Shown: positions 1-45,636 of the stretch, in pieces | Numbering within the stretch: position 1 is the first letter of the stretch | How the letters are laid out: each line of letters begins with the position of its first letter | From: a virus | Virus record (IMG/VR): IMGVR_UViG_3300037264_005855 | Coordinates: 1 to 45,636 of that record | Direction: 5' to 3' (one strand) | DNA length: 45,636 nucleotides | Program-made: the position numbers and the translations under genes | The notes under the pieces: model-generated | Databases searched by the model: none | What the model saw: the letters and a program-made list of their open reading frames with translations, nothing else | What the model was told of the DNA's origin: nothing

Positions 1-300
1 GCGACAATTGTCGCTACGACGGTTAATGTTCCCTCGGTCGCCTACGTAGTCAATGGCGCGACAATTGTCGCTACGACGGTTAATGTTCCCTCGGTCGCCT
101 ACGAGATTAATGGAGCAACGATTGCCGCGACCTCGACTAACGCTCCTACGATTTTTGCTGATCAAAATGTAATCGGCGCGACGATTGCTTCGACCTCGAT
201 CAATCCGCCTGAAGTAAGCTTTCATCAATCAGTTACTAGCGCAACGATTGCCGCGACCTCGATTAATCCGCCTGAAGTTCTTTTAATCGCACCTACTATC
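1..300 (+). repeat. Tandem 57-63 bp coding repeats
   Basis: The first two units are in register at 1 and 58, with the first 46 bases identical. Diverged units start at 115, 178 and 241. All are in frame and encode the A-T-I-x-A-T-[TS] repeat. The sharp gradient from identical to diverged copies suggests recent unequal expansion at the 5' side. Confidence 0.85.
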
Positions 301-417
301 AATGCGCGATTGGGTCAAACCGCAAAGTCTAGCCTTATCGAAAGCATTACAAAGTCTAGCCTTATCGAAAGCATTAATTTCGCTAAATTGAATTTATCGA
401 TTACAGCGGGGGAATAA
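1..417 (+). CDS. Repeat-containing phage structural protein, C-terminal part (5' truncated)
   Basis: The window opens inside a frame that begins upstream; the last 138 codons are visible, ending in TAA just before the next ATG. The visible part is built from four copies of a 19-21 residue unit with the core A-T-I-x-A-T-[TS]-x-N-x-P, followed by a duplicated nonapeptide ([AT]KSSLIESI). It is rich in Thr, Ala and Val and has no Cys, which suggests repeated short beta strands. Position upstream of neck genes suggests a head, decoration or fibre-type virion protein. I do not recognise a family. Confidence 0.7.
   Translation, partial: ATIVATTVNVPSVAYVVNGATIVATTVNVPSVAYEINGATIAATSTNAPTIFADQNVIGATIASTSINPPEVSFHQSVTSATIAATSINPPEVLLIAPTINARLGQTAKSSLIESITKSSLIESINFAKLNLSITAGE
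322..375 (+). repeat. 27 bp tandem duplication
   Basis: Two adjacent, nearly identical 27-base copies encode the nonapeptides AKSSLIESI and TKSSLIESI near the C-terminus of the truncated first gene. The duplication is in frame. Confidence 0.85.
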
Positions 418-789
418 ATGGCGATCTTCTACTTGAAGAAAGGCGATACGCAACCATCGCTTATCGTAACGCTCGAAAACCCGGACGGAACGATTCGAGA
501 TCTTACCGGAGCTACGTTACTGAAGTTGCATATTCGGTTAAATACCGGAACGATTCTTTCTCGGACTCTTATAGTTTTTGGCGGACCAACAGGTGGACAA
601 GTGAAATATGATTGGTCGTCGACAGATTGGGACGCCGGTATGCTTATCGCGGGTCCTATTCCGCCGCTGAAGCCCTCGGATATCGAGCATACAATGGAAT
701 ATGAAGTTGTAACGCCGGCGGGACGCATGACACATCCCAACAACGGTTACGATACGCTTCGAATTCTTCCGGATTACGCACAGGCCTAA
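418..789 (+). CDS. BppU-N-like phage structural protein
   Basis: 123 residues. The N-terminus reads KKGDTQPSLIVTL, then NPDGT and DLTGATL, then a G-x-V-x-Y-x-W stretch and an EYEV...G-R-x-T-x-P ending. This is the pattern of the N-terminal beta-sandwich of phage BppU/baseplate-upper and related neck-region proteins (known family, recognised by eye). The ATG follows a GGGGGA motif and abuts the preceding stop. Directly ahead of head-closure-like and HK97-gp10-like genes, it may be a head or neck decoration protein rather than a true baseplate part. Confidence 0.6.
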   Translation: MAIFYLKKGDTQPSLIVTLENPDGTIRDLTGATLLKLHIRLNTGTILSRTLIVFGGPTGGQVKYDWSSTDWDAGMLIAGPIPPLKPSDIEHTMEYEVVTPAGRMTHPNNGYDTLRILPDYAQA

Positions 790-799
790 AGGAGAAAAG

Positions 800-1186
800 A
801 TGGCATTAGCGGATGTTGTTCGTTCGGGCATCGCTCTCGCGAACAACCTAACGGGTTCCTTTCAAGTCAGCGTGAATCATTACGCTTGGATCAGCGACAA
901 CGAAGCTGGCGAGCCGCAATTCGCGGCGCCTATCATTCGGCAAGCGCTTCACGAGCGGAAGCAACGGTTGATTAAGACCGCGGACAGTCGGGAACTTGTG
1001 TCAACTTCTCAGCTCACGATCATCGGGCCCGTCGGCGAGAACGGAGCAGAAGGAAGGCGAGAGCCGATTGATTCTCGAGACAAGATCGTATTCTTTAGCG
1101 GAGAGTCGGGAAAAATTCTGAACATCAACGGACTCGACGATCCTAGTACGGGTAGGCCTTACATGTACGAGGTGTCTCTTGGGTAA
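800..1186 (+). CDS. Putative head-closure / head-tail joining protein
   Basis: 128 residues, with a good AAGGAGA ribosome site. The C-terminal half (D-S-R-D-K-I-V-F, then G-K-I-L-N-I-x-G and a terminal Y-E-V-S-L-G) resembles the small beta-barrel of siphophage head-closure proteins, which often end in a short E-V-x-L-G strand. Its place just before an HK97 gp10-like gene and a tail terminator fits the conserved neck order. Its end overlaps the next gene by 8 bases. Assignment rests on order and a short motif. Confidence 0.5.
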   Translation: MALADVVRSGIALANNLTGSFQVSVNHYAWISDNEAGEPQFAAPIIRQALHERKQRLIKTADSRELVSTSQLTIIGPVGENGAEGRREPIDSRDKIVFFSGESGKILNINGLDDPSTGRPYMYEVSLG

Positions 1187-1574
1187 CACGAAGGTCGAAG
1201 TTAAGGGCGTGGAGGCCGTTGCATCGGCCGCTCTGAAACTTTTCGGCAAATCCTACGAGGGAACTGTGCGCGGACTTCGCGTTTGGGGCGAAGAAACAAT
1301 TACGCGCGCGAAGCAGAACTTCGTTCCTGTGCGCTTCGGGGTTCTTCGTGCTTCAGGAAAGGCGGAAATCAGAGAAGGCGAGGAGTCGCCCTCGGTTGAG
1401 TTGTCGTTCGGTGGAGATTCGCCCGCTGGTGAATATGCGATTTACGTCCATGAAATTCCGGCTGAACATCATGTTGGTGAAGACAAGTACCTCGAGAAGC
1501 CCGCGCTTCAAGAGTCAGGTCATCTTGCCGCCGATATCATGGTGCAAGTCAAACGCGCGACGGGGATCAAATGA
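1179..1574 (+). CDS. HK97 gp10-like neck / tail-completion protein
   Basis: 131 residues from a TTG start inside the previous gene; an in-frame GTG at 1209 is the alternative. It has the gp10-type plan: an N-terminal helix, A-K-x-N-F-V-P-V-R-x-G-x-L-R-A-S, a beta strand, then Y-A-I-Y-V-H-E and Y-L-E-K-P-A. The V-P-V-x-x-G-x-L-R-x-S segment is the most diagnostic part. In HK97-like phages this family sits between the head-closure protein and the tail terminator, as here. It ends with an ATGA overlap into the next gene. Confidence 0.75.
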   Translation: MGNTKVEVKGVEAVASAALKLFGKSYEGTVRGLRVWGEETITRAKQNFVPVRFGVLRASGKAEIREGEESPSVELSFGGDSPAGEYAIYVHEIPAEHHVGEDKYLEKPALQESGHLAADIMVQVKRATGIK

Positions 1575-1960
1575 GTGATTCGGTTGGACGGGACCTCGCA
1601 ATTATCTTGCGGAACGCCGGACTTACGCCCGTCTTTGTCGGTCAATTTCCGGCGACGCCTGATGAACTCGTCACGATTCGTTCAACGGGAGGAGTCGGGC
1701 CACTCGAGACGCATGACGGCGCCTGTTATGAGCGTCCTCGCGTTCAGGTTATCGTTCGAGCAAAGGATGAGGCGACGGCGGCCGCGCGAGTACGTATCGC
1801 TTACAGAGCACTTCGAAAGATTCGAAACGCGATTATCAACGGGACTTACTACTTGGCGGTAAAAGCGATTGACGGAATTGCTGACTTGGGAACGGATGAG
1901 CAGAATCCGCCTCGACGTTTGATGACTTTCAATGCGCAGGTCACGCGCGCGGAGGACTAA
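1571..1960 (+). CDS. Putative tail terminator / minor capsid-type protein
   Basis: 129 residues, ATGA-coupled to the gp10-like gene. Features include an early helix, V-F-V-G-x-F-P, a P-D-E-L-V-T-I-R strand, G-G-x-G, then Y-E-R-P-R-V-Q-V-I-V-R and an A-x-x-R-I-A-Y-x-A-L-R helix. This is the pattern of the phage minor-capsid/tail-terminator fold that caps the tail tube at the neck. The order (closure, gp10, terminator, tail genes) supports it. Moderately sure of fold, less of exact role. Confidence 0.6.
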   Translation: MSDSVGRDLAIILRNAGLTPVFVGQFPATPDELVTIRSTGGVGPLETHDGACYERPRVQVIVRAKDEATAAARVRIAYRALRKIRNAIINGTYYLAVKAIDGIADLGTDEQNPPRRLMTFNAQVTRAED

Positions 1961-2233
1961 GTGAAGAAAGAAAAGATTGTTATCGAGGAGTCAGATGTCG
2001 AGGTTATTGACGTCTCGACTTTTCTTGAGGAGGCGTTTGTTCCTGCTCCTCCTCCCGAGAAGCCCGCGAAGCGCTACTGGAACGGAAACGAAGTTTTTGC
2101 GTGCGATTTCTGTGCGTTCGATTCACTCGAGGAAGGCGTACTCGCGAGGCATCGCGAGATGCACGTTCCGGTCGAACCGGTAGTGGAACGTCGAATCGTT
2201 CTGACGGACCGTTTCGGAAATCTTCAGGAGTAA
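1961..2233 (+). CDS. Small C2H2 zinc-finger protein in the tail region
   Basis: 90 residues from GTG, directly after the preceding stop with GGAGG upstream. The N-terminal 30 residues are acidic, then comes a Pro-rich linker (APPPEKPAK). C48-x2-C51-x12-H64-x3-H68 is exactly the spacing of a classical C2H2 zinc finger, with Phe two residues before the first Cys and Leu three before the first His. There is one finger only. A role could be RNA or protein binding or structural zinc in a virion component. The location between tail terminator and tail genes is unusual for a finger protein. Confidence 0.7.
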   Translation: MKKEKIVIEESDVEVIDVSTFLEEAFVPAPPPEKPAKRYWNGNEVFACDFCAFDSLEEGVLARHREMHVPVEPVVERRIVLTDRFGNLQE

Positions 2234-2237
2234 AGAA

Positions 2238-2594
2238 ATGGCCAGGACAACGCTCACGATTCAGCAACTCGTAGGACCCTATCCGGATCCATTGAACTTG
2301 ACGAACCTCACTTTCGCGGCGGCTGATGTCGCGAACATGAACGACTTCGTCTTCACCGGGCGTGAGCTCATCATCGCGCGAAACACGGATGCATCGACAC
2401 GTAACGTTACGCTGACCTCGATTAAGGATGATCTTAATCGTGTTGGTAATGTAACGCGGGCGCTTCTCACGAACGAGTTCGCTATCTTCGAAGCCTTAAA
2501 GCTCAGCGGTTGGCTTCAGTCGGACGGTAAGTTCTATTTGCAAGCCGATCATGCCAACGTTCTTTTCGCAATCGTTCGATTGAAGTCAGTTTAA
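2238..2594 (+). CDS. Small phage structural protein (tail tube candidate)
   Basis: 118 residues with AGGAGT upstream. It contains F-A-A-A-D-V-A-N-x-N-D-F-V-F-T-G-R-E-L and I-x-A-R-N-T-D-A-S-T-R-N-V-T-L-T, a pattern of small beta-rich virion proteins common in phages. No obvious major tail tube protein lies elsewhere between the terminator and the chaperones, so this could be the tube subunit; it is short for that role and may instead be a decoration protein. Confidence 0.5.
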   Translation: MARTTLTIQQLVGPYPDPLNLTNLTFAAADVANMNDFVFTGRELIIARNTDASTRNVTLTSIKDDLNRVGNVTRALLTNEFAIFEALKLSGWLQSDGKFYLQADHANVLFAIVRLKSV

Positions 2595-2617
2595 GCGCGA
2601 TGGCGCAGGGAGGAAGT

Positions 2618-2848
2618 ATGTTCGTCCGGATAATTCGTTCGGGCGCCGAGAAGTTGATTGAGTGTGACGGATACGACATCGAGGATCAGGGAACGCACAT
2701 CATGATCGAGCTCAAGCCCGGTAAAGGTGCGTTCTCCCTCGAGAAGAGTCCGGATCTCGAGATCTACGTGATGAACGGTGCCGGAACAACCATCGACAAA
2801 AGAAAGTTCGACAAGGGAGAAAAAACATGGAAGAGAAAAAGTTCTTAA
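2618..2848 (+). CDS. Hypothetical phage protein
   Basis: 76 residues. An in-frame ATG lies 18 bases upstream at 2600, but GGGAGG sits just before ATG 2618, so the later start is chosen. It is a small, likely all-beta protein (M-F-V-R-I-I-R, then H-I-M-I-E-L) ending in a very basic K-R-K-F-x-K-G-x-K-x-W-K-R-K tail. It overlaps the tail chaperone start by 22 bases. Family not recognised; position suggests a tail assembly or structural role. Confidence 0.6.
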   Translation: MFVRIIRSGAEKLIECDGYDIEDQGTHIMIELKPGKGAFSLEKSPDLEIYVMNGAGTTIDKRKFDKGEKTWKRKSS

Positions 2849-3327
2849 CAGCAGATGACATTCGAAGCGTTCCCGATTTGAGTGAGAAAGATTTTTTCGT
2901 TAAGGCGTGGGATGGTTGGGTTCATCTCCGAGAACTCACCGCGGGCGACCGCGATTGGGTTGACGGTTCGATGATTGCCGAGGTTCAGAACGGAGAAGCG
3001 CAGAACATCGGCACGAACAAACTCGGCCAAAAAGTTTCCCTCGATCTCTTCCGCGTGAAGGTTTGCCTTGCCGGAATTATCGATCCTTTGACGAAGGAAC
3101 GGCTCTTCACGAATGAACAACTTCTCGACCTCGCGTCCAAGAACTCCGATGCGATTAACGATATCGCGTATGAGTTGATGTCGCTCAGTAAGATCACGGA
3201 GGCGCAAGTAAAGGCATTGGGGGAAGACTTAGAGCGAATCCGGGGCGAGCACTCCGATTCCGGATCGCTCGAGAACTCGGTTGCACCGTCGGAGAACTCA
3301 ACAAGCGACTCTCAAGCAGTGAGCTAA
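2827..3327 (+). CDS. Tail assembly chaperone, short form (lambda gpG-like)
   Basis: 166 residues, after AGGGAGAAAAAAC. The N-terminal half has a V-K-A-W-D-G-W-V-H-L-R-E-L-T beta segment followed by helices (V-K-V-C-L-A-G-I-I-D-P, E-Q-L-L-D-L-A, I-N-D-I-A). This is the layout of gpG-type tail assembly chaperones, which load on the tape measure and help tail tube assembly. The C-terminal 30 residues are Ser/Glu-rich. A second open frame (-1) runs past its stop into the tape measure gene, so a G-T fusion is expected. Confidence 0.75.
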   Translation: MEEKKFLTADDIRSVPDLSEKDFFVKAWDGWVHLRELTAGDRDWVDGSMIAEVQNGEAQNIGTNKLGQKVSLDLFRVKVCLAGIIDPLTKERLFTNEQLLDLASKNSDAINDIAYELMSLSKITEAQVKALGEDLERIRGEHSDSGSLENSVAPSENSTSDSQAVS

Positions 3328-3686
3328 GCGAATGGGCGGAGTACGACAAACTCGATCCACTTGGCGGTGGGAAATTTCTCGAGGACGCCCAGAATGCGCT
3401 CTTGTGCTCAATCATCGTGAATTCGATAGGTGGGCTAAAGGCATCGTTGCTAACGGCGATTACTCGGAAGCGACATCGGGCAAAGCGGATTGACGCGACT
3501 AGATTCTTGATGCTGAAGGGAGAAAAACGCAAGAAGACTGGAATGGAAATGCTTCATCTCGTCGAGGTGTTGAACGCAGCGCTCGGCGGAGACGATAAGA
3601 GGAAAAACGATGGGCGACATGAGCCTCGGAAAAATTCTAATCGAGTTCGGGGTGGAACTCGGCGACCTGCAACGCGGGCTCGCTGA
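2827..3686 (+). CDS. Tail assembly chaperone G-T fusion (programmed -1 frameshift)
   Basis: The -1 frame relative to G is open from about 3199 and runs to 3686. It has no good start codon of its own. Just after the G stop it reads L-S-S-S-E-L-S-E-W-A-E-Y-D-K-L-D-P-L-G-G, the signature of gpT-like extensions (S-E-x-x-E-W-x-x-Y-D-x-L-D-P-x-G), then a helical region (C-S-I-I-V-N-S). The product would be about 286 residues. G/GT frameshifting is conserved in siphophages (lambda, HK97). The T end overlaps the tape measure start by 77 bases. Confidence 0.72.
3219..3225 (+). promoter_or_regulatory. Candidate -1 frameshift slippery site
   Basis: GGGGGAA read as G-GGG-GAA in the G frame. The P-site Gly tRNA can re-pair perfectly with GGG after a -1 slip; the A-site change (GAA to GGA) is imperfect. 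It is the best homopolymeric run inside the window where both frames are open (about 3199-3327). The exact site is inferred. Confidence 0.45.
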
Positions 3687-5613
3687 AGTTAAGTCTAGCG
3701 TCGAATCGACTGGAAAAGAAACCGAAAAGCAAGGAACTGGTCTCGCGGATTACGCACAAAAGTGGTTTTTCGTGAAAGGCGCCGTGATGGACATGGCGAA
3801 TTTCATGAAAGGCATGGTCGCGGAATACGCGAATCAGGAACGCGCTATCAACTCGCTCAATCTCGCCCTCGGGAACCAAGGAAATCTTCTCCCCGGTGTG
3901 TCGCAAGCGTTACAGGAACAGGCGAGCGCGTTGCAGCGGACTACGACCTTTGCCGATGAAGCAATTACCAAGGGTCAGTCTTTTCTTGCGATGGCAGGAA
4001 TGACCGGTGATCAAATCAGAGCAGCGACGCCCGCGATCCTCGACTATGCCGCGGCAACGGGTATTGATGTTACGCAAGCATTTCAGAATGCGATGCGAGG
4101 CTCCGAAGGAATGGATCGAGCGTTTAAGATGTACGGAATTTCGGTCGACGATAATCTCCCGAAGAGTGAAAGGCTTGCGCAGTTAACGGATCAACTCTCT
4201 GGAAAATTCGGCGGGATGGCAGAGGTCATCGCAAGCGATGGAGTCGGCGCGATGGAGCGGATGACTAATGCCGTCGGAGAAGCAAAAGAAGGATTAGGAA
4301 AATTCTTCCAATTCGCGGTTGAATCAACAACCGGAGGAGGAGGAAGTGCGATGTTTGCTTTCTTTGAAGGCGTTGGGGCATTCTTTAGCCAAGATCTTGT
4401 AGTTGCGCTTGGAATTGCTCGACAAGGTTGGTCGTACTTAGTTGCTACGTGGCTCGAAGGTTTAGCAATGGTTGCTACACCACTTGCTGAATTCGGCAAT
4501 TTACTTGGCGTAACAACTGGAGTCGAGCAAGTTGCAAATCTTCAAGCATTAGCTGAAGGCTTCCGCGTGGGCGGGGACGCGCTTCGAGCTGAAGCGGAGG
4601 CCGCGGCAATCGCTGCGGCGGGAAATCAAGATCTCCAAGAAAAGATGGAAGGACTTGCTGGAACAATCGTGAAGACTGGTCTTAGCGCTTCCGAACTTGC
4701 TGATAAGTACTTAACCTCTTTTGCCAGAATGAGGGCGAGTTTTGTTGCTGAGGCAGCTGCGATGGTGTATGCAGATAGAGAAAAAGCGGCTGAACACGCG
4801 GAAATCGCAGCAATGATGACCGATGTTGATTTACGATATATCGACGGTTATCACATGGCGGGCGGTCTCAAGCAAGCGGAGGACGCTGCGATGGCCGCGA
4901 GTGCACGTGCGCTCGGAGTCACGATGAAGTCCGAGTCCGCGGCAACCCTTGCAAAACTCAGAGCGGATTTCGCGGCCTTAACCGCGGCAAACGTTTTAAG
5001 TACGGATCAACGCGCGGCCGCGGAAAAGAAACTTCTCGAACTCGAGAAACAACTTCAGAATGAGAAAAAGGCCTGGTATGAGTCTTCAAATTTATCGATC
5101 CTTCAGAATACGCTCGATGCGATGTCATCAATGGGAAAGGCAGGTAAGATCGCAGGCATCGCCTCAGCGACAATTAGCACCCTTGTAGGTATGGCGAAAG
5201 CCCTCGAAGTTCCTTGGCCCGCGAGCATCGTGGCTTTCGCGCAAGTTGCCGCGATGGGATGGGGAGTCGTTTCACGGATTAGAAGTTTCTCTGAAGGAAC
5301 GCCTGGTCTCGACTTCGCGAACTTCGGAAGCGAGTCTCCTGCGATGCTTCACGGAAGTGAGGCGGTTATCCCTCGAGGCGGCGGGCACGGGCTCGCGGAT
5401 GAAATCGCGGGTTCGCTCGCGAAGATGCCATCGGGCGATTCCGGGATGTCGGTTCTTTCAGGCGCGAGCAGCGGAGGCGGGCAAGAAGTTACCGTGCACA
5501 ATCAGATTCAAGCGCAACTCGTTATCGATGGTAAAGTGTTGGCCGAACAGATCGAGGAACTCACGAAGACGGGACGTGCGCGTGTTCACCCGACAGCGGT
5601 CAAGGAGTTCTAA
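3610..5613 (+). CDS. Tail length tape measure protein
   Basis: 667 residues, the longest tail gene before the tip, directly after the chaperones. It is helical and Ala-rich, with an N-terminal L-x-x-G-L-A-E-V-K-S-S-V coiled coil, a hydrophobic stretch near residues 240-300, a charged coiled coil near 440-490, and a C-terminal G-K-I-A-G-I-A-S-A-T-I-S-T helix pair like lambda gpH-type proteins. It then has F-S-E-G-T-P-G-L and H-G-S-E-A-V-I-P, the usual end of tape measures. At about 0.15 nm per residue the tail would be roughly 100 nm (inference). GAGG precedes the ATG. Confidence 0.9.
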   Translation: MGDMSLGKILIEFGVELGDLQRGLAEVKSSVESTGKETEKQGTGLADYAQKWFFVKGAVMDMANFMKGMVAEYANQERAINSLNLALGNQGNLLPGVSQALQEQASALQRTTTFADEAITKGQSFLAMAGMTGDQIRAATPAILDYAAATGIDVTQAFQNAMRGSEGMDRAFKMYGISVDDNLPKSERLAQLTDQLSGKFGGMAEVIASDGVGAMERMTNAVGEAKEGLGKFFQFAVESTTGGGGSAMFAFFEGVGAFFSQDLVVALGIARQGWSYLVATWLEGLAMVATPLAEFGNLLGVTTGVEQVANLQALAEGFRVGGDALRAEAEAAAIAAAGNQDLQEKMEGLAGTIVKTGLSASELADKYLTSFARMRASFVAEAAAMVYADREKAAEHAEIAAMMTDVDLRYIDGYHMAGGLKQAEDAAMAASARALGVTMKSESAATLAKLRADFAALTAANVLSTDQRAAAEKKLLELEKQLQNEKKAWYESSNLSILQNTLDAMSSMGKAGKIAGIASATISTLVGMAKALEVPWPASIVAFAQVAAMGWGVVSRIRSFSEGTPGLDFANFGSESPAMLHGSEAVIPRGGGHGLADEIAGSLAKMPSGDSGMSVLSGASSGGGQEVTVHNQIQAQLVIDGKVLAEQIEELTKTGRARVHPTAVKEF

Positions 5614-5614
5614 C

Positions 5615-6118
5615 TTGGGACATTTTATTCATCATATCAACGGACTGTTGAGCGCGGAAGAGGCGGAAACCTTCATCGTGTGGGCGGAATCGATTCCGCT
5701 TCAAGCCGAGAGTCCGTGTCCGATTATTCGAACGGTCGAAGGCGGACTCTGGCAATCGGTGGGTTCGATGAAGGTTTCGAACGTGCTCAAGAATTACGCG
5801 GGTGAGTTGAAGATCGATGTCTTCGACGGACCGGCGAAGTTGCAAGTTCTTCACTATCGAAGTGGAGATCGGGTTCCCTGGCATCCGGATTTTCGGCCTA
5901 ACGAGGTCAACTACAAAGTTTCGGCTTCGGTTTGCTTGCGTCCCGGTCATCATGTTTTCGAGTACATCGCTTCAAGCGGGATCGTGTCTTTCATCGGTCG
6001 ACCGGGCGATGCGATTCTTTTTCCTAGTTGGGTTGCGCACCGCGTGACTCCACTCGATAAGAGCACGGACGAGCGCTGGTCCCTCGCCGCGTGGTTGCGC
6101 GGGCCTGAATACAAGTAA
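5615..6118 (+). CDS. 2-oxoglutarate/Fe(II) oxygenase (prolyl-4-hydroxylase-like)
   Basis: 167 residues from TTG 5615, chosen because AAGGAG at 5602-5607 sits 7 bases upstream; the open frame extends further 5' but lies inside the tape measure gene. The catalytic set is clear: H90-x-D92 (in V-P-W-H-P-D-F), distal H142 (W-V-A-H-R-V) and R154 twelve residues later for 2-oxoglutarate. Between them are Y-K-V-S-A-S-V and G-R-P-G-D-A-I-L-F-P-S, as in P4H-type double-stranded beta helices. Such enzymes hydroxylate protein or nucleic acid substrates. Its location between tape measure and distal tail genes suggests late expression and possibly a virion protein as substrate (inference). Confidence 0.85.
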   Translation: MGHFIHHINGLLSAEEAETFIVWAESIPLQAESPCPIIRTVEGGLWQSVGSMKVSNVLKNYAGELKIDVFDGPAKLQVLHYRSGDRVPWHPDFRPNEVNYKVSASVCLRPGHHVFEYIASSGIVSFIGRPGDAILFPSWVAHRVTPLDKSTDERWSLAAWLRGPEYK

Positions 6119-6129
6119 GGAGAAAATCA

Positions 6130-6504
6130 ATGGCGCTGTTAGAGATCAAAGACGCGGTAAAAGAGATCATCATCACGCCGGTAAACGTGGAAATTCTCTC
6201 GACGATGCCGGCGGTTCATGCGCTTCAAACGAGTCTCGACATCTTCAAAGTTACGTTATTCGCGGCGCAAACCTTGGAGTGTGTGCCGAATGGCGATTCT
6301 TTCGACTTGATTTATACCGAAGCGTCGCGGGTGATGACGGAGAAGATCAAGTTTTTTGCTGAGGGCGCAACCGGTTATTCGTTTCAAAGTCCGTCATTCT
6401 GGCTCGCGGAAGAACTCGAGGAATTCGGCCGCGTTCGAAAAGCAGTTGTCGTATTGTTAAAGACTTTCGGTTTTACCAAACTCGAAGTAATCTGGAAATC
6501 TTAA
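6130..6504 (+). CDS. Hypothetical tail protein
   Basis: 124 residues, after AAGGAGAAAATCA. No family recognised. It is a mixed alpha/beta protein with a central Y-T-E-A-S-R-V-M-T-E-K-I segment and a V-V-V-L-L-K-T-F-G-F-T-K strand-helix end. TAATG overlap with the next gene shows co-translation with distal tail genes, so a tail completion or adaptor role is plausible. Confidence 0.55.
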   Translation: MALLEIKDAVKEIIITPVNVEILSTMPAVHALQTSLDIFKVTLFAAQTLECVPNGDSFDLIYTEASRVMTEKIKFFAEGATGYSFQSPSFWLAEELEEFGRVRKAVVVLLKTFGFTKLEVIWKS

Positions 6505-7613
6505 TGGCAGCAAGAATCGCTTTCCAGCCTTTTATCGGATTGTCAGCGACGCTGACTTCCGTTTCATCGCAGGATCTCGTTTATCCGGCCCGCCGGCTTC
6601 GTGATCCTGCGCCCGGTGCAATTTGGCGCTCGAAGATCGGTTGGAACATTACGGATGCCTTCAATGACAAACTCGATTTCACAGAGGACGGGACCGCGCG
6701 CGTTGCTACGCTTACCCTCGCGCTGAACTACGCGACGGGCGCGCTATTGGCCACGCACGTCACCGCTCGGATGAATGCGGCGCCTGGCGCGGTCAATACG
6801 TACTTGGTAACTTATGACGGCGTGACAACAAAATTTACTATCGCGCGCGCGACGGGAACGGCGGCGCTTGTCCTCAAGTTTGGAGATGGGGCGAATCTTG
6901 TGCGGTCAGTTCACCTCGATCTCGGGTTCACCTCGACCAATAAGACGAGCGCAACTACGTATACCGCGGAAAACGTCGCTTTCAAAGGACGTGAATGGGT
7001 CAAGATTCAACTCGCGGCCGCCGCAAGCGGAAGTTTCGCGGCCGCGGTTAATCACAATATGTCGAGTGCGGGAACGGCAACGCTGCAAGGGAACGCGACG
7101 GATGCTTGGAGCGCGCCGACGTTGACTCAAGTGCTCTCAGACATCTCGACGGGCCCGCTTCCAATGCGCACGAAATTCTTTACGCCCGCGAGTTTCATTT
7201 GGTGGCGGTTAACCCTCACCGATGTTCAGAACAGCGCGGCCTTCACCGAACTCGGGATGTTTCACGTCTCGGGCTTTATCGAGCCGGCGCTTGATTTCAA
7301 AACGCCTTGGGCGGAGGAACGCGATGAACTTTCGGCCATTAGTTTTTCGGATCAAGGCGCGTCCTATGTCGATGAGAAACCGACGCGGACCGAATGGCCT
7401 TTGACGTGGCCCGCGCTTACGGCGGGTGAGAAGCAGAATTTCGACGGGTGGATTGACTTCGTGAGAAAAGGGAAATCGTTTTTCTTCGCGTTCGAACCCA
7501 CTGCGGATCCAACGTTTGTTCGCTACGTCATGCTCGCGGATGATGTCAAGTGGATAAAGGTTCCGCCGCTTCATTGGGCAGCGAGCGCTAAACTAAGGAC
7601 GATACTCGCATGA
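6504..7613 (+). CDS. Distal tail protein (Dit-position structural protein)
   Basis: 369 residues, starting inside the previous stop (TAATG). Residues about 60-170 form a beta domain (T-A-R-M-N-A-A-P-G, then V-T-Y-D-G-V-T-T-K-F-T-I-A) that recurs in the next, tail-tip protein. The C-terminal third has W-P-L-T-W-P-A-L-T-A-G-E, S-F-F-F-A-F-E-P-T and W-I-K-V-P-P-L-H-W, a pattern seen in siphophage tail proteins between tape measure and tip. It overlaps the tip gene by ATGA. Role as distal tail hub or adaptor is inferred from order. Confidence 0.6.
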   Translation: MAARIAFQPFIGLSATLTSVSSQDLVYPARRLRDPAPGAIWRSKIGWNITDAFNDKLDFTEDGTARVATLTLALNYATGALLATHVTARMNAAPGAVNTYLVTYDGVTTKFTIARATGTAALVLKFGDGANLVRSVHLDLGFTSTNKTSATTYTAENVAFKGREWVKIQLAAAASGSFAAAVNHNMSSAGTATLQGNATDAWSAPTLTQVLSDISTGPLPMRTKFFTPASFIWWRLTLTDVQNSAAFTELGMFHVSGFIEPALDFKTPWAEERDELSAISFSDQGASYVDEKPTRTEWPLTWPALTAGEKQNFDGWIDFVRKGKSFFFAFEPTADPTFVRYVMLADDVKWIKVPPLHWAASAKLRTILA

Positions 7614-10600
7614 CACTTGCTGGACACGGACAACCTGGTCTTCGCTCAGGCCTTCGTGCTTTTGACGAACTCACTGAGTGGACGCAATCGACTAAGGATG
7701 TCTTTGTTGAACTTCGTCCGATTCAGGAAATCAAACCTTCAACGTGGGCCGTCGACCAAGGCGGAACTTATGTCACGGCTTTTGATTTTATTTTCGACGG
7801 GATTCGACGCGATGTCGTTACGGTTCGTTCGCTTCTTGATACGGGTTTGGTCCGTGTTGAGACCTTAGCGGATTGCCGAAATATCGCAGGCACGTTTTTC
7901 TACGATGCGGATGAAGAATTCGCGCAGATTGCACTGAGTTGGGATGTAGTTGGGCAAACATGGGACGCGGCGCCGACAATGTTTTGGGATCAATTCCCAC
8001 GACTCTTTGTTCATCTTACCGACGGAAGTAATCCAGGTCTCTCAACTGTGGTCGCTGGAATCGGATTTTACTTTTCAAGCGCTGGCAAAACACGGCTTGA
8101 TGACGCGAACGTTCACCCCGCTTTGAGCCAAGATTTACTTTTACTCGGAGATCTCGAGACATGGGTTGACGGAGTCCCTCAAGGTTGGACGCTTTCCGGG
8201 ACTGGCGGTATTCCTATTTGGGATGATGCGGTAACAACTTGGGATCAAGCCGCAAAGTTTTGGGATCCGCTTACGATCAACATCATGAAGGATACTTCGA
8301 TTTTCAAGTCGGGTGGAGCAAGTATTAGGTTCGATATCACTGCGGACATCGCAGACCGAAGTATTTTCCGCACAATTCCTTCAACGCTTATCGTCGGAAA
8401 ATACTACCGATTGCATGGCTGGTATCGGTCAAGCGGCGCCGCCGTTCCAACTTTTGCTGTTCGGACCGTCGGTAGCGGCGCGACGATTTATCTTAACGGT
8501 AGGGACGCGAGCACAGCAGATGAAAACAGAAATCTCGATCCGACCGGAGAAGAATGGCGAAGATTTACTTTCGACTTCCGAGCGATTTCTTCGACAATGT
8601 TCGTCGTGTTACGCGGCGGATCAAACGTCGTAGGAAGTGTTTGGTTCGATAACATCAAGGTCTCGCGAGTCTGGCGCTACAACTGGTATGAGCCTCGTTT
8701 GATGACCTCTTCTTTGCCGTCGATTAACACAGGCTCGAACGACATTTTCTTCGGAGGAAAAACCATCGGAGTCGGAAGTATCACCTTCGTGAATCAAGAC
8801 GGAATGCTGGAACGTCTCGCGGCCGAAGTCGAATGGGCGAATCAAGCCGCCCTCGTTGATATCGGCGGACAGTTCAGCGACGATAAGCAAGAAGTTCTTG
8901 CTGACGATTGGTTCCGCGGATTCACCGGATTGATTCAATCAATCACTGCAACAGATCAAAACTTCAAAGTTGATCTGCAAGACCAACGCGTATTTTTTCA
9001 TATTAAACTTCCGCCGCGGTTGTATGACGACCAAGTCTTTACGTTGATGGACACGCGGAAGCAGGGTCAACCGCGTCCGATTTTCTTCGGCGCGAAGGAA
9101 AACATTTCTCCTGTTCGGATTTCGCGGAGTGCGTCGACCGGTTACGGGACCTATGAGATCTGCGATACTCTTGAGTCGCCGAACGGCATCAAAGCGGTTG
9201 ATATGGTTTACGCCTACATCAATCAAGCGGAAGCAGACCTCGAATCAACGACGGGCCGGCTTGAACTCGGAACTCCTACAGACTACACGAATGACTTCGC
9301 GGCCGGAACGTTTACAATCGTTCGTGATATTGGCCCCTATGTAATCGACGAGGGGAATCGTCGTCTCGATTTCAACATCGGGGGAAGCGAGTTCGTCGCG
9401 GTACTTTCCATCGGTTTGTTCACGGCAACAGCCCTTGCTTTAGAGGTTCAAACTCAAATGCGAGCGGCCGCGAGCGTCTCGACAATCGATGTCGCTTATT
9501 CGGATACAACGCACAAGTTCACTATCTCGAGGCCGTCGGGAACCTTAAACCTGAAAACGAATACGGGCGCGAATAAAGACAAGGCTCCCTACAAACTTCT
9601 CGGATATACACTCGGCGCAGACAAGACGGGTTCGCTTTCGTACACAGGCGAGAACGTGACGTTCACCAGCGCGGACAAGAACCATCTTGTTCGAGTCGAC
9701 GCGCAAGGCTTCAAGGATGACGCGCTCGGAACCTACACAGGCTCGCCTTTAAGCCTTATCGAAATTGGTGTGGATATTTGTCGCGTCATCCTTATCAAGT
9801 ACATGAAGAAATCACCCGCGATTGCCGACGAGACTTCGTTCTTGTTCGCGCGGCAGCGGGCCCCTGAGTCGCTTACGATGTTCTTGAATAAGACGGTTTC
9901 GACGAAGGATATCTTCGACCGTCTCGAGTTCTCGAATATCGCCAATATCGTCGTGAATGGTGAGGGGAAAGTCTTCTATAAGGTGTATGTCGGCGATATC
10001 CCCGCCAGGATCGCGGATCTCGATGATAGGCATTTCACCACGTTCACCTCGGGCCAATCGAATCGCGAAGTATTCACGACGATCCGAATCAAACACGATC
10101 AAGACCCAACGACGGGACTTTTCGACGCGCGCGAGGCGACGGACTCCTCGGTTATCGTTCGTCTCGGTCGGCCCGACATTCGAGAGTTCGAAACGTACAT
10201 CAAGAAAGGCGACAATGCGATCTCCGCGGCTAATCGCTTCCTCGAACTCTCGAGGACGGCAGCGCGCAAGATTTCGGGGATGACCCTCGGTTCTATCATG
10301 CTTCGTCTCGAGGTTGGCGACAAGTTCCGCTTGTCAAAGCGCCGAGCGATCTCGAAGGGCGGAATTATTACGTCCGAGATTTTCCGCGTCATCAGTTTGA
10401 ATAAGAATCCCCTCGCGGGCAAAGTGTCTTTTGAGGCAACGGATGACCGAGTGACGGTCGCTTCCGAGGCTTGTGTTTCAAATTGCCAACAGTTCTGTGA
10501 GTCGACTTGTCAAATCGGATGTCAACAGATTTGTCAAGGTACGTGCGAATCATCTTGCCAAGGTTCGTGTGAGGGAAGTTGTCAGGTATCGTGCGAAGCC

Positions 10601-10972
10601 TCTTGTCAATCGACGTGCGAGTTGGGTTGTCAGACGACGTGCCAGAAAGCGTGTCAAGACACTTGTCAGCAATCGTGTCAAGCGGCTTGTCAAGGGGCGG
10701 GGTGTCAAACGGTTTGTGAAAGTGCGTGCCAAACAACTTGCGAGACGACGTGTCAAACAGCTTGTCAAGCTTCGTGTCAAGGAAATTGTCAAGTGACGTG
10801 TCAGAGCGGTTGTCAAGTCACGTGTCAAACGGGATGTCAAGTAAGTTGTCAAACTGCTTGTCAAACCGGATGCCAAACAACGTGCGAGTTGAACTGTCAG
10901 GACGCGTGTCAAACGGGCTGTCAAAGTTCATGTCAACAGAATTGTCAGACAGTTAAGGAAGGATTCATCTAA
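7610..10972 (+). CDS. Tail-tip / host-specificity protein with a C-terminal Cys-x3 repeat domain
   Basis: 1120 residues. After an N-terminal tail domain (about 1-160), residues 165-355 look like a carbohydrate-binding-type jelly roll (L-G-D-L-E-T-W-V-D-G-V-P-Q-G-W, S-I-R-F-D-I, W-R-R-F-T-F-D-F, S-V-W-F-D-N-I-K-V). Residues about 588-690 repeat the beta domain of the preceding protein. From C955 to the end, 40 cysteines occur in near-unbroken Cys-[Gln/Glu]-x-x tetrads, interrupted once by a five-residue unit. The rest has few Cys. Its TAA overlaps the ATG of a radical SAM gene, so that domain is a likely substrate. It could otherwise be a disulfide- or metal-stabilised fibre. Confidence 0.8.
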   Translation: MTLAGHGQPGLRSGLRAFDELTEWTQSTKDVFVELRPIQEIKPSTWAVDQGGTYVTAFDFIFDGIRRDVVTVRSLLDTGLVRVETLADCRNIAGTFFYDADEEFAQIALSWDVVGQTWDAAPTMFWDQFPRLFVHLTDGSNPGLSTVVAGIGFYFSSAGKTRLDDANVHPALSQDLLLLGDLETWVDGVPQGWTLSGTGGIPIWDDAVTTWDQAAKFWDPLTINIMKDTSIFKSGGASIRFDITADIADRSIFRTIPSTLIVGKYYRLHGWYRSSGAAVPTFAVRTVGSGATIYLNGRDASTADENRNLDPTGEEWRRFTFDFRAISSTMFVVLRGGSNVVGSVWFDNIKVSRVWRYNWYEPRLMTSSLPSINTGSNDIFFGGKTIGVGSITFVNQDGMLERLAAEVEWANQAALVDIGGQFSDDKQEVLADDWFRGFTGLIQSITATDQNFKVDLQDQRVFFHIKLPPRLYDDQVFTLMDTRKQGQPRPIFFGAKENISPVRISRSASTGYGTYEICDTLESPNGIKAVDMVYAYINQAEADLESTTGRLELGTPTDYTNDFAAGTFTIVRDIGPYVIDEGNRRLDFNIGGSEFVAVLSIGLFTATALALEVQTQMRAAASVSTIDVAYSDTTHKFTISRPSGTLNLKTNTGANKDKAPYKLLGYTLGADKTGSLSYTGENVTFTSADKNHLVRVDAQGFKDDALGTYTGSPLSLIEIGVDICRVILIKYMKKSPAIADETSFLFARQRAPESLTMFLNKTVSTKDIFDRLEFSNIANIVVNGEGKVFYKVYVGDIPARIADLDDRHFTTFTSGQSNREVFTTIRIKHDQDPTTGLFDAREATDSSVIVRLGRPDIREFETYIKKGDNAISAANRFLELSRTAARKISGMTLGSIMLRLEVGDKFRLSKRRAISKGGIITSEIFRVISLNKNPLAGKVSFEATDDRVTVASEACVSNCQQFCESTCQIGCQQICQGTCESSCQGSCEGSCQVSCEASCQSTCELGCQTTCQKACQDTCQQSCQAACQGAGCQTVCESACQTTCETTCQTACQASCQGNCQVTCQSGCQVTCQTGCQVSCQTACQTGCQTTCELNCQDACQTGCQSSCQQNCQTVKEGFI
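10472..10942 (+). repeat. 12 bp-period coding repeat (Cys-x3 tetrads)
   Basis: About 40 degenerate 12-base units, each starting TGT or TGC and usually followed by CAA or CAG (sometimes GAA/GAG), give Cys-Gln-x-x. One unit near 10690-10705 is 15 bases. Third bases and the x-x codons vary while Cys stays fixed, which argues for protein-level selection and not for fresh slippage. Confidence 0.9.
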
Positions 10973-12240
10973 TGAGAACGGAAACGCTTTGGATCGTGAA
11001 CACGAGAACGTGCAATCTTGATTGCGCCTATTGCTACCAGGGGAGTCATAAGTGGACGTGGCAAGTGCAACGCGGACTCCTCAAGATGATGACGGAGGAA
11101 ACACTTCGCGCGGCACTTCCGTGGGCGGTCGAATGGCCTTCGCGCGGGTTAACCTGCACGTGGTACGGTGGGGAACCGCTCCTCAACCTTGCACTCATGA
11201 AAAGCGCGATGCCCGAATGGGAAGCGGCGTTTTTCCGCGCCGACAAGGAGCTCGGATGGAGCGTGACGACAAACGGAACGCTTCTCAACAGCGACGCGCG
11301 CGAAGTCCTCGACCGACACAAAGTCTCGATTCTGCTTTCCCTCGATGGTCCGCCCGAATTGCATAACCAGAGTCGCGTTTATTACGGTGGAAAAAAGCCC
11401 TCCTTCGAGGACATCCCGACGGCGGATATCATCGCGTGGCGTCCGAAGATCGAGATCGCCTGGCAATTGGATCCGAAATACGACTTTCAACCGCGGCATG
11501 TCGAAGAAATGATCGACCGCGGGTTTCACCACATCAACTTCAACTTGAACTGGTTAGCGGAATGGCCCGCGGAGCGACGAATCGCCCTCGAGGAATTCAT
11601 GCGCTACATCATGCGCACAGCTCTTCAGACGAGGCGCGGAGAACGAAAGGGACGCGAACTATTCAGCAATTGGCCAGGTAAGTTCGACGAAGCGCTTATC
11701 AAACTCGCGAAGCCCGCGCAGCCTTGCGGGACGGGGCTTCACATGCTCGCGCTTACTCCCGAGGGGTGGTTGTATCCCTCGCAAGAGATGGCGTTCACTT
11801 CTCTCGAGCCGAATCGCGCTCCAGGTACAGCGGAATACTATCGCGTCGGGGACATTCGACAGGTTCCCGTTATCGATCAAGAAAAACTCCGCGTGGTTTC
11901 GGGAATCAAAAACGAGCAGATGGTAACTCCTCCGGGATTTTCTTGCTCGAACTGCATCGCGAATCCGATTTCATTCGGCGGTTGTCATTGTCGTTACATC
12001 GGGCAGGACGGCGCGGATCCCGCGAATCGTTTCAATATCATGCCTGGTTGGTGTCAGTCGATGCAATCGGCGATGACCGGGCTCGCGCAAGGTGCGCTTA
12101 TCGAGAAGTATGTCGGGATTAAGTTGAAACCGGTGACGGAACCGGCGCCGCTGAAGTTTGTCCCTCGGAAGTTCGAAGAGCCCGCGTTCGAAGAGCTCAA
12201 ATTCGATACGGGCAGACAAGAGTTCGTCGCGAAAACGTAA
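10972..12240 (+). CDS. Radical SAM enzyme with SPASM-like C-terminus (putative tail-tip maturase)
   Basis: 422 residues. C14-x3-C18-x2-C21 (T-C-N-L-D-C-A-Y-C-Y) binds the SAM [4Fe-4S] cluster. W-Y-G-G-E-P-L-L is the GGEP motif, and T-T-N-G-T-L and L-S-L-D-G-P follow as in anSME/RiPP maturases. The C-terminal part has a first SPASM-like element (P-C-G-T-G...P-E-G-W-L-Y-P-S-Q-E) with Ser at the usual second Cys, then C-S-N-C, C-H-C and W-C-Q-S, consistent with auxiliary clusters. The ATG overlaps the tip-gene stop by one base (AAGGAAGG upstream), so synthesis is coupled. Thioether formation on the Cys repeat is inferred; epimerisation or other chemistry is possible. Confidence 0.88.
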   Translation: MRTETLWIVNTRTCNLDCAYCYQGSHKWTWQVQRGLLKMMTEETLRAALPWAVEWPSRGLTCTWYGGEPLLNLALMKSAMPEWEAAFFRADKELGWSVTTNGTLLNSDAREVLDRHKVSILLSLDGPPELHNQSRVYYGGKKPSFEDIPTADIIAWRPKIEIAWQLDPKYDFQPRHVEEMIDRGFHHINFNLNWLAEWPAERRIALEEFMRYIMRTALQTRRGERKGRELFSNWPGKFDEALIKLAKPAQPCGTGLHMLALTPEGWLYPSQEMAFTSLEPNRAPGTAEYYRVGDIRQVPVIDQEKLRVVSGIKNEQMVTPPGFSCSNCIANPISFGGCHCRYIGQDGADPANRFNIMPGWCQSMQSAMTGLAQGALIEKYVGIKLKPVTEPAPLKFVPRKFEEPAFEELKFDTGRQEFVAKT

Positions 12241-12265
12241 ACGGATCAAGGTAGGAGAACAAAAA

Positions 12266-13279
12266 ATGGCTTGGGATAGGACACAACCGGTAACGTCGGC
12301 CGCGCTGGCATCGGCGCCTGTGCGAACCAACTTTCAGGAAATCGATCAGTCGCTCATGGGGCAGAACTTCGTGCGCGATCCTTACTTCATCATTTGGCCA
12401 GCGGGTGATGCGGCCGCGCCGGCGCATTACAAGATCACGGGCACGCCAACGATTTCGCGTGATACGACGAATTTCAAGACCCACGGAATGAGCGCGAAAA
12501 TCACGGGCTCCGCGACGGGTCGCATCGTTACGACGGTTCTCAACTCAACCGACTTCCCGACAGGTCTATTTCGGGGCGTTCCGTTTTCGTTCGGATGCTG
12601 GATTCGAACGGATACGGCGAGCATTGCACGACTTGTTCTCGACGATGGCGTTGGGCAAGGCGTATCCGGTTATGCACCGGGAACCTCGACTTGGACTTGG
12701 GTGACGGGAACTCGCCTTCTCGATCCGAGCGCGACGAAGATCGAATTGCTTTTCGAGTCGCTTTCCGCTACAGCCAACACAAGTTTCCAACTCGGAACGC
12801 TTATCCTCGGCTCAATCGCGCCGCAATACTTCATTCCTACGCAGGTCTCACGGGGTACGCTACACTTTCCGTTTGTAGGTGTGCAAGCGACTGGAACGCG
12901 ATTGGCCGAAGCGATTCTTACACGGCCTTTCCGTGTCGAGCATACTCAGCTTCGCGTCTCGGTCGCGCCCGTAACGACCGCACTTATCGTCGATGTTAAT
13001 CACTACGATGGTTCGGCCTATACAACGATGTATTCGACACGTCCTCAAATCGCGGCAGCGGCGCTTACCGGTGGTGCGGTTCCTGATGGAACATATCGCT
13101 ATCGTTGTTTCCAAGGTTCGAACAACGCGGATGGTTATACGGACCGTTTGCTTTCGTGTGATGTTGATCAAATCGGTTCGGGAGGTGCGGGCTCGGACTT
13201 GCATATCGACGTGCGTTGTCTTCAATTCAATGATCCGCTTGAAGCCTTTCGTAGCTCGACTGCGATTGGAAACGAGTAA
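12266..13279 (+). CDS. Tail fibre-like / receptor-binding candidate
   Basis: 337 residues; ATG 12266 chosen for TAGGAGA upstream, though the frame is open earlier. The start (M-A-W-D-R-T-Q-P-V...P-V-R-T-N-F-Q-E-I-D) is typical of phage fibre or appendage N-termini that attach to the tail. A jelly-roll-like module follows (H-Y-K-I-T-G-T-P, G-V-P-F-S-F-G-C-W-I-R-T, F-Q-L-G-T-L-I-L-G), then a beta-rich C-terminal region ending in a variable R-C-L-Q-F-N segment. Likely a carbohydrate- or receptor-binding appendage. Confidence 0.6.
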   Translation: MAWDRTQPVTSAALASAPVRTNFQEIDQSLMGQNFVRDPYFIIWPAGDAAAPAHYKITGTPTISRDTTNFKTHGMSAKITGSATGRIVTTVLNSTDFPTGLFRGVPFSFGCWIRTDTASIARLVLDDGVGQGVSGYAPGTSTWTWVTGTRLLDPSATKIELLFESLSATANTSFQLGTLILGSIAPQYFIPTQVSRGTLHFPFVGVQATGTRLAEAILTRPFRVEHTQLRVSVAPVTTALIVDVNHYDGSAYTTMYSTRPQIAAAALTGGAVPDGTYRYRCFQGSNNADGYTDRLLSCDVDQIGSGGAGSDLHIDVRCLQFNDPLEAFRSSTAIGNE

Positions 13280-13284
13280 AAATC

Positions 13285-13956
13285 ATGCCGACAACACGCT
13301 TATTGCCAGCAGCAGCCGGAACAGATCAAGCATGGAGTAACGGGGCGGGTACCGTTCCTACTAACGTCTCAACAGATGACGGAGATACCACTTACCGAAC
13401 TACTGCCTCCGCATCTAGCGTTCCCGATACTTTCTTTGCTGATGCTTTACCGGTTCAAGCCACCATTGTTAATACAGTAGATGCTGCGGTTAAAGGCCGA
13501 CGTTCTGCGGGTGGTACGACACGAATGAACGCGCGATGGAGATTAGGTGGAACTGCTCTAAATGGGGCCATACAAATCGATTCTGCCAGCTATACGCTTG
13601 CCACCGAAGTTGCGGTGGCTCGTCCCGGCGGCGGTGCGTGGGTTAAAACCGATTTTCCTGGGGGCGGAGCAGGAGCAGAATGTGGTTACATTACAACCAA
13701 TACAGGCGTAGCGGATACCATGAGATCGACGTGGGCTTACTTCGACGTAGCGTGGACACCGGCGGCCGGAGGATTCTTCTATCTCCTCGGTTGTTGGTTG
13801 CCTCCGCTCCTCGCCGTAGCAAACCACGGTTTGTCTCTCGCAGAGATCGATCGTTTCCTCAGTAAATTCAAGATACGACCGGGTGGACAGGATAAAGCAT
13901 ACGAGTTGGATCTTGTGAAACGTGCCTTCGAGGTTCGACCGCGTTTCGCGTTTTAA
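13285..13956 (+). CDS. Putative virion appendage protein
   Basis: 223 residues, starting five bases after the fibre-like gene. Ala/Thr/Gly-rich beta region (S-V-P-D-T-F-F-A-D, G-R-R-S-A-G-G-T-T-R) with a short, more hydrophobic L-L-G-C-W-L-P-P-L-L-A segment and a helical end (L-S-L-A-E-I-D-R-F-L-S-K-F). This composition resembles small fibre or tip-cap proteins. No catalytic motif is visible. Family not recognised. Confidence 0.55.
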   Translation: MPTTRLLPAAAGTDQAWSNGAGTVPTNVSTDDGDTTYRTTASASSVPDTFFADALPVQATIVNTVDAAVKGRRSAGGTTRMNARWRLGGTALNGAIQIDSASYTLATEVAVARPGGGAWVKTDFPGGGAGAECGYITTNTGVADTMRSTWAYFDVAWTPAAGGFFYLLGCWLPPLLAVANHGLSLAEIDRFLSKFKIRPGGQDKAYELDLVKRAFEVRPRFAF

Positions 13957-13966
13957 GAGGAACACG

Positions 13967-13996
13967 ATCATGGAATTCGAACAAGTAATCGGGTTG
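13967..13996 (+). repeat. 30 bp direct repeat, copy 1 (gene start)
   Basis: ATC plus the first 27 coding bases (M-E-F-E-Q-V-I-G-L) of the membrane protein gene are identical to 15057-15086. Identity stops sharply on both sides. Confidence 0.95.
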
Positions 13997-14251
13997 GTTA
14001 GTTCGGTCGTAGGACGCGGATGGCAGGGCTTGATTACTCTCTATGTCGCGTGGGCGGTCATCAAGCAATTCAAGGTTTGGCAGGACAAGCGCGAGGCGGA
14101 GGCGAAAGGGTTGAAGCACAACCCAAACCCGGAAGTTCACGAGGCGATTGACGCTTCGATCCTACCGCTTCGCGGAGACATCGCGGAACTCCGAAACGAT
14201 ATCGGAGACGTGAGGGATCGCGTTTCGAGGCTCGAAGGACGCTTAGAGTAA
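13970..14251 (+). CDS. Membrane protein with C-terminal coiled coil (holin-like candidate)
   Basis: 93 residues, AAGAGGAA upstream. One hydrophobic segment (residues about 19-35, L-I-T-L-Y-V-A-W-A-V-I) is followed by a charged heptad-type tail (D-I-A-E-L-R-N-D-I-G-D-V-R-D-R-V-S-R-L-E). This shape, and its place between fibre genes and a cell-wall enzyme, fits a lysis accessory or XhlA-like membrane protein. Its first nine codons are identical to those of the gene at 15060. Confidence 0.5.
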   Translation: MEFEQVIGLVSSVVGRGWQGLITLYVAWAVIKQFKVWQDKREAEAKGLKHNPNPEVHEAIDASILPLRGDIAELRNDIGDVRDRVSRLEGRLE

Positions 14252-14292
14252 AGGGTATTGATGAAAATTCACGACCGTTAAGGGAAAGAAAA

Positions 14293-14709
14293 ATGAAAGC
14301 AATGAAAGCACTCGGGTTCTTGATCGTTCTGTTCTTCGCATCGTTCGCCTCCGCGCAGACTCTCGACTTCAAAGTCCAAGCCGGTAGCGGTTACGCGAAT
14401 GTCGAAGCGGCCGACTATTCGAACCTTTTCGCTCAGGCCTATGTCGGCGGAATCAGCTGGGGACGCATCAGCGGCGGCGCGATCTACGAGCTGAACTACG
14501 TCGCGGGCTTCAATCAGCGAGTCTACGCTCGCGGTGAAGTGAAAGTCGTTGGTCCGACTTACGCAGCGGTCGATACTGCGGTTAATGGCGATTGGGATCC
14601 TCGAGCCGTCTTCGGTCTCAACTTCAGAGATTTCGTGATCGAAGGCTACGGACGAATCGATGGGGACGCGTTGTATGGCGTGAGCGTTCGGTACAAGTTT
14701 CCATTCTAA
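14293..14709 (+). CDS. Secreted outer-membrane-like protein
   Basis: 138 residues with a clear signal peptide (K-A-L-G-F-L-I-V-L-F-F-A-S-F-A-S-A, cleavage before Q). The mature part is about 116 residues of alternating aromatic/polar strands and ends Y-K-F-P-F; a terminal aromatic, usually Phe, is the known recognition signal for outer-membrane barrel insertion. Lambda Lom is a known phage precedent for such proteins. Possible roles: superinfection exclusion, surface change or lysis. A periplasmic beta protein is the alternative. Two ATGs (14293, 14302) compete; GGGAAAG precedes the first. Confidence 0.6.
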   Translation: MKAMKALGFLIVLFFASFASAQTLDFKVQAGSGYANVEAADYSNLFAQAYVGGISWGRISGGAIYELNYVAGFNQRVYARGEVKVVGPTYAAVDTAVNGDWDPRAVFGLNFRDFVIEGYGRIDGDALYGVSVRYKFPF

Positions 14710-14724
14710 GGAAGGAGTCAAAAC

Positions 14725-15009
14725 ATGATCGGAGTATTCGCATTGCTCAAGCATCTCCCGACCATCATCCCGTTGGTGATCGAAGCGGTGAAACTCGCCG
14801 AAAAGATCTTCGGTGGCAAGAAGGGCGAGATCAAGAAGGAGTACGTCGTGAACCTCGTCAAGGTCGCGATCCTCTCCATCGAAGGTTTTTCCCAGAAGGA
14901 TATCGTCGATGAGACGCTCTTCGCCGAAGGTGTCGGCAGCGTGGTCGATGGTGTCGTGAAGATCCTGAACGCGACAAAGAAATTCAACGCGGAGACGGTT
15001 AACCAGTAA
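14725..15009 (+). CDS. Lysis-cassette protein, holin-like candidate
   Basis: 94 residues with a strong AAGGAAGGAG ribosome site. An amphipathic/hydrophobic N-terminal helix (L-P-T-I-I-P-L-V-I-E-A-V-K-L-A) is followed by a G-G-K-K-G-E-I-K-K-E turn and two more helices (V-V-N-L-V-K-V-A-I-L, V-V-D-G-V-V-K-I-L). This small helical type recurs beside phage lysis enzymes, but no pore function is proved. A strong hairpin follows directly. Confidence 0.45.
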   Translation: MIGVFALLKHLPTIIPLVIEAVKLAEKIFGGKKGEIKKEYVVNLVKVAILSIEGFSQKDIVDETLFAEGVGSVVDGVVKILNATKKFNAETVNQ

Positions 15010-15020
15010 CCGCGGGGAAT

Positions 15021-15048
15021 CGGAGCGGGCCTTACGGGGCCCGCTCCG
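15021..15048 (+). terminator. 11 bp perfect hairpin after the lysis cassette
   Basis: CGGAGCGGGCC pairs with GGCCCGCTCCG around a 6-base loop. No T-tract follows, so it may be a factor-dependent terminator, an RNA stabiliser or a translation block; it ends 12 bases before the next ATG, which lacks a Shine-Dalgarno site. Confidence 0.55.
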
Positions 15049-15056
15049 CTGACCTT

Positions 15057-15086
15057 ATCATGGAATTCGAACAAGTAATCGGGTTG
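15057..15086 (+). repeat. 30 bp direct repeat, copy 2 (gene start)
   Basis: Identical to 13967-13996; covers the start codon and first nine codons of the DUF5675-like gene. The next codon is itself ATG (15087). Confidence 0.95.
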
Positions 15087-15497
15087 ATGCCTGAACTACG
15101 AGAACTCCAACTTGTTCGCGTGTCACGCGCAGAGGAAGGCGCGTTCGGCGTCCTCCTCGATGAAGGAAATTATCCGTTCGCTGTCACGCTCGAGCGAACC
15201 TACAGCGAACTCTTCGTCAAGATTCCCGTTGGCATCCATCGCTGTACTCCAACGATTTTCCATCATGGGAAACCTGCACCTTACGCTACTTATGAAATCT
15301 TCATTCCGAATCACTCGAGGATTCTCTTCCACAAAGCGAACCTCGAGACCGATCTCTTGGGTTGTGTCGGTGTCGCGCGTCGCTTCGGGACGTTAACAGG
15401 ACGACACGCGGTCCTCGATAGCGCGTCCGGGTTCGCTGACTTCATGAAGTGGGCGGATGGCGCGGCGGAATTCAACCTTCGCGTTTCGCGCTTCTAA
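15060..15497 (+). CDS. DUF5675-like protein, predicted cell-wall/lysis enzyme
   Basis: 145 residues. The core fits the DUF5675 pattern: an L-x-R-V-S-R-A-E-E-G-A-F-G start, F-A-V-T-L-E-R, I-P-V-G-I-H-R-C-T, Y-E-I-F-I-P-N-H-S-R-I-L-F-H-K-A-N and L-L-G-C-V-G-V. The conserved H...G-C pair resembles L,D-transpeptidase-type active sites, and the family is common in phage lysis regions. The first nine codons duplicate those of the gene at 13970; ATG 15087 may be the original start. No Shine-Dalgarno site is seen because a hairpin lies upstream. Confidence 0.65.
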   Translation: MEFEQVIGLMPELRELQLVRVSRAEEGAFGVLLDEGNYPFAVTLERTYSELFVKIPVGIHRCTPTIFHHGKPAPYATYEIFIPNHSRILFHKANLETDLLGCVGVARRFGTLTGRHAVLDSASGFADFMKWADGAAEFNLRVSRF

Positions 15498-15511
15498 CTC
15501 CCTTATTCTGG

Positions 15512-15543
15512 CTGAAAGCTGTCGGTAGGCTTAAAAATTTCAG
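15512..15543. promoter_or_regulatory. Inverted repeat abutting the -35 of promoter 1
   Basis: CTGAAA (15512-15517) and TTTCAG (15538-15543) flank 20 bases and touch the -35 box. It could be an operator half-site pair or a weak hairpin. Confidence 0.35.
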
Positions 15544-15572
15544 TTTACAACCGTTTTAATCTGTGCTACTAT
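15544..15572 (+). promoter_or_regulatory. Sigma-70-type promoter 1
   Basis: TTTACA (15544-15549), 17-base spacer, TACTAT (15567-15572). The spacer, boxes and leader closely match promoter 2 at 18166. The transcript would start near 15579, just before the AGGGAGAA ribosome site of the 15601 gene. It begins the early accessory region. Confidence 0.82.
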
Positions 15573-15600
15573 ATATAAAGGTTAGGGAGAACGAAACGAC

Positions 15601-15756
15601 ATGACGACAAGAACGGCAACGAAGCGGGCAAAGACGACGTGGGTTGTGAAGAACGAAATCGAGCGCGACGCGCTAATCACGGCGGGAATCGAGCCCGAGC
15701 GAATCAAGATCGAGAATGACGTCAAGTTTCGCGTCGCGAATCGCGTGGAGGTTTAA
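15601..15756 (+). CDS. Small basic protein, first gene after promoter 1
   Basis: 51 residues; ATG 17 bases after the start of an AGGGAGAA site. Thr/Arg/Lys-rich N-terminus (MTTRTATKRAKTTW), then an acidic-basic helix (I-E-P-E-R-I-K-I-E-N-D). The leader and start resemble those of the gene at 18217. Early, small and basic, so a host-takeover role is possible but unproved. No family recognised. Confidence 0.65.
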   Translation: MTTRTATKRAKTTWVVKNEIERDALITAGIEPERIKIENDVKFRVANRVEV

Positions 15757-15760
15757 GGCA

Positions 15761-15934
15761 ATGGACAAATTCAAATGTATGGAATGCGGCAAGAAGTTCG
15801 CGACGGTCAAGGCGGCGGAATACGCGGCGCAGGACGGATGCCCGAAGTGCGGAAGCGTTGATATCGACCTCGACACGACCTCCCCGCGCGACCGAAGCGC
15901 TCTCCGGGACATTACCGCGTTATGGAACCGGTAA
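15761..15934 (+). CDS. Zinc-ribbon microprotein
   Basis: 57 residues. C6-x2-C9-G-K-K-F near the start and C-P-K-C-G-S about 20 residues later form a rubredoxin-type zinc ribbon. An acidic D-I-D-L-D-T segment and a helical end follow. AAGG lies only a few bases before the ATG, so initiation may depend on the preceding gene. It overlaps the next gene by 13 bases. Such ribbons bind nucleic acids or proteins; partner unknown. Confidence 0.7.
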   Translation: MDKFKCMECGKKFATVKAAEYAAQDGCPKCGSVDIDLDTTSPRDRSALRDITALWNR

Positions 15935-16227
15935 CGAAACTGAAATTGGTTCCGCCCGCGATTCAACGCGCGCCGATTTCGGACGAGCGTTTGTCGAGCG
16001 TGATGCTGACCGCGCTCGAGCGGTCGACCTCGGGACGTGCTACCGCCGACGGAATGACGTGGACACTTCGGCGACTCGGGGTTGGGGCCGATGTCGTTCA
16101 AATACGACGCATCCTCAACCTCCTCGTCGAGGCCGGCGGGCTCGAGTTCGTCGAGCGCGACGCTATCAAGGATCGCCGACCGGGCTTCGTGTGTTTCGTG
16201 TATCAAGTCAAAGGGAGGAAGAAATGA
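15922..16227 (+). CDS. Putative winged-helix protein
   Basis: 101 residues. The middle (S-S-V-M-L-T-A-L-E-R, then M-T-W-T-L-R-R-L-G-V, V-V-Q-I-R-R-I-L-N-L-L-V-E-A-G-G-L-E-F-V) reads as helix-helix-recognition helix-wing of a small wHTH DNA-binding domain, ending F-V-Y-Q-V-K-G-R-K-K. Possible early regulator. The fold call is by eye only. Confidence 0.5.
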   Translation: MEPVTKLKLVPPAIQRAPISDERLSSVMLTALERSTSGRATADGMTWTLRRLGVGADVVQIRRILNLLVEAGGLEFVERDAIKDRRPGFVCFVYQVKGRKK

Positions 16228-16433
16228 AAAAGAGTGAATGGCGCGCTCGAGTTCGCGCACAGAACGAGTTGAACCTTACCGCCTTCGGCAACACCCTCGA
16301 CGCGATCTATTGGATCGTCAACAGTGCCTATAACGAATGGGACAAGGGACGTTTCACTATCGAAGACGCGCGAGCCTTCGTCGAGAAGGCCGGCGACCTC
16401 ATGAGCGAGGCGAAAAGGGCGGTGAAGTCGTGA
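16224..16433 (+). CDS. Hypothetical small helical protein
   Basis: 69 residues. GGGAGGAAGAA precedes ATG 16224, which overlaps the previous stop (ATGA); the open frame further upstream is ignored. Predicted helical throughout (L-T-A-F-G-N-T-L-D-A-I-Y-W-I-V-N, then A-R-A-F-V-E-K-A-G-D-L-M). No motif recognised. Confidence 0.65.
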   Translation: MKKSEWRARVRAQNELNLTAFGNTLDAIYWIVNSAYNEWDKGRFTIEDARAFVEKAGDLMSEAKRAVKS

Positions 16434-16675
16434 TTACGAGTATACTGGTCAAGGGCGATCGACTGCAAGCGGAAGCGAGCGCGAAGGCGCGAGGGATTGT
16501 CCTCTTGTATGTGCGCGAGATTCGGTCAACGGGAAACATCACCGTTCAAGCCTTCACGAACGCAAGCGAGGACGATCTCAACAAGTGGTTGAGTGAGTAC
16601 GGCGAAGCGCCTTATCCAGGCGGAACACTTCTCCATTGGCGGGAAAGCGCCTTCACAGATTCATGGGGCGAGTGA
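16430..16675 (+). CDS. Hypothetical small protein
   Basis: 81 residues from GTG 16430, overlapping the previous TGA by three bases (GTGA). Begins with an A-E-A-S-A-K-A-R-G-I-V-L-L-Y-V-R-E-I strand-helix and ends W-R-E-S-A-F-T-D-S-W-G-E. Family not recognised. Confidence 0.55.
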   Translation: MITSILVKGDRLQAEASAKARGIVLLYVREIRSTGNITVQAFTNASEDDLNKWLSEYGEAPYPGGTLLHWRESAFTDSWGE

Positions 16676-16727
16676 GAGAGCGGGAGAAGAAGTTCGAGAT
16701 CTCGTCTTCGACGAATAGGAGAAAAAG

Positions 16728-17156
16728 ATGAATGACCAATTCGATAATGCAAAAGATGACAAGGCGATCTTCGAGAAGTTGGCGAGCGACGTAAAGACGG
16801 GCGCGTTCCGCGCCTTCCTCATTCGTAATTTCGGGGAAATCGAATGGCAGGACGTTCCTTCGAGCATCGTAGACGCGATTGCCGACGGGCATATCTCGTG
16901 GGCGACGCTCGAAATTGACGACCAGAACGACACTGTTTCCCTCGACTTCGGATGTACGCCCGCGACGGATGCGCCCGAGGGATTCGACGGTTCGGTATTG
17001 CCCTTCGAGGCATGGGGCGTATCGCATTCCTTCGCGCAGCGCTTCCTGGATCAAATTCTCGGGCTCGAGTACGTCGGGACGAACGACGGGATCGATAACT
17101 TCGAGCGCGCCGATTGCGAAGACTGTTACGAATTACCCGAGAACGGAGGGGGCTAA
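16728..17156 (+). CDS. Hypothetical acidic protein
   Basis: 142 residues, TAGGAGAAAAAG upstream. Strongly acidic, with W-A-T-L-E-I-D-D-Q-N-D-T-V-S-L-D-F-G strands and an end C-E-D-C-Y-E-L-P-E-N-G-G-G. Acidic early phage proteins sometimes act as DNA mimics, but nothing here proves that. Family not recognised. Confidence 0.6.
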   Translation: MNDQFDNAKDDKAIFEKLASDVKTGAFRAFLIRNFGEIEWQDVPSSIVDAIADGHISWATLEIDDQNDTVSLDFGCTPATDAPEGFDGSVLPFEAWGVSHSFAQRFLDQILGLEYVGTNDGIDNFERADCEDCYELPENGGG

Positions 17157-17157
17157 C

Positions 17158-17733
17158 ATGGCAAAACGAAGTGATTTTGATGGGGAACATTTCGCTAGAG
17201 AACGGGCGCTAGACGATTCATTTGAAGTCGCGCGCGCGTCGAAAGCGACGAAGTTGGTACCGGCCTACAATCCGGTGATTGTTTTCTCACTCTCTCGCGC
17301 GGGAAACGTTCGACAGGCAATGACGTTCCGACGGCCCGAAGAGGATTACACGCACGGTAGCGCGTGGAATCTGAAAAAGATGCGCGAGACAGTTGAGGGG
17401 TTTCAGACTTGGGCCGGTTCGAACAGTCTTGTAGTCGAAATGCTACCGAAGGCGAAGCGGATCAACTACGAAAAGTCAATCCGCGTCGGACAGTCCGAGG
17501 CGAGCAAGGAGCAAAGGAAAGCGACGCGCGAAGCGACGCGCGAGGAGCGTGCGAAGACTGCGCCGGCTCAAACGCCCGCGGAGTCCCTCGATGAAAAGAT
17601 GACGGAGGCGGAGGTGATTCGCTTGCGTCTCGAGGGACTCTCCTACAAAAAGATCGAGGAGCGCTTGGGCAAGTTCGGGAAAAAAGGATTCTGGGCGATG
17701 AAGATCATTCGACGCGTCGAGGCCGGCGCATAA
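17158..17733 (+). CDS. Protein with C-terminal helix-turn-helix-like segment
   Basis: 191 residues; ATG 17158 lies one base after the preceding stop with GGAGGGGG upstream. N-terminal half unknown. A basic linker (E-Q-R-K-A-T-R-E-A-T-R-E-E-R-A-K) leads to a C-terminal V-I-R-L-R-L-E-G-L-S-Y-K-K-I-E-E-R-L-G that fits a helix-turn-helix. The same module ends the protein at 18859 (L-R-R-K-G-L-S-F-R-A-I-E-K-K). Probably DNA-binding. Confidence 0.6.
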   Translation: MAKRSDFDGEHFARERALDDSFEVARASKATKLVPAYNPVIVFSLSRAGNVRQAMTFRRPEEDYTHGSAWNLKKMRETVEGFQTWAGSNSLVVEMLPKAKRINYEKSIRVGQSEASKEQRKATREATREERAKTAPAQTPAESLDEKMTEAEVIRLRLEGLSYKKIEERLGKFGKKGFWAMKIIRRVEAGA

Positions 17734-17744
17734 GGAGAAAGCAA

Positions 17745-17984
17745 ATGTTTATTCCACCCGTTGTCTGTGGGCTTTGCCGGATCACGATGAAGTGTGAGAA
17801 GAATGGAGTCATAGCGGAAGCGCTCTCGCAAGGTCGCCAGTACTACAAGATCGAGTGTGATCGCTATCGCTGCCCGAGTTGTGAGATGCACGTTCTTCGC
17901 GGATTCGCGAAAGTCGCGCTTGCTGAAGCGTATCAACCACAATACGCGGATATCAAAGCCGACGTGACTTTCGAATTGGAGTGA
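17745..17984 (+). CDS. Cys-rich zinc-binding microprotein
   Basis: 79 residues, AAGGAGAAAGCAA upstream. Cys residues sit in C-G-L-C-R-I-T-M-K-C and C-D-R-Y-R-C-P-S-C-E-M-H, a likely zinc-ribbon pair. Last gene before the structured RNA and terminator. Confidence 0.65.
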   Translation: MFIPPVVCGLCRITMKCEKNGVIAEALSQGRQYYKIECDRYRCPSCEMHVLRGFAKVALAEAYQPQYADIKADVTFELE

Positions 17985-18024
17985 TAATGCGCTTTCAGGA
18001 AGGCCACTCTCCGAGGAGTCGCGA

Positions 18025-18095
18025 GTCCCTTAGAGGGACGGGCCTAGGCCTTCCCCGTGCGAGAATTTGCTCGCACGGTCTCATCGGGGCCCGTC
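18025..18095 (+). ncRNA. Structured intergenic RNA element
   Basis: Several stems are visible: GTCCC/GGGAC (18025-18039, 5-base loop), an outer 8 bp GACGGGCC/GGCCCGTC (18037-18044 with 18088-18095) and an inner 9 bp CCGTGCGAG/CTCGCACGG (18055-18078, 6-base loop). The first hairpin and the outer stem share bases 18037-18039, so they are alternatives. A 50-codon frame (17987-18139) overlaps it but looks non-coding. It lies between two early transcription units, so it may be an attenuator, 3' end structure or small RNA. Confidence 0.5.
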
Positions 18096-18141
18096 TCAAC
18101 TCGCACCTCCTTCTAACTCCTTGCAAAATAAGCAGATAAAA

Positions 18142-18165
18142 GCCGTGTTTTTACGGCGATTTTTG
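18142..18165 (+). terminator. Intrinsic terminator before promoter 2
   Basis: GCCGT/ACGGC stem with a 6-base loop (GTTTTT), followed by GATTTTTG. It ends against the -35 of promoter 2, so it should insulate the two early units. Confidence 0.6.
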
Positions 18166-18194
18166 TTTACAACCGCTTGAAACCGTGCTATCAT
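18166..18194 (+). promoter_or_regulatory. Sigma-70-type promoter 2
   Basis: TTTACA (18166-18171), 17-base spacer, TATCAT (18189-18194). Shares GTTTACAACCG, GTGCTA and ATATAAAG plus TAGGGAGAA with promoter 1. Confidence 0.82.
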
Positions 18195-18216
18195 ATAAAG
18201 AGTAGGGAGAAACGAT

Positions 18217-18393
18217 ATGACGAAAACGACGACGACGACGACGGCGAAACGGTTTTGCACGATGATAATCGCGAGGGTAGGCTTGAAGGCGGTTACGTAT
18301 TGCGCAAGGCCGGCGGTCGCGGGAAGTCACCTTTGCGCCGAACACAAGGCGATGTTGAGGACGGCGAAACGGGACGCGCGCGGGGAAGTTTAA
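18217..18393 (+). CDS. Thr-rich small Cys/His protein
   Basis: 58 residues, first gene after promoter 2, TAGGGAGAAACGAT upstream. Starts MTKTTTTTTAKRF and has F-C, Y-C, L-C-A-E-H spaced like the start of the next protein (R-C, A-C, L-C-G-I-H), so the pair share a small putative zinc motif (C...C...L-C-x2-H). Its Thr run comes from an ACG repeat. Confidence 0.6.
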   Translation: MTKTTTTTTAKRFCTMIIARVGLKAVTYCARPAVAGSHLCAEHKAMLRTAKRDARGEV

Positions 18394-18418
18394 CCAAGGA
18401 AGAAAAGGGAGAACGACG

Positions 18419-18826
18419 ATGATGACGACGATGATGACGACGGAAACGATGGTGGTTGGAACGCGCTGCAGCGCGAGGGTTAACGATGCTGGAAGTTGGC
18501 GCGACCGTGCTTGCGTCAACAAGGCCAAGGTGACCGAGAACGGGAAAGCACTTTGCGGGATTCACTCGACCGCGACCGCGGACAAGAAGGCCGCGAAAGA
18601 CGCGCGACGTAACGCTACGCGCAAACGGGTGGAGGAGATTCGCCTCGACCGGTCCAATCGACTTCTGAACGCGGTTCGTAGCGCGACGGGACTCGAACTC
18701 AAGTACGCGGGCGCGACCTACGGCCGCGACGGCATCCGCTCTTCGGTAACGATTCCCTTCGACGAAATGCAGACGATCGTAACGTATCTCGAGAACATCG
18801 CGAAGGCCAACGACAGCAAGACGTAA
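18419..18826 (+). CDS. Cys/His motif protein, paralogue of upstream gene
   Basis: 135 residues. The start is ambiguous: ATGs at 18419, 18422, 18431, 18434 and 18446 lie in an ATGACG-type repeat. R-C-S-A-R-V, A-C-V-N-K-A and L-C-G-I-H form a putative zinc site, followed by a basic helical region (A-A-K-D-A-R-R-N-A-T-R-K-R-V-E-E-I-R) and a C-terminal alpha/beta end. The C...C...L-C-x2-H pattern recurs in phage microproteins. Function unknown. Confidence 0.6.
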   Translation: MMTTMMTTETMVVGTRCSARVNDAGSWRDRACVNKAKVTENGKALCGIHSTATADKKAAKDARRNATRKRVEEIRLDRSNRLLNAVRSATGLELKYAGATYGRDGIRSSVTIPFDEMQTIVTYLENIAKANDSKT

Positions 18827-18858
18827 ACTCAACAACACGAAAGACAGGGAGGATTATC

Positions 18859-19065
18859 ATGGCGACAAAGACGAAGGTAACGCGGGCGACGAAGACGAAG
18901 GTAACGCGGGCGACGAAGACGAACTCTTCCAGCGAGCAGCGGGAAGCCCTCGCGCTCCGTCGGAAGGGGCTTTCCTTCCGAGCTATCGAAAAGAAGATCT
19001 TCGGTAGCGACGCGGGAAACGGTTCGTGGGCGCAGTACAACCTCCGCCAGTTCGGGATCGCCTAA
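18859..19065 (+). CDS. Small HTH-like protein with N-terminal tandem repeat
   Basis: 68 residues, AGGGAGGATTATC upstream. Residues 2-22 repeat A-T-K-T-K-V-T-R. The rest (R-E-A-L-A-L-R-R-K-G-L-S-F-R-A-I-E-K-K) matches the C-terminal HTH-like module of the 17158 protein, ending S-W-A-Q-Y-N-L-R-Q-F. Likely a nucleic-acid-binding protein. Confidence 0.6.
   Translation: MATKTKVTRATKTKVTRATKTNSSSEQREALALRRKGLSFRAIEKKIFGSDAGNGSWAQYNLRQFGIA
18862..18924 (+). repeat. 24 bp tandem repeat at a gene start
   Basis: Two full units and a 15-base partial unit of a 24-base sequence encode A-T-K-T-K-V-T-R right after the start codon. Confidence 0.9.
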
Positions 19066-19080
19066 CGCGCGGAACGGGTT

Positions 19081-19104
19081 CTCCCCAGGCTTCCTCCCGG
19101 GGAG
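19081..19104 (+). promoter_or_regulatory. Intergenic hairpin
   Basis: CTCCCC pairs with GGGGAG across a 12-base loop; an overlapping CCTCCC/GGGAGG alternative exists. No T-tract. It lies in the untranslated stretch before the DUF932 gene. Confidence 0.35.
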
Positions 19105-19154
19105 GATCGCCGATTCGCACGATGGACGGACGAATCAAACAAGGAGTAACGACG

Positions 19155-20336
19155 ATGGCAAATTTGAACGAAGCATCAAGGGAATGGGCGACGCGTCCCG
19201 CGGATGAACGGTACTTCTCGGTTCGGGAAGCCTACGACGTAGCGACCGCGGAACGTCAAATGTCGGCGGAAGGCAAGTGCAAGGCAAAGGAATTGTTCGT
19301 CACTGCCGACGACAACGGGGACTTGATTCTCGTCGGGCCCCGCGCACAGGCGAAGCTCAATCACTGGTCGTTCTCGCAACTTTGCATTCGGGCGAACGGG
19401 GCCCCGCGTGATTATATCGCGGACCTTCCCACCGAACTCGCGGCACGTAATCTGAACTACGGGCTCCGGGCTTCGGGCGACGGCGAGAACGATGTCAACG
19501 TCCTCGTCACGGAACGCGAAGACGAGCACTCGAACCTCGAAGCCCGCGCGATCCTCTCGGGACGCTACAACCGCCTTTGGGACTCGATCTTCCTCGAGTC
19601 CTTCCTCGCTCTCGAGAAGTCGCGCGGTTGGCGCATTCCGCCGGCGCGCCCGGCGGGCCCGCTCACGGGACGGACTTGGATCGCCACGTCGGCCGATGTC
19701 CTTCGCGGGAAGGAAGGCGGAGGCGGACTTTCCATCAACGTCGGCGACACGATTGCTCCTGCCGGAATGTACCGCGGGAAACAAGACATGTTCGTCTTCA
19801 TGATTGACGACAACCACGTCATCGAGGCGGGCAATGAAAAACTCGCGCGCGGGTTTTTCTTCTGGAATTCGGAAGTCGGTGCTCGCTCTCGCGGTTGGAA
19901 GACGTTCTACTACCGGAACGTTTGCGGTAACCATATCGTTTGGGGCGCCGAGAACGTTTCGGAGAATCGGCATGCGCACACCGGACGCGAAACCGAAGGG
20001 CAGGTAATGCGGTCGCTGACTCACGACGTAGCGCGCTACCTCGAGAGCGGGACGTACGACGTAACCGAGAAGATCAGGCGCGCGCAGCGCTACCTCCTCG
20101 GCGATACCAAGGACGAGGTTATGACCTTCGTGACCGAGAAGAAAGCACTCTTGATTCCAGCAAAGACGGCGGCGCTTGCTTACGCTACCGTCGAGATGCA
20201 CCCGGAGGACGGGGATCCTCGGACCGCGTGGGGATTCGCACAAGGACTCACCCGCCTCTCTCAACTCGAATCGAATCAGGACAGGCGCGGAGCCCTCGAC
20301 AAGAAGGCCGGAAGGATTCTAGAGTTCGCGTTCTAA
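19155..20336 (+). CDS. DUF932-family protein
   Basis: 393 residues; ATG 19155 chosen for AAGGAGTAACG upstream, although the frame is open from 19026. H-W-S-F-S-Q-L-C-I-R-A-N-G-A-P, Y-I-A-D-L-P-T-E-L-A and R-N-L-N-Y-G-L-R are diagnostic of the phage/plasmid DUF932 family, and the length is near that family's usual size. A late C-G-N-H-I-V-W-G and an R-R-A-Q-R-Y-L-L helix follow. The biochemical role of the family is not settled. It is the largest gene of the early accessory region. Confidence 0.82.
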   Translation: MANLNEASREWATRPADERYFSVREAYDVATAERQMSAEGKCKAKELFVTADDNGDLILVGPRAQAKLNHWSFSQLCIRANGAPRDYIADLPTELAARNLNYGLRASGDGENDVNVLVTEREDEHSNLEARAILSGRYNRLWDSIFLESFLALEKSRGWRIPPARPAGPLTGRTWIATSADVLRGKEGGGGLSINVGDTIAPAGMYRGKQDMFVFMIDDNHVIEAGNEKLARGFFFWNSEVGARSRGWKTFYYRNVCGNHIVWGAENVSENRHAHTGRETEGQVMRSLTHDVARYLESGTYDVTEKIRRAQRYLLGDTKDEVMTFVTEKKALLIPAKTAALAYATVEMHPEDGDPRTAWGFAQGLTRLSQLESNQDRRGALDKKAGRILEFAF

Positions 20337-20347
20337 GGCTTCCGTCA

Positions 20348-20377
20348 AGGTGGACGGGCCCTCGCGTCCGTCCACTT
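20348..20377 (+). terminator. Hairpin after the DUF932 gene
   Basis: GTGGACGG (20350-20357) pairs with CCGTCCAC (20368-20375), extended to 10 bp by a G-T and an A-T pair, 10-base loop. No T-run follows, so termination is uncertain; it could stabilise the mRNA end. Confidence 0.45.
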
Positions 20378-20395
20378 CCCGGGAGGTTTAGCATA

Positions 20396-20653
20396 ATGAA
20401 ATCACCGATGGAAATCGAAAACAGGATCGAATATCTCGAGAATATGGAACGCGTTTATCAACGTGAGCCCGATACGGTCGAACGTTCTTTTAGGTTGGCG
20501 CGTCTCGCTACTCGTCTCGAAGAACTCCGGTGGATTCTCGAAAACAGCGACTGGGGATTCAATGACGTGAGGGAGTACTTCCTCCTCACGGTCACCCTCG
20601 TGGGCCTTTCCGGCGCCTTCGTCGGCGCCCTCCTCACTTGGGCGGTGACGTGA
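20396..20653 (+). CDS. Tail-anchored membrane protein
   Basis: 85 residues, GGGAGGTTTAGCATA upstream. A coiled-coil-like N-terminal part (I-E-N-R-I-E-Y-L-E-N-M-E-R) precedes a single C-terminal hydrophobic segment (L-L-T-V-T-L-V-G-L-S-G-A-F-V-G-A-L-L). It shares ATGAAATCACCG with the gene at 21268. Inner membrane anchor of unknown partner. Confidence 0.65.
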   Translation: MKSPMEIENRIEYLENMERVYQREPDTVERSFRLARLATRLEELRWILENSDWGFNDVREYFLLTVTLVGLSGAFVGALLTWAVT

Positions 20654-20808
20654 TGAAACAGATTCGTTGGGTTCTCGGGTTTGTTCTCATCGCGTTTTGC
20701 GGTGGCGTCGCTACGCTGTGCGGGCTCGGGATTGCCGCCGGCGCTTGGTTGATGGATCGTGAGGACGTTCTCGAGGCGAAGGAGGACGTATGGCCCGGAC
20801 ACGAGTAG
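20653..20808 (+). CDS. Small membrane protein
   Basis: 51 residues, ATG overlapping the previous TGA. Two hydrophobic stretches (V-L-G-F-V-L-I-A-F-C-G-G-V-A and L-C-G-L-G-I-A-A-G-A-W-L) are followed by an acidic tail. It ends in TAG and overlaps the next gene by 19 bases. Together with the 20396 product it may form a small membrane complex (inference). Confidence 0.6.
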   Translation: MKQIRWVLGFVLIAFCGGVATLCGLGIAAGAWLMDREDVLEAKEDVWPGHE

Positions 20809-21065
20809 AACGAATCGAAGAACTCACTTGCGCCGCGAGATATATGGCGGCGCATATGGTTTGCGCGTTCAAGGTATTCGAAATCATCGGCAAAGACGAA
20901 GCAGCGAAGTTCGAACTCGCGCGGCAGAACGATGGAAAAGGATCCTTCATCGTTCTTCGCGAAGACGACCTCGAGACCGGATTCGCCTTTGCCCGTGACT
21001 TTGCAGAATCTGGTGACGTCGACTTTACCGAACTTTACCGGGCGACTCCGCCCCAATGGAATTGA
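20790..21065 (+). CDS. Hypothetical small protein
   Basis: 91 residues, GGAGGACGT upstream inside the preceding gene. Helical N-terminus (R-I-E-E-L-T-C-A-A-R-Y-M-A-A-H), mixed middle (G-K-G-S-F-I-V-L-R-E-D-D-L-E), acidic end. Family not recognised. Confidence 0.55.
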   Translation: MARTRVERIEELTCAARYMAAHMVCAFKVFEIIGKDEAAKFELARQNDGKGSFIVLREDDLETGFAFARDFAESGDVDFTELYRATPPQWN

Positions 21066-21073
21066 GGGGAACG

Positions 21074-21268
21074 ATGACCGAAATCGAAACGGTTAACGTC
21101 ACCACATGGATCTGCAAGGAGTGCTTTAGCGCCCTTTGGCCTATGCGGCAACACGGGCTAACGTCGCGATACCAACAAGTTTGCGCCGCATGCGGAACGA
21201 CCGGGATCGCGGCATTCGTCGCGGACTATCACGTGATACTCGCGAAGAAAGCAAGAGGGATATACTGA
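21074..21268 (+). CDS. Zinc-ribbon microprotein
   Basis: 64 residues; ATG 21074 preferred over 21056 because GAGGGGA precedes it. W-I-C-K-E-C-F and V-C-A-A-C-G-T form a four-Cys ribbon about 23 residues apart. ATGA-type overlap with the next gene. Confidence 0.65.
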   Translation: MTEIETVNVTTWICKECFSALWPMRQHGLTSRYQQVCAACGTTGIAAFVADYHVILAKKARGIY

Positions 21269-21459
21269 TGAAATCACCGGAACTCACGGCGCCCACGAAG
21301 GAATGGCGTCTGTGGGCGTTAGGGCGCGCGCTCGACTGTCTAGGCGTCAAGGAGTGGAGCCCGTATCCGGAGGAGTAGCAAAAACGCGCGGAATTCTGGA
21401 TCAAAGAAGCGGAACGTCATCTCAAAAGTGAGAAGAAAGAAAAGGAGGCGGGACGATGA
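21268..21459 (+). pseudogene. Small gene split by an in-frame amber codon
   Basis: From ATG 21268 the frame gives 36 residues (ending S-P-Y-P-E-E), then TAG at 21376-21378, then 26 more codons (QKRAEFWIKEAERHLKSEKK...) ending in TGA that overlaps the next ATG exactly. The distal part has good coding character and conserves the overlap, so the original gene was probably about 63 codons. The stop may be a recent nonsense mutation, a readthrough site (UAG followed by CAA) or a sequence error. If TAG is a true stop, a 36-residue peptide is made. Confidence 0.6.
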
Positions 21460-21677
21460 AACTTCGCTACGTTCGTGTAGGGAAACAGTTCTGGACGCGG
21501 GCGACGCGGGCCCTCGGAATCGTCGTGAAGAAACATCACGAGTTCGGTAGGACTAGCAACGAGTCAACCTCTGAGGTTGAAGTCGACCTCCTCTATCCGA
21601 AATCCGCTACGCCCGTTCGCTTGTTCCTACAACCGGACCTCGACATCTTGGAAGACGAACGATGGGAGGAAGAGTGA
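21456..21677 (+). CDS. Hypothetical small protein
   Basis: 73 residues, AAGGAGGCGGGACG upstream. Beta-rich (L-R-Y-V-R-V-G-K-Q-F-W, then E-V-E-V-D-L-L-Y-P) with an acidic E-D-E-R-W-E-E-E end. Family not recognised. It depends for coupling on the split gene ahead. Confidence 0.6.
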   Translation: MKLRYVRVGKQFWTRATRALGIVVKKHHEFGRTSNESTSEVEVDLLYPKSATPVRLFLQPDLDILEDERWEEE

Positions 21678-21682
21678 GTAAA

Positions 21683-21702
21683 GGCCGGGCAATACCGCCC
21701 GG
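21683..21702 (+). terminator. Hairpin between small early genes
   Basis: CCGGGC pairs with GCCCGG around a 6-base loop, plus a G-T pair. No T-tract. Similar to other intercistronic hairpins nearby. Confidence 0.35.
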
Positions 21703-21722
21703 TCAATTAAAGGAGAAGGAAA

Positions 21723-22205
21723 ATGAAACACCTACTTGCTACCGGAACGTTCATCGGTCTCACATCGTTCGCCCTCGCGAACGGGAAGTCTCCGATCACG
21801 ATGTTTATTACAGGCGCGGGCGCGGAGAATACGCTTATCGATCCTCAAATGGCGGATAGCGCGAAGGACCTGACCGGGCATCTGAAGAAAGACTTCACGT
21901 TGGTCACTACGGTCGAGGAAGCGGATCTCGTTGTTCGTGCCGTAGATCGAGGCGTCGCGGAAAACGGCGGGATGTCCATCACGCATAACGGTTACGGTAA
22001 CACGTCTGTCACCTCGTTAACGACCAAGAGTTTGCACGTAACGATAACGCTTCGAAACGGGCAGTCGATGGATTTGTACGGCAGCGACGGAGGCGGTGAG
22101 TACGCGTCGATGGTCGGATGGAAAAACATCGCGGGACAAATCGCCAAGCAGATTCGGAAGTTCACGGAAGTCAATGAGACAACGATCCTTGAAGGGAGGA
22201 AGTAA
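21723..22205 (+). CDS. Exported periplasmic-type protein
   Basis: 160 residues, AAAGGAGAAGGAAA upstream. A short signal peptide (L-L-A-T-G-T-F-I-G-L-T-S-F-A-L-A, cleavage before N) precedes a mixed domain with F-T-L-V-T-T-V-E-E-A-D-L-V-V-R-A-V and T-K-S-L-H-V-T-I-T-L-R-N-G, a Gly-rich turn, and an A-G-Q-I-A-K-Q-I-R helix. Phages do encode exported proteins for exclusion or lysis control; specific role unknown. Confidence 0.65.
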   Translation: MKHLLATGTFIGLTSFALANGKSPITMFITGAGAENTLIDPQMADSAKDLTGHLKKDFTLVTTVEEADLVVRAVDRGVAENGGMSITHNGYGNTSVTSLTTKSLHVTITLRNGQSMDLYGSDGGGEYASMVGWKNIAGQIAKQIRKFTEVNETTILEGRK

Positions 22206-22206
22206 C

Positions 22207-22398
22207 ATGTTTATCTGTGAGTTGGGCCACGTTTCGAAACCGCGCGAGACGATGATTCGAATCGCGACGGAAATCAGAAATCGCGAGTACGCCAATCAAT
22301 ACGGGGAGGTCTCATACGGTTGGGAAGTCCTCAAAGAGGTTAACGTATGTCAGGATCACGCGAACGAACTTCTGGGAGCGATCCCAGAAACACAGTAA
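22207..22398 (+). CDS. Small Cys/His protein
   Basis: 63 residues, GAAGGGAGGAAGTAAC upstream. C4-E-L-G-H near the start and V-C-Q-D-H near the end could bind one metal ion. The last 52 bases overlap the next gene. Confidence 0.6.
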   Translation: MFICELGHVSKPRETMIRIATEIRNREYANQYGEVSYGWEVLKEVNVCQDHANELLGAIPETQ

Positions 22399-22730
22399 CG
22401 CTTATCCTTCCCGCGTGGTGCGGAGCGATGGCGGGTATACTGATTATCTGGGTGATGGCGATGATGTTCGCTCTTCTCCAGCAAGCGCGGATGCTCGCTG
22501 CGCTCGAGACAAAGTTGTCGATCAAGGACGCCGAAATCGCCTGGGTCCACGGGGAAACGGAAGCGCTAAAGAAGGACGTTCGTGCCAAGAACGAACAACT
22601 CGCCGAACTCCAGAACTGGCGGGTTATCATCACGGTCGCGGCGCGAACAAGTTGGGGGAACGCGGTTCGATACATTCAGGAAACGGAACTCGAGTTCCCT
22701 CCTCCGGAGGTGTCGAGGCCGGGCTCTTGA
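22347..22730 (+). CDS. Membrane-anchored coiled-coil protein
   Basis: 127 residues, AAAGAGGTTAACGT upstream. One transmembrane segment (residues about 22-42, A-G-I-L-I-I-W-V-M-A-M-M-F-A-L-L) followed by a long coiled coil (E-T-K-L-S-I-K-D-A-E-I, A-L-K-K-D-V-R-A-K-N-E-Q-L). Topology resembles inner-membrane spanins, but it is far from the lysis cassette, so a different role is likely. Confidence 0.6.
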   Translation: MSGSRERTSGSDPRNTVTLILPAWCGAMAGILIIWVMAMMFALLQQARMLAALETKLSIKDAEIAWVHGETEALKKDVRAKNEQLAELQNWRVIITVAARTSWGNAVRYIQETELEFPPPEVSRPGS

Positions 22731-22739
22731 AAAAAGGAG

Positions 22740-22768
22740 TTTACAAAAGACAAAAACCGTAGTACGAT
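22740..22768 (+). promoter_or_regulatory. Sigma-70-type promoter 3
   Basis: TTTACA (22740-22745), 17-base spacer, TACGAT (22763-22768). Same -35 and spacing as promoters 1 and 2. It should drive the nucleotide-metabolism operon from 22820. A perfect CCTCCGGAGG palindrome (22701-22710) lies upstream. Confidence 0.75.
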
Positions 22769-22819
22769 GGAACCTGATGAATCGGTAACTTCACTCACGA
22801 ACCTGAAAAGGAGTTTGAA

Positions 22820-23170
22820 ATGTCAGACAAGATTGCAAAGCCCGCAAAGCCCGCGAAGCCCGTCACCGAAAAGAAGGAGCGGAAGAAATACGTTCTTCCC
22901 GTTCTCACCACCGACCAACAGGCCGTCTACTCCGCGTTGACCGCGAAGGCCGGCGCGCTAGTGAACGAAATCGCGGAGTCGGTTCTTCCCGCGATGCACG
23001 TCCGTGACTTCGTGAAGGTCTTCAACACCACACTCAAGAAGCAGTTGAAGACTCGCACGTCTAATCAGAACCCGGTCGACAAGAAGCGCGAGAAGCTTCA
23101 GGCGAAGCTCGCGAAGATTCAGGCCGAGATCGGTTCACTCCCCGCCAACGCCGTCAACGAGACGAAGTAA
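22820..23170 (+). CDS. Small basic protein, first gene after promoter 3
   Basis: 116 residues, AAAAGGAGTTTGAA upstream. Starts with a K-P-A-K-P-A-K-P repeat and E-K-K-E-R-K-K-Y, then helices (Q-Q-A-V-Y-S-A-L, V-R-D-F-V-K-V-F-N-T) and a K-L-Q-A-K-L-A-K-I-Q-A coiled-coil end. Like an abundant nucleic-acid-associated protein, but no family is recognised. Confidence 0.65.
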   Translation: MSDKIAKPAKPAKPVTEKKERKKYVLPVLTTDQQAVYSALTAKAGALVNEIAESVLPAMHVRDFVKVFNTTLKKQLKTRTSNQNPVDKKREKLQAKLAKIQAEIGSLPANAVNETK

Positions 23171-23185
23171 GCGAGAAGCGAACGC

Positions 23186-23776
23186 GTGAACGATTCAATG
23201 ATCGAGGGAGCGGCGGTTGGTCCGCCGCTCCTCATTGTTTTAGAGGGGCCCGATGGATCGGGCAAGACGACGTTAGCATCTCGACTTGTCTTTGACTTCG
23301 ACCTCAACTATCACCACGAGGGACCTCCGCCTACTAACGCCCTCTCGGAACTCGCGGGATCTCACCGCGACCTTTGGCCTATGACCGTCCTCGAACATTA
23401 CCAGGACTTGCTACGAAGGGTCCAACTCAAGCGAACGGTATTCGACCGCTTCGCCCTTGGGGAGCGTGTCTACGGTCCTATTCTACGCGGCCGCGACGCT
23501 ATCGGAGCGTTCGGGTGGTCGATGATAATGAAGCAACTCGAGGAGTATCACAATTCGATTTTCATTTTTTGCCTTCCGCCAGTTTCGGTCGCGATGTCAA
23601 ATTGGCGAGTGAACGCGAAGAACGAATTGTTTAGCGGAGACGAGCGCTATCTCGAAACCTACGCGAGGTTCGCTTACTTCGCGTCTCGAATTCAAGGCTT
23701 AGTCTTTGACTACACGGAAGACACCTACGCAAGCCTTGCCAAGAAAATCAGAAAGCAAACGGAGATTTGCACGTGA
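23186..23776 (+). CDS. dNMP (thymidylate-like) kinase
   Basis: 196 residues from GTG 23186 (GAGAAG upstream); ATG 23198 is the alternative. The P-loop L-E-G-P-D-G-S-G-K-T-T is clear, and F-D-R-F-A-L-G-E-R-V-Y-G-P-I-L-R-G matches phage thymidylate-kinase-type enzymes. It would convert dNMPs, or a modified pyrimidine monophosphate, to diphosphates. It overlaps the thymidylate synthase homologue by GTGA, so the two probably act in sequence. A strong hairpin covers its codons 8-16. Confidence 0.8.
   Translation: MNDSMIEGAAVGPPLLIVLEGPDGSGKTTLASRLVFDFDLNYHHEGPPPTNALSELAGSHRDLWPMTVLEHYQDLLRRVQLKRTVFDRFALGERVYGPILRGRDAIGAFGWSMIMKQLEEYHNSIFIFCLPPVSVAMSNWRVNAKNELFSGDERYLETYARFAYFASRIQGLVFDYTEDTYASLAKKIRKQTEICT
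23207..23231 (+). promoter_or_regulatory. 10 bp hairpin inside the kinase gene start
   Basis: GGAGCGGCGG pairs perfectly with CCGCCGCTCC around a 5-base loop, followed by TCATTGTTTTAG. It looks like a terminator or attenuator 36 bases after the preceding stop but lies within the kinase codons, so it may tune kinase expression. Confidence 0.5.
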
Positions 23777-24615
23777 ATAGAACCTACTGCGATTCGAACT
23801 TCGGCAGGATCTGGTTTCGACTTCTGCATGACCTTTACGATATCCATCGAACGGTAAGCCCGCGCGGTATGGGGACGCGGGAGAAGTTGAACGTCCACCT
23901 CGAGTTGACGAACCCGCTTCACAACATCTTGACGTGCGAAGCGCGCCGGCCCTCCTACAAATTCATGGTCGCCGAATGGCTTTGGATTTGGTTCGGGCAT
24001 CAAGACGTCGAATCGATCACGCAGTACAATCCTCAAATCGCGAAGTTCTCCGACGACGGAATCATCTTCAAGGGAGCATACGGGCCGAAGGTTTTCGGAA
24101 CGATGACCCCGCTCATCTGCCAGTTGCGTGACGATCCCGATTCTCGACAAGCGATTATCCAGATCTACATCCGGCCCGACGGTCCGACAAAGGACGTACC
24201 TTGTACGATGACCGCGCAGTTTCTCATCCGTGACGGTTTGCTCAACCTTATCGTCAACATGCGCTCCTCGGACATTTGGCTCGGGCTTCCTTACGACGTT
24301 TTCAATTTTACGATGATTCAGAACATCGTGGCCGCGCTTCTCGGACTGAACATCGGAACGTTTTTCATGAACCTCGGATCGAGTCACCTTTACGTGGCTA
24401 ACTTCGAGGTAGCGCAAAAGGTTCTGATTGCGCAAGCGAGCGACGCGCTCCGAAGTCCGATCTTCACGTGCGAACCGCCGGCGTACCTCGATACGATTCT
24501 GCGCCACCCTCGCGTGCCCGCGGACCGCGTTCTTGTCCAACCATGGAAGCGCTACGCGGATGTCCTTTGTGCGACTTCCAACGAAGAGGCCTTCCTCCTT
24601 CTCAAGACGATATGA
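23773..24615 (+). CDS. Thymidylate synthase-family dCMP-type hydroxymethylase/methylase
   Basis: 280 residues from GTG 23773 (GTGA overlap). Family marks: G-A-Y-G-P-K-V-F-G, D-S-R-Q-A-I-I, V-P-C-T-M with catalytic C144, N-M-R-S-S-D-I-W-L-G-L-P-Y-D-V and G-S-S-H-L-Y. D175 stands 31 residues after C144, the same spacing as C146/N177 in E. coli ThyA and C148/D179 in T4 dCMP hydroxymethylase. Asn here selects dUMP; Asp is the known determinant for dCMP. So it most likely makes 5-hydroxymethyl- or 5-methyl-dCMP. A dUMP substrate cannot be ruled out. Confidence 0.82.
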   Translation: MNRTYCDSNFGRIWFRLLHDLYDIHRTVSPRGMGTREKLNVHLELTNPLHNILTCEARRPSYKFMVAEWLWIWFGHQDVESITQYNPQIAKFSDDGIIFKGAYGPKVFGTMTPLICQLRDDPDSRQAIIQIYIRPDGPTKDVPCTMTAQFLIRDGLLNLIVNMRSSDIWLGLPYDVFNFTMIQNIVAALLGLNIGTFFMNLGSSHLYVANFEVAQKVLIAQASDALRSPIFTCEPPAYLDTILRHPRVPADRVLVQPWKRYADVLCATSNEEAFLLLKTI

Positions 24616-26468
24616 ACCTTTTTGCCGAAGCAGACCTCAACACACGTAGTAGGATCACGTGGACTCCGCCGACGTTCCCGCGTCTCACGGACGAGAAAGA
24701 TATCTTCCTCGACTTCGAGACGACGGGCTTACGCTGGTGGCAGGATAAGCCCGTTGGCGTTGCCCTCGGATGGGGCGAATGCGAAACGGAGTACTTCCCT
24801 TTCGGCCATCGAGGAGGCGGGAACCTCGACGAAGGAAACGTCAAGACCTTCCTTCGCTCGCTTCGCGGGAAGCGAATCATCGGACAGAATGTCAAATTCG
24901 ATGCTCACATAGCAAGGGAGTGGGGAGTCGACTTCGAAGCGCAGGATTGCTCGCTTGCGGATACGTCTCACTGCGCCGCGCTTCTTGACGACAACAGGCA
25001 CGCGTTCAACCTCGACGCTCTCGCGAAGGACTTCCTCGGGGCTGACCGAGGGAAAGTCAAACGAACCGCGTTCACGAATGACGAAATCAATCCGAAGCGG
25101 ATGGCGTCCTACCACTCGGCGGAGATCGCACCTTACGCTCGAGAGGACGTAAATCTGACTCGAGATCTCTGGCGAGTATTCACCCCTCGCGTCGCTAACG
25201 AAAATCTCGGTGACGTTCTTGACCTCGAGTGTGAATTGCTTTACGTCGTCCTCGGGATGGAGAAGAATCCGCCGCTTCTCGATGTCGAAAAACTCGACAG
25301 ATGGGAAGTCGAGACGCAAGACAAGTTGAACGCGATCCTTCTCGAGATCCACAGCGAGACAGGGATTATGCTGAATACGAATTCAGCAAATAATTGGGCC
25401 GCGTTGTTCGAAGCGCGAGGGATACCGGTACCGACGGACCGCACGAAAGGCGGGAAAAAGACGGCCCCGCGTCCTTCGTATTCGGCCGCGGTGTTGAAGC
25501 GCATCAAGGACCCGATTATAGTCCTCGCGACGCAAGCGAAAGATCTCGAGTCTCTTCGGGATAAATACATCGTCTCGTATCAACAGCGTCGCGATCCTTC
25601 GGGACATCTTCGCACGAATCTTCATCAACTGAAATGCGATCCGAAAGGCGAAGGCGGAGGCGGCGGAACGGTCAGCGGGCGATTCTCCTCGACCTCCTAC
25701 AAGTTTGATACGGATAAGGTGGGCGCGAATCTTCAGCAAGTCTTTGCGGCCGCGAAGCAGCGCGAGAAGTTCGGCGACAACTACATCATCCGCGAACTCT
25801 TTATTCCCGAGCGTGGAATCTGGTTTTCGATTGACGCGGCGCAAATTGAGTATAGGCTTTTTGCGCACTACGCGAACAACCCCGCGGTCATTGCCGCCTA
25901 CGACGCGAATCCCGGACTGTCTTACCACGAGTTCGTATGGGAGATGGTGAAACCCTTCAAACCGGATATTGCTTACAAGGCCACAAAGAATCTCAACTTC
26001 GCGAAAATCTATGGCGCGGGCAAAGAAAAGGTCGCGGATATGCTCGGGCTCCCGTTAAGCGAGTCAAATCAATTCGTGAAGATTTACGAGCGCGAGATTC
26101 CGGAAGCGAAGACGTTGATGAACTCAGCAAGCGAGACGGCGCGAATGCGCGGATTCGTGAGGACGATTATGAACCGGCGCGCGCGATTCCCCGGCGCGCG
26201 TCGCTTGCATAAAGCGCTCAACTCGATTATCCAAGGCGGCGCCGCGGATATCATGAAAAAGAAAGCGATTCGCGCACACGAAGCGATTCGACGGCGGGAA
26301 ATCGATGCGCGGTTAACGCTAACGGTTCATGACGAACTCGATGGCGATACTCCGAACCTCGAGGAGGCGCAGAAACTCGAGCGGTTGTTAAACGAGCAAG
26401 ACTTCGATCTTCGAGTTCCGATCCTTTGGAAACTCAACACGGGCGCGAATTGGGCGGAGTGCGAATGA
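24612..26468 (+). CDS. Family A DNA polymerase with 3'-5' exonuclease domain
   Basis: 618 residues from ATG 24612 (ATGA overlap). Residues about 20-180 are a DEDD exonuclease (F-L-D-F-E-T-T-G-L, I-I-G-Q-N-V-K-F-D, L-A-K-D-F-L-G). The polymerase has motif A I-D-A-A-Q-I-E-Y-R (D408), motif B K-N-L-N-F-A-K-I-Y-G and motif C T-V-H-D-E. There is no 5' nuclease domain, so it is like T7-type replicative polymerases. Motif A has Ala where Tyr-Ser is common (DAAQIE for DYSQIE). It is probably the phage replicase. Confidence 0.92.
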   Translation: MNLFAEADLNTRSRITWTPPTFPRLTDEKDIFLDFETTGLRWWQDKPVGVALGWGECETEYFPFGHRGGGNLDEGNVKTFLRSLRGKRIIGQNVKFDAHIAREWGVDFEAQDCSLADTSHCAALLDDNRHAFNLDALAKDFLGADRGKVKRTAFTNDEINPKRMASYHSAEIAPYAREDVNLTRDLWRVFTPRVANENLGDVLDLECELLYVVLGMEKNPPLLDVEKLDRWEVETQDKLNAILLEIHSETGIMLNTNSANNWAALFEARGIPVPTDRTKGGKKTAPRPSYSAAVLKRIKDPIIVLATQAKDLESLRDKYIVSYQQRRDPSGHLRTNLHQLKCDPKGEGGGGGTVSGRFSSTSYKFDTDKVGANLQQVFAAAKQREKFGDNYIIRELFIPERGIWFSIDAAQIEYRLFAHYANNPAVIAAYDANPGLSYHEFVWEMVKPFKPDIAYKATKNLNFAKIYGAGKEKVADMLGLPLSESNQFVKIYEREIPEAKTLMNSASETARMRGFVRTIMNRRARFPGARRLHKALNSIIQGGAADIMKKKAIRAHEAIRRREIDARLTLTVHDELDGDTPNLEEAQKLERLLNEQDFDLRVPILWKLNTGANWAECE

Positions 26469-26701
26469 TAGTCAAAGCGCGACTTCTCACGGGCGAAAAG
26501 ATCAAGGTCGATATCGCGCGGCTTGACGCGATGGTTAGACGGGCGATTCCGCCACTCGAACAGTTCTTCAAGCGAACTGGCTTCGATACGTATCAGGAAA
26601 TGGAACCGTTGGAAATCGCGAAGGTTTGGCATTTCGTTCAGACAAACGGAATTAACCCGAAGGACTTGACGCTCCTTCAACTCGACGAGGTAAGCAAATG
26701 A
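26465..26701 (+). CDS. Hypothetical small protein
   Basis: 78 residues from ATG 26465 (ATGA overlap with the polymerase gene). Helical, with A-R-L-D-A-M-V-R-R-A-I-P-P-L-E-Q-F-F-K and L-E-I-A-K-V-W-H-F-V-Q. It may be a replication accessory, judging from coupling only. Confidence 0.55.
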   Translation: MIVKARLLTGEKIKVDIARLDAMVRRAIPPLEQFFKRTGFDTYQEMEPLEIAKVWHFVQTNGINPKDLTLLQLDEVSK

Positions 26702-27024
26702 AACGGTGTGAGACGTGCGCATTTTTCATGAAAGCGGATCCCGTGACAAAGCCCGATGGCGAGATACTTTATCCGCCACCGGGAACGCCCGGTCATTGCC
26801 GGCGCTTTCCGCCGATTCCAATGATCGAGATAACGGGCGCATTCTTTACCAACTTGTCCGGTAGCGCCCTCGAGACTGTGCCAGGATGGAAGACGCTCGC
26901 GATTCCGTTTTCGACGTTCCCTATCGTCACTCCGGCCTTCTACTGCGGAGAGTGGCGCGACGTTCGCGGTTGGTCCGCGCGAGTGAAGTCATGGATGAAA
27001 CGAAGCGCAAAAAACAACTCGTAG
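26698..27024 (+). CDS. Cys-rich phage protein
   Basis: 108 residues. C-E-T-C-A-F-F near the start, G-H-C-R-R-F-P-P in the middle and F-Y-C-G-E-W near the end are the four-Cys signature of a small phage family with the layout C-x2-C...C-x-R-x-P-P...C-G-E, probably zinc-binding. It ends in TAG and overlaps the next gene by 34 bases. Confidence 0.65.
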   Translation: MKRCETCAFFMKADPVTKPDGEILYPPPGTPGHCRRFPPIPMIEITGAFFTNLSGSALETVPGWKTLAIPFSTFPIVTPAFYCGEWRDVRGWSARVKSWMKRSAKNNS

Positions 27025-27323
27025 AACGGTTGAAATCGCGTTGGCCCTTCCTCGTGGTACTTCGCCACGAGGACTTGAGGACGGCGGGGATCCCGGATAT
27101 CTCCGTGTCTAGAGGAAGGACCACGCTTTGGATTGAGGTGAAGTTCGGAAAGAAGGCGCGGACAACGGGGATTCAATACGAGATGATTCGGCAGTTGGAC
27201 GGCGTCATTGTGCGTTACGGCGACGATGACATAACGGTAATCGAGGACGCGAAAGGTGACGAAGTTTACAGAGGACGAGTGCACGATCCCGTACTTGAGA
27301 TTGTGCTCGCGAGGCTCTTATGA
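26991..27323 (+). CDS. VRR-NUC-type nuclease
   Basis: 110 residues; ATG 26991 preferred over an upstream open frame. A-G-I-P-D-I-S-V and T-L-W-I-E-V-K-F-G give the P-D...E-x-K catalytic core of PD-(D/E)XK nucleases of the VRR-NUC group, found in many phages as Holliday-junction or structure-specific nucleases. Later I-Q-Y-E-M-I-R-Q-L completes the small fold. Role in recombination or replication-intermediate processing is inferred. Confidence 0.78.
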   Translation: MDETKRKKQLVERLKSRWPFLVVLRHEDLRTAGIPDISVSRGRTTLWIEVKFGKKARTTGIQYEMIRQLDGVIVRYGDDDITVIEDAKGDEVYRGRVHDPVLEIVLARLL

Positions 27324-27478
27324 CGGATAGAACTATCTTCACCGCCGCGCACCTCACCCCCGAATCGAAGGAGAAACTGCGGGAGGAAGCGAAGCGGCTT
27401 CGCATGTCGATGAGCGCTCTCATCAGCAAAATCGTGGACGAGTACTTGAAGAAAGAGAGAAAGGCAAAAGCAAGATGA
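27320..27478 (+). CDS. Ribbon-helix-helix DNA-binding protein
   Basis: 52 residues, ATG overlapping the nuclease stop. The strand (I-F-T-A-A-H-L-T) and two helices (P-E-S-K-E-K-L-R-E-E-A-K-R-L, S-M-S-A-L-I-S-K-I-V-D-E-Y) match Arc/MetJ-type ribbon-helix-helix domains. Basic end. Possible transcription regulator; operator unknown. Confidence 0.7.
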   Translation: MTDRTIFTAAHLTPESKEKLREEAKRLRMSMSALISKIVDEYLKKERKAKAR

Positions 27479-27675
27479 CTGTTGTGATAAAGTTGGCTAG
27501 CGGTAGCGTTCAGCAAGAGCACGGGCAAACCTTAACCCTTGCGGTGGAAGAGTACGGAGCAAATCTCGCCGGCGCATTTTGGTTTCGAGCGAACGGCGCG
27601 ATGACGTTCATCCCGTGGCATCAAATCGAACAAGTCAACGAGGTCAAGCGAAAGATCGCTGGAGAAGTCGCGTGA
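27475..27675 (+). CDS. Hypothetical small protein
   Basis: 66 residues, ATGA overlap on both sides. Beta-rich (V-V-I-K-L-A-S-G-S-V, L-T-L-A-V-E-E-Y, F-I-P-W-H-Q-I-E-Q-V), like small phage proteins that end in a short helix. Family not recognised. Confidence 0.55.
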   Translation: MTVVIKLASGSVQQEHGQTLTLAVEEYGANLAGAFWFRANGAMTFIPWHQIEQVNEVKRKIAGEVA

Positions 27676-28592
27676 CCTACGGTGTGACCTACGCAGTAGA
27701 ATCAACCGGAGAAACAGCGTTTTTCGAATACGCGCGAGCGCGACAGGCGATCTACGACCTTCGCGCTTCGGGCTCCGCACCGCCGTGGACTCAAGATCCA
27801 ATCCTTCGCTGGAATCGATTCTGCAATGTCTTTCGCGAAGACGACAAGACGACCGCATGGTTTCGAACGCATGTTCGCGAACCGTTACGCGCGGCCGATG
27901 CGGTTGTACCGGCGACAGTTCTCTTCCGGTGGTTCAATCGAATCACATCGGGAGAAGCGATGTTTTGTCAACGCAACTTATTTGACGGATTGACCGCGTT
28001 CGAAGTCTTTATCTCCTCCTCGGGACGAGTTGAACCTATCGAACGTGCGCTTCTCAACTACATCGGCTCCGCGGGGCCCTTTATCACGGCCGCGCACCTG
28101 GTAAAGGTCGAGCCCGGACTTCCGATGCCTTACGCAGTCCTTTCTTACTTCAAGGAATTCGCGCGGCAAGAGTGGGCGCAGTTCGGCGCGTGGTGTCGAG
28201 GGAAACCCGCGACGCTTCAAGAGGCGGTGGATTGGTTGAAGTTGAACGTCGGCATAGGTCGCTTCCTCGCTTACGAAATCGCGACGGACCTTCGACACAC
28301 GACGATCCTCGAGAAGGCGCCGGATATCATGACGTGGTGCTCGCGCGGGCCTGGTTCCGAGCGCGGATTCGGCCGCGTCTTTTTTGACAATCCCGAGGTG
28401 CGCACTACGAAGGATGACTTCATCGCGGGGTGCAACGAACTTCTTATTGCGAGTCAGAACCCGAGACTTTGGCCGTATGCCCAATGGTGGGAGATGCGCG
28501 ATGTTGAACACACTTTGTGCGAGTTCGATAAGTACATTCGAATTCGTCGTGGAGAGGGAAAGATGAAAGGAATTGGTAAATGGGAGGTTTGA
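27672..28592 (+). CDS. Base-hypermodification protein (HMUDK-helical / aGPT-pyrophosphorylase-like)
   Basis: 306 residues from GTG 27672 (GTGA overlap). Marks: A-R-A-R-Q-A-I-Y, P-P-W-T-Q-D-P-I-L, R-F-C-N-V-F-R-E-D-D-K-T-T-A-W, L-F-R-W-F-N-R-I-T-S, G-P-F-I-T-A-A, I-G-R-F-L-A-Y-E-I-A-T-D-L and R-G-P-G-S-E-R-G-F-G-R. These fit the helical, glycosylase-related family linked to 5-hydroxymethyl-pyrimidine DNA kinases and alpha-glutamyl/putrescinyl-thymine pyrophosphorylases. Members act on hydroxymethyl bases in phage DNA. No P-loop is seen here, so it is the helical protein alone; the kinase at 23186 is separate. Confidence 0.72.
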   Translation: MTYGVTYAVESTGETAFFEYARARQAIYDLRASGSAPPWTQDPILRWNRFCNVFREDDKTTAWFRTHVREPLRAADAVVPATVLFRWFNRITSGEAMFCQRNLFDGLTAFEVFISSSGRVEPIERALLNYIGSAGPFITAAHLVKVEPGLPMPYAVLSYFKEFARQEWAQFGAWCRGKPATLQEAVDWLKLNVGIGRFLAYEIATDLRHTTILEKAPDIMTWCSRGPGSERGFGRVFFDNPEVRTTKDDFIAGCNELLIASQNPRLWPYAQWWEMRDVEHTLCEFDKYIRIRRGEGKMKGIGKWEV

Positions 28593-30403
28593 GGCTTCGA
28601 CCGACAAGAACGGCGGAACGTCGCGGGACGCGTCCTCCTGTTCTCTCACTGAATTCCTACGCAGGCTCGCTCCTCCTCGGCGCGCGTTCCCTCGGGCTTG
28701 ACATCGTGGGGAGTTACGAAGATGCCGCGTTCGGGACCGAGTGGCAATTACGCAACTTCCCGGAACTCGCGGGACTTCTCGCATCTCACCGCGACCTCTG
28801 GCCTACAACCGTCCCGCTCGATGAGACGGTTGTTATTGCGCATCCGCCTTGCGCCGCCTTCTCGATCCAAGGCTCGAGTCGCAAGGATCGCGACAAGCGA
28901 AGCGGTCTCGATAGCGAGCACTTCAAATGCACGGTTGAGGTGATGAAGTACGCAATGGGATTACGCTGTGCGGCGCTTATCATCGAGAGCGTACAACGTG
29001 CGCACGAAGGCGCGCGCGAAGTTCACGACCTTTATGCAAACAGTTACGAGTATTCGGCCTACCGGATTCTGTTGAACGCAGCAACCTTCGGGCTTCCGCA
29101 GTGGCGTCCGCGATTCTGGATCGTCTTCATGCGAAACGACATTGCGCCGGCGGCGCTCGGTCTCGCGCACAACTCGGATTGCATCACGGTTAGCGAGTTC
29201 TTGTCTCCATACGAACCGGGAATCTCGGACGCGCGTCTCGACCTGAATCAGCAACGGCATTTTCTCAACAACGAGATGAAGATGGATCCGTTGATTACCG
29301 AAGCCGTCCTCTCGACACCCGGTAATTTAGCGGCATCGATTCGTGCGAAGTTAGCCCTCGATACACCGCTTCATCTCATCTCGCGCGAGTGGTGTCTACG
29401 CCCGACGCAATCGAACGACCTCACTCGCCGACGAATGGGAGTGTGGATCACGGAGACGTTGTACGTTCTTGACCCTCAGGGAACGTCGCCTGTCATTCTC
29501 CACAACTCGTGGTGGGCATACAACGGACGCGCGGTCACTCCGATTGAGTATCGTCGGATAATGGGCTTCCCGCCGGATTACTTCCTCGACAAGAACTATC
29601 GCATGTGGTTGAGCAAAGGTGTTTGTCCGCCCATCGCGGCATTCCTTCTCGACCGAATTCTCGAGTCCATCGAGGGGAAGTCGGACCTTTCGGGAATGAC
29701 TTGTGTGAAGGGCGAGACGCTCGACATGCAGATTTCGAAGCCCGAGTGGCGCGTACGGGCAGGCGTCGCGGAACCCGAAGCGACTGTCATGGAACCTAGG
29801 ACGCGAAGCGTTACTGTCTCGCGCGAACCTCGAACTCCGAAAGTCAAGACGCAAGCAAAGTGGATCGCGACGCTCGATGAGAACGTCTGCGAAACGTGCC
29901 GCGAGTACGACGGTAAGACAATCGCGGAAATCCTTGGAGACAATCCTAACGCGGAGATGATGGCGACGCTTCTCTCGACCTACTGCACGAATCCCTTCGG
30001 ATGTCGCTGCGCAGTAGCGAAGGGGCCACCCGCGATCCGAGCTCCGCGAACCCCGCGCGAACCCGGCGATCCTGTTGAGGCGGTAGTGCGTCCTGAGTTC
30101 GAGGTTCGAGTTCCGCGTGAAAAGGTCTCGAAAAAGAAGCGCGTTGTTCTCGAATTCGTTTACACCACAAGCATAGACATTCCGCAAGGCGCACTCGAGG
30201 TTGCGTTCATGTCACGGAAGGATGTTGTTTGTCCTTCGCTTCTCGAAGTCGTAAGTCTCGAAGGACGGGAAGCGCGAGTCAAACTCCAGTATGAACCGCC
30301 GAACACCGGCGGACATCGGGGCGATGTTACACGCATCGCAGACCGAGGCCGTCGGGCTCTTGATGCGATGGGACTCGGGCCGGTCGAACTAAGGGAGGTA
30401 TAA
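28580..30403 (+). CDS. Cytosine-C5 DNA methyltransferase fused to a MuF-like C-terminal domain
   Basis: 607 residues; the ATG lies inside the previous gene. Residues about 20-370 carry C5-methyltransferase motifs: S-L-N-S-Y-A-G-S-L (motif I region), A-H-P-P-C-A-A-F-S with catalytic C91, I-I-E-S-V and F-G-L-P-Q-W-R-P-R-F-W. Residues about 420-490 read W-I-A-T-L-D-E-N-V-C-E-T-C-R-E-Y-D-G-K, later G-C-R-C, the metal-binding end of Mu gpF-type head proteins. The remainder is a beta/helix segment. Target sequence unknown. Fusing a DNA methylase to a head-morphogenesis-type module is unusual. Confidence 0.75.
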   Translation: MGGLRLRPTRTAERRGTRPPVLSLNSYAGSLLLGARSLGLDIVGSYEDAAFGTEWQLRNFPELAGLLASHRDLWPTTVPLDETVVIAHPPCAAFSIQGSSRKDRDKRSGLDSEHFKCTVEVMKYAMGLRCAALIIESVQRAHEGAREVHDLYANSYEYSAYRILLNAATFGLPQWRPRFWIVFMRNDIAPAALGLAHNSDCITVSEFLSPYEPGISDARLDLNQQRHFLNNEMKMDPLITEAVLSTPGNLAASIRAKLALDTPLHLISREWCLRPTQSNDLTRRRMGVWITETLYVLDPQGTSPVILHNSWWAYNGRAVTPIEYRRIMGFPPDYFLDKNYRMWLSKGVCPPIAAFLLDRILESIEGKSDLSGMTCVKGETLDMQISKPEWRVRAGVAEPEATVMEPRTRSVTVSREPRTPKVKTQAKWIATLDENVCETCREYDGKTIAEILGDNPNAEMMATLLSTYCTNPFGCRCAVAKGPPAIRAPRTPREPGDPVEAVVRPEFEVRVPREKVSKKKRVVLEFVYTTSIDIPQGALEVAFMSRKDVVCPSLLEVVSLEGREARVKLQYEPPNTGGHRGDVTRIADRGRRALDAMGLGPVELREV

Positions 30404-30404
30404 G

Positions 30405-30875
30405 ATGAACCAAGCCGAAGGTCATGACGAAGAGAGCTCCGCGTCTGTTCGGGGGAATCGCCTTATAGATTGGCGTCGAGTAGAGAAAACCGTCGAAAGA
30501 TGGGCATGGATGGAACGCGCCGTTGCACAATTCATGATTCGGCATAACCTTTTCGATCCTTTCAGCACCGAGAAACCAACGCAAGGACAACAACTCGAGC
30601 GCTTGGCACGTCTGCAGGAAGAACTCTCCGAACTCACAGACGCGATGCGCAATGAAGATCAGGTCGATGTCGCGGATGCCCTCGGCGATATTCTTTACCT
30701 CGTCATCGGGACATTTCTGTTGTATAATATTCCCGTTCGAGCGATATTCAACGAAATTCATTACTCGAACATGACGAAAGAAAAAGCATCAGGCGTGAAC
30801 GCGAAACCTGTAAAGGGCGAGAGTTTTCAACCACCGCGGTTGAAGGAGTTACTTGAATGTATAGCGAAGAATTAA
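30405..30875 (+). CDS. MazG-like nucleotide pyrophosphohydrolase
   Basis: 156 residues. R-L-Q-E-E-L-S-E-L-T-D-A and V-D-V-A-D-A-L-G-D-I-L-Y-L form the E-E-x-x-E...D-x-x-D metal site of all-alpha NTP pyrophosphohydrolases. I-H-Y-S-N-M-T-K follows, as usual in phage members. It would hydrolyse a dNTP to dNMP, perhaps unmodified dCTP or dUTP, keeping it out of DNA (inference from neighbours). GGGAGG precedes the ATG. Confidence 0.82.
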   Translation: MNQAEGHDEESSASVRGNRLIDWRRVEKTVERWAWMERAVAQFMIRHNLFDPFSTEKPTQGQQLERLARLQEELSELTDAMRNEDQVDVADALGDILYLVIGTFLLYNIPVRAIFNEIHYSNMTKEKASGVNAKPVKGESFQPPRLKELLECIAKN

Positions 30876-31123
30876 CTGGAATAGTCAAGCGGATCTACGT
30901 TGATAAAGGCTTCGGCTTTATCGAAGACGACGAAAGTCAAACCTATTTTTTTCACGTCTACGAAGTCTCTCGGACACAATCGCTTTCCAGCGCAGAGATT
31001 TTCGATAGGCTTAAGACCGGTGACAAGGTTCGTTTCTTCAAAGAGATCATCGACGAGTATACGGACCGCAGCGGAAAAGTCCACACGAATGGGCTTCGCG
31101 CGGTGCGAGTGAGACCATGTTAG
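30857..31123 (+). CDS. Cold-shock-domain protein
   Basis: 88 residues, AAGGAGTTACTTGA upstream inside the MazG gene. G-I-V-K-R-I-Y-V-D-K-G-F-G-F-I-E-D-D (RNP1) and Y-F-F-H-V (RNP2) mark a CspA-type OB fold for single-stranded nucleic acids. Slightly longer than bacterial CspA owing to a loop insert. Probable RNA or ssDNA chaperone. It ends in TAG. Confidence 0.85.
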   Translation: MYSEELTGIVKRIYVDKGFGFIEDDESQTYFFHVYEVSRTQSLSSAEIFDRLKTGDKVRFFKEIIDEYTDRSGKVHTNGLRAVRVRPC

Positions 31124-31917
31124 AAGGACGCACCGCCTACGCTCGCGAACTCGCAAAACTTCTCGCTCTCGAACGCCCGCTTGTTTGTTTCGACGTGGAA
31201 ACAACCGGGAACGTTGCAGCGCGTGACAGGATCGTTCAGCTTGGTTACGTTCGAATCGAGCCAACCGGTGACGTTTCGGAACATCAATTCGATATTAATC
31301 CAGAGTGTGAAATCTCGGAAGAAGTTTCAAAGATTCACGGAATCACAAACGAGAAAGCAGCGGGCAAACCGACGTTTCACCAACTCGCGCCCGAACTCTT
31401 CGAGATCTTTCGAGATGTTGACCTTTGCGGATATAACCTCAAGTTCGACGTTGACTTCCTTCTCCAGGAATTTCTTCGCGTTGGTGTCATTTGGGTTCCC
31501 GGGGCTTTCGCCGACACCTTTAAGATCTACGTGACGAAGCATCCAAGGGACCTTACCAGTGCGGTGAAATTGTACCTCGGAGAAGAGTTGATCAACGCTC
31601 ACACCGCACTTGCCGACGCTCGCGCGACGTTCCGCGTATTCCACGCACAATTACTCGCTCACGAGGATATCCCTCGCAGCGTTGGAGAGTTGAACTACTT
31701 GTTCTTCGAAGCAGCGCCGGCCGGTTACGTCGATTCGGAAAAGAAGTTGTCCCTCAGGAATGGGAAGCCGGTAATCAACTTCGGCAAACAACACATGGGA
31801 AAAACCTTAGACAAAGTCGACCGAGGTTATCTTGAGTGGATTCTCGGCGCAGACTTTTCGCCGGCAGTGAAGCGAGCAATTCGCGAGGAATTCCAACGCA
31901 GAAAGACACAGCAATAA
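31117..31917 (+). CDS. DnaQ-like DEDDh 3'-5' exonuclease
   Basis: 266 residues. V-C-F-D-V-E-T-T-G (motif I), G-Y-N-L-K-F-D-V-D-F-L (motif II) and H-T-A-L-A-D-A-R-A-T (motif III) are complete. The C-terminal part has an extra L-S-L-R-N-G-K-P-V-I-N-F-G-K segment as in bacterial exonuclease-like proteins with a DUF3820-type end (G-K-T-L-D-K-V-D-R-G-Y-L-E-W). It likely works in replication repair or host DNA turnover. ATG overlaps the cold-shock gene by seven bases. Confidence 0.85.
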   Translation: MLEGRTAYARELAKLLALERPLVCFDVETTGNVAARDRIVQLGYVRIEPTGDVSEHQFDINPECEISEEVSKIHGITNEKAAGKPTFHQLAPELFEIFRDVDLCGYNLKFDVDFLLQEFLRVGVIWVPGAFADTFKIYVTKHPRDLTSAVKLYLGEELINAHTALADARATFRVFHAQLLAHEDIPRSVGELNYLFFEAAPAGYVDSEKKLSLRNGKPVINFGKQHMGKTLDKVDRGYLEWILGADFSPAVKRAIREEFQRRKTQQ

Positions 31918-31985
31918 TGTCTAAGATAGACCAATTCTTTATCGGGGCAATGAGTATGGTCGTCAAGATTCGAGAGATGAAATGA
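31917..31985 (+). CDS. Mini-ORF bridging exonuclease and helicase genes
   Basis: 22 codons (MSKIDQFFIGAMSMVVKIRE...). ATG overlaps the previous TAA (TAATG) and the TGA overlaps the helicase ATG (ATGA), so it exactly fills a 64-base gap. It may be a leader that couples translation. Peptide function unknown. Confidence 0.4.
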   Translation: MSKIDQFFIGAMSMVVKIREMK

Positions 31986-33592
31986 CAGCGCTATTTAAGC
32001 ACCAACTTTTCGGTATCAGCGAACTCGTCAAGTGGGATGATGCTACGCGCGGGCGTCGCTCCTCGGGCTGTTTCATGCTCGCGGATGAAATGGGACTCGG
32101 CAAGACACGACAAGTCATCGAGGCCGCGCGTTTCCTCGCGCAGGCCAACGACATCAATACGGTTGTTGTCGTAGCACCGGCGGCAGTTCGTTCGGTGTGG
32201 TTTGATCCTGACCTCGGTGAACTCAAGCGTTATCACGAAGGAACGTCTTTCACCATAACCGAGTTCCATACGCGGATGCGAGAGTGGAAGATTAACGAGA
32301 ACCAAACGGCGCCGCTTAAGTGGATTATCGCTAACTATGATTTCATCCGACGCGCCGAACACTTTACGAATCTCGCGAACTACCTCAAGGGCAAACGGAC
32401 CCTCCTTGTCCTTGATGAATCCTCCGCGGTCAAAAGTCATAAGACGGAACAGACAAAGGCTTGCATCAAGCTTCGGAAACTTTGCCGACGCGTCTGGCTC
32501 TTGAACGGAACGCCTATCGCACACTCGCCCGCCGATCTCTATTCGCAGGCGTACATCATGGACCCAGCGATCCTCGGTTGCAGTTCGTTCTTTCAGTACC
32601 GGTCGCGTTATGCGGTGATGGGCGGTTGGCAACAAAAGCAAATCATCGGTTGGTATCACCCCTTCATCGGTTCGGCCGAAAAATGCACGATGTGCGGGAC
32701 CCCACGGAATTCTACCTTGCATTGTCTCGTGGGCGAAGGTCTCGACGAAATCAAACGACGACTTGCCCCATACATTCTTCGGCGGGAGAAAATCGATTGC
32801 CTCGACTTGCCCGAGAAACTTCCCTCGGTCACTCTCACGGTTACTCTATCGTCGGCGAGTTGGAAAATCTATAAGGAACTGCGTGATGAGATGATCGCGT
32901 GGCTCGACAGCGCGACTTCCGCGATGGCGGCGCAAGCAGGCGTTCGAGCGATGCGTCTCGCACAAGTTACTTCGGGCTTCGTCGGCGGATTGAAGATTCA
33001 AGGCAAGTGCGAATGCAATATGAATCCGAAGTGCATGCTTTGCGGCGGTTCGGGTATCGAGGTAAAGGAAATCGAACCTCGAACTATCGGAGACGAGAAG
33101 CAGAAATTCGTTGAAGGCTTCCTCGTGGAACAGTTCGCCCTCGGAGAGAAGGTCCTCGTCTGGTGTCGATTCAGAAGCGAAGTCGCGAGGATTGAGCGGT
33201 CACTTCCTCTCGGAATTCCACGCGGGCTGATTTGGGGCGGGCAGACGCCGGCGGACCGCGAGATTGCCCTCCGCCTACTTGACCCGAGAACCGCGCCCGC
33301 CGGCCCAACCGTCGTCATCGGAACGCCGGCATCGGGTTCAATGGGGTTGAATCTAACCGCAGCCGCTACAGTCATCTACGTATCGAATGACTACTCGCTG
33401 AAGACACGGTTGCAAAGCGAGGATCGCGTTCATCGCCCCGGACAAACGCGCGCGGTTTCTTACTTCGATATCGTCGCGGTGGGCCCGAAGGGTGAGAAGA
33501 CAATTGACCACTTCATCGTGAAAGCACGTCGTGATAAGGCCGATCTCGCGACGTGGACAATCTCAGCGTGGAAGGAAGCATTAACACAATGA
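31982..33592 (+). CDS. SNF2-family helicase with zinc inserts
   Basis: 536 residues. L-A-D-E-M-G-L-G-K-T-R (Walker A), V-L-D-E-S-S-A-V-K (DExx), L-N-G-T-P-I (motif III) and E-D-R-V-H-R-P-G-Q-T-R (motif VI) define an SNF2/SWI2 translocase. Two Cys clusters are inserted: K-C-T-M-C-G-T-P with a following H-C, and C-E-C-N...C-M-L-C-G-G-S-G, the latter like a DnaJ-type zinc knuckle. Probably remodels or unwinds DNA in replication or recombination. Confidence 0.88.
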   Translation: MTALFKHQLFGISELVKWDDATRGRRSSGCFMLADEMGLGKTRQVIEAARFLAQANDINTVVVVAPAAVRSVWFDPDLGELKRYHEGTSFTITEFHTRMREWKINENQTAPLKWIIANYDFIRRAEHFTNLANYLKGKRTLLVLDESSAVKSHKTEQTKACIKLRKLCRRVWLLNGTPIAHSPADLYSQAYIMDPAILGCSSFFQYRSRYAVMGGWQQKQIIGWYHPFIGSAEKCTMCGTPRNSTLHCLVGEGLDEIKRRLAPYILRREKIDCLDLPEKLPSVTLTVTLSSASWKIYKELRDEMIAWLDSATSAMAAQAGVRAMRLAQVTSGFVGGLKIQGKCECNMNPKCMLCGGSGIEVKEIEPRTIGDEKQKFVEGFLVEQFALGEKVLVWCRFRSEVARIERSLPLGIPRGLIWGGQTPADREIALRLLDPRTAPAGPTVVIGTPASGSMGLNLTAAATVIYVSNDYSLKTRLQSEDRVHRPGQTRAVSYFDIVAVGPKGEKTIDHFIVKARRDKADLATWTISAWKEALTQ

Positions 33593-33633
33593 GAGAAAAG
33601 ACGCAAGCACGTCACTTGACGGACAAGGCATGA
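33589..33633 (+). CDS. Mini-ORF bridging helicase and nucleotidase genes
   Basis: 14 codons (MREKTQARHLTDKA), ATGA overlap at both ends. Same arrangement as the 22-codon ORF at 31917, so likely a translation-coupling leader and not a functional peptide. Confidence 0.35.
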   Translation: MREKTQARHLTDKA

Positions 33634-34199
33634 CAAAAAGAATCTTCTACTGCGATATCGATGGTGTTCTTTTGAACCTCGAGGCGACAATTCGCCACGT
33701 TCTTTCAAAGGAGTTGAATCTCGACCTCCTCGATCCCGTGCGGACTTCATCCTTCGAGGAGTACTACGGTATCTCGAAATACGTTCTCGGCGCGCCATCG
33801 GATCCGCCGAATCGTATTTGGTCTAAGATCTATGACCAACCGCTTGACGCCTTCATGAACGCGATAACGTTCGTTAAGGAACTTCAAGACCTCAACTTTG
33901 AGGTTATCGGGCTCTCGCATCGTGTCGGGATACAAGCGGCGGATGCTTCGAAGCGTGAACTCGAAGCAAACCGAATCCCCCTCGACAATGTTGTCTTTGT
34001 CAATTCGGCGCAAGAAAAATTGGGTTATCTCGGATTCGGGAAGGCGTACATCGATGACCTCCCGCACTTCGCGGCAAACGCAGGCACGACCGGCGCACAA
34101 ACTTTTCTCATCTCTCGTCCGTGGAATTTGCAAAGCGCAGACCTCGGGAATTACGTTCGAGTTTCAAACTTGCTAAACATCAAAGGATATCTTGCGTGA
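33630..34199 (+). CDS. HAD-family 5'(3')-deoxyribonucleotidase-like
   Basis: 189 residues. F-Y-C-D-I-D-G-V-L-L-N is HAD motif I, V-I-G-L-S-H-R is motif II, and A-Y-I-D-D-L-P-H is motif IV. It resembles the NT5C group, which dephosphorylates dNMPs. In this operon it may remove unwanted dNMPs (inference). Start overlaps the mini-ORF stop. Confidence 0.75.
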   Translation: MTKRIFYCDIDGVLLNLEATIRHVLSKELNLDLLDPVRTSSFEEYYGISKYVLGAPSDPPNRIWSKIYDQPLDAFMNAITFVKELQDLNFEVIGLSHRVGIQAADASKRELEANRIPLDNVVFVNSAQEKLGYLGFGKAYIDDLPHFAANAGTTGAQTFLISRPWNLQSADLGNYVRVSNLLNIKGYLA

Positions 34200-34648
34200 A
34201 AAAGAAAGTGACCGTAGTAAACTCAAAAGCGGCAGTCGGTTCGATGAAGGTTTCATTGAACGCATTGCCATCAGCTGGACGGATCTGGGGAGCAATCGCG
34301 GCAAAAGTCGGCAACGACAAATATGGTTTCTACAACTACCGCGATTCCAAAGTTTCCTATATGATGTACCTCGACGCCATCGAGCGGCATCTCCTCGACA
34401 TCCTCGACGGTGAGGACTTCGCAAGCGACGCGCCCGACGTTCACCACGGAGGATTCATCATCGCTGGCACCTCAATTTTTCTCGACGCCTACGAGAGAGG
34501 GAACCTCATTGACGACCGACCACCGAAAGGAACAGCGTCCGAAACGATGACAAGACTCTCGAAAGTGTTGGCGGTTGCTCGGAAGAAAGTACCTCGGAAG
34601 AAACGTGCATCTTACTTAGCCAAGAAAAGGAAAAGCTACAGGAGGTAA
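34196..34648 (+). CDS. DUF5664-like dATP/dGTP diphosphohydrolase-type protein
   Basis: 150 residues from GTG 34196 (GTGA overlap). D-K-Y-G-F-Y-N-Y-R-D-S, A-I-E-R-H-L-L-D-I-L-D-G-E-D, V-H-H-G-G-F-I-I-A-G and G-N-L-I-D-D-R-P fit the phage DUF5664 family, annotated as dATP/dGTP diphosphohydrolase N-terminal domain. The end is very basic (R-K-K-V-P-R-K-K-R). With MazG and the nucleotidase it forms a dNTP-pool module. Confidence 0.65.
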   Translation: MKKKVTVVNSKAAVGSMKVSLNALPSAGRIWGAIAAKVGNDKYGFYNYRDSKVSYMMYLDAIERHLLDILDGEDFASDAPDVHHGGFIIAGTSIFLDAYERGNLIDDRPPKGTASETMTRLSKVLAVARKKVPRKKRASYLAKKRKSYRR

Positions 34649-34649
34649 T

Positions 34650-34913
34650 ATGGCAAAAGCGAACGGCGCGAAATTGCTCGAGATGTTGAACGCGGTCACG
34701 TCAACAAACGGGCCCGGCTGTTTCTTCTCCAAACTCTCGAAGGGCGGAAAAGAATTCGTCGAGGCCTGCGTCGCGATCAAAAGACAAGGCAGACATGTTT
34801 CGGCTCAAAAGTTGTCGGACGTGTTGGGGCGTGAATTCAAATTCCAAATTGGGGAAGGCGCGATTCGCCGTCATCTCTTGGGGTCCTGTCAATGCGTGAC
34901 AAAACCGAAGTAA
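34650..34913 (+). CDS. Putative small DNA-binding protein
   Basis: 87 residues, ACAGGAGGTAAT upstream. S-A-Q-K-L-S-D-V-L-G-R-E-F-K and G-E-G-A-I-R-R-H-L-L-G look like a helix-turn-helix; C-Q-C at the end. Overlaps the phosphoesterase gene by 22 bases. Family not recognised. Confidence 0.55.
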   Translation: MAKANGAKLLEMLNAVTSTNGPGCFFSKLSKGGKEFVEACVAIKRQGRHVSAQKLSDVLGREFKFQIGEGAIRRHLLGSCQCVTKPK

Positions 34914-35929
34914 ATCAGCTCCTGACCGAAGTCATCAAGCCTTCGGAAATCGAACTCAAGGATCGAAAAATCGCTGAGCTCGAACGCAACCTCCGTGCCG
35001 CGAGGAAAGAGGCTGCAGATAATCGGACGACATCCGAATTCTTGGATGAATTAGGTCGCCCGGTCATCACGAAGATCGAAGCGCCGGCGAAAAGCTCGAA
35101 GGACAACAGCGGGTTCGCGACGGCGCTTCTCGTTGCTTCCGATTGGCACGTGGAAGAGATGGTCGAACCTACGACCGTCTCGGGCTTGAACAAGTACAAT
35201 CCGGATATCGCGAAGAAAAGATCGGAGGCGTTTTTCAAGACAGGACTTCGCCTAACCGATATCGTCGCTCGCGATATCGCGATTCCATCAATGACCCTCG
35301 CGTTCCTCGGAGACTTCCTCACGAACGAACTTCACGAAGACTCCGCCGAGAACAACGCGATGACCCCGATGGAGGCGACTTTGTTTGCACAAGACCTCCT
35401 CTCATCGGGGATCAAGTACCTCCTCGAGAACAGCGAGCGACATCTCGACATCGTTTGTCACTCGGGGAATCACGGGCGCGTGACCAAGCGCGTCCACCAC
35501 GCGAAGGAGAAAGGTCACTCCCTCGAGTATATGATGTATCGGAACCTCGCGAAGTTCTACGAAAAGGAAGATCGAGTCCGTTGGAGCATTCCCGACGGAT
35601 ACCATTCCTATGTCGACATCTTTGGCGTGAAGGTTCGATTCCATCACGGACATAAGGTTCAGTACAACGGAGGCGTCGGCGGAATTACGATTCCGGTAAA
35701 CAAGTCGATCAACGAGTGGAACAAGGGTATCCGCGCGGATCTCGATGTGTTCGGCCACTTCCACCAGTACTTCGATGGTGGAAACTTCCTCGCGAACGGT
35801 TCACTCATCGGCTACAACGCCTATGCGCTCTCGATCAAGGCGTCGCCAGAAGCCCCGCGTCAATCGTTCTCGATCATCGATTCCAAACGCGGGCGCACGT
35901 GGACCAATTCGATCTACGTTGAACGGTAA
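34892..35929 (+). CDS. Metallophosphoesterase (phage DNA-associated type)
   Basis: 345 residues. An N-terminal charged coiled coil (I-A-E-L-E-R-N-L-R-A-A-R-K-E) precedes a calcineurin-like domain: S-D-W-H-V-E-E, L-G-D-F-L-T-N, S-G-N-H-G-R, F-H-H-G-H and F-G-H-F-H-Q. The D-x-H/G-D/G-N-H/G-H-x-H set is complete. Possible nuclease or phosphatase in DNA processing. It is the last gene before the tRNA-like element. Confidence 0.85.
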   Translation: MRDKTEVNQLLTEVIKPSEIELKDRKIAELERNLRAARKEAADNRTTSEFLDELGRPVITKIEAPAKSSKDNSGFATALLVASDWHVEEMVEPTTVSGLNKYNPDIAKKRSEAFFKTGLRLTDIVARDIAIPSMTLAFLGDFLTNELHEDSAENNAMTPMEATLFAQDLLSSGIKYLLENSERHLDIVCHSGNHGRVTKRVHHAKEKGHSLEYMMYRNLAKFYEKEDRVRWSIPDGYHSYVDIFGVKVRFHHGHKVQYNGGVGGITIPVNKSINEWNKGIRADLDVFGHFHQYFDGGNFLANGSLIGYNAYALSIKASPEAPRQSFSIIDSKRGRTWTNSIYVER

Positions 35930-35958
35930 GTCGAAGTGAATCCGTTCAACGGTAGTGT

Positions 35959-36031
35959 TCTGGGGAAGCTTTTGACTGTGAAGCCCTCGCATTGTAGTGA
36001 GGAGAACCGGGTTCGAGTCCCGGCCCCGGAA
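35959..36031 (+). tRNA. tRNA-like gene, isotype unclear
   Basis: The acceptor (TCTGGGG/CCCCGGA, one G-T pair) and T arm (CCGGG-TTCGAGT-CCCGG) are canonical. A D-type arm GCTT/AAGC is visible, but position 8 is A and the loop lacks GG. The anticodon arm CCTCG/TGAGG encloses eight bases (CATTGTAG), or six bp with a six-base loop, so TGT (Thr) or GTA (Tyr) cannot be chosen. No CCA is encoded. It may be a diverged tRNA or a tRNA mimic. Confidence 0.55.
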
Positions 36032-36053
36032 CAATAATTCACAAGGAAAGTTA

Positions 36054-36083
36054 TTTACTTTCTTAAGGGCCAGGCGGTATAAG
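36054..36083 (+). promoter_or_regulatory. Candidate promoter after the tRNA-like element
   Basis: TTTACT (36054-36059), 18-base spacer, TATAAG (36078-36083), upstream of ATG 36104. It resembles the three early promoters but is weaker. Confidence 0.45.
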
Positions 36084-36103
36084 AGAGAAGGAATAGGAGT
36101 TCT

Positions 36104-36352
36104 ATGAAGTGCGTTGTGTGTTTGAAATCATTAACCCCTCGATTTTTCTTTGGACGAATCACCGACGGTTGCGCAGCTGCGCCGTTGCTTTGCCCGTCTT
36201 GCCGACAACATCCTAAGGCGTTTGACATCGCGGAAAAACTTCTGATGTTACATCTCGAAGAACACCGTGACCGCGGAGACTTCGATAAACTTCGCGGTCC
36301 AACGTGGAGCGATCCCGGTCGCCGGCGCGATCCCAAAAGGAAGGTGGCGTAA
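36104..36352 (+). CDS. Zinc-ribbon microprotein
   Basis: 82 residues, ATAGGAGTTCT upstream. C3-V-V-C6 and C-P-S-C-R-Q make a four-Cys ribbon; the rest is a helix and a basic end (R-R-R-D-P-K-R-K). TAATG overlap with the next gene. Confidence 0.65.
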   Translation: MKCVVCLKSLTPRFFFGRITDGCAAAPLLCPSCRQHPKAFDIAEKLLMLHLEEHRDRGDFDKLRGPTWSDPGRRRDPKRKVA

Positions 36353-36825
36353 TGGGAAAGTACTCTGAAGTCATCAAAGGCCTGAAACCCCTCGCGACAC
36401 CACGATCCAAGCGCGTCGAGAAGCTTCGAACCGAAATTCAGATTCGTTCCGCGGTCGAACTCGCGCGAACCTACGCAATGTTGCGGAAAAAGAAAGACGA
36501 GGTTGAAGCCACGCTTTCCGAGGTTAACGAAACTCTCGAGGCGATCTCCTCGCTCCTAGTTCCGGCCTTTATTGACGAGGGTGTTACCTCGTTACGTATT
36601 CTCGAGACGGGTCAATCGGTCTCGGTCCAGTTCGAACCTTATGCCGCAGTTATCGACAAGGACGCACACCGCCGATGGGCGATTGCGAACGGACTCGAGA
36701 ACTCCCTCGCCCTTCCATGGATGACGACGAACGCGCTAACAAAAGAACGCCTATTGAACGGAGAGCCCGAGCCCGCCGGCGTTCAAGCCTTCGTAGCAAC
36801 GAAGTTGGTCTTGCGGCAAAAGTGA
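36352..36825 (+). CDS. Hypothetical phage protein with coiled coil
   Basis: 157 residues from ATG 36352. A basic start and a coiled coil (L-R-K-K-K-D-E-V-E-A-T-L-S-E-V-N) are followed by a C-terminal domain (F-E-P-Y-A-A-V, W-A-I-A-N-G-L, L-P-W-M-T-T-N-A-L) seen in many phages without known function. GTGA overlap with the next gene. Confidence 0.6.
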   Translation: MGKYSEVIKGLKPLATPRSKRVEKLRTEIQIRSAVELARTYAMLRKKKDEVEATLSEVNETLEAISSLLVPAFIDEGVTSLRILETGQSVSVQFEPYAAVIDKDAHRRWAIANGLENSLALPWMTTNALTKERLLNGEPEPAGVQAFVATKLVLRQK

Positions 36826-37088
36826 AACGGCAACACCAACCGGGACCTTGGCCTTGGCCAACTCCCATAACACTCGGGGAGGCAAGCAAGATCCTCAATT
36901 CGAATTTCATTAGTCCGCCGGCGGGCGGGCACGTGAACGCAGTTCAATCGTTAACGATTTTTATCGACGGCAAGCAAAAGAAACGTCGGCGACGGAAGAT
37001 GTACGATGAAACGATTAGTCACTATTGCCGCGACTGCAAACGAATCGAACCCATCGGAGCGCACGCATGCTTGGTTTCGAAAAACTGA
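36822..37088 (+). CDS. Small Cys-ribbon protein
   Basis: 88 residues from GTG 36822, overlapping the previous TGA; an upstream ATG at 36720 is an alternative. Basic middle (K-Q-K-K-R-R-R-R-K) and a late Y-C-R-D-C-K-R...H-A-C half-ribbon. Overlaps the SPFH gene by 22 bases. Confidence 0.5.
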   Translation: MKRQHQPGPWPWPTPITLGEASKILNSNFISPPAGGHVNAVQSLTIFIDGKQKKRRRRKMYDETISHYCRDCKRIEPIGAHACLVSKN

Positions 37089-37615
37089 TTGAGTTCCTTC
37101 TGAACTCGATCCGTATGTTTCAGTTTTGGTACGTCGTTAGTCCGTTCGAGAATGCGATCCAACTTCGGAAAGGCGTTCGCATCTTCGTGAGAACCGACCC
37201 GGGCCTTTATTGGAAGCGCCCTTTCTTCATTGACGAAATCCGACGGCACTCTATCGCGACCGACACCACGGAGTTCTCGGCGCGACAACTCCCGACGAAA
37301 GACGGAATCTTCATTATGGCGGGCGCATGCGTCGTTTGGTCGGTAGTTGACGCCTACAAGTTTGACGTCTCGGTTGAGACGGGTGAGGACGCGTTGATTG
37401 ACATTTCGCGCCCAGCGCTTCGGCGAGTAATCGCGCGTTACACACTGCAGGAACTTATTGGTATGGAACCCGACAAACTCGACGCGGAACTTTTTTCGAC
37501 GTTAATGAAGCGCCGGCCCGGTAAATGGGGAATAGGCGTTGAAGCCTTCTCGTTAACAGAATTCGCGCCCGCGCGTGGCTACAGGGTTTGGGGACTTGAG
37601 AAACATACTGTCTAA
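37067..37615 (+). CDS. SPFH/Band-7-like protein
   Basis: 182 residues. V-S-P-F-E-N-A-I-Q-L-R-K-G, D-P-G-L-Y-W-K-R-P-F-F-I-D-E, L-P-T-K-D-G-I-F-I, V-V-D-A-Y-K-F-D-V and R-R-V-I-A-R-Y-T-L-Q-E-L fit a stomatin/prohibitin core. The N-terminal helix (L-I-E-F-L-L-N-S-I) may attach it to the membrane, but there is no strong transmembrane segment and no long C-terminal coiled coil. Host SPFH proteins scaffold membrane domains and FtsH; phage use is inferred. Confidence 0.72.
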   Translation: MLGFEKLIEFLLNSIRMFQFWYVVSPFENAIQLRKGVRIFVRTDPGLYWKRPFFIDEIRRHSIATDTTEFSARQLPTKDGIFIMAGACVVWSVVDAYKFDVSVETGEDALIDISRPALRRVIARYTLQELIGMEPDKLDAELFSTLMKRRPGKWGIGVEAFSLTEFAPARGYRVWGLEKHTV

Positions 37616-37652
37616 CACGGGCTCCGTGTGGCAAATCGCATAAGGTGGTAAC

Positions 37653-37835
37653 ATGCCTCTTTACGTTTACGAATGTCCGGAATGCAGTCGACGAATCGAG
37701 GTTATCAAATCGCTCGAGCGGCGCGATTACTCCGAACTGTGCGCGGACTTCTGCCATGTAGGTCGCGTAGAAGAAATGCAGCGCGTCGAATATCCGGGAT
37801 CGTCATTCGTCATCGACAAGTCGGAGTACGTATGA
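37653..37835 (+). CDS. FmdB-like zinc-ribbon protein
   Basis: 60 residues. M-P-L-Y-V-Y-E-C-P-E-C-S matches the FmdB/putative regulatory zinc ribbon start; the second pair is C-A-D-F-C. AAGGTGGTAAC upstream. Known family members are small and of unclear function. Confidence 0.68.
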   Translation: MPLYVYECPECSRRIEVIKSLERRDYSELCADFCHVGRVEEMQRVEYPGSSFVIDKSEYV

Positions 37836-37927
37836 ACGAAGCGTTCGAACCCGGCATTTATTTCTTGGGTCTCGTCCTCGGCTACGGTCTCGGAACGTGG
37901 ATCTTTTTCAAGTGGTTCTCAATATGA
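37832..37927 (+). CDS. 31-residue single-span membrane peptide
   Basis: MNEAFEPGIYFLGLVLGYGL then T-W-I-F-F-K-W-F-S-I. One hydrophobic segment, ATGA overlaps on both sides. The exact coupling supports a real gene. Function unknown. Confidence 0.55.
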   Translation: MNEAFEPGIYFLGLVLGYGLGTWIFFKWFSI

Positions 37928-38277
37928 AGTGCGAAGTTTGCCGCGGGGCTTGTTGCGAGTCGATCCTACTCCCTTACCCTGTCTTCGAGCAGAAGACGAC
38001 GGTTCCGGACGTCTTGACGGCGGATGCGAACAAGTGGTTCGCGTTGCACGGTCGCTTCGCCCTCGATGGGAAATGTGTTGAACTCGAGGCACGATGCACG
38101 AAGTTGACCGACGCGGGACGTTGTGGAATCTACACGGACCGTCCTTTGACTTGCCAACTATTCGAAGCTAGCGGGCCAGGATGCATGCGCACGGTCAAGG
38201 AACGACGTTCACCCGAAGAGTACGCCCTCATCCGCGATCCAAACGATCCGGTAACGATTCACGAGTTCACGACATGA
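37924..38277 (+). CDS. YkgJ-type Cys-cluster protein
   Basis: 117 residues. C-E-V-C-R-G-A-C-C at the start, E-A-R-C-T-K-L, G-R-C-G-I-Y-T-D-R-P-L-T-C and G-P-G-C fit the YkgJ family of putative zinc- or iron-chelating proteins. Cofactor and role not established. Confidence 0.75.
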   Translation: MKCEVCRGACCESILLPYPVFEQKTTVPDVLTADANKWFALHGRFALDGKCVELEARCTKLTDAGRCGIYTDRPLTCQLFEASGPGCMRTVKERRSPEEYALIRDPNDPVTIHEFTT

Positions 38278-38438
38278 GAGGTGAAGAGAAACGAGTAAGC
38301 GGGCGGATGATTCGAACGAAACGCGCTCGCCGTAAACTTCTAGAGATCGAGCGACGCGCGCTCGCCTATCTCAACCTCGGGAACGGATGCCCGACGATGT
38401 TGAACGCGATCTCACGAGTGTCAAGGAGGTTAGTATGA
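38274..38438 (+). CDS. Small very basic protein
   Basis: 54 residues with many Arg and Lys (R-T-K-R-A-R-R-K-L-L-E-I-E-R-R). ATGA overlaps at both ends. Probably nucleic-acid-binding. Confidence 0.5.
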   Translation: MRGEEKRVSGRMIRTKRARRKLLEIERRALAYLNLGNGCPTMLNAISRVSRRLV

Positions 38439-38788
38439 ACCAAGTCAAGGCTTACGCTTTCCTATTCTTCCTCGTCTGTTGTTTCATCGTCCTGCTCGGG
38501 TTCGCCTTCCAAGCAGTCGAGGACAAAATCTACGCAGCGCAGGAAGGCGAGGAAGCGCCACCGCATGTTACCGATCCCGTGAATTGCAAAACGTTCTGCT
38601 ATCCGAAAGGTGGCCCGTCCTCGCGCCCGAAGGGAGTCCCCGAGACCGCGCACGGAGTCGAATGCGCGGGAACCCATTGCGGTCACGTCAACCATGAGGA
38701 CGAAGGAGAAATCAAGTGTGACGAAGGCGGGGGCTGTTCTACCTGGTGCTCAAAACCTTGTTGCACGTGCCTCGCGGTGTGCATGTGA
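38435..38788 (+). CDS. Membrane-anchored Cys-rich protein
   Basis: 117 residues, AAGGAGGTTAGT upstream. A transmembrane or uncleaved signal segment (residues about 7-29) is followed by an acidic ectodomain with 11 Cys, ending C-S-T-W-C-S-K-P-C-C-T-C. The pattern suggests disulfides or metal binding outside the cytoplasm. No family recognised. Confidence 0.6.
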   Translation: MNQVKAYAFLFFLVCCFIVLLGFAFQAVEDKIYAAQEGEEAPPHVTDPVNCKTFCYPKGGPSSRPKGVPETAHGVECAGTHCGHVNHEDEGEIKCDEGGGCSTWCSKPCCTCLAVCM

Positions 38789-39072
38789 TAGGAAAACTGG
38801 AAATGCAAGTCGATCTCTTGCATCTCGAGGTCGTTCAACTCGGGTTCCGGACTGCGGTCAGTAATATCGAACGTCTTTCCTTCGCCCTCAACAATCTAAT
38901 CGAGGCGTTAGGCGGGCGAGAGTGTGATTGTAGTACTTGCCGCGAAACCATTAATCAATCTCTCAGGGAAGCGCGAAAGGTTCTCGCTTCAATCAGAGAA
39001 ATGCCTTCGTTAACGGGCGACGCCGGCATTGTCAACACGCCCGAAACAAAACAGGACGCTACAAAACAATGA
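38785..39072 (+). CDS. Hypothetical helical protein with Cys triad
   Basis: 95 residues from GTG 38785 (GTGA overlap); ATG 38803 is possible. Helical throughout, with R-E-C-D-C-S-T-C-R in the middle. Ends with an ATGA overlap. Family not recognised. Confidence 0.55.
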   Translation: MIGKLEMQVDLLHLEVVQLGFRTAVSNIERLSFALNNLIEALGGRECDCSTCRETINQSLREARKVLASIREMPSLTGDAGIVNTPETKQDATKQ

Positions 39073-39800
39073 GCAAGAAAGACGAAGCATTCGTAGTTCC
39101 GCAATCGTCGGCCATCGTGGCGCGACCGGCTTACCTCGACAAGTTCGCCGGCGATAAGCGAGGGACCGAGCACATCACGAAAGACGACCTCAAGATGCCG
39201 AGGTTGTCCCTCGCGCAAAAGATGTCTCCGCAAATCGAAGAGTCCGACGCGAAGTTCATCGAAGGACTCAAGTTCGGAGAACTCTTCAACGATCTCACGA
39301 GTCAGAACTACGGTACGGGCCCCGTTCTCTTTACGGTGGTACGTGCCGACAAACCTCGTGGTGTCGAGTTCTTCCCGCTCGATGACGGCGGAGGCGTGAA
39401 GGATTTCAACGTCCCGGCCAACGATCCGAGACTTTCCTTCGGTCCCGATGGAGAGAAGCCAGTCGCCACGTTGTTCTACGACTTCGTGTTGGCCCTTCTC
39501 CCGTCGCGTGAACTCATCGCCTTGTCCCTCAAGGGAACCGCGCTCAAGGTCGCCCGGACTTTGAACGGCCTAATGATGGTGCGTGGAACGCCGTCCTTCA
39601 CCGGGCTATACGAGATGACGACGACAACGGTCAAGAACGACAAAGGATCGTATGCCGTCTATCGCGTGAAGAACGCGGGATGGGTGGACGAGGAATCCGC
39701 TGCGTGGGCGGAATCGATCTACGATTCCATCCGCGACAAACAACTCATCGTCGAGCGCGAGTCGACCGAGAGCGGTGGGGACGTCTCGACCGAGTACTAA
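39069..39800 (+). CDS. Conserved phage protein, replication/recombination type
   Basis: 243 residues. M-P-R-L-S-L-A-Q-K-M-S-P-Q-I, K-F-G-E-L-F-N-D-L and P-V-L-F-T-V-V-R-A-D-K-P-R match a common phage protein often next to replication or recombination genes, of unsettled function (ssDNA-binding-like is one idea). Acidic end (E-S-T-E-S-G-G-D-V). Confidence 0.55.
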   Translation: MSKKDEAFVVPQSSAIVARPAYLDKFAGDKRGTEHITKDDLKMPRLSLAQKMSPQIEESDAKFIEGLKFGELFNDLTSQNYGTGPVLFTVVRADKPRGVEFFPLDDGGGVKDFNVPANDPRLSFGPDGEKPVATLFYDFVLALLPSRELIALSLKGTALKVARTLNGLMMVRGTPSFTGLYEMTTTTVKNDKGSYAVYRVKNAGWVDEESAAWAESIYDSIRDKQLIVERESTESGGDVSTEY

Positions 39801-39820
39801 GGAACTGATTACGCAGTGAC

Positions 39821-39826
39821 TATAAT
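39821..39826 (+). promoter_or_regulatory. Possible -10 box
   Basis: TATAAT in the 90-base gap before 39891, but no convincing -35 lies 16-18 bases upstream. The gap otherwise shows no clear element. Confidence 0.25.
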
Positions 39827-39890
39827 AACGGCTTAGCGTAACGCACTTACCGGCGGTCACAGGTACGTGCACTTTTAACGTGGAGAAATC

Positions 39891-40139
39891 GTGATTGTCA
39901 TCCGAGTTGAAATTTGGCCTCACGGAATCGAGGCGGCAAAGCGCGAAATCGGCATCGCTACCATCGCGAACGACGGGACAGGAACCGACGAAATAGGCCA
40001 TTATCGGGCTTCTTTTGCCCTTGTGGGCCCTCGTCGGCGCTGGACAAGGGCTTCTAGGGTTGTCGACTTCAAACGCCTTCAGAAGAACATCTGGGCGCTT
40101 ATCCGGGAAGCCTTGAATAACGCCCTTTGTCTTGACTAA
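39891..40139 (+). CDS. Hypothetical small protein
   Basis: 82 residues from GTG after TGGAGAAATC. Beta strands (V-I-R-V-E-I-W-P-H-G, Y-R-A-S-F-A-L-V-G-P-R) and a helix (F-K-R-L-Q-K-N-I-W-A-L-I). Resembles small phage alpha/beta proteins; not identified. Confidence 0.55.
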   Translation: MIVIRVEIWPHGIEAAKREIGIATIANDGTGTDEIGHYRASFALVGPRRRWTRASRVVDFKRLQKNIWALIREALNNALCLD

Positions 40140-40146
40140 AAGGACG

Positions 40147-40377
40147 ATGATACAAGACGAGGAGTGGGAAATCAAGATCGATGCGAAGGCCGTTGGGAAC
40201 AACGCGCGTCGACAAATTGCCGCAATCCACACGACCTCGCGCGAAGAGGCGATTCACGAAGGTCTCGGATTACTGATGGCGGGATTCGCGTACCTTCACG
40301 CGAACGGTTCTCATCGAGGGACCGTCCACGGTTGGGTCATCAGTTACCTTAACAAACTTTACGGGAACGTGAACTAA
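40147..40377 (+). CDS. Hypothetical small protein
   Basis: 76 residues; ATG 40147 preferred to TTG 40132 because AAGGACG precedes it. Helical, with R-R-Q-I-A-A-I-H-T-T-S-R-E-E-A and A-G-F-A-Y-L-H-A-N-G. TAATG overlap with the next gene. Confidence 0.55.
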   Translation: MIQDEEWEIKIDAKAVGNNARRQIAAIHTTSREEAIHEGLGLLMAGFAYLHANGSHRGTVHGWVISYLNKLYGNVN

Positions 40378-40595
40378 TGTTTAGTAGAATGGACTTCGGT
40401 AGACTCGAGCATAAGTTTGACGAACTCCTCGTCGAGATACGCCTACTCAGGCAAGCAATTACTGCGCCACTCGAACGCGAGGAACAGCGTCGAAGACATT
40501 TCGCTTCCATCGCACGGCGCGAGCGCGACCTCGACGGTATGGAGGTTCTTACCTCGAACGTCGAAGACCACCCTTTTTCGTTCCCGCGAGATTAA
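40377..40595 (+). CDS. Small coiled-coil protein
   Basis: 72 residues. L-E-H-K-F-D-E-L-L-V-E-I-R-L-L-R-Q-A-I predicts a coiled coil, followed by a basic R-E-E-Q-R-R-R-H stretch. Unknown function. Confidence 0.55.
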   Translation: MFSRMDFGRLEHKFDELLVEIRLLRQAITAPLEREEQRRRHFASIARRERDLDGMEVLTSNVEDHPFSFPRD

Positions 40596-40597
40596 CG

Positions 40598-40729
40598 ATG
40601 GCGACGGACAAGAATCACAGGATCGCAGCAAAGAAAATCTGCGGCAAATGGGAGTGGTGTACGAAGTGCGGACTGATTTATCTGCGCAACAAGGCGACAC
40701 GAAAGGCGATCCGAAGACTATGCGAATAG
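40598..40729 (+). CDS. 43-residue Cys microprotein
   Basis: Starts MATDKNHRIAAKKICGKWEW, then C-T-K-C-G and a basic C-terminal helix ending L-C-E. Four Cys could hold one zinc. It starts two bases after the previous TAA, ends in TAG, and overlaps the next gene by 10 bases. Confidence 0.55.
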   Translation: MATDKNHRIAAKKICGKWEWCTKCGLIYLRNKATRKAIRRLCE

Positions 40730-40938
40730 TACCGGAAGGTTCCCGTGCGGGCATGGGCGGGCGACCGTCCAAGAGCAGTCGGTATGCTCGCGGCAAATCC
40801 CGCGCGGAGGAACGCGCTACTAAGTCGATGACGCCGACACGTATCAAGGAAGTGATTGATCAAGTCAGAACATGGAATCCGGAATTCGCGGAGGTTCTAG
40901 TGTGTGGGTTGGCATTAAACAGAAAGACAAAAGTATGA
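40720..40938 (+). CDS. Small basic protein
   Basis: 72 residues from ATG 40720. Gly/Arg/Ser-rich start (G-M-G-G-R-P-S-K-S-S-R) and a helical end (T-R-I-K-E-V-I-D-Q-V-R-T-W). Likely nucleic-acid-associated. ATGA overlap with the next gene. Confidence 0.5.
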   Translation: MRIVPEGSRAGMGGRPSKSSRYARGKSRAEERATKSMTPTRIKEVIDQVRTWNPEFAEVLVCGLALNRKTKV

Positions 40939-41120
40939 GCTACGTAAATCCTTTTGACGCGGCTCGCGAGGACGCGGCCAAAGCCATTGTCGAGCAAAAA
41001 AGACTTACGATGAAGATCTTCGGTTACGTCATCTGGACTATCGCTATCGTTAGCGCGTTCGGAGGATTTATCATCGGGCTCGCCGTTGGGATCGCGCTAG
41101 GAGTACTCGTCCGATGTTGA
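40935..41120 (+). CDS. Small membrane protein
   Basis: 61 residues. An amphipathic start, then a long hydrophobic region (I-W-T-I-A-I-V-S-A-F-G-G-F-I-I-G-L-A-V-G) that could span the membrane once or as a hairpin. Function unknown. Confidence 0.6.
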   Translation: MSYVNPFDAAREDAAKAIVEQKRLTMKIFGYVIWTIAIVSAFGGFIIGLAVGIALGVLVRC

Positions 41121-41221
41121 CGACGATATTCAAGACGATTCTTAAGACCGGCGCTACAAACGAAGATGTGTATAGATGTCGTGGTGAGGGACCAAAACAT
41201 AAGGTAAAACATGAAGTATAG
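41114..41221 (+). CDS. 35-residue ORF upstream of the adenine methyltransferase
   Basis: MLTTIFKTILKTGATNEDVY followed by a basic R-C-R-G-E-G-P-K-H-K end. It overlaps both neighbours by 7-11 bases, which fits the dense local style. Coding status uncertain. Confidence 0.4.
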   Translation: MLTTIFKTILKTGATNEDVYRCRGEGPKHKVKHEV

Positions 41222-41867
41222 AACGATACTCGCCGATCCCCCGTGGAAATACAACGACAAACTTTCGATGGAGTCGCGCGTTTACGGCGGATATCACAAG
41301 CCAGTGCGCGGCGCAGACGCCTACTACGAAACGATGACGGTCGATGAGATCTGCGCTCTTGCTTCATTCATTCCTGACAGCAGAATCGCTGAGTTCGAAG
41401 CGAACGATCCGGCCTTCCTCTTTCTTTGGGTCACAAACCCAATGCTCCTTGACGGCTCCGGCGTTCGAGTAGCGCGTGCGTGGGGCTTCGAGCCGAAGCA
41501 ACTCATTACGTGGATCAAGTGCAAAGTCGGGTGGGACAACTATACGGAAGAAATCATCGAACATCCTGAGGTAACCGATGAAGAAATCGCGGATCTCGAG
41601 ACTACGGCGTTTTCGTTGGGTATGGGCCGGATCACGCGAGGGGTGACCGAACAGCTCATCATCGCGACGCGCGGGAAATACTCGGATTTTGTGCAAGCGC
41701 GCAACGAGCGCAACGTCGTCTTCGCTCCTCGCCGCGAGCACTCGAAGAAACCCGATTCTCTGTACGATAAGATCGAACGTCTCGTTCCGGGCCCTTACCT
41801 CGAACTCTTTGCGACGCAGCGACGCGACGGGTGGACATCGTGGGGGAAATCGCTGCCGGCAGAATAG
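41211..41867 (+). CDS. MT-A70-type N6-adenine DNA methyltransferase
   Basis: 218 residues. T-I-L-A-D-P-P-W-K-Y (D-P-P-W catalytic motif) near the start, F-L-F-L-W-V-T-N, W-G-F-E-P-K-Q-L-I-T-W-I-K and Y-L-E-L-F-A-T-Q-R-R-D-G-W are all MT-A70 marks. It probably methylates adenine in phage DNA against restriction; site unknown. Stop is TAG. Confidence 0.88.
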   Translation: MKYRTILADPPWKYNDKLSMESRVYGGYHKPVRGADAYYETMTVDEICALASFIPDSRIAEFEANDPAFLFLWVTNPMLLDGSGVRVARAWGFEPKQLITWIKCKVGWDNYTEEIIEHPEVTDEEIADLETTAFSLGMGRITRGVTEQLIIATRGKYSDFVQARNERNVVFAPRREHSKKPDSLYDKIERLVPGPYLELFATQRRDGWTSWGKSLPAE

Positions 41868-41879
41868 GAGTAAAACACA

Positions 41880-42164
41880 ATGACAGAAATGGTAAGTCAA
41901 AAGAGCGTGGAAGATACCTACGTTTGGCTCGGGCCTTTTGGTAGCGGAAGGTTCCCGCAAGCTTGTTGCAATTGCGGCAAGCCTGTCAAAGTCAATCACA
42001 TTCGTTACATCATCAGCAATAGCACGAAGCCGTTTAACGTCGCTACGATGCGACACGAGAATTGCGAGAAGAGAATCAACTACAACAAACATGGCGAACC
42101 GGTTTCTTTCGACGGTTACAACAAAGTTTATCGTCGGGTTCAATTCGTAGGAGGGCAAGCATGA
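41880..42164 (+). CDS. Cys-motif protein
   Basis: 94 residues, AGGAGTAAAACACA upstream. A-C-C-N-C-G-K-P and a later H-E-N-C-E-K may bind a metal; the end is basic. ATGA overlap with the next gene. Confidence 0.58.
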   Translation: MTEMVSQKSVEDTYVWLGPFGSGRFPQACCNCGKPVKVNHIRYIISNSTKPFNVATMRHENCEKRINYNKHGEPVSFDGYNKVYRRVQFVGGQA

Positions 42165-42430
42165 GCGGCGGTTCGATGGATTATTTCTACGCCAAACTCG
42201 AGGGCGTGATTCCCGACATTCGCGGTAACACGCTACGACGACGTGCCCTCCGCGCGCATCTCCTGAAATTAGTCGAGGTGCTACGCGCGGTCGAGTGGAA
42301 CGACAGCGGGGACGGCGACGACCATGAGGATGTGTTGATCGACAACCTCCTCCGGCAAGACGACCGTCTCGAAGTTGCACGCACACATCTCCGGGACATT
42401 ATTGAAGAAGCGAAGGAATTTCTAGCATGA
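42161..42430 (+). CDS. Hypothetical helical protein
   Basis: 89 residues, GGAGGGCAAGC upstream. Long helices (L-R-A-H-L-L-K-L-V-E-V-L-R-A-V-E-W, R-D-I-I-E-E-A-K-E-F-L) around an acidic D-D-H-E-D loop. Same general type as small phage helical proteins; family not recognised. Confidence 0.55.
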   Translation: MSGGSMDYFYAKLEGVIPDIRGNTLRRRALRAHLLKLVEVLRAVEWNDSGDGDDHEDVLIDNLLRQDDRLEVARTHLRDIIEEAKEFLA

Positions 42431-43062
42431 ACACCGAAGTTATCGGACAAGACGTTCACGCGATGGTGGACCTCGACGGACAAGACGTTCACGCGATGGT
42501 GGACCTCGACGGACAAGACGTTCACGCGATGGTGGACCTCGAGACACTCGCTACCTCTATTGACGCGAGCATCGCATCACTCGGCGCGACGGCGTGGCAA
42601 CGTCGGCCTTATCCGTGTATTGATCTATTCCTTCGGCCCGAACTGAAGTTGTTGATCAACATCGCGAATCAACCGACGCGTCGCTTCGACGGTGCGACAA
42701 TCCTTTGGTGGTTGCGACAGTCGAAGGAGGCGCAAGAGGCGACGTTCGGGAAGGGAGCAGAACGTCTCGGGCTTCGGCCTGCGCTAACCGAGCTCTACAA
42801 CTGGGCGGTAAAACTCAAGGTTACGCATTGGTGGAGTTGGCCCGCGCAATACGACCTCGCCCTCCTCGACCACGCCTATGCGCAATTCGAAATGCAGGCG
42901 CCGTGGAAACGAAAGAATCTCAATTGCGCAAGAACAATTTGCAGTTTCCTCAAGGTTCAACGAAACCCGAACCCACTCAAACACGATCCACTCGAAGACG
43001 CGCGAGTGCAAGCCGATGCGGTGCGGCGCGCGTTCGCCCTCGTCGACAAAGGAAAAAAATAA
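42427..43062 (+). CDS. DEDD-type 3'-5' exonuclease with a triplicated N-terminus
   Basis: 211 residues. The first 38 residues hold three copies of G-Q-D-V-H-A-M-V-D-L; only the last continues as D-L-E-T-L-A-T (motif I, D-x-E) then A-S-I-A-S-L-G-A. Later Y-D-L-A-L-L-D-H-A-Y and H-D-P-L-E-D-A-R-V-Q-A fit motifs II and III. Related phage and RNase T-like exonucleases trim DNA or RNA 3' ends. Each repeat contains an in-frame ATG, so shorter forms may be made. Confidence 0.72.
   Translation: MNTEVIGQDVHAMVDLDGQDVHAMVDLDGQDVHAMVDLETLATSIDASIASLGATAWQRRPYPCIDLFLRPELKLLINIANQPTRRFDGATILWWLRQSKEAQEATFGKGAERLGLRPALTELYNWAVKLKVTHWWSWPAQYDLALLDHAYAQFEMQAPWKRKNLNCARTICSFLKVQRNPNPLKHDPLEDARVQADAVRRAFALVDKGKK
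42445..42540 (+). repeat. 33 bp tandem repeat at the exonuclease start
   Basis: Two exact 33-base units (42445-42477, 42478-42510) and a third identical over 30 bases (42511-42540). Each has an in-frame ATG (GCGATGGTGGACCTC). Confidence 0.97.
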
Positions 43063-43066
43063 GGCA

Positions 43067-43234
43067 ATGGCGACAGAAGTCAAGAAGGCAAAGAAACCGG
43101 CTAAGCGAGCGGACAGGATCCCCGAGCCTCTTTCGAGGATGCAACGCGTCCTCGTCTACACGCTTCGAACGACGGCGAGAGGTGCACTCGGCCTTCGCAA
43201 GAATTTCGAGTGGCGAGAGAGGCGGACACCTTGA
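43067..43234 (+). CDS. Small basic protein
   Basis: 55 residues from ATG 43067. Lys-rich start (V-K-K-A-K-K-P-A-K-R-A-D-R) like the first genes after the early promoters, then R-M-Q-R-V-L-V-Y-T-L-R. Likely nucleic-acid-binding; unknown. Confidence 0.5.
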   Translation: MATEVKKAKKPAKRADRIPEPLSRMQRVLVYTLRTTARGALGLRKNFEWRERRTP

Positions 43235-43253
43235 GGACAATCGCGGTACAAAC

Positions 43254-43655
43254 ATGATTCGTATCGAAGTTCAACAGTTGACACCCGAGGGAGAAGTCTC
43301 GTATACCCTCGGTAAGGTCATGCTTACCGACGAGCACTGGGAAGGCCTACGCAAATTCTTTTGTGAGGCCATCCTAAATGACGCCAGCCTGCCCCGGCTG
43401 AAAGACTCAGGGGTAGGGGAGGAGGTCCCTTTCAATAACGGGGTCAGGGATCTCCTCTTTCACTCTTGCACAACATGTGGCAAGATATTTTCCGAACTCA
43501 GATATCAATCGTTGGTTAGTTCTGCCTCCACCTTGTGCGCGGGCTGCGGACATCAACTCTCGGTTCATCAGCCCTCGGTTGTCGTTACGTTAACAGCGAG
43601 GAACTCTGCATGTGTTCCGCTTTCAGACGCTACGAAGACAGGATCGGTAGGATAA
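43254..43655 (+). CDS. Zinc-ribbon protein
   Basis: 133 residues from ATG 43254; no good Shine-Dalgarno site is seen. N-terminal beta part (I-R-I-E-V-Q-Q-L-T), then C-T-T-C-G-K-I-F and C-A-G-C-G-H-Q-L, a zinc ribbon. Function unknown. Confidence 0.58.
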   Translation: MIRIEVQQLTPEGEVSYTLGKVMLTDEHWEGLRKFFCEAILNDASLPRLKDSGVGEEVPFNNGVRDLLFHSCTTCGKIFSELRYQSLVSSASTLCAGCGHQLSVHQPSVVVTLTARNSACVPLSDATKTGSVG

Positions 43656-43850
43656 ATGAAGTTACTCAAGGCTCTCTGGGCTTTTCGTGTTTGGGATGTC
43701 GCGATTCATATGAACACAAAACCGGGGCTATTCATCGCGACCGTCGACCTCTTCGGTCACACACATCCGTGGCATATCGTGTGGCAATACGAGAACGCGT
43801 GTCGTGATGCGTGCCTCGGGCCCCTTCACCTCGAATGGTATGAGAACTAA
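43656..43850 (+). CDS. Hypothetical small protein
   Basis: 64 residues starting immediately after the previous stop. Aromatic-rich (L-W-A-F-R-V-W-D-V, H-P-W-H-I-V-W-Q-Y-E-N-A). Not identified; it may be membrane-peripheral. Confidence 0.5.
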   Translation: MKLLKALWAFRVWDVAIHMNTKPGLFIATVDLFGHTHPWHIVWQYENACRDACLGPLHLEWYEN

Positions 43851-43869
43851 AGGGAGGATTCGAATCACG

Positions 43870-43920
43870 ATGTTGACCTACAACAAATCCGCTTCAACCG
43901 ATCAAGATCGAAGTTATTGA
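43870..43920 (+). CDS. Possible 16-codon leader ORF
   Basis: Encodes MLTYNKSASTDQDRSY between AGGGAGG (about 12 bases upstream) and the deaminase ribosome site. Could be a leader for the deaminase gene. Weak call. Confidence 0.25.
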   Translation: MLTYNKSASTDQDRSY

Positions 43921-43929
43921 GGACGTGCT

Positions 43930-44361
43930 ATGAGGGCGACTCACGACCAATATTATGGGAAGATCCTCCCGCTGCTTGCGGCGCGGTCGACATGCGCACG
44001 GCGAAGCGTAGGCGCGATTATCATCGACGCTCGCGGGCGCGTCTTGTCTACCGGATATAATGGAGTGCCTTCCGGGCTTCGCCATTGCACTGAGTACGCG
44101 TGTCCGGGCACGCTTGATGGTGTTGGCGACTTCGAACGATGCGAGGCGGTACACGCGGAAATCAACGCGTTGCTTCAGTGCCCGAACCTCACGATTGCCG
44201 ATACCATCTACGTGAGCGTGACTCCCTGCTTTTCGTGTGCAAAGGCAATTTGCAATACGCCCATTCGACGCATCGTTGCGCTCGAGTGGTACGGCGAAGG
44301 ACGCGGGCGCGAACTCCTAGAACGCGCCGGCAAGAAAATCGAGGTTCCAACATGGACATGA
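43930..44361 (+). CDS. dCMP deaminase
   Basis: 143 residues, GAGGACGTGCT upstream. V-H-A-E-I-N-A and T-P-C-F-S-C-A-K are the zinc H-A-E...P-C-x2-C motifs; the Y-N-G-V-P-S-G and A-C-P-G segments fit the dCMP deaminase/ComEB group. It makes dUMP from dCMP, supplying thymidylate synthesis and lowering dCMP. In T4 such an enzyme works beside dCMP hydroxymethylase. Confidence 0.9.
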   Translation: MRATHDQYYGKILPLLAARSTCARRSVGAIIIDARGRVLSTGYNGVPSGLRHCTEYACPGTLDGVGDFERCEAVHAEINALLQCPNLTIADTIYVSVTPCFSCAKAICNTPIRRIVALEWYGEGRGRELLERAGKKIEVPTWT

Positions 44362-44405
44362 TAACTAACATGGACAAGATAACTAACATGGACAAGTTAA
44401 CGGGG
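44352..44405 (+). repeat. 18 bp tandem repeat at a gene start
   Basis: Three units from 44352, 44370 and 44388, each beginning ATGGACA; the first two differ at one base, the third diverges in its second half. Confidence 0.9.
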
Positions 44406-44699
44406 GAGGATCGCTGTCAGTGCGGTCACCTTCGCTTGATTCACGGAGGCCCGCTCGGTGAGTGTTCGATTCGTCTGCTATCGGAAAACGACATCGTTGG
44501 TTGTTGTTGCGAGTACTTCAAAGACGAGAAGCCCGAGAAGCCCGAGAAACCTCAAATACGTGTCATCGTAGAGGCCTTCCTTGACCGCGATACGTGGGGA
44601 GATTTCGAGGACTTAAGCGACGGTGATATCCTCGATCTCGTCCGTGGAGATGTCATCGGATTCTTCGACGGCGCAATCATCACGGTCCAGCGAGACTAA
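44352..44699 (+). CDS. Cys-rich small protein with repeated start
   Basis: 115 residues. Begins MDMITNMDKITNMDKLTG, three units each with a possible ATG start. Then C-Q-C-G-H-L-R-L-I-H, G-E-C and C-C-C-E-Y-F, a compact C-x-C-G-H...C...C-x-C zinc-type motif seen in small phage and actinobacterial proteins. A K-P-E-K-P-E-K-P linker leads to an acidic end. Overlaps the deaminase by 10 bases. Confidence 0.6.
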   Translation: MDMITNMDKITNMDKLTGEDRCQCGHLRLIHGGPLGECSIRLLSENDIVGCCCEYFKDEKPEKPEKPQIRVIVEAFLDRDTWGDFEDLSDGDILDLVRGDVIGFFDGAIITVQRD

Positions 44700-44710
44700 G
44701 GGGAGCGACC

Positions 44711-45636
44711 TTGAACATCGACCGCGAGAAGCGGAGCGCTCTCATCTCCGCCTATATTGAGCGGGGTTGGCCCGTCGTTCCGCTAACACCAAAGAAAAAG
44801 AACCCATACTCCGAAGAGTGGAACGGACCCAAGGATGACAAGCGTAGATCCGCTTGCACACTTGAGGACTTCGGACCCGAGGACAACGTCGGCGTACAAC
44901 CGGCCGCGTTCATAGACATCGACGTTGACGCACTCGAGGCCGTTGCATTGGCGCCCGCATTCCTGCCAGCAACAGGATGTGTCTTCGGCCGCACATCCAA
45001 ACCAAAATCCCATTGGTTGTATCGTTGCCCGGAGTTCACCGACTATCTCACGTTCAAGGTAGCGAGCAGCGATGAGATGATCGTAGAAATGAGAACCGGG
45101 CTTGCTCTCGAGACTATGTTTCCGCCATCGATTCGCGGACCCAAGCAAGGTAGCGAGGAAGTTGAGGAAGAAGTTGAGTGGGCCGAGTTCGGAGAAATCG
45201 CTGACCTGCCCGCTGCTACGATCCTTCGCGCAGTCTCGCTTCTCGCGGCCGCTGCGGTCATCGTGCGGTTCTATCCCGAGGCCGGTTCAAGACACCCGTT
45301 CGGGCTCGCCCTTGCCGGCGCACTTCGCCAACTTGGCCTTACTGTCGAGGAAGGCCGTACCATGTTCCGTGCGTGTGCTCACGTCGTGGCCGACGATCAG
45401 ATTGATGACCGCTTGGTTGAACTCGAGGGAACCTATCGGAAAGACGAAGCCGACGCAATCGCGGGCTTCAAGAGATTACGAGAGTCGAACAAGACGTTAG
45501 CAGACACGCTCTCTAAGGTCCTCGGCGGAGTGCTAAGCGTGCGTGGCTTCCTCTCCAACCCTCGCACCGGTATCATCGACGCGACGCATCCGGAGAACGT
45601 CAAGCGCGTTTTCGAGCGCGAGGGACTTGCTCTCGG
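44711..45636 (+). CDS. Primase-polymerase (AEP/Prim-Pol), 3' truncated
   Basis: 308 codons visible from TTG 44711 (AAGGGGAGCGACC upstream), running off the window. The start (Y-I-E-R-G-W-P-V-V-P-L-T-P-K-K-K-N-P) and F-I-D-I-D-V-D (D69-x-D71) followed by P-A-T-G-C-V-F-G-R and S-H-W-L-Y-R match the archaeo-eukaryotic primase-type Prim-Pol N-terminal domain used by phages and plasmids. A helicase domain often follows and would lie outside this window. Confidence 0.8.
   Translation, partial: MNIDREKRSALISAYIERGWPVVPLTPKKKNPYSEEWNGPKDDKRRSACTLEDFGPEDNVGVQPAAFIDIDVDALEAVALAPAFLPATGCVFGRTSKPKSHWLYRCPEFTDYLTFKVASSDEMIVEMRTGLALETMFPPSIRGPKQGSEEVEEEVEWAEFGEIADLPAATILRAVSLLAAAAVIVRFYPEAGSRHPFGLALAGALRQLGLTVEEGRTMFRACAHVVADDQIDDRLVELEGTYRKDEADAIAGFKRLRESNKTLADTLSKVLGGVLSVRGFLSNPRTGIIDATHPENVKRVFEREGLAL

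Follow-up and report, generated by a model that had tools for sequence, protein, structure and literature searches.

A radical SAM enzyme of the PapB/QhpD/CteB type, encoded by a phage, is likely to modify the cysteine array at the C-terminus of a tail-tip protein from the same phage; biochemical or virion data are not available. The pair is found in the record of an uncultivated virus, 45,636 bases long (IMG/VR record IMGVR_UViG_3300037264_005855), and the whole of this stretch of DNA is referred to as the window. The features discussed are collected in Table 1.

Table 1. Coordinates of the tail-module features in the window.
Feature	Position	Strand	Remarks
Tape measure protein	3610..5613	+	TIGR01760 1e-5; the L267 homolog matches phrog_9483 (2.7e-15)
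Tail-module gene (ORF)	7610..10972	+	1120 aa
Tail protein body, residues 1-954	7610..10471	+	Putative tail-tip/hub or fibre protein
Array of 40 Cys, residues 955-1112	10472..10945	+	C-[Q/E]-x-x tetrads; predicted substrate
Codon of Glu1117	10958..10960	+	Predicted acceptor of the last Cys (1112, i+5), outside the tetrad array
Stop/start overlap TAATG	10970..10974	+	Tail gene/enzyme gene; TAA and ATG share one base
Radical SAM/SPASM-like maturase (predicted)	10972..12240	+	422 aa; matches to PF04055 and PapB; CteB-like predicted fold
C-x3-C-x2-C motif (C14, C18, C21)	11011..11034	+	SAM-binding iron-sulfur cluster
SPASM-like auxiliary-cluster region, C252 to C361	11725..12054	+	Two usual Cys missing
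Next tail gene (MAWD...)	12266..13279	+	Homolog directly after the array-less tail protein in L395

An earlier reading of the sequence alone had described the terminal 166 residues of the tail protein as Cys-[Gln/Glu]-x-x repeats in an otherwise Cys-poor protein, with the stop of its gene overlapping the ATG of the enzyme gene. Both claims held: the ORF and the Cys counts place all 40 array Cys within the last 166 residues and only three in the first 953, and the overlap reads TAATG. The 39 spacings between successive array Cys comprise 38 of four residues and one of five (CQGAGC), and the residue that follows is Gln in 31 cases, Glu in eight and Val once, after the first Cys. Because the tandem-repeat units of the array DNA are just 66-81% alike, the array is more than a simple repeat at the DNA level. 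In a comparison with the closest ortholog (L393, tail body 69% identical), 34 of 34 comparable Cys proved to be conserved although the codons of 17 differ synonymously, which demonstrates selection on each array Cys. The TIGR04117 model (CXXX radical SAM target) matched the array with 4.3e-7 and 30 bits, which is below its cut-off of 50.

The adjoining enzyme meets the criteria of the radical SAM superfamily by motif and by profile, as it carries the C-x3-C-x2-C motif and matches Pfam Radical_SAM PF04055 (1.7e-12, 48.3 bits, cut-off 29.5). A GGEP motif is located at residues 66-69, and the Cys kept in the SPASM-like region are 252, 325, 328, 338, 340 and 361. The Y-x-C Cys (the sequence reads YPSQEM) and one Cys of C-x2-C-x5-C are missing, whereas other array-linked enzymes have both. 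Hence, the C-x3-C-x2-C motif, the GGEP motif and the SPASM-like Cys that the sequence-only reading had pointed out were all confirmed, but the full SPASM criterion is not met. The best curated family was NCBIfam PapB (NF047865; 6.5e-35, 120.9 bits, cut-off 340), and the QhpD family (TIGR03906) scored 91.3 bits (cut-off 453), the TIGR04115 CXXX-repeat maturase 63.8 bits (cut-off 350). The nif11-like and SCIFF maturases, also among the top curated families, remained below cut-off as well, which leaves the enzyme outside every curated family. The nearest solved structure is CteB, both by sequence and by predicted fold (5wgg, E 3e-18); in the structure model the core is good and the SPASM part poor. 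That maturases of known thioether type are related to the enzyme, as had been proposed, is supported by these results, with the PapB, QhpD and CteB families as the nearest relatives. From sequence and predicted fold we infer that it works like a ranthipeptide maturase. Its radical SAM core begins at the N-terminus, so that there is no room for an N-terminal RRE. A leader peptide was not seen for the tail protein.

To follow the array and the enzyme through related phages, we compared homologs of the tail body, which were found in L267, L268, L269, L393, L395 and L397. Tail body, array and adjacent enzyme are all kept in L267, L268 (also L193) and L269 (also L198), and L393 keeps the array, its contig being cut off inside it. 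The tail homologs of L395 (39% identical) and L397 (28%) carry no terminal array and have no adjoining radical SAM gene. In L395, a homolog of the next tail gene of the window follows 34 bases after the tail stop with no enzyme gene in between, and in L397 no radical SAM gene is present in the approximately 2 kb available downstream of the tail protein. The L397 record does have a radical SAM gene at a distance of about 20 kb; it was considered as a partner and rejected, given its sugar-transfer-like neighbours and an E-value of 0.004 with the array-linked model. A search of viral contigs with the window enzyme alone returned no relatives; a two-sequence alignment search used in its place yielded three loci.

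The coupling was also surveyed from both sides. For the array-first survey, viral contigs were scanned with the pattern (C-[Q/E]-x-x)6-C without considering enzymes; the records obtained are a sample and no count of the whole of IMG/VR, and genuine arrays among the matches were judged by eye and by repeat diversity. Many plain Cys-x3 matches proved to be low-complexity DNA in other frames, and these were dropped as arrays and served as controls. A PF04055 match was present in 28 of the 33 viral records with a genuine array versus 0 of 46 control records, in which the plain Cys pattern arises through low-complexity DNA. Four of the 33 have an array that is cut by, or lies near, the contig end. 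Another member of this set, G019, was considered as an array without an enzyme; this was rejected upon finding a divergent radical SAM ORF with C-x3-C-x2-C and QhpD similarity 0.9 kb upstream of the array. The array and the radical SAM gene were within about 3.5 kb of each other wherever both were located. The wider total is 36 of 41, but seven of those 41 records had been selected in part following a search for radical SAM genes, and for this reason the 33-record subset is the fair sample. On bacterial genome contigs, from Clostridia-type genomes, the enzyme was found within the fetched 8 kb of six out of seven genuine arrays.

The enzyme-first sample consisted of relatives of another array-linked enzyme clade, fetched without a Cys criterion. 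Here, an array was located within 5 kb in 17 of 18 close relatives, and the remaining one lies on a contig that stops right behind the enzyme gene. No arrays were present in human-gut phage records that matched the enzyme weakly; one record among them, L275, carries a gene for a SCIFF peptide and resembles bacterial DNA. Frequent arrays without an enzyme had been named beforehand as the observation that would refute the coupling. This check did not refute it: nearly all intact arrays have an enzyme nearby, and the coupling of array and enzyme is real.

Since a period of four hides the pairing register inside the arrays, we sought it at their edges. At array starts, where no Cys lies upstream, the residue after the first Cys is Gln or Glu in 4 of 24 cases (17%), compared with 92% inside. 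At array ends, where no Cys lies downstream, the position five residues after the last Cys is occupied by Gln or Glu in 22 of 23 cases and by Asp in the other, with Gln or Glu at +4 and at +6 in 1 of 23 each. The scan pattern cannot produce the result at the edges and, if anything, opposes the one at the starts. The number of independent array ends is smaller than 23, as some come from related loci, with five close homologs. A smaller replicate set, which was found via the enzyme or the tail body and not picked by the Cys pattern, gave 1/6 at the starts and 5/8 plus one Asp at the ends.

Irregular spacings within the arrays follow the same rule. If the next Cys lies at +7, +8, +9 or further, Gln or Glu is found at +5 with frequencies of 0.89, 0.91, 0.69 and 0.76, respectively; if it lies at +3, +5 or +6, Gln or Glu follows that Cys instead (0.79, 0.93, 0.64). 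Part of the array of G019 is an 8-residue repeat, C-x3-G-E-x2-C, with Glu again at +5. In the window, the 40 Cys match 40 acceptors one-to-one, of which 39 lie at i+5 and a single one at i+6. The final acceptor, Glu1117, is located beyond the tetrads, and Gln or Glu is also present at the equivalent place in L267, L268/L193 and L269/L198. The registers i+1 and i-3 were rejected by the edge analysis. The motif is Cys-x4-[Gln/Glu], interlaced at period 4, in which the register is established and a bond between the two residues is inferred. A side-chain register of i+5 favours side-chain links of the ranthipeptide or QhpD type over the alpha-carbon links of sactipeptides.

The proposed reaction is inferred and would begin with the cleavage of SAM to a 5'-deoxyadenosyl radical, which would abstract a hydrogen atom from the Gln or Glu side chain located five residues past each Cys. 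The predicted site of abstraction, and with it the bonded atom, is probably C-gamma beside the side-chain carbonyl, where the Cys sulfur would bond. This would yield a ladder in which as many as 40 thioether rings overlap, with about 2 Da lost per ring. We infer that this ladder forms part of the virion, where its likely purpose is a rigid tail-tip appendage resistant to proteases and reduction.

Several characterised enzymes provide precedents. PapB links Cys to Asp or Glu and tolerates Cys-Xn-Asp with n from 0 to 6 (PMC9413430). QhpD acts on a protein subunit, in which it joins Cys to Asp by S-Cbeta bonds and Cys to Glu by S-Cgamma bonds, and is the precedent for modifying a protein that remains part of its complex (PMC8172795, PMC8326336). 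In both systems the sulfur bonds to the carbon next to the side-chain carbonyl, which is C-beta of Asp or C-gamma of Glu (PMC9413430, PMC8326336). The acceptor set found here appears to fit this chemistry, because Gln and Glu share C-gamma and Asp has the equivalent C-beta. A link reported in SCIFF, Cys32-Thr37, spans five residues (PMC8172795, PMC8326336) but is contested, as in vivo work gives Cys32-Thr34 (PMC8326336).

Some points speak against the crosslinking proposal. The acceptors in the window are mostly Gln, and to our knowledge no ranthipeptide bond to Gln has been demonstrated. Unlike CteB, the enzyme has no N-terminal RRE-like region, which leaves its substrate recognition unexplained, and two usual SPASM Cys are absent. 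Radical SAM enzymes are sensitive to oxygen, and the host of the window virus is unknown. The RiPP-like, crosslinked tail fibre or spike that the sequence-only reading had inferred is supported comparatively, but neither the crosslinks nor the presence of the protein in virions has been shown.

The tail-protein gene comes after the tape measure gene and a gene for a 369-residue protein, and a position behind the tape measure gene is usual for tail-tip proteins. Profile searches of the tail body matched only phrog_8917 (unknown function) and no informative family. A search for tail homologs among annotated phages gave no match, and a profile search of the tail body against solved structures gave chance matches only. 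The predicted structure of the tail protein (pLDDT 37) was too low in confidence to be used. The label 'tail-tip' is thus an inference that rests on gene order and on the tail families of other array proteins, as the window protein itself lacks an informative match. The tail module of the window also contains a 2OG-Fe(II) oxygenase-like gene at 5615-6118 (PF13640 2e-6; phrog_81, phrog_61), which is present in the ortholog L393 (338-853) and has no match in L267; it is possible that it encodes a second tail-modifying enzyme. A 33-base tandem repeat with three perfect copies occurs at 42444-42542 of the window.

Of the alternatives, the first supposes that the enzyme modifies the array by another bond, such as a sactipeptide alpha-carbon thioether, an adjacent or upstream link, or a change without crosslinking. 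In its favour, the bonds made by related radical SAM/SPASM families are of many types, and phage arrays of the TIGR04115 type have Ser, Thr or Gly after Cys, so that the chemistry may differ between clades. However, the i+5 side chain is constrained at array ends without a nearby Cys, i+1 is free at the starts, and alpha-carbon links would need neither Gln nor Glu; we consider this explanation unlikely. Also unlikely is that the modified protein is a released RiPP-like product or effector, encoded in the tail gene module but no part of the virion. Some array proteins are indeed small (L101, CR5, phiEaH2) and some carry amidase-like stretches (phrog_5107), but the window array is joined to a tail-module protein of 954 residues, tail-fibre J-like or tail-tip proteins carry other arrays, and neither a protease gene nor an export gene was recognised next to the window array.

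A third possibility, that the array binds metal or iron-sulfur clusters or makes disulfides and that the radical SAM gene is an accessory for metal loading or redox, is very unlikely. The Cys are densely packed, and phage spikes can bind iron, but this explanation predicts neither Gln or Glu exactly five residues after each Cys nor the joint gain and loss with a peptide-modifying enzyme. Finally, a chance or low-complexity repeat beside an unrelated enzyme, suggested by the many low-complexity Cys repeats in the first pattern scan, can be practically ruled out by the selection on Cys, the co-occurrence in comparison with the controls and the joint absence of array and enzyme.

Thus, modification of the tail-tip array by the adjoining enzyme remains the preferred reading, and similar arrays are found in other phages on tail families that clearly differ: a fibre J-like protein in L191 (phrog_31), a tail-tip protein in L332 (PF09327) and other tail proteins in L151, L055 and L182. 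In both of the cultured phages Cronobacter phage CR5 (L270 6133-6944) and Erwinia phage phiEaH2 (L271 6096-6895), two small Cys-array ORFs precede a pair of radical SAM genes and lie near a virion structural gene. Their array Cys are followed by Ser, Thr or Gly, and the ORFs of CR5 coincide with no annotated gene. There appear to be at least two types of array, one with Gln/Glu and PapB/QhpD-like enzymes, to which the window belongs, and one with Ser/Thr/Gly and mostly TIGR04115 enzymes. Proteins with C-x-C-x repeats (CNCECTCTCTCTGTC...) are encoded in L426 (2832-3461) and L425 (8786-9346), no more than 5 kb from a PapB-like radical SAM gene, and possibly represent a further type. L399 (13216-17946) contains a divergent radical SAM ORF missed by PF04055 beside an array that shifts to the 8-residue repeat C-x3-G-E-x2-C. 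Arrays with adjacent radical SAM genes were also observed on Clostridia-type contigs (L281, L288, L331, L332, L336, L356), which are likely prophages; some of their proteins have amidase-like stretches.

A bolder reading, which we favour by a narrow margin, is that many unrelated tailed phages have recruited their own radical SAM enzymes, on more than one occasion, to convert Cys-x4-[Gln/Glu] arrays on tail proteins into thioether ladders, which would be a widespread form of virion chemistry not recognised so far. The predicted number of such crosslinks per protein would be the largest known to us. If true, radical SAM thioether chemistry would extend from small peptides and one dehydrogenase subunit to viral structural proteins, and phages would gain a covalent means of hardening tail parts. 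The pairing rule predicts a partner for each Cys, five residues on, or six at the single wider gap, with 2 Da lost, and arrays with such a built-in rule could serve as genetically encoded stapled rods. A crosslinked array would tend to escape standard virion proteomics, which may explain why literature searches turned up no paper describing such a modification in phage structural proteins.

Among known systems, PapB/freyrasin belongs to the best-scoring family and resembles the window in linking Cys to an acidic residue a few positions downstream, in repeated motifs of one substrate. It differs in having six Cys-x3-Asp motifs in a small peptide, compared with 40 interlaced Cys-x4-[Gln/Glu] motifs in a protein of 1120 residues. 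QhpD likewise forms radical SAM thioethers to Asp and Glu within a protein that remains part of its complex (PMC8172795, PMC8326336), but with three links of irregular spacing, without an array and not in a virus. CteB/SCIFF (thermocellin) offers the nearest solved structure and, with the reported Cys32-Thr37 link, a connection from i to i+5; moreover, the SCIFF peptide encountered in our survey has CQTSCQSACKTSC tetrads. In contrast to the window, this system uses a Thr acceptor with one bond shown, has an N-terminal RRE and is cellular. Closest in concept are TIGR04114, TIGR04115 and TIGR04117, NCBIfam families curated in silico that pair Cys-x3 repeats with radical SAM enzymes. Arrays beside full TIGR04115 members, which we found in the phage loci L107, L117, L156 and L046, mostly have Ser, Thr or Gly after Cys, and the Gln/Glu register was not found in them. 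Radical SAM targets with CXXX repeats are therefore already known as an idea in NCBIfam; what stands out here is their place on phage tails, their spread, and the number and regularity of the predicted links.
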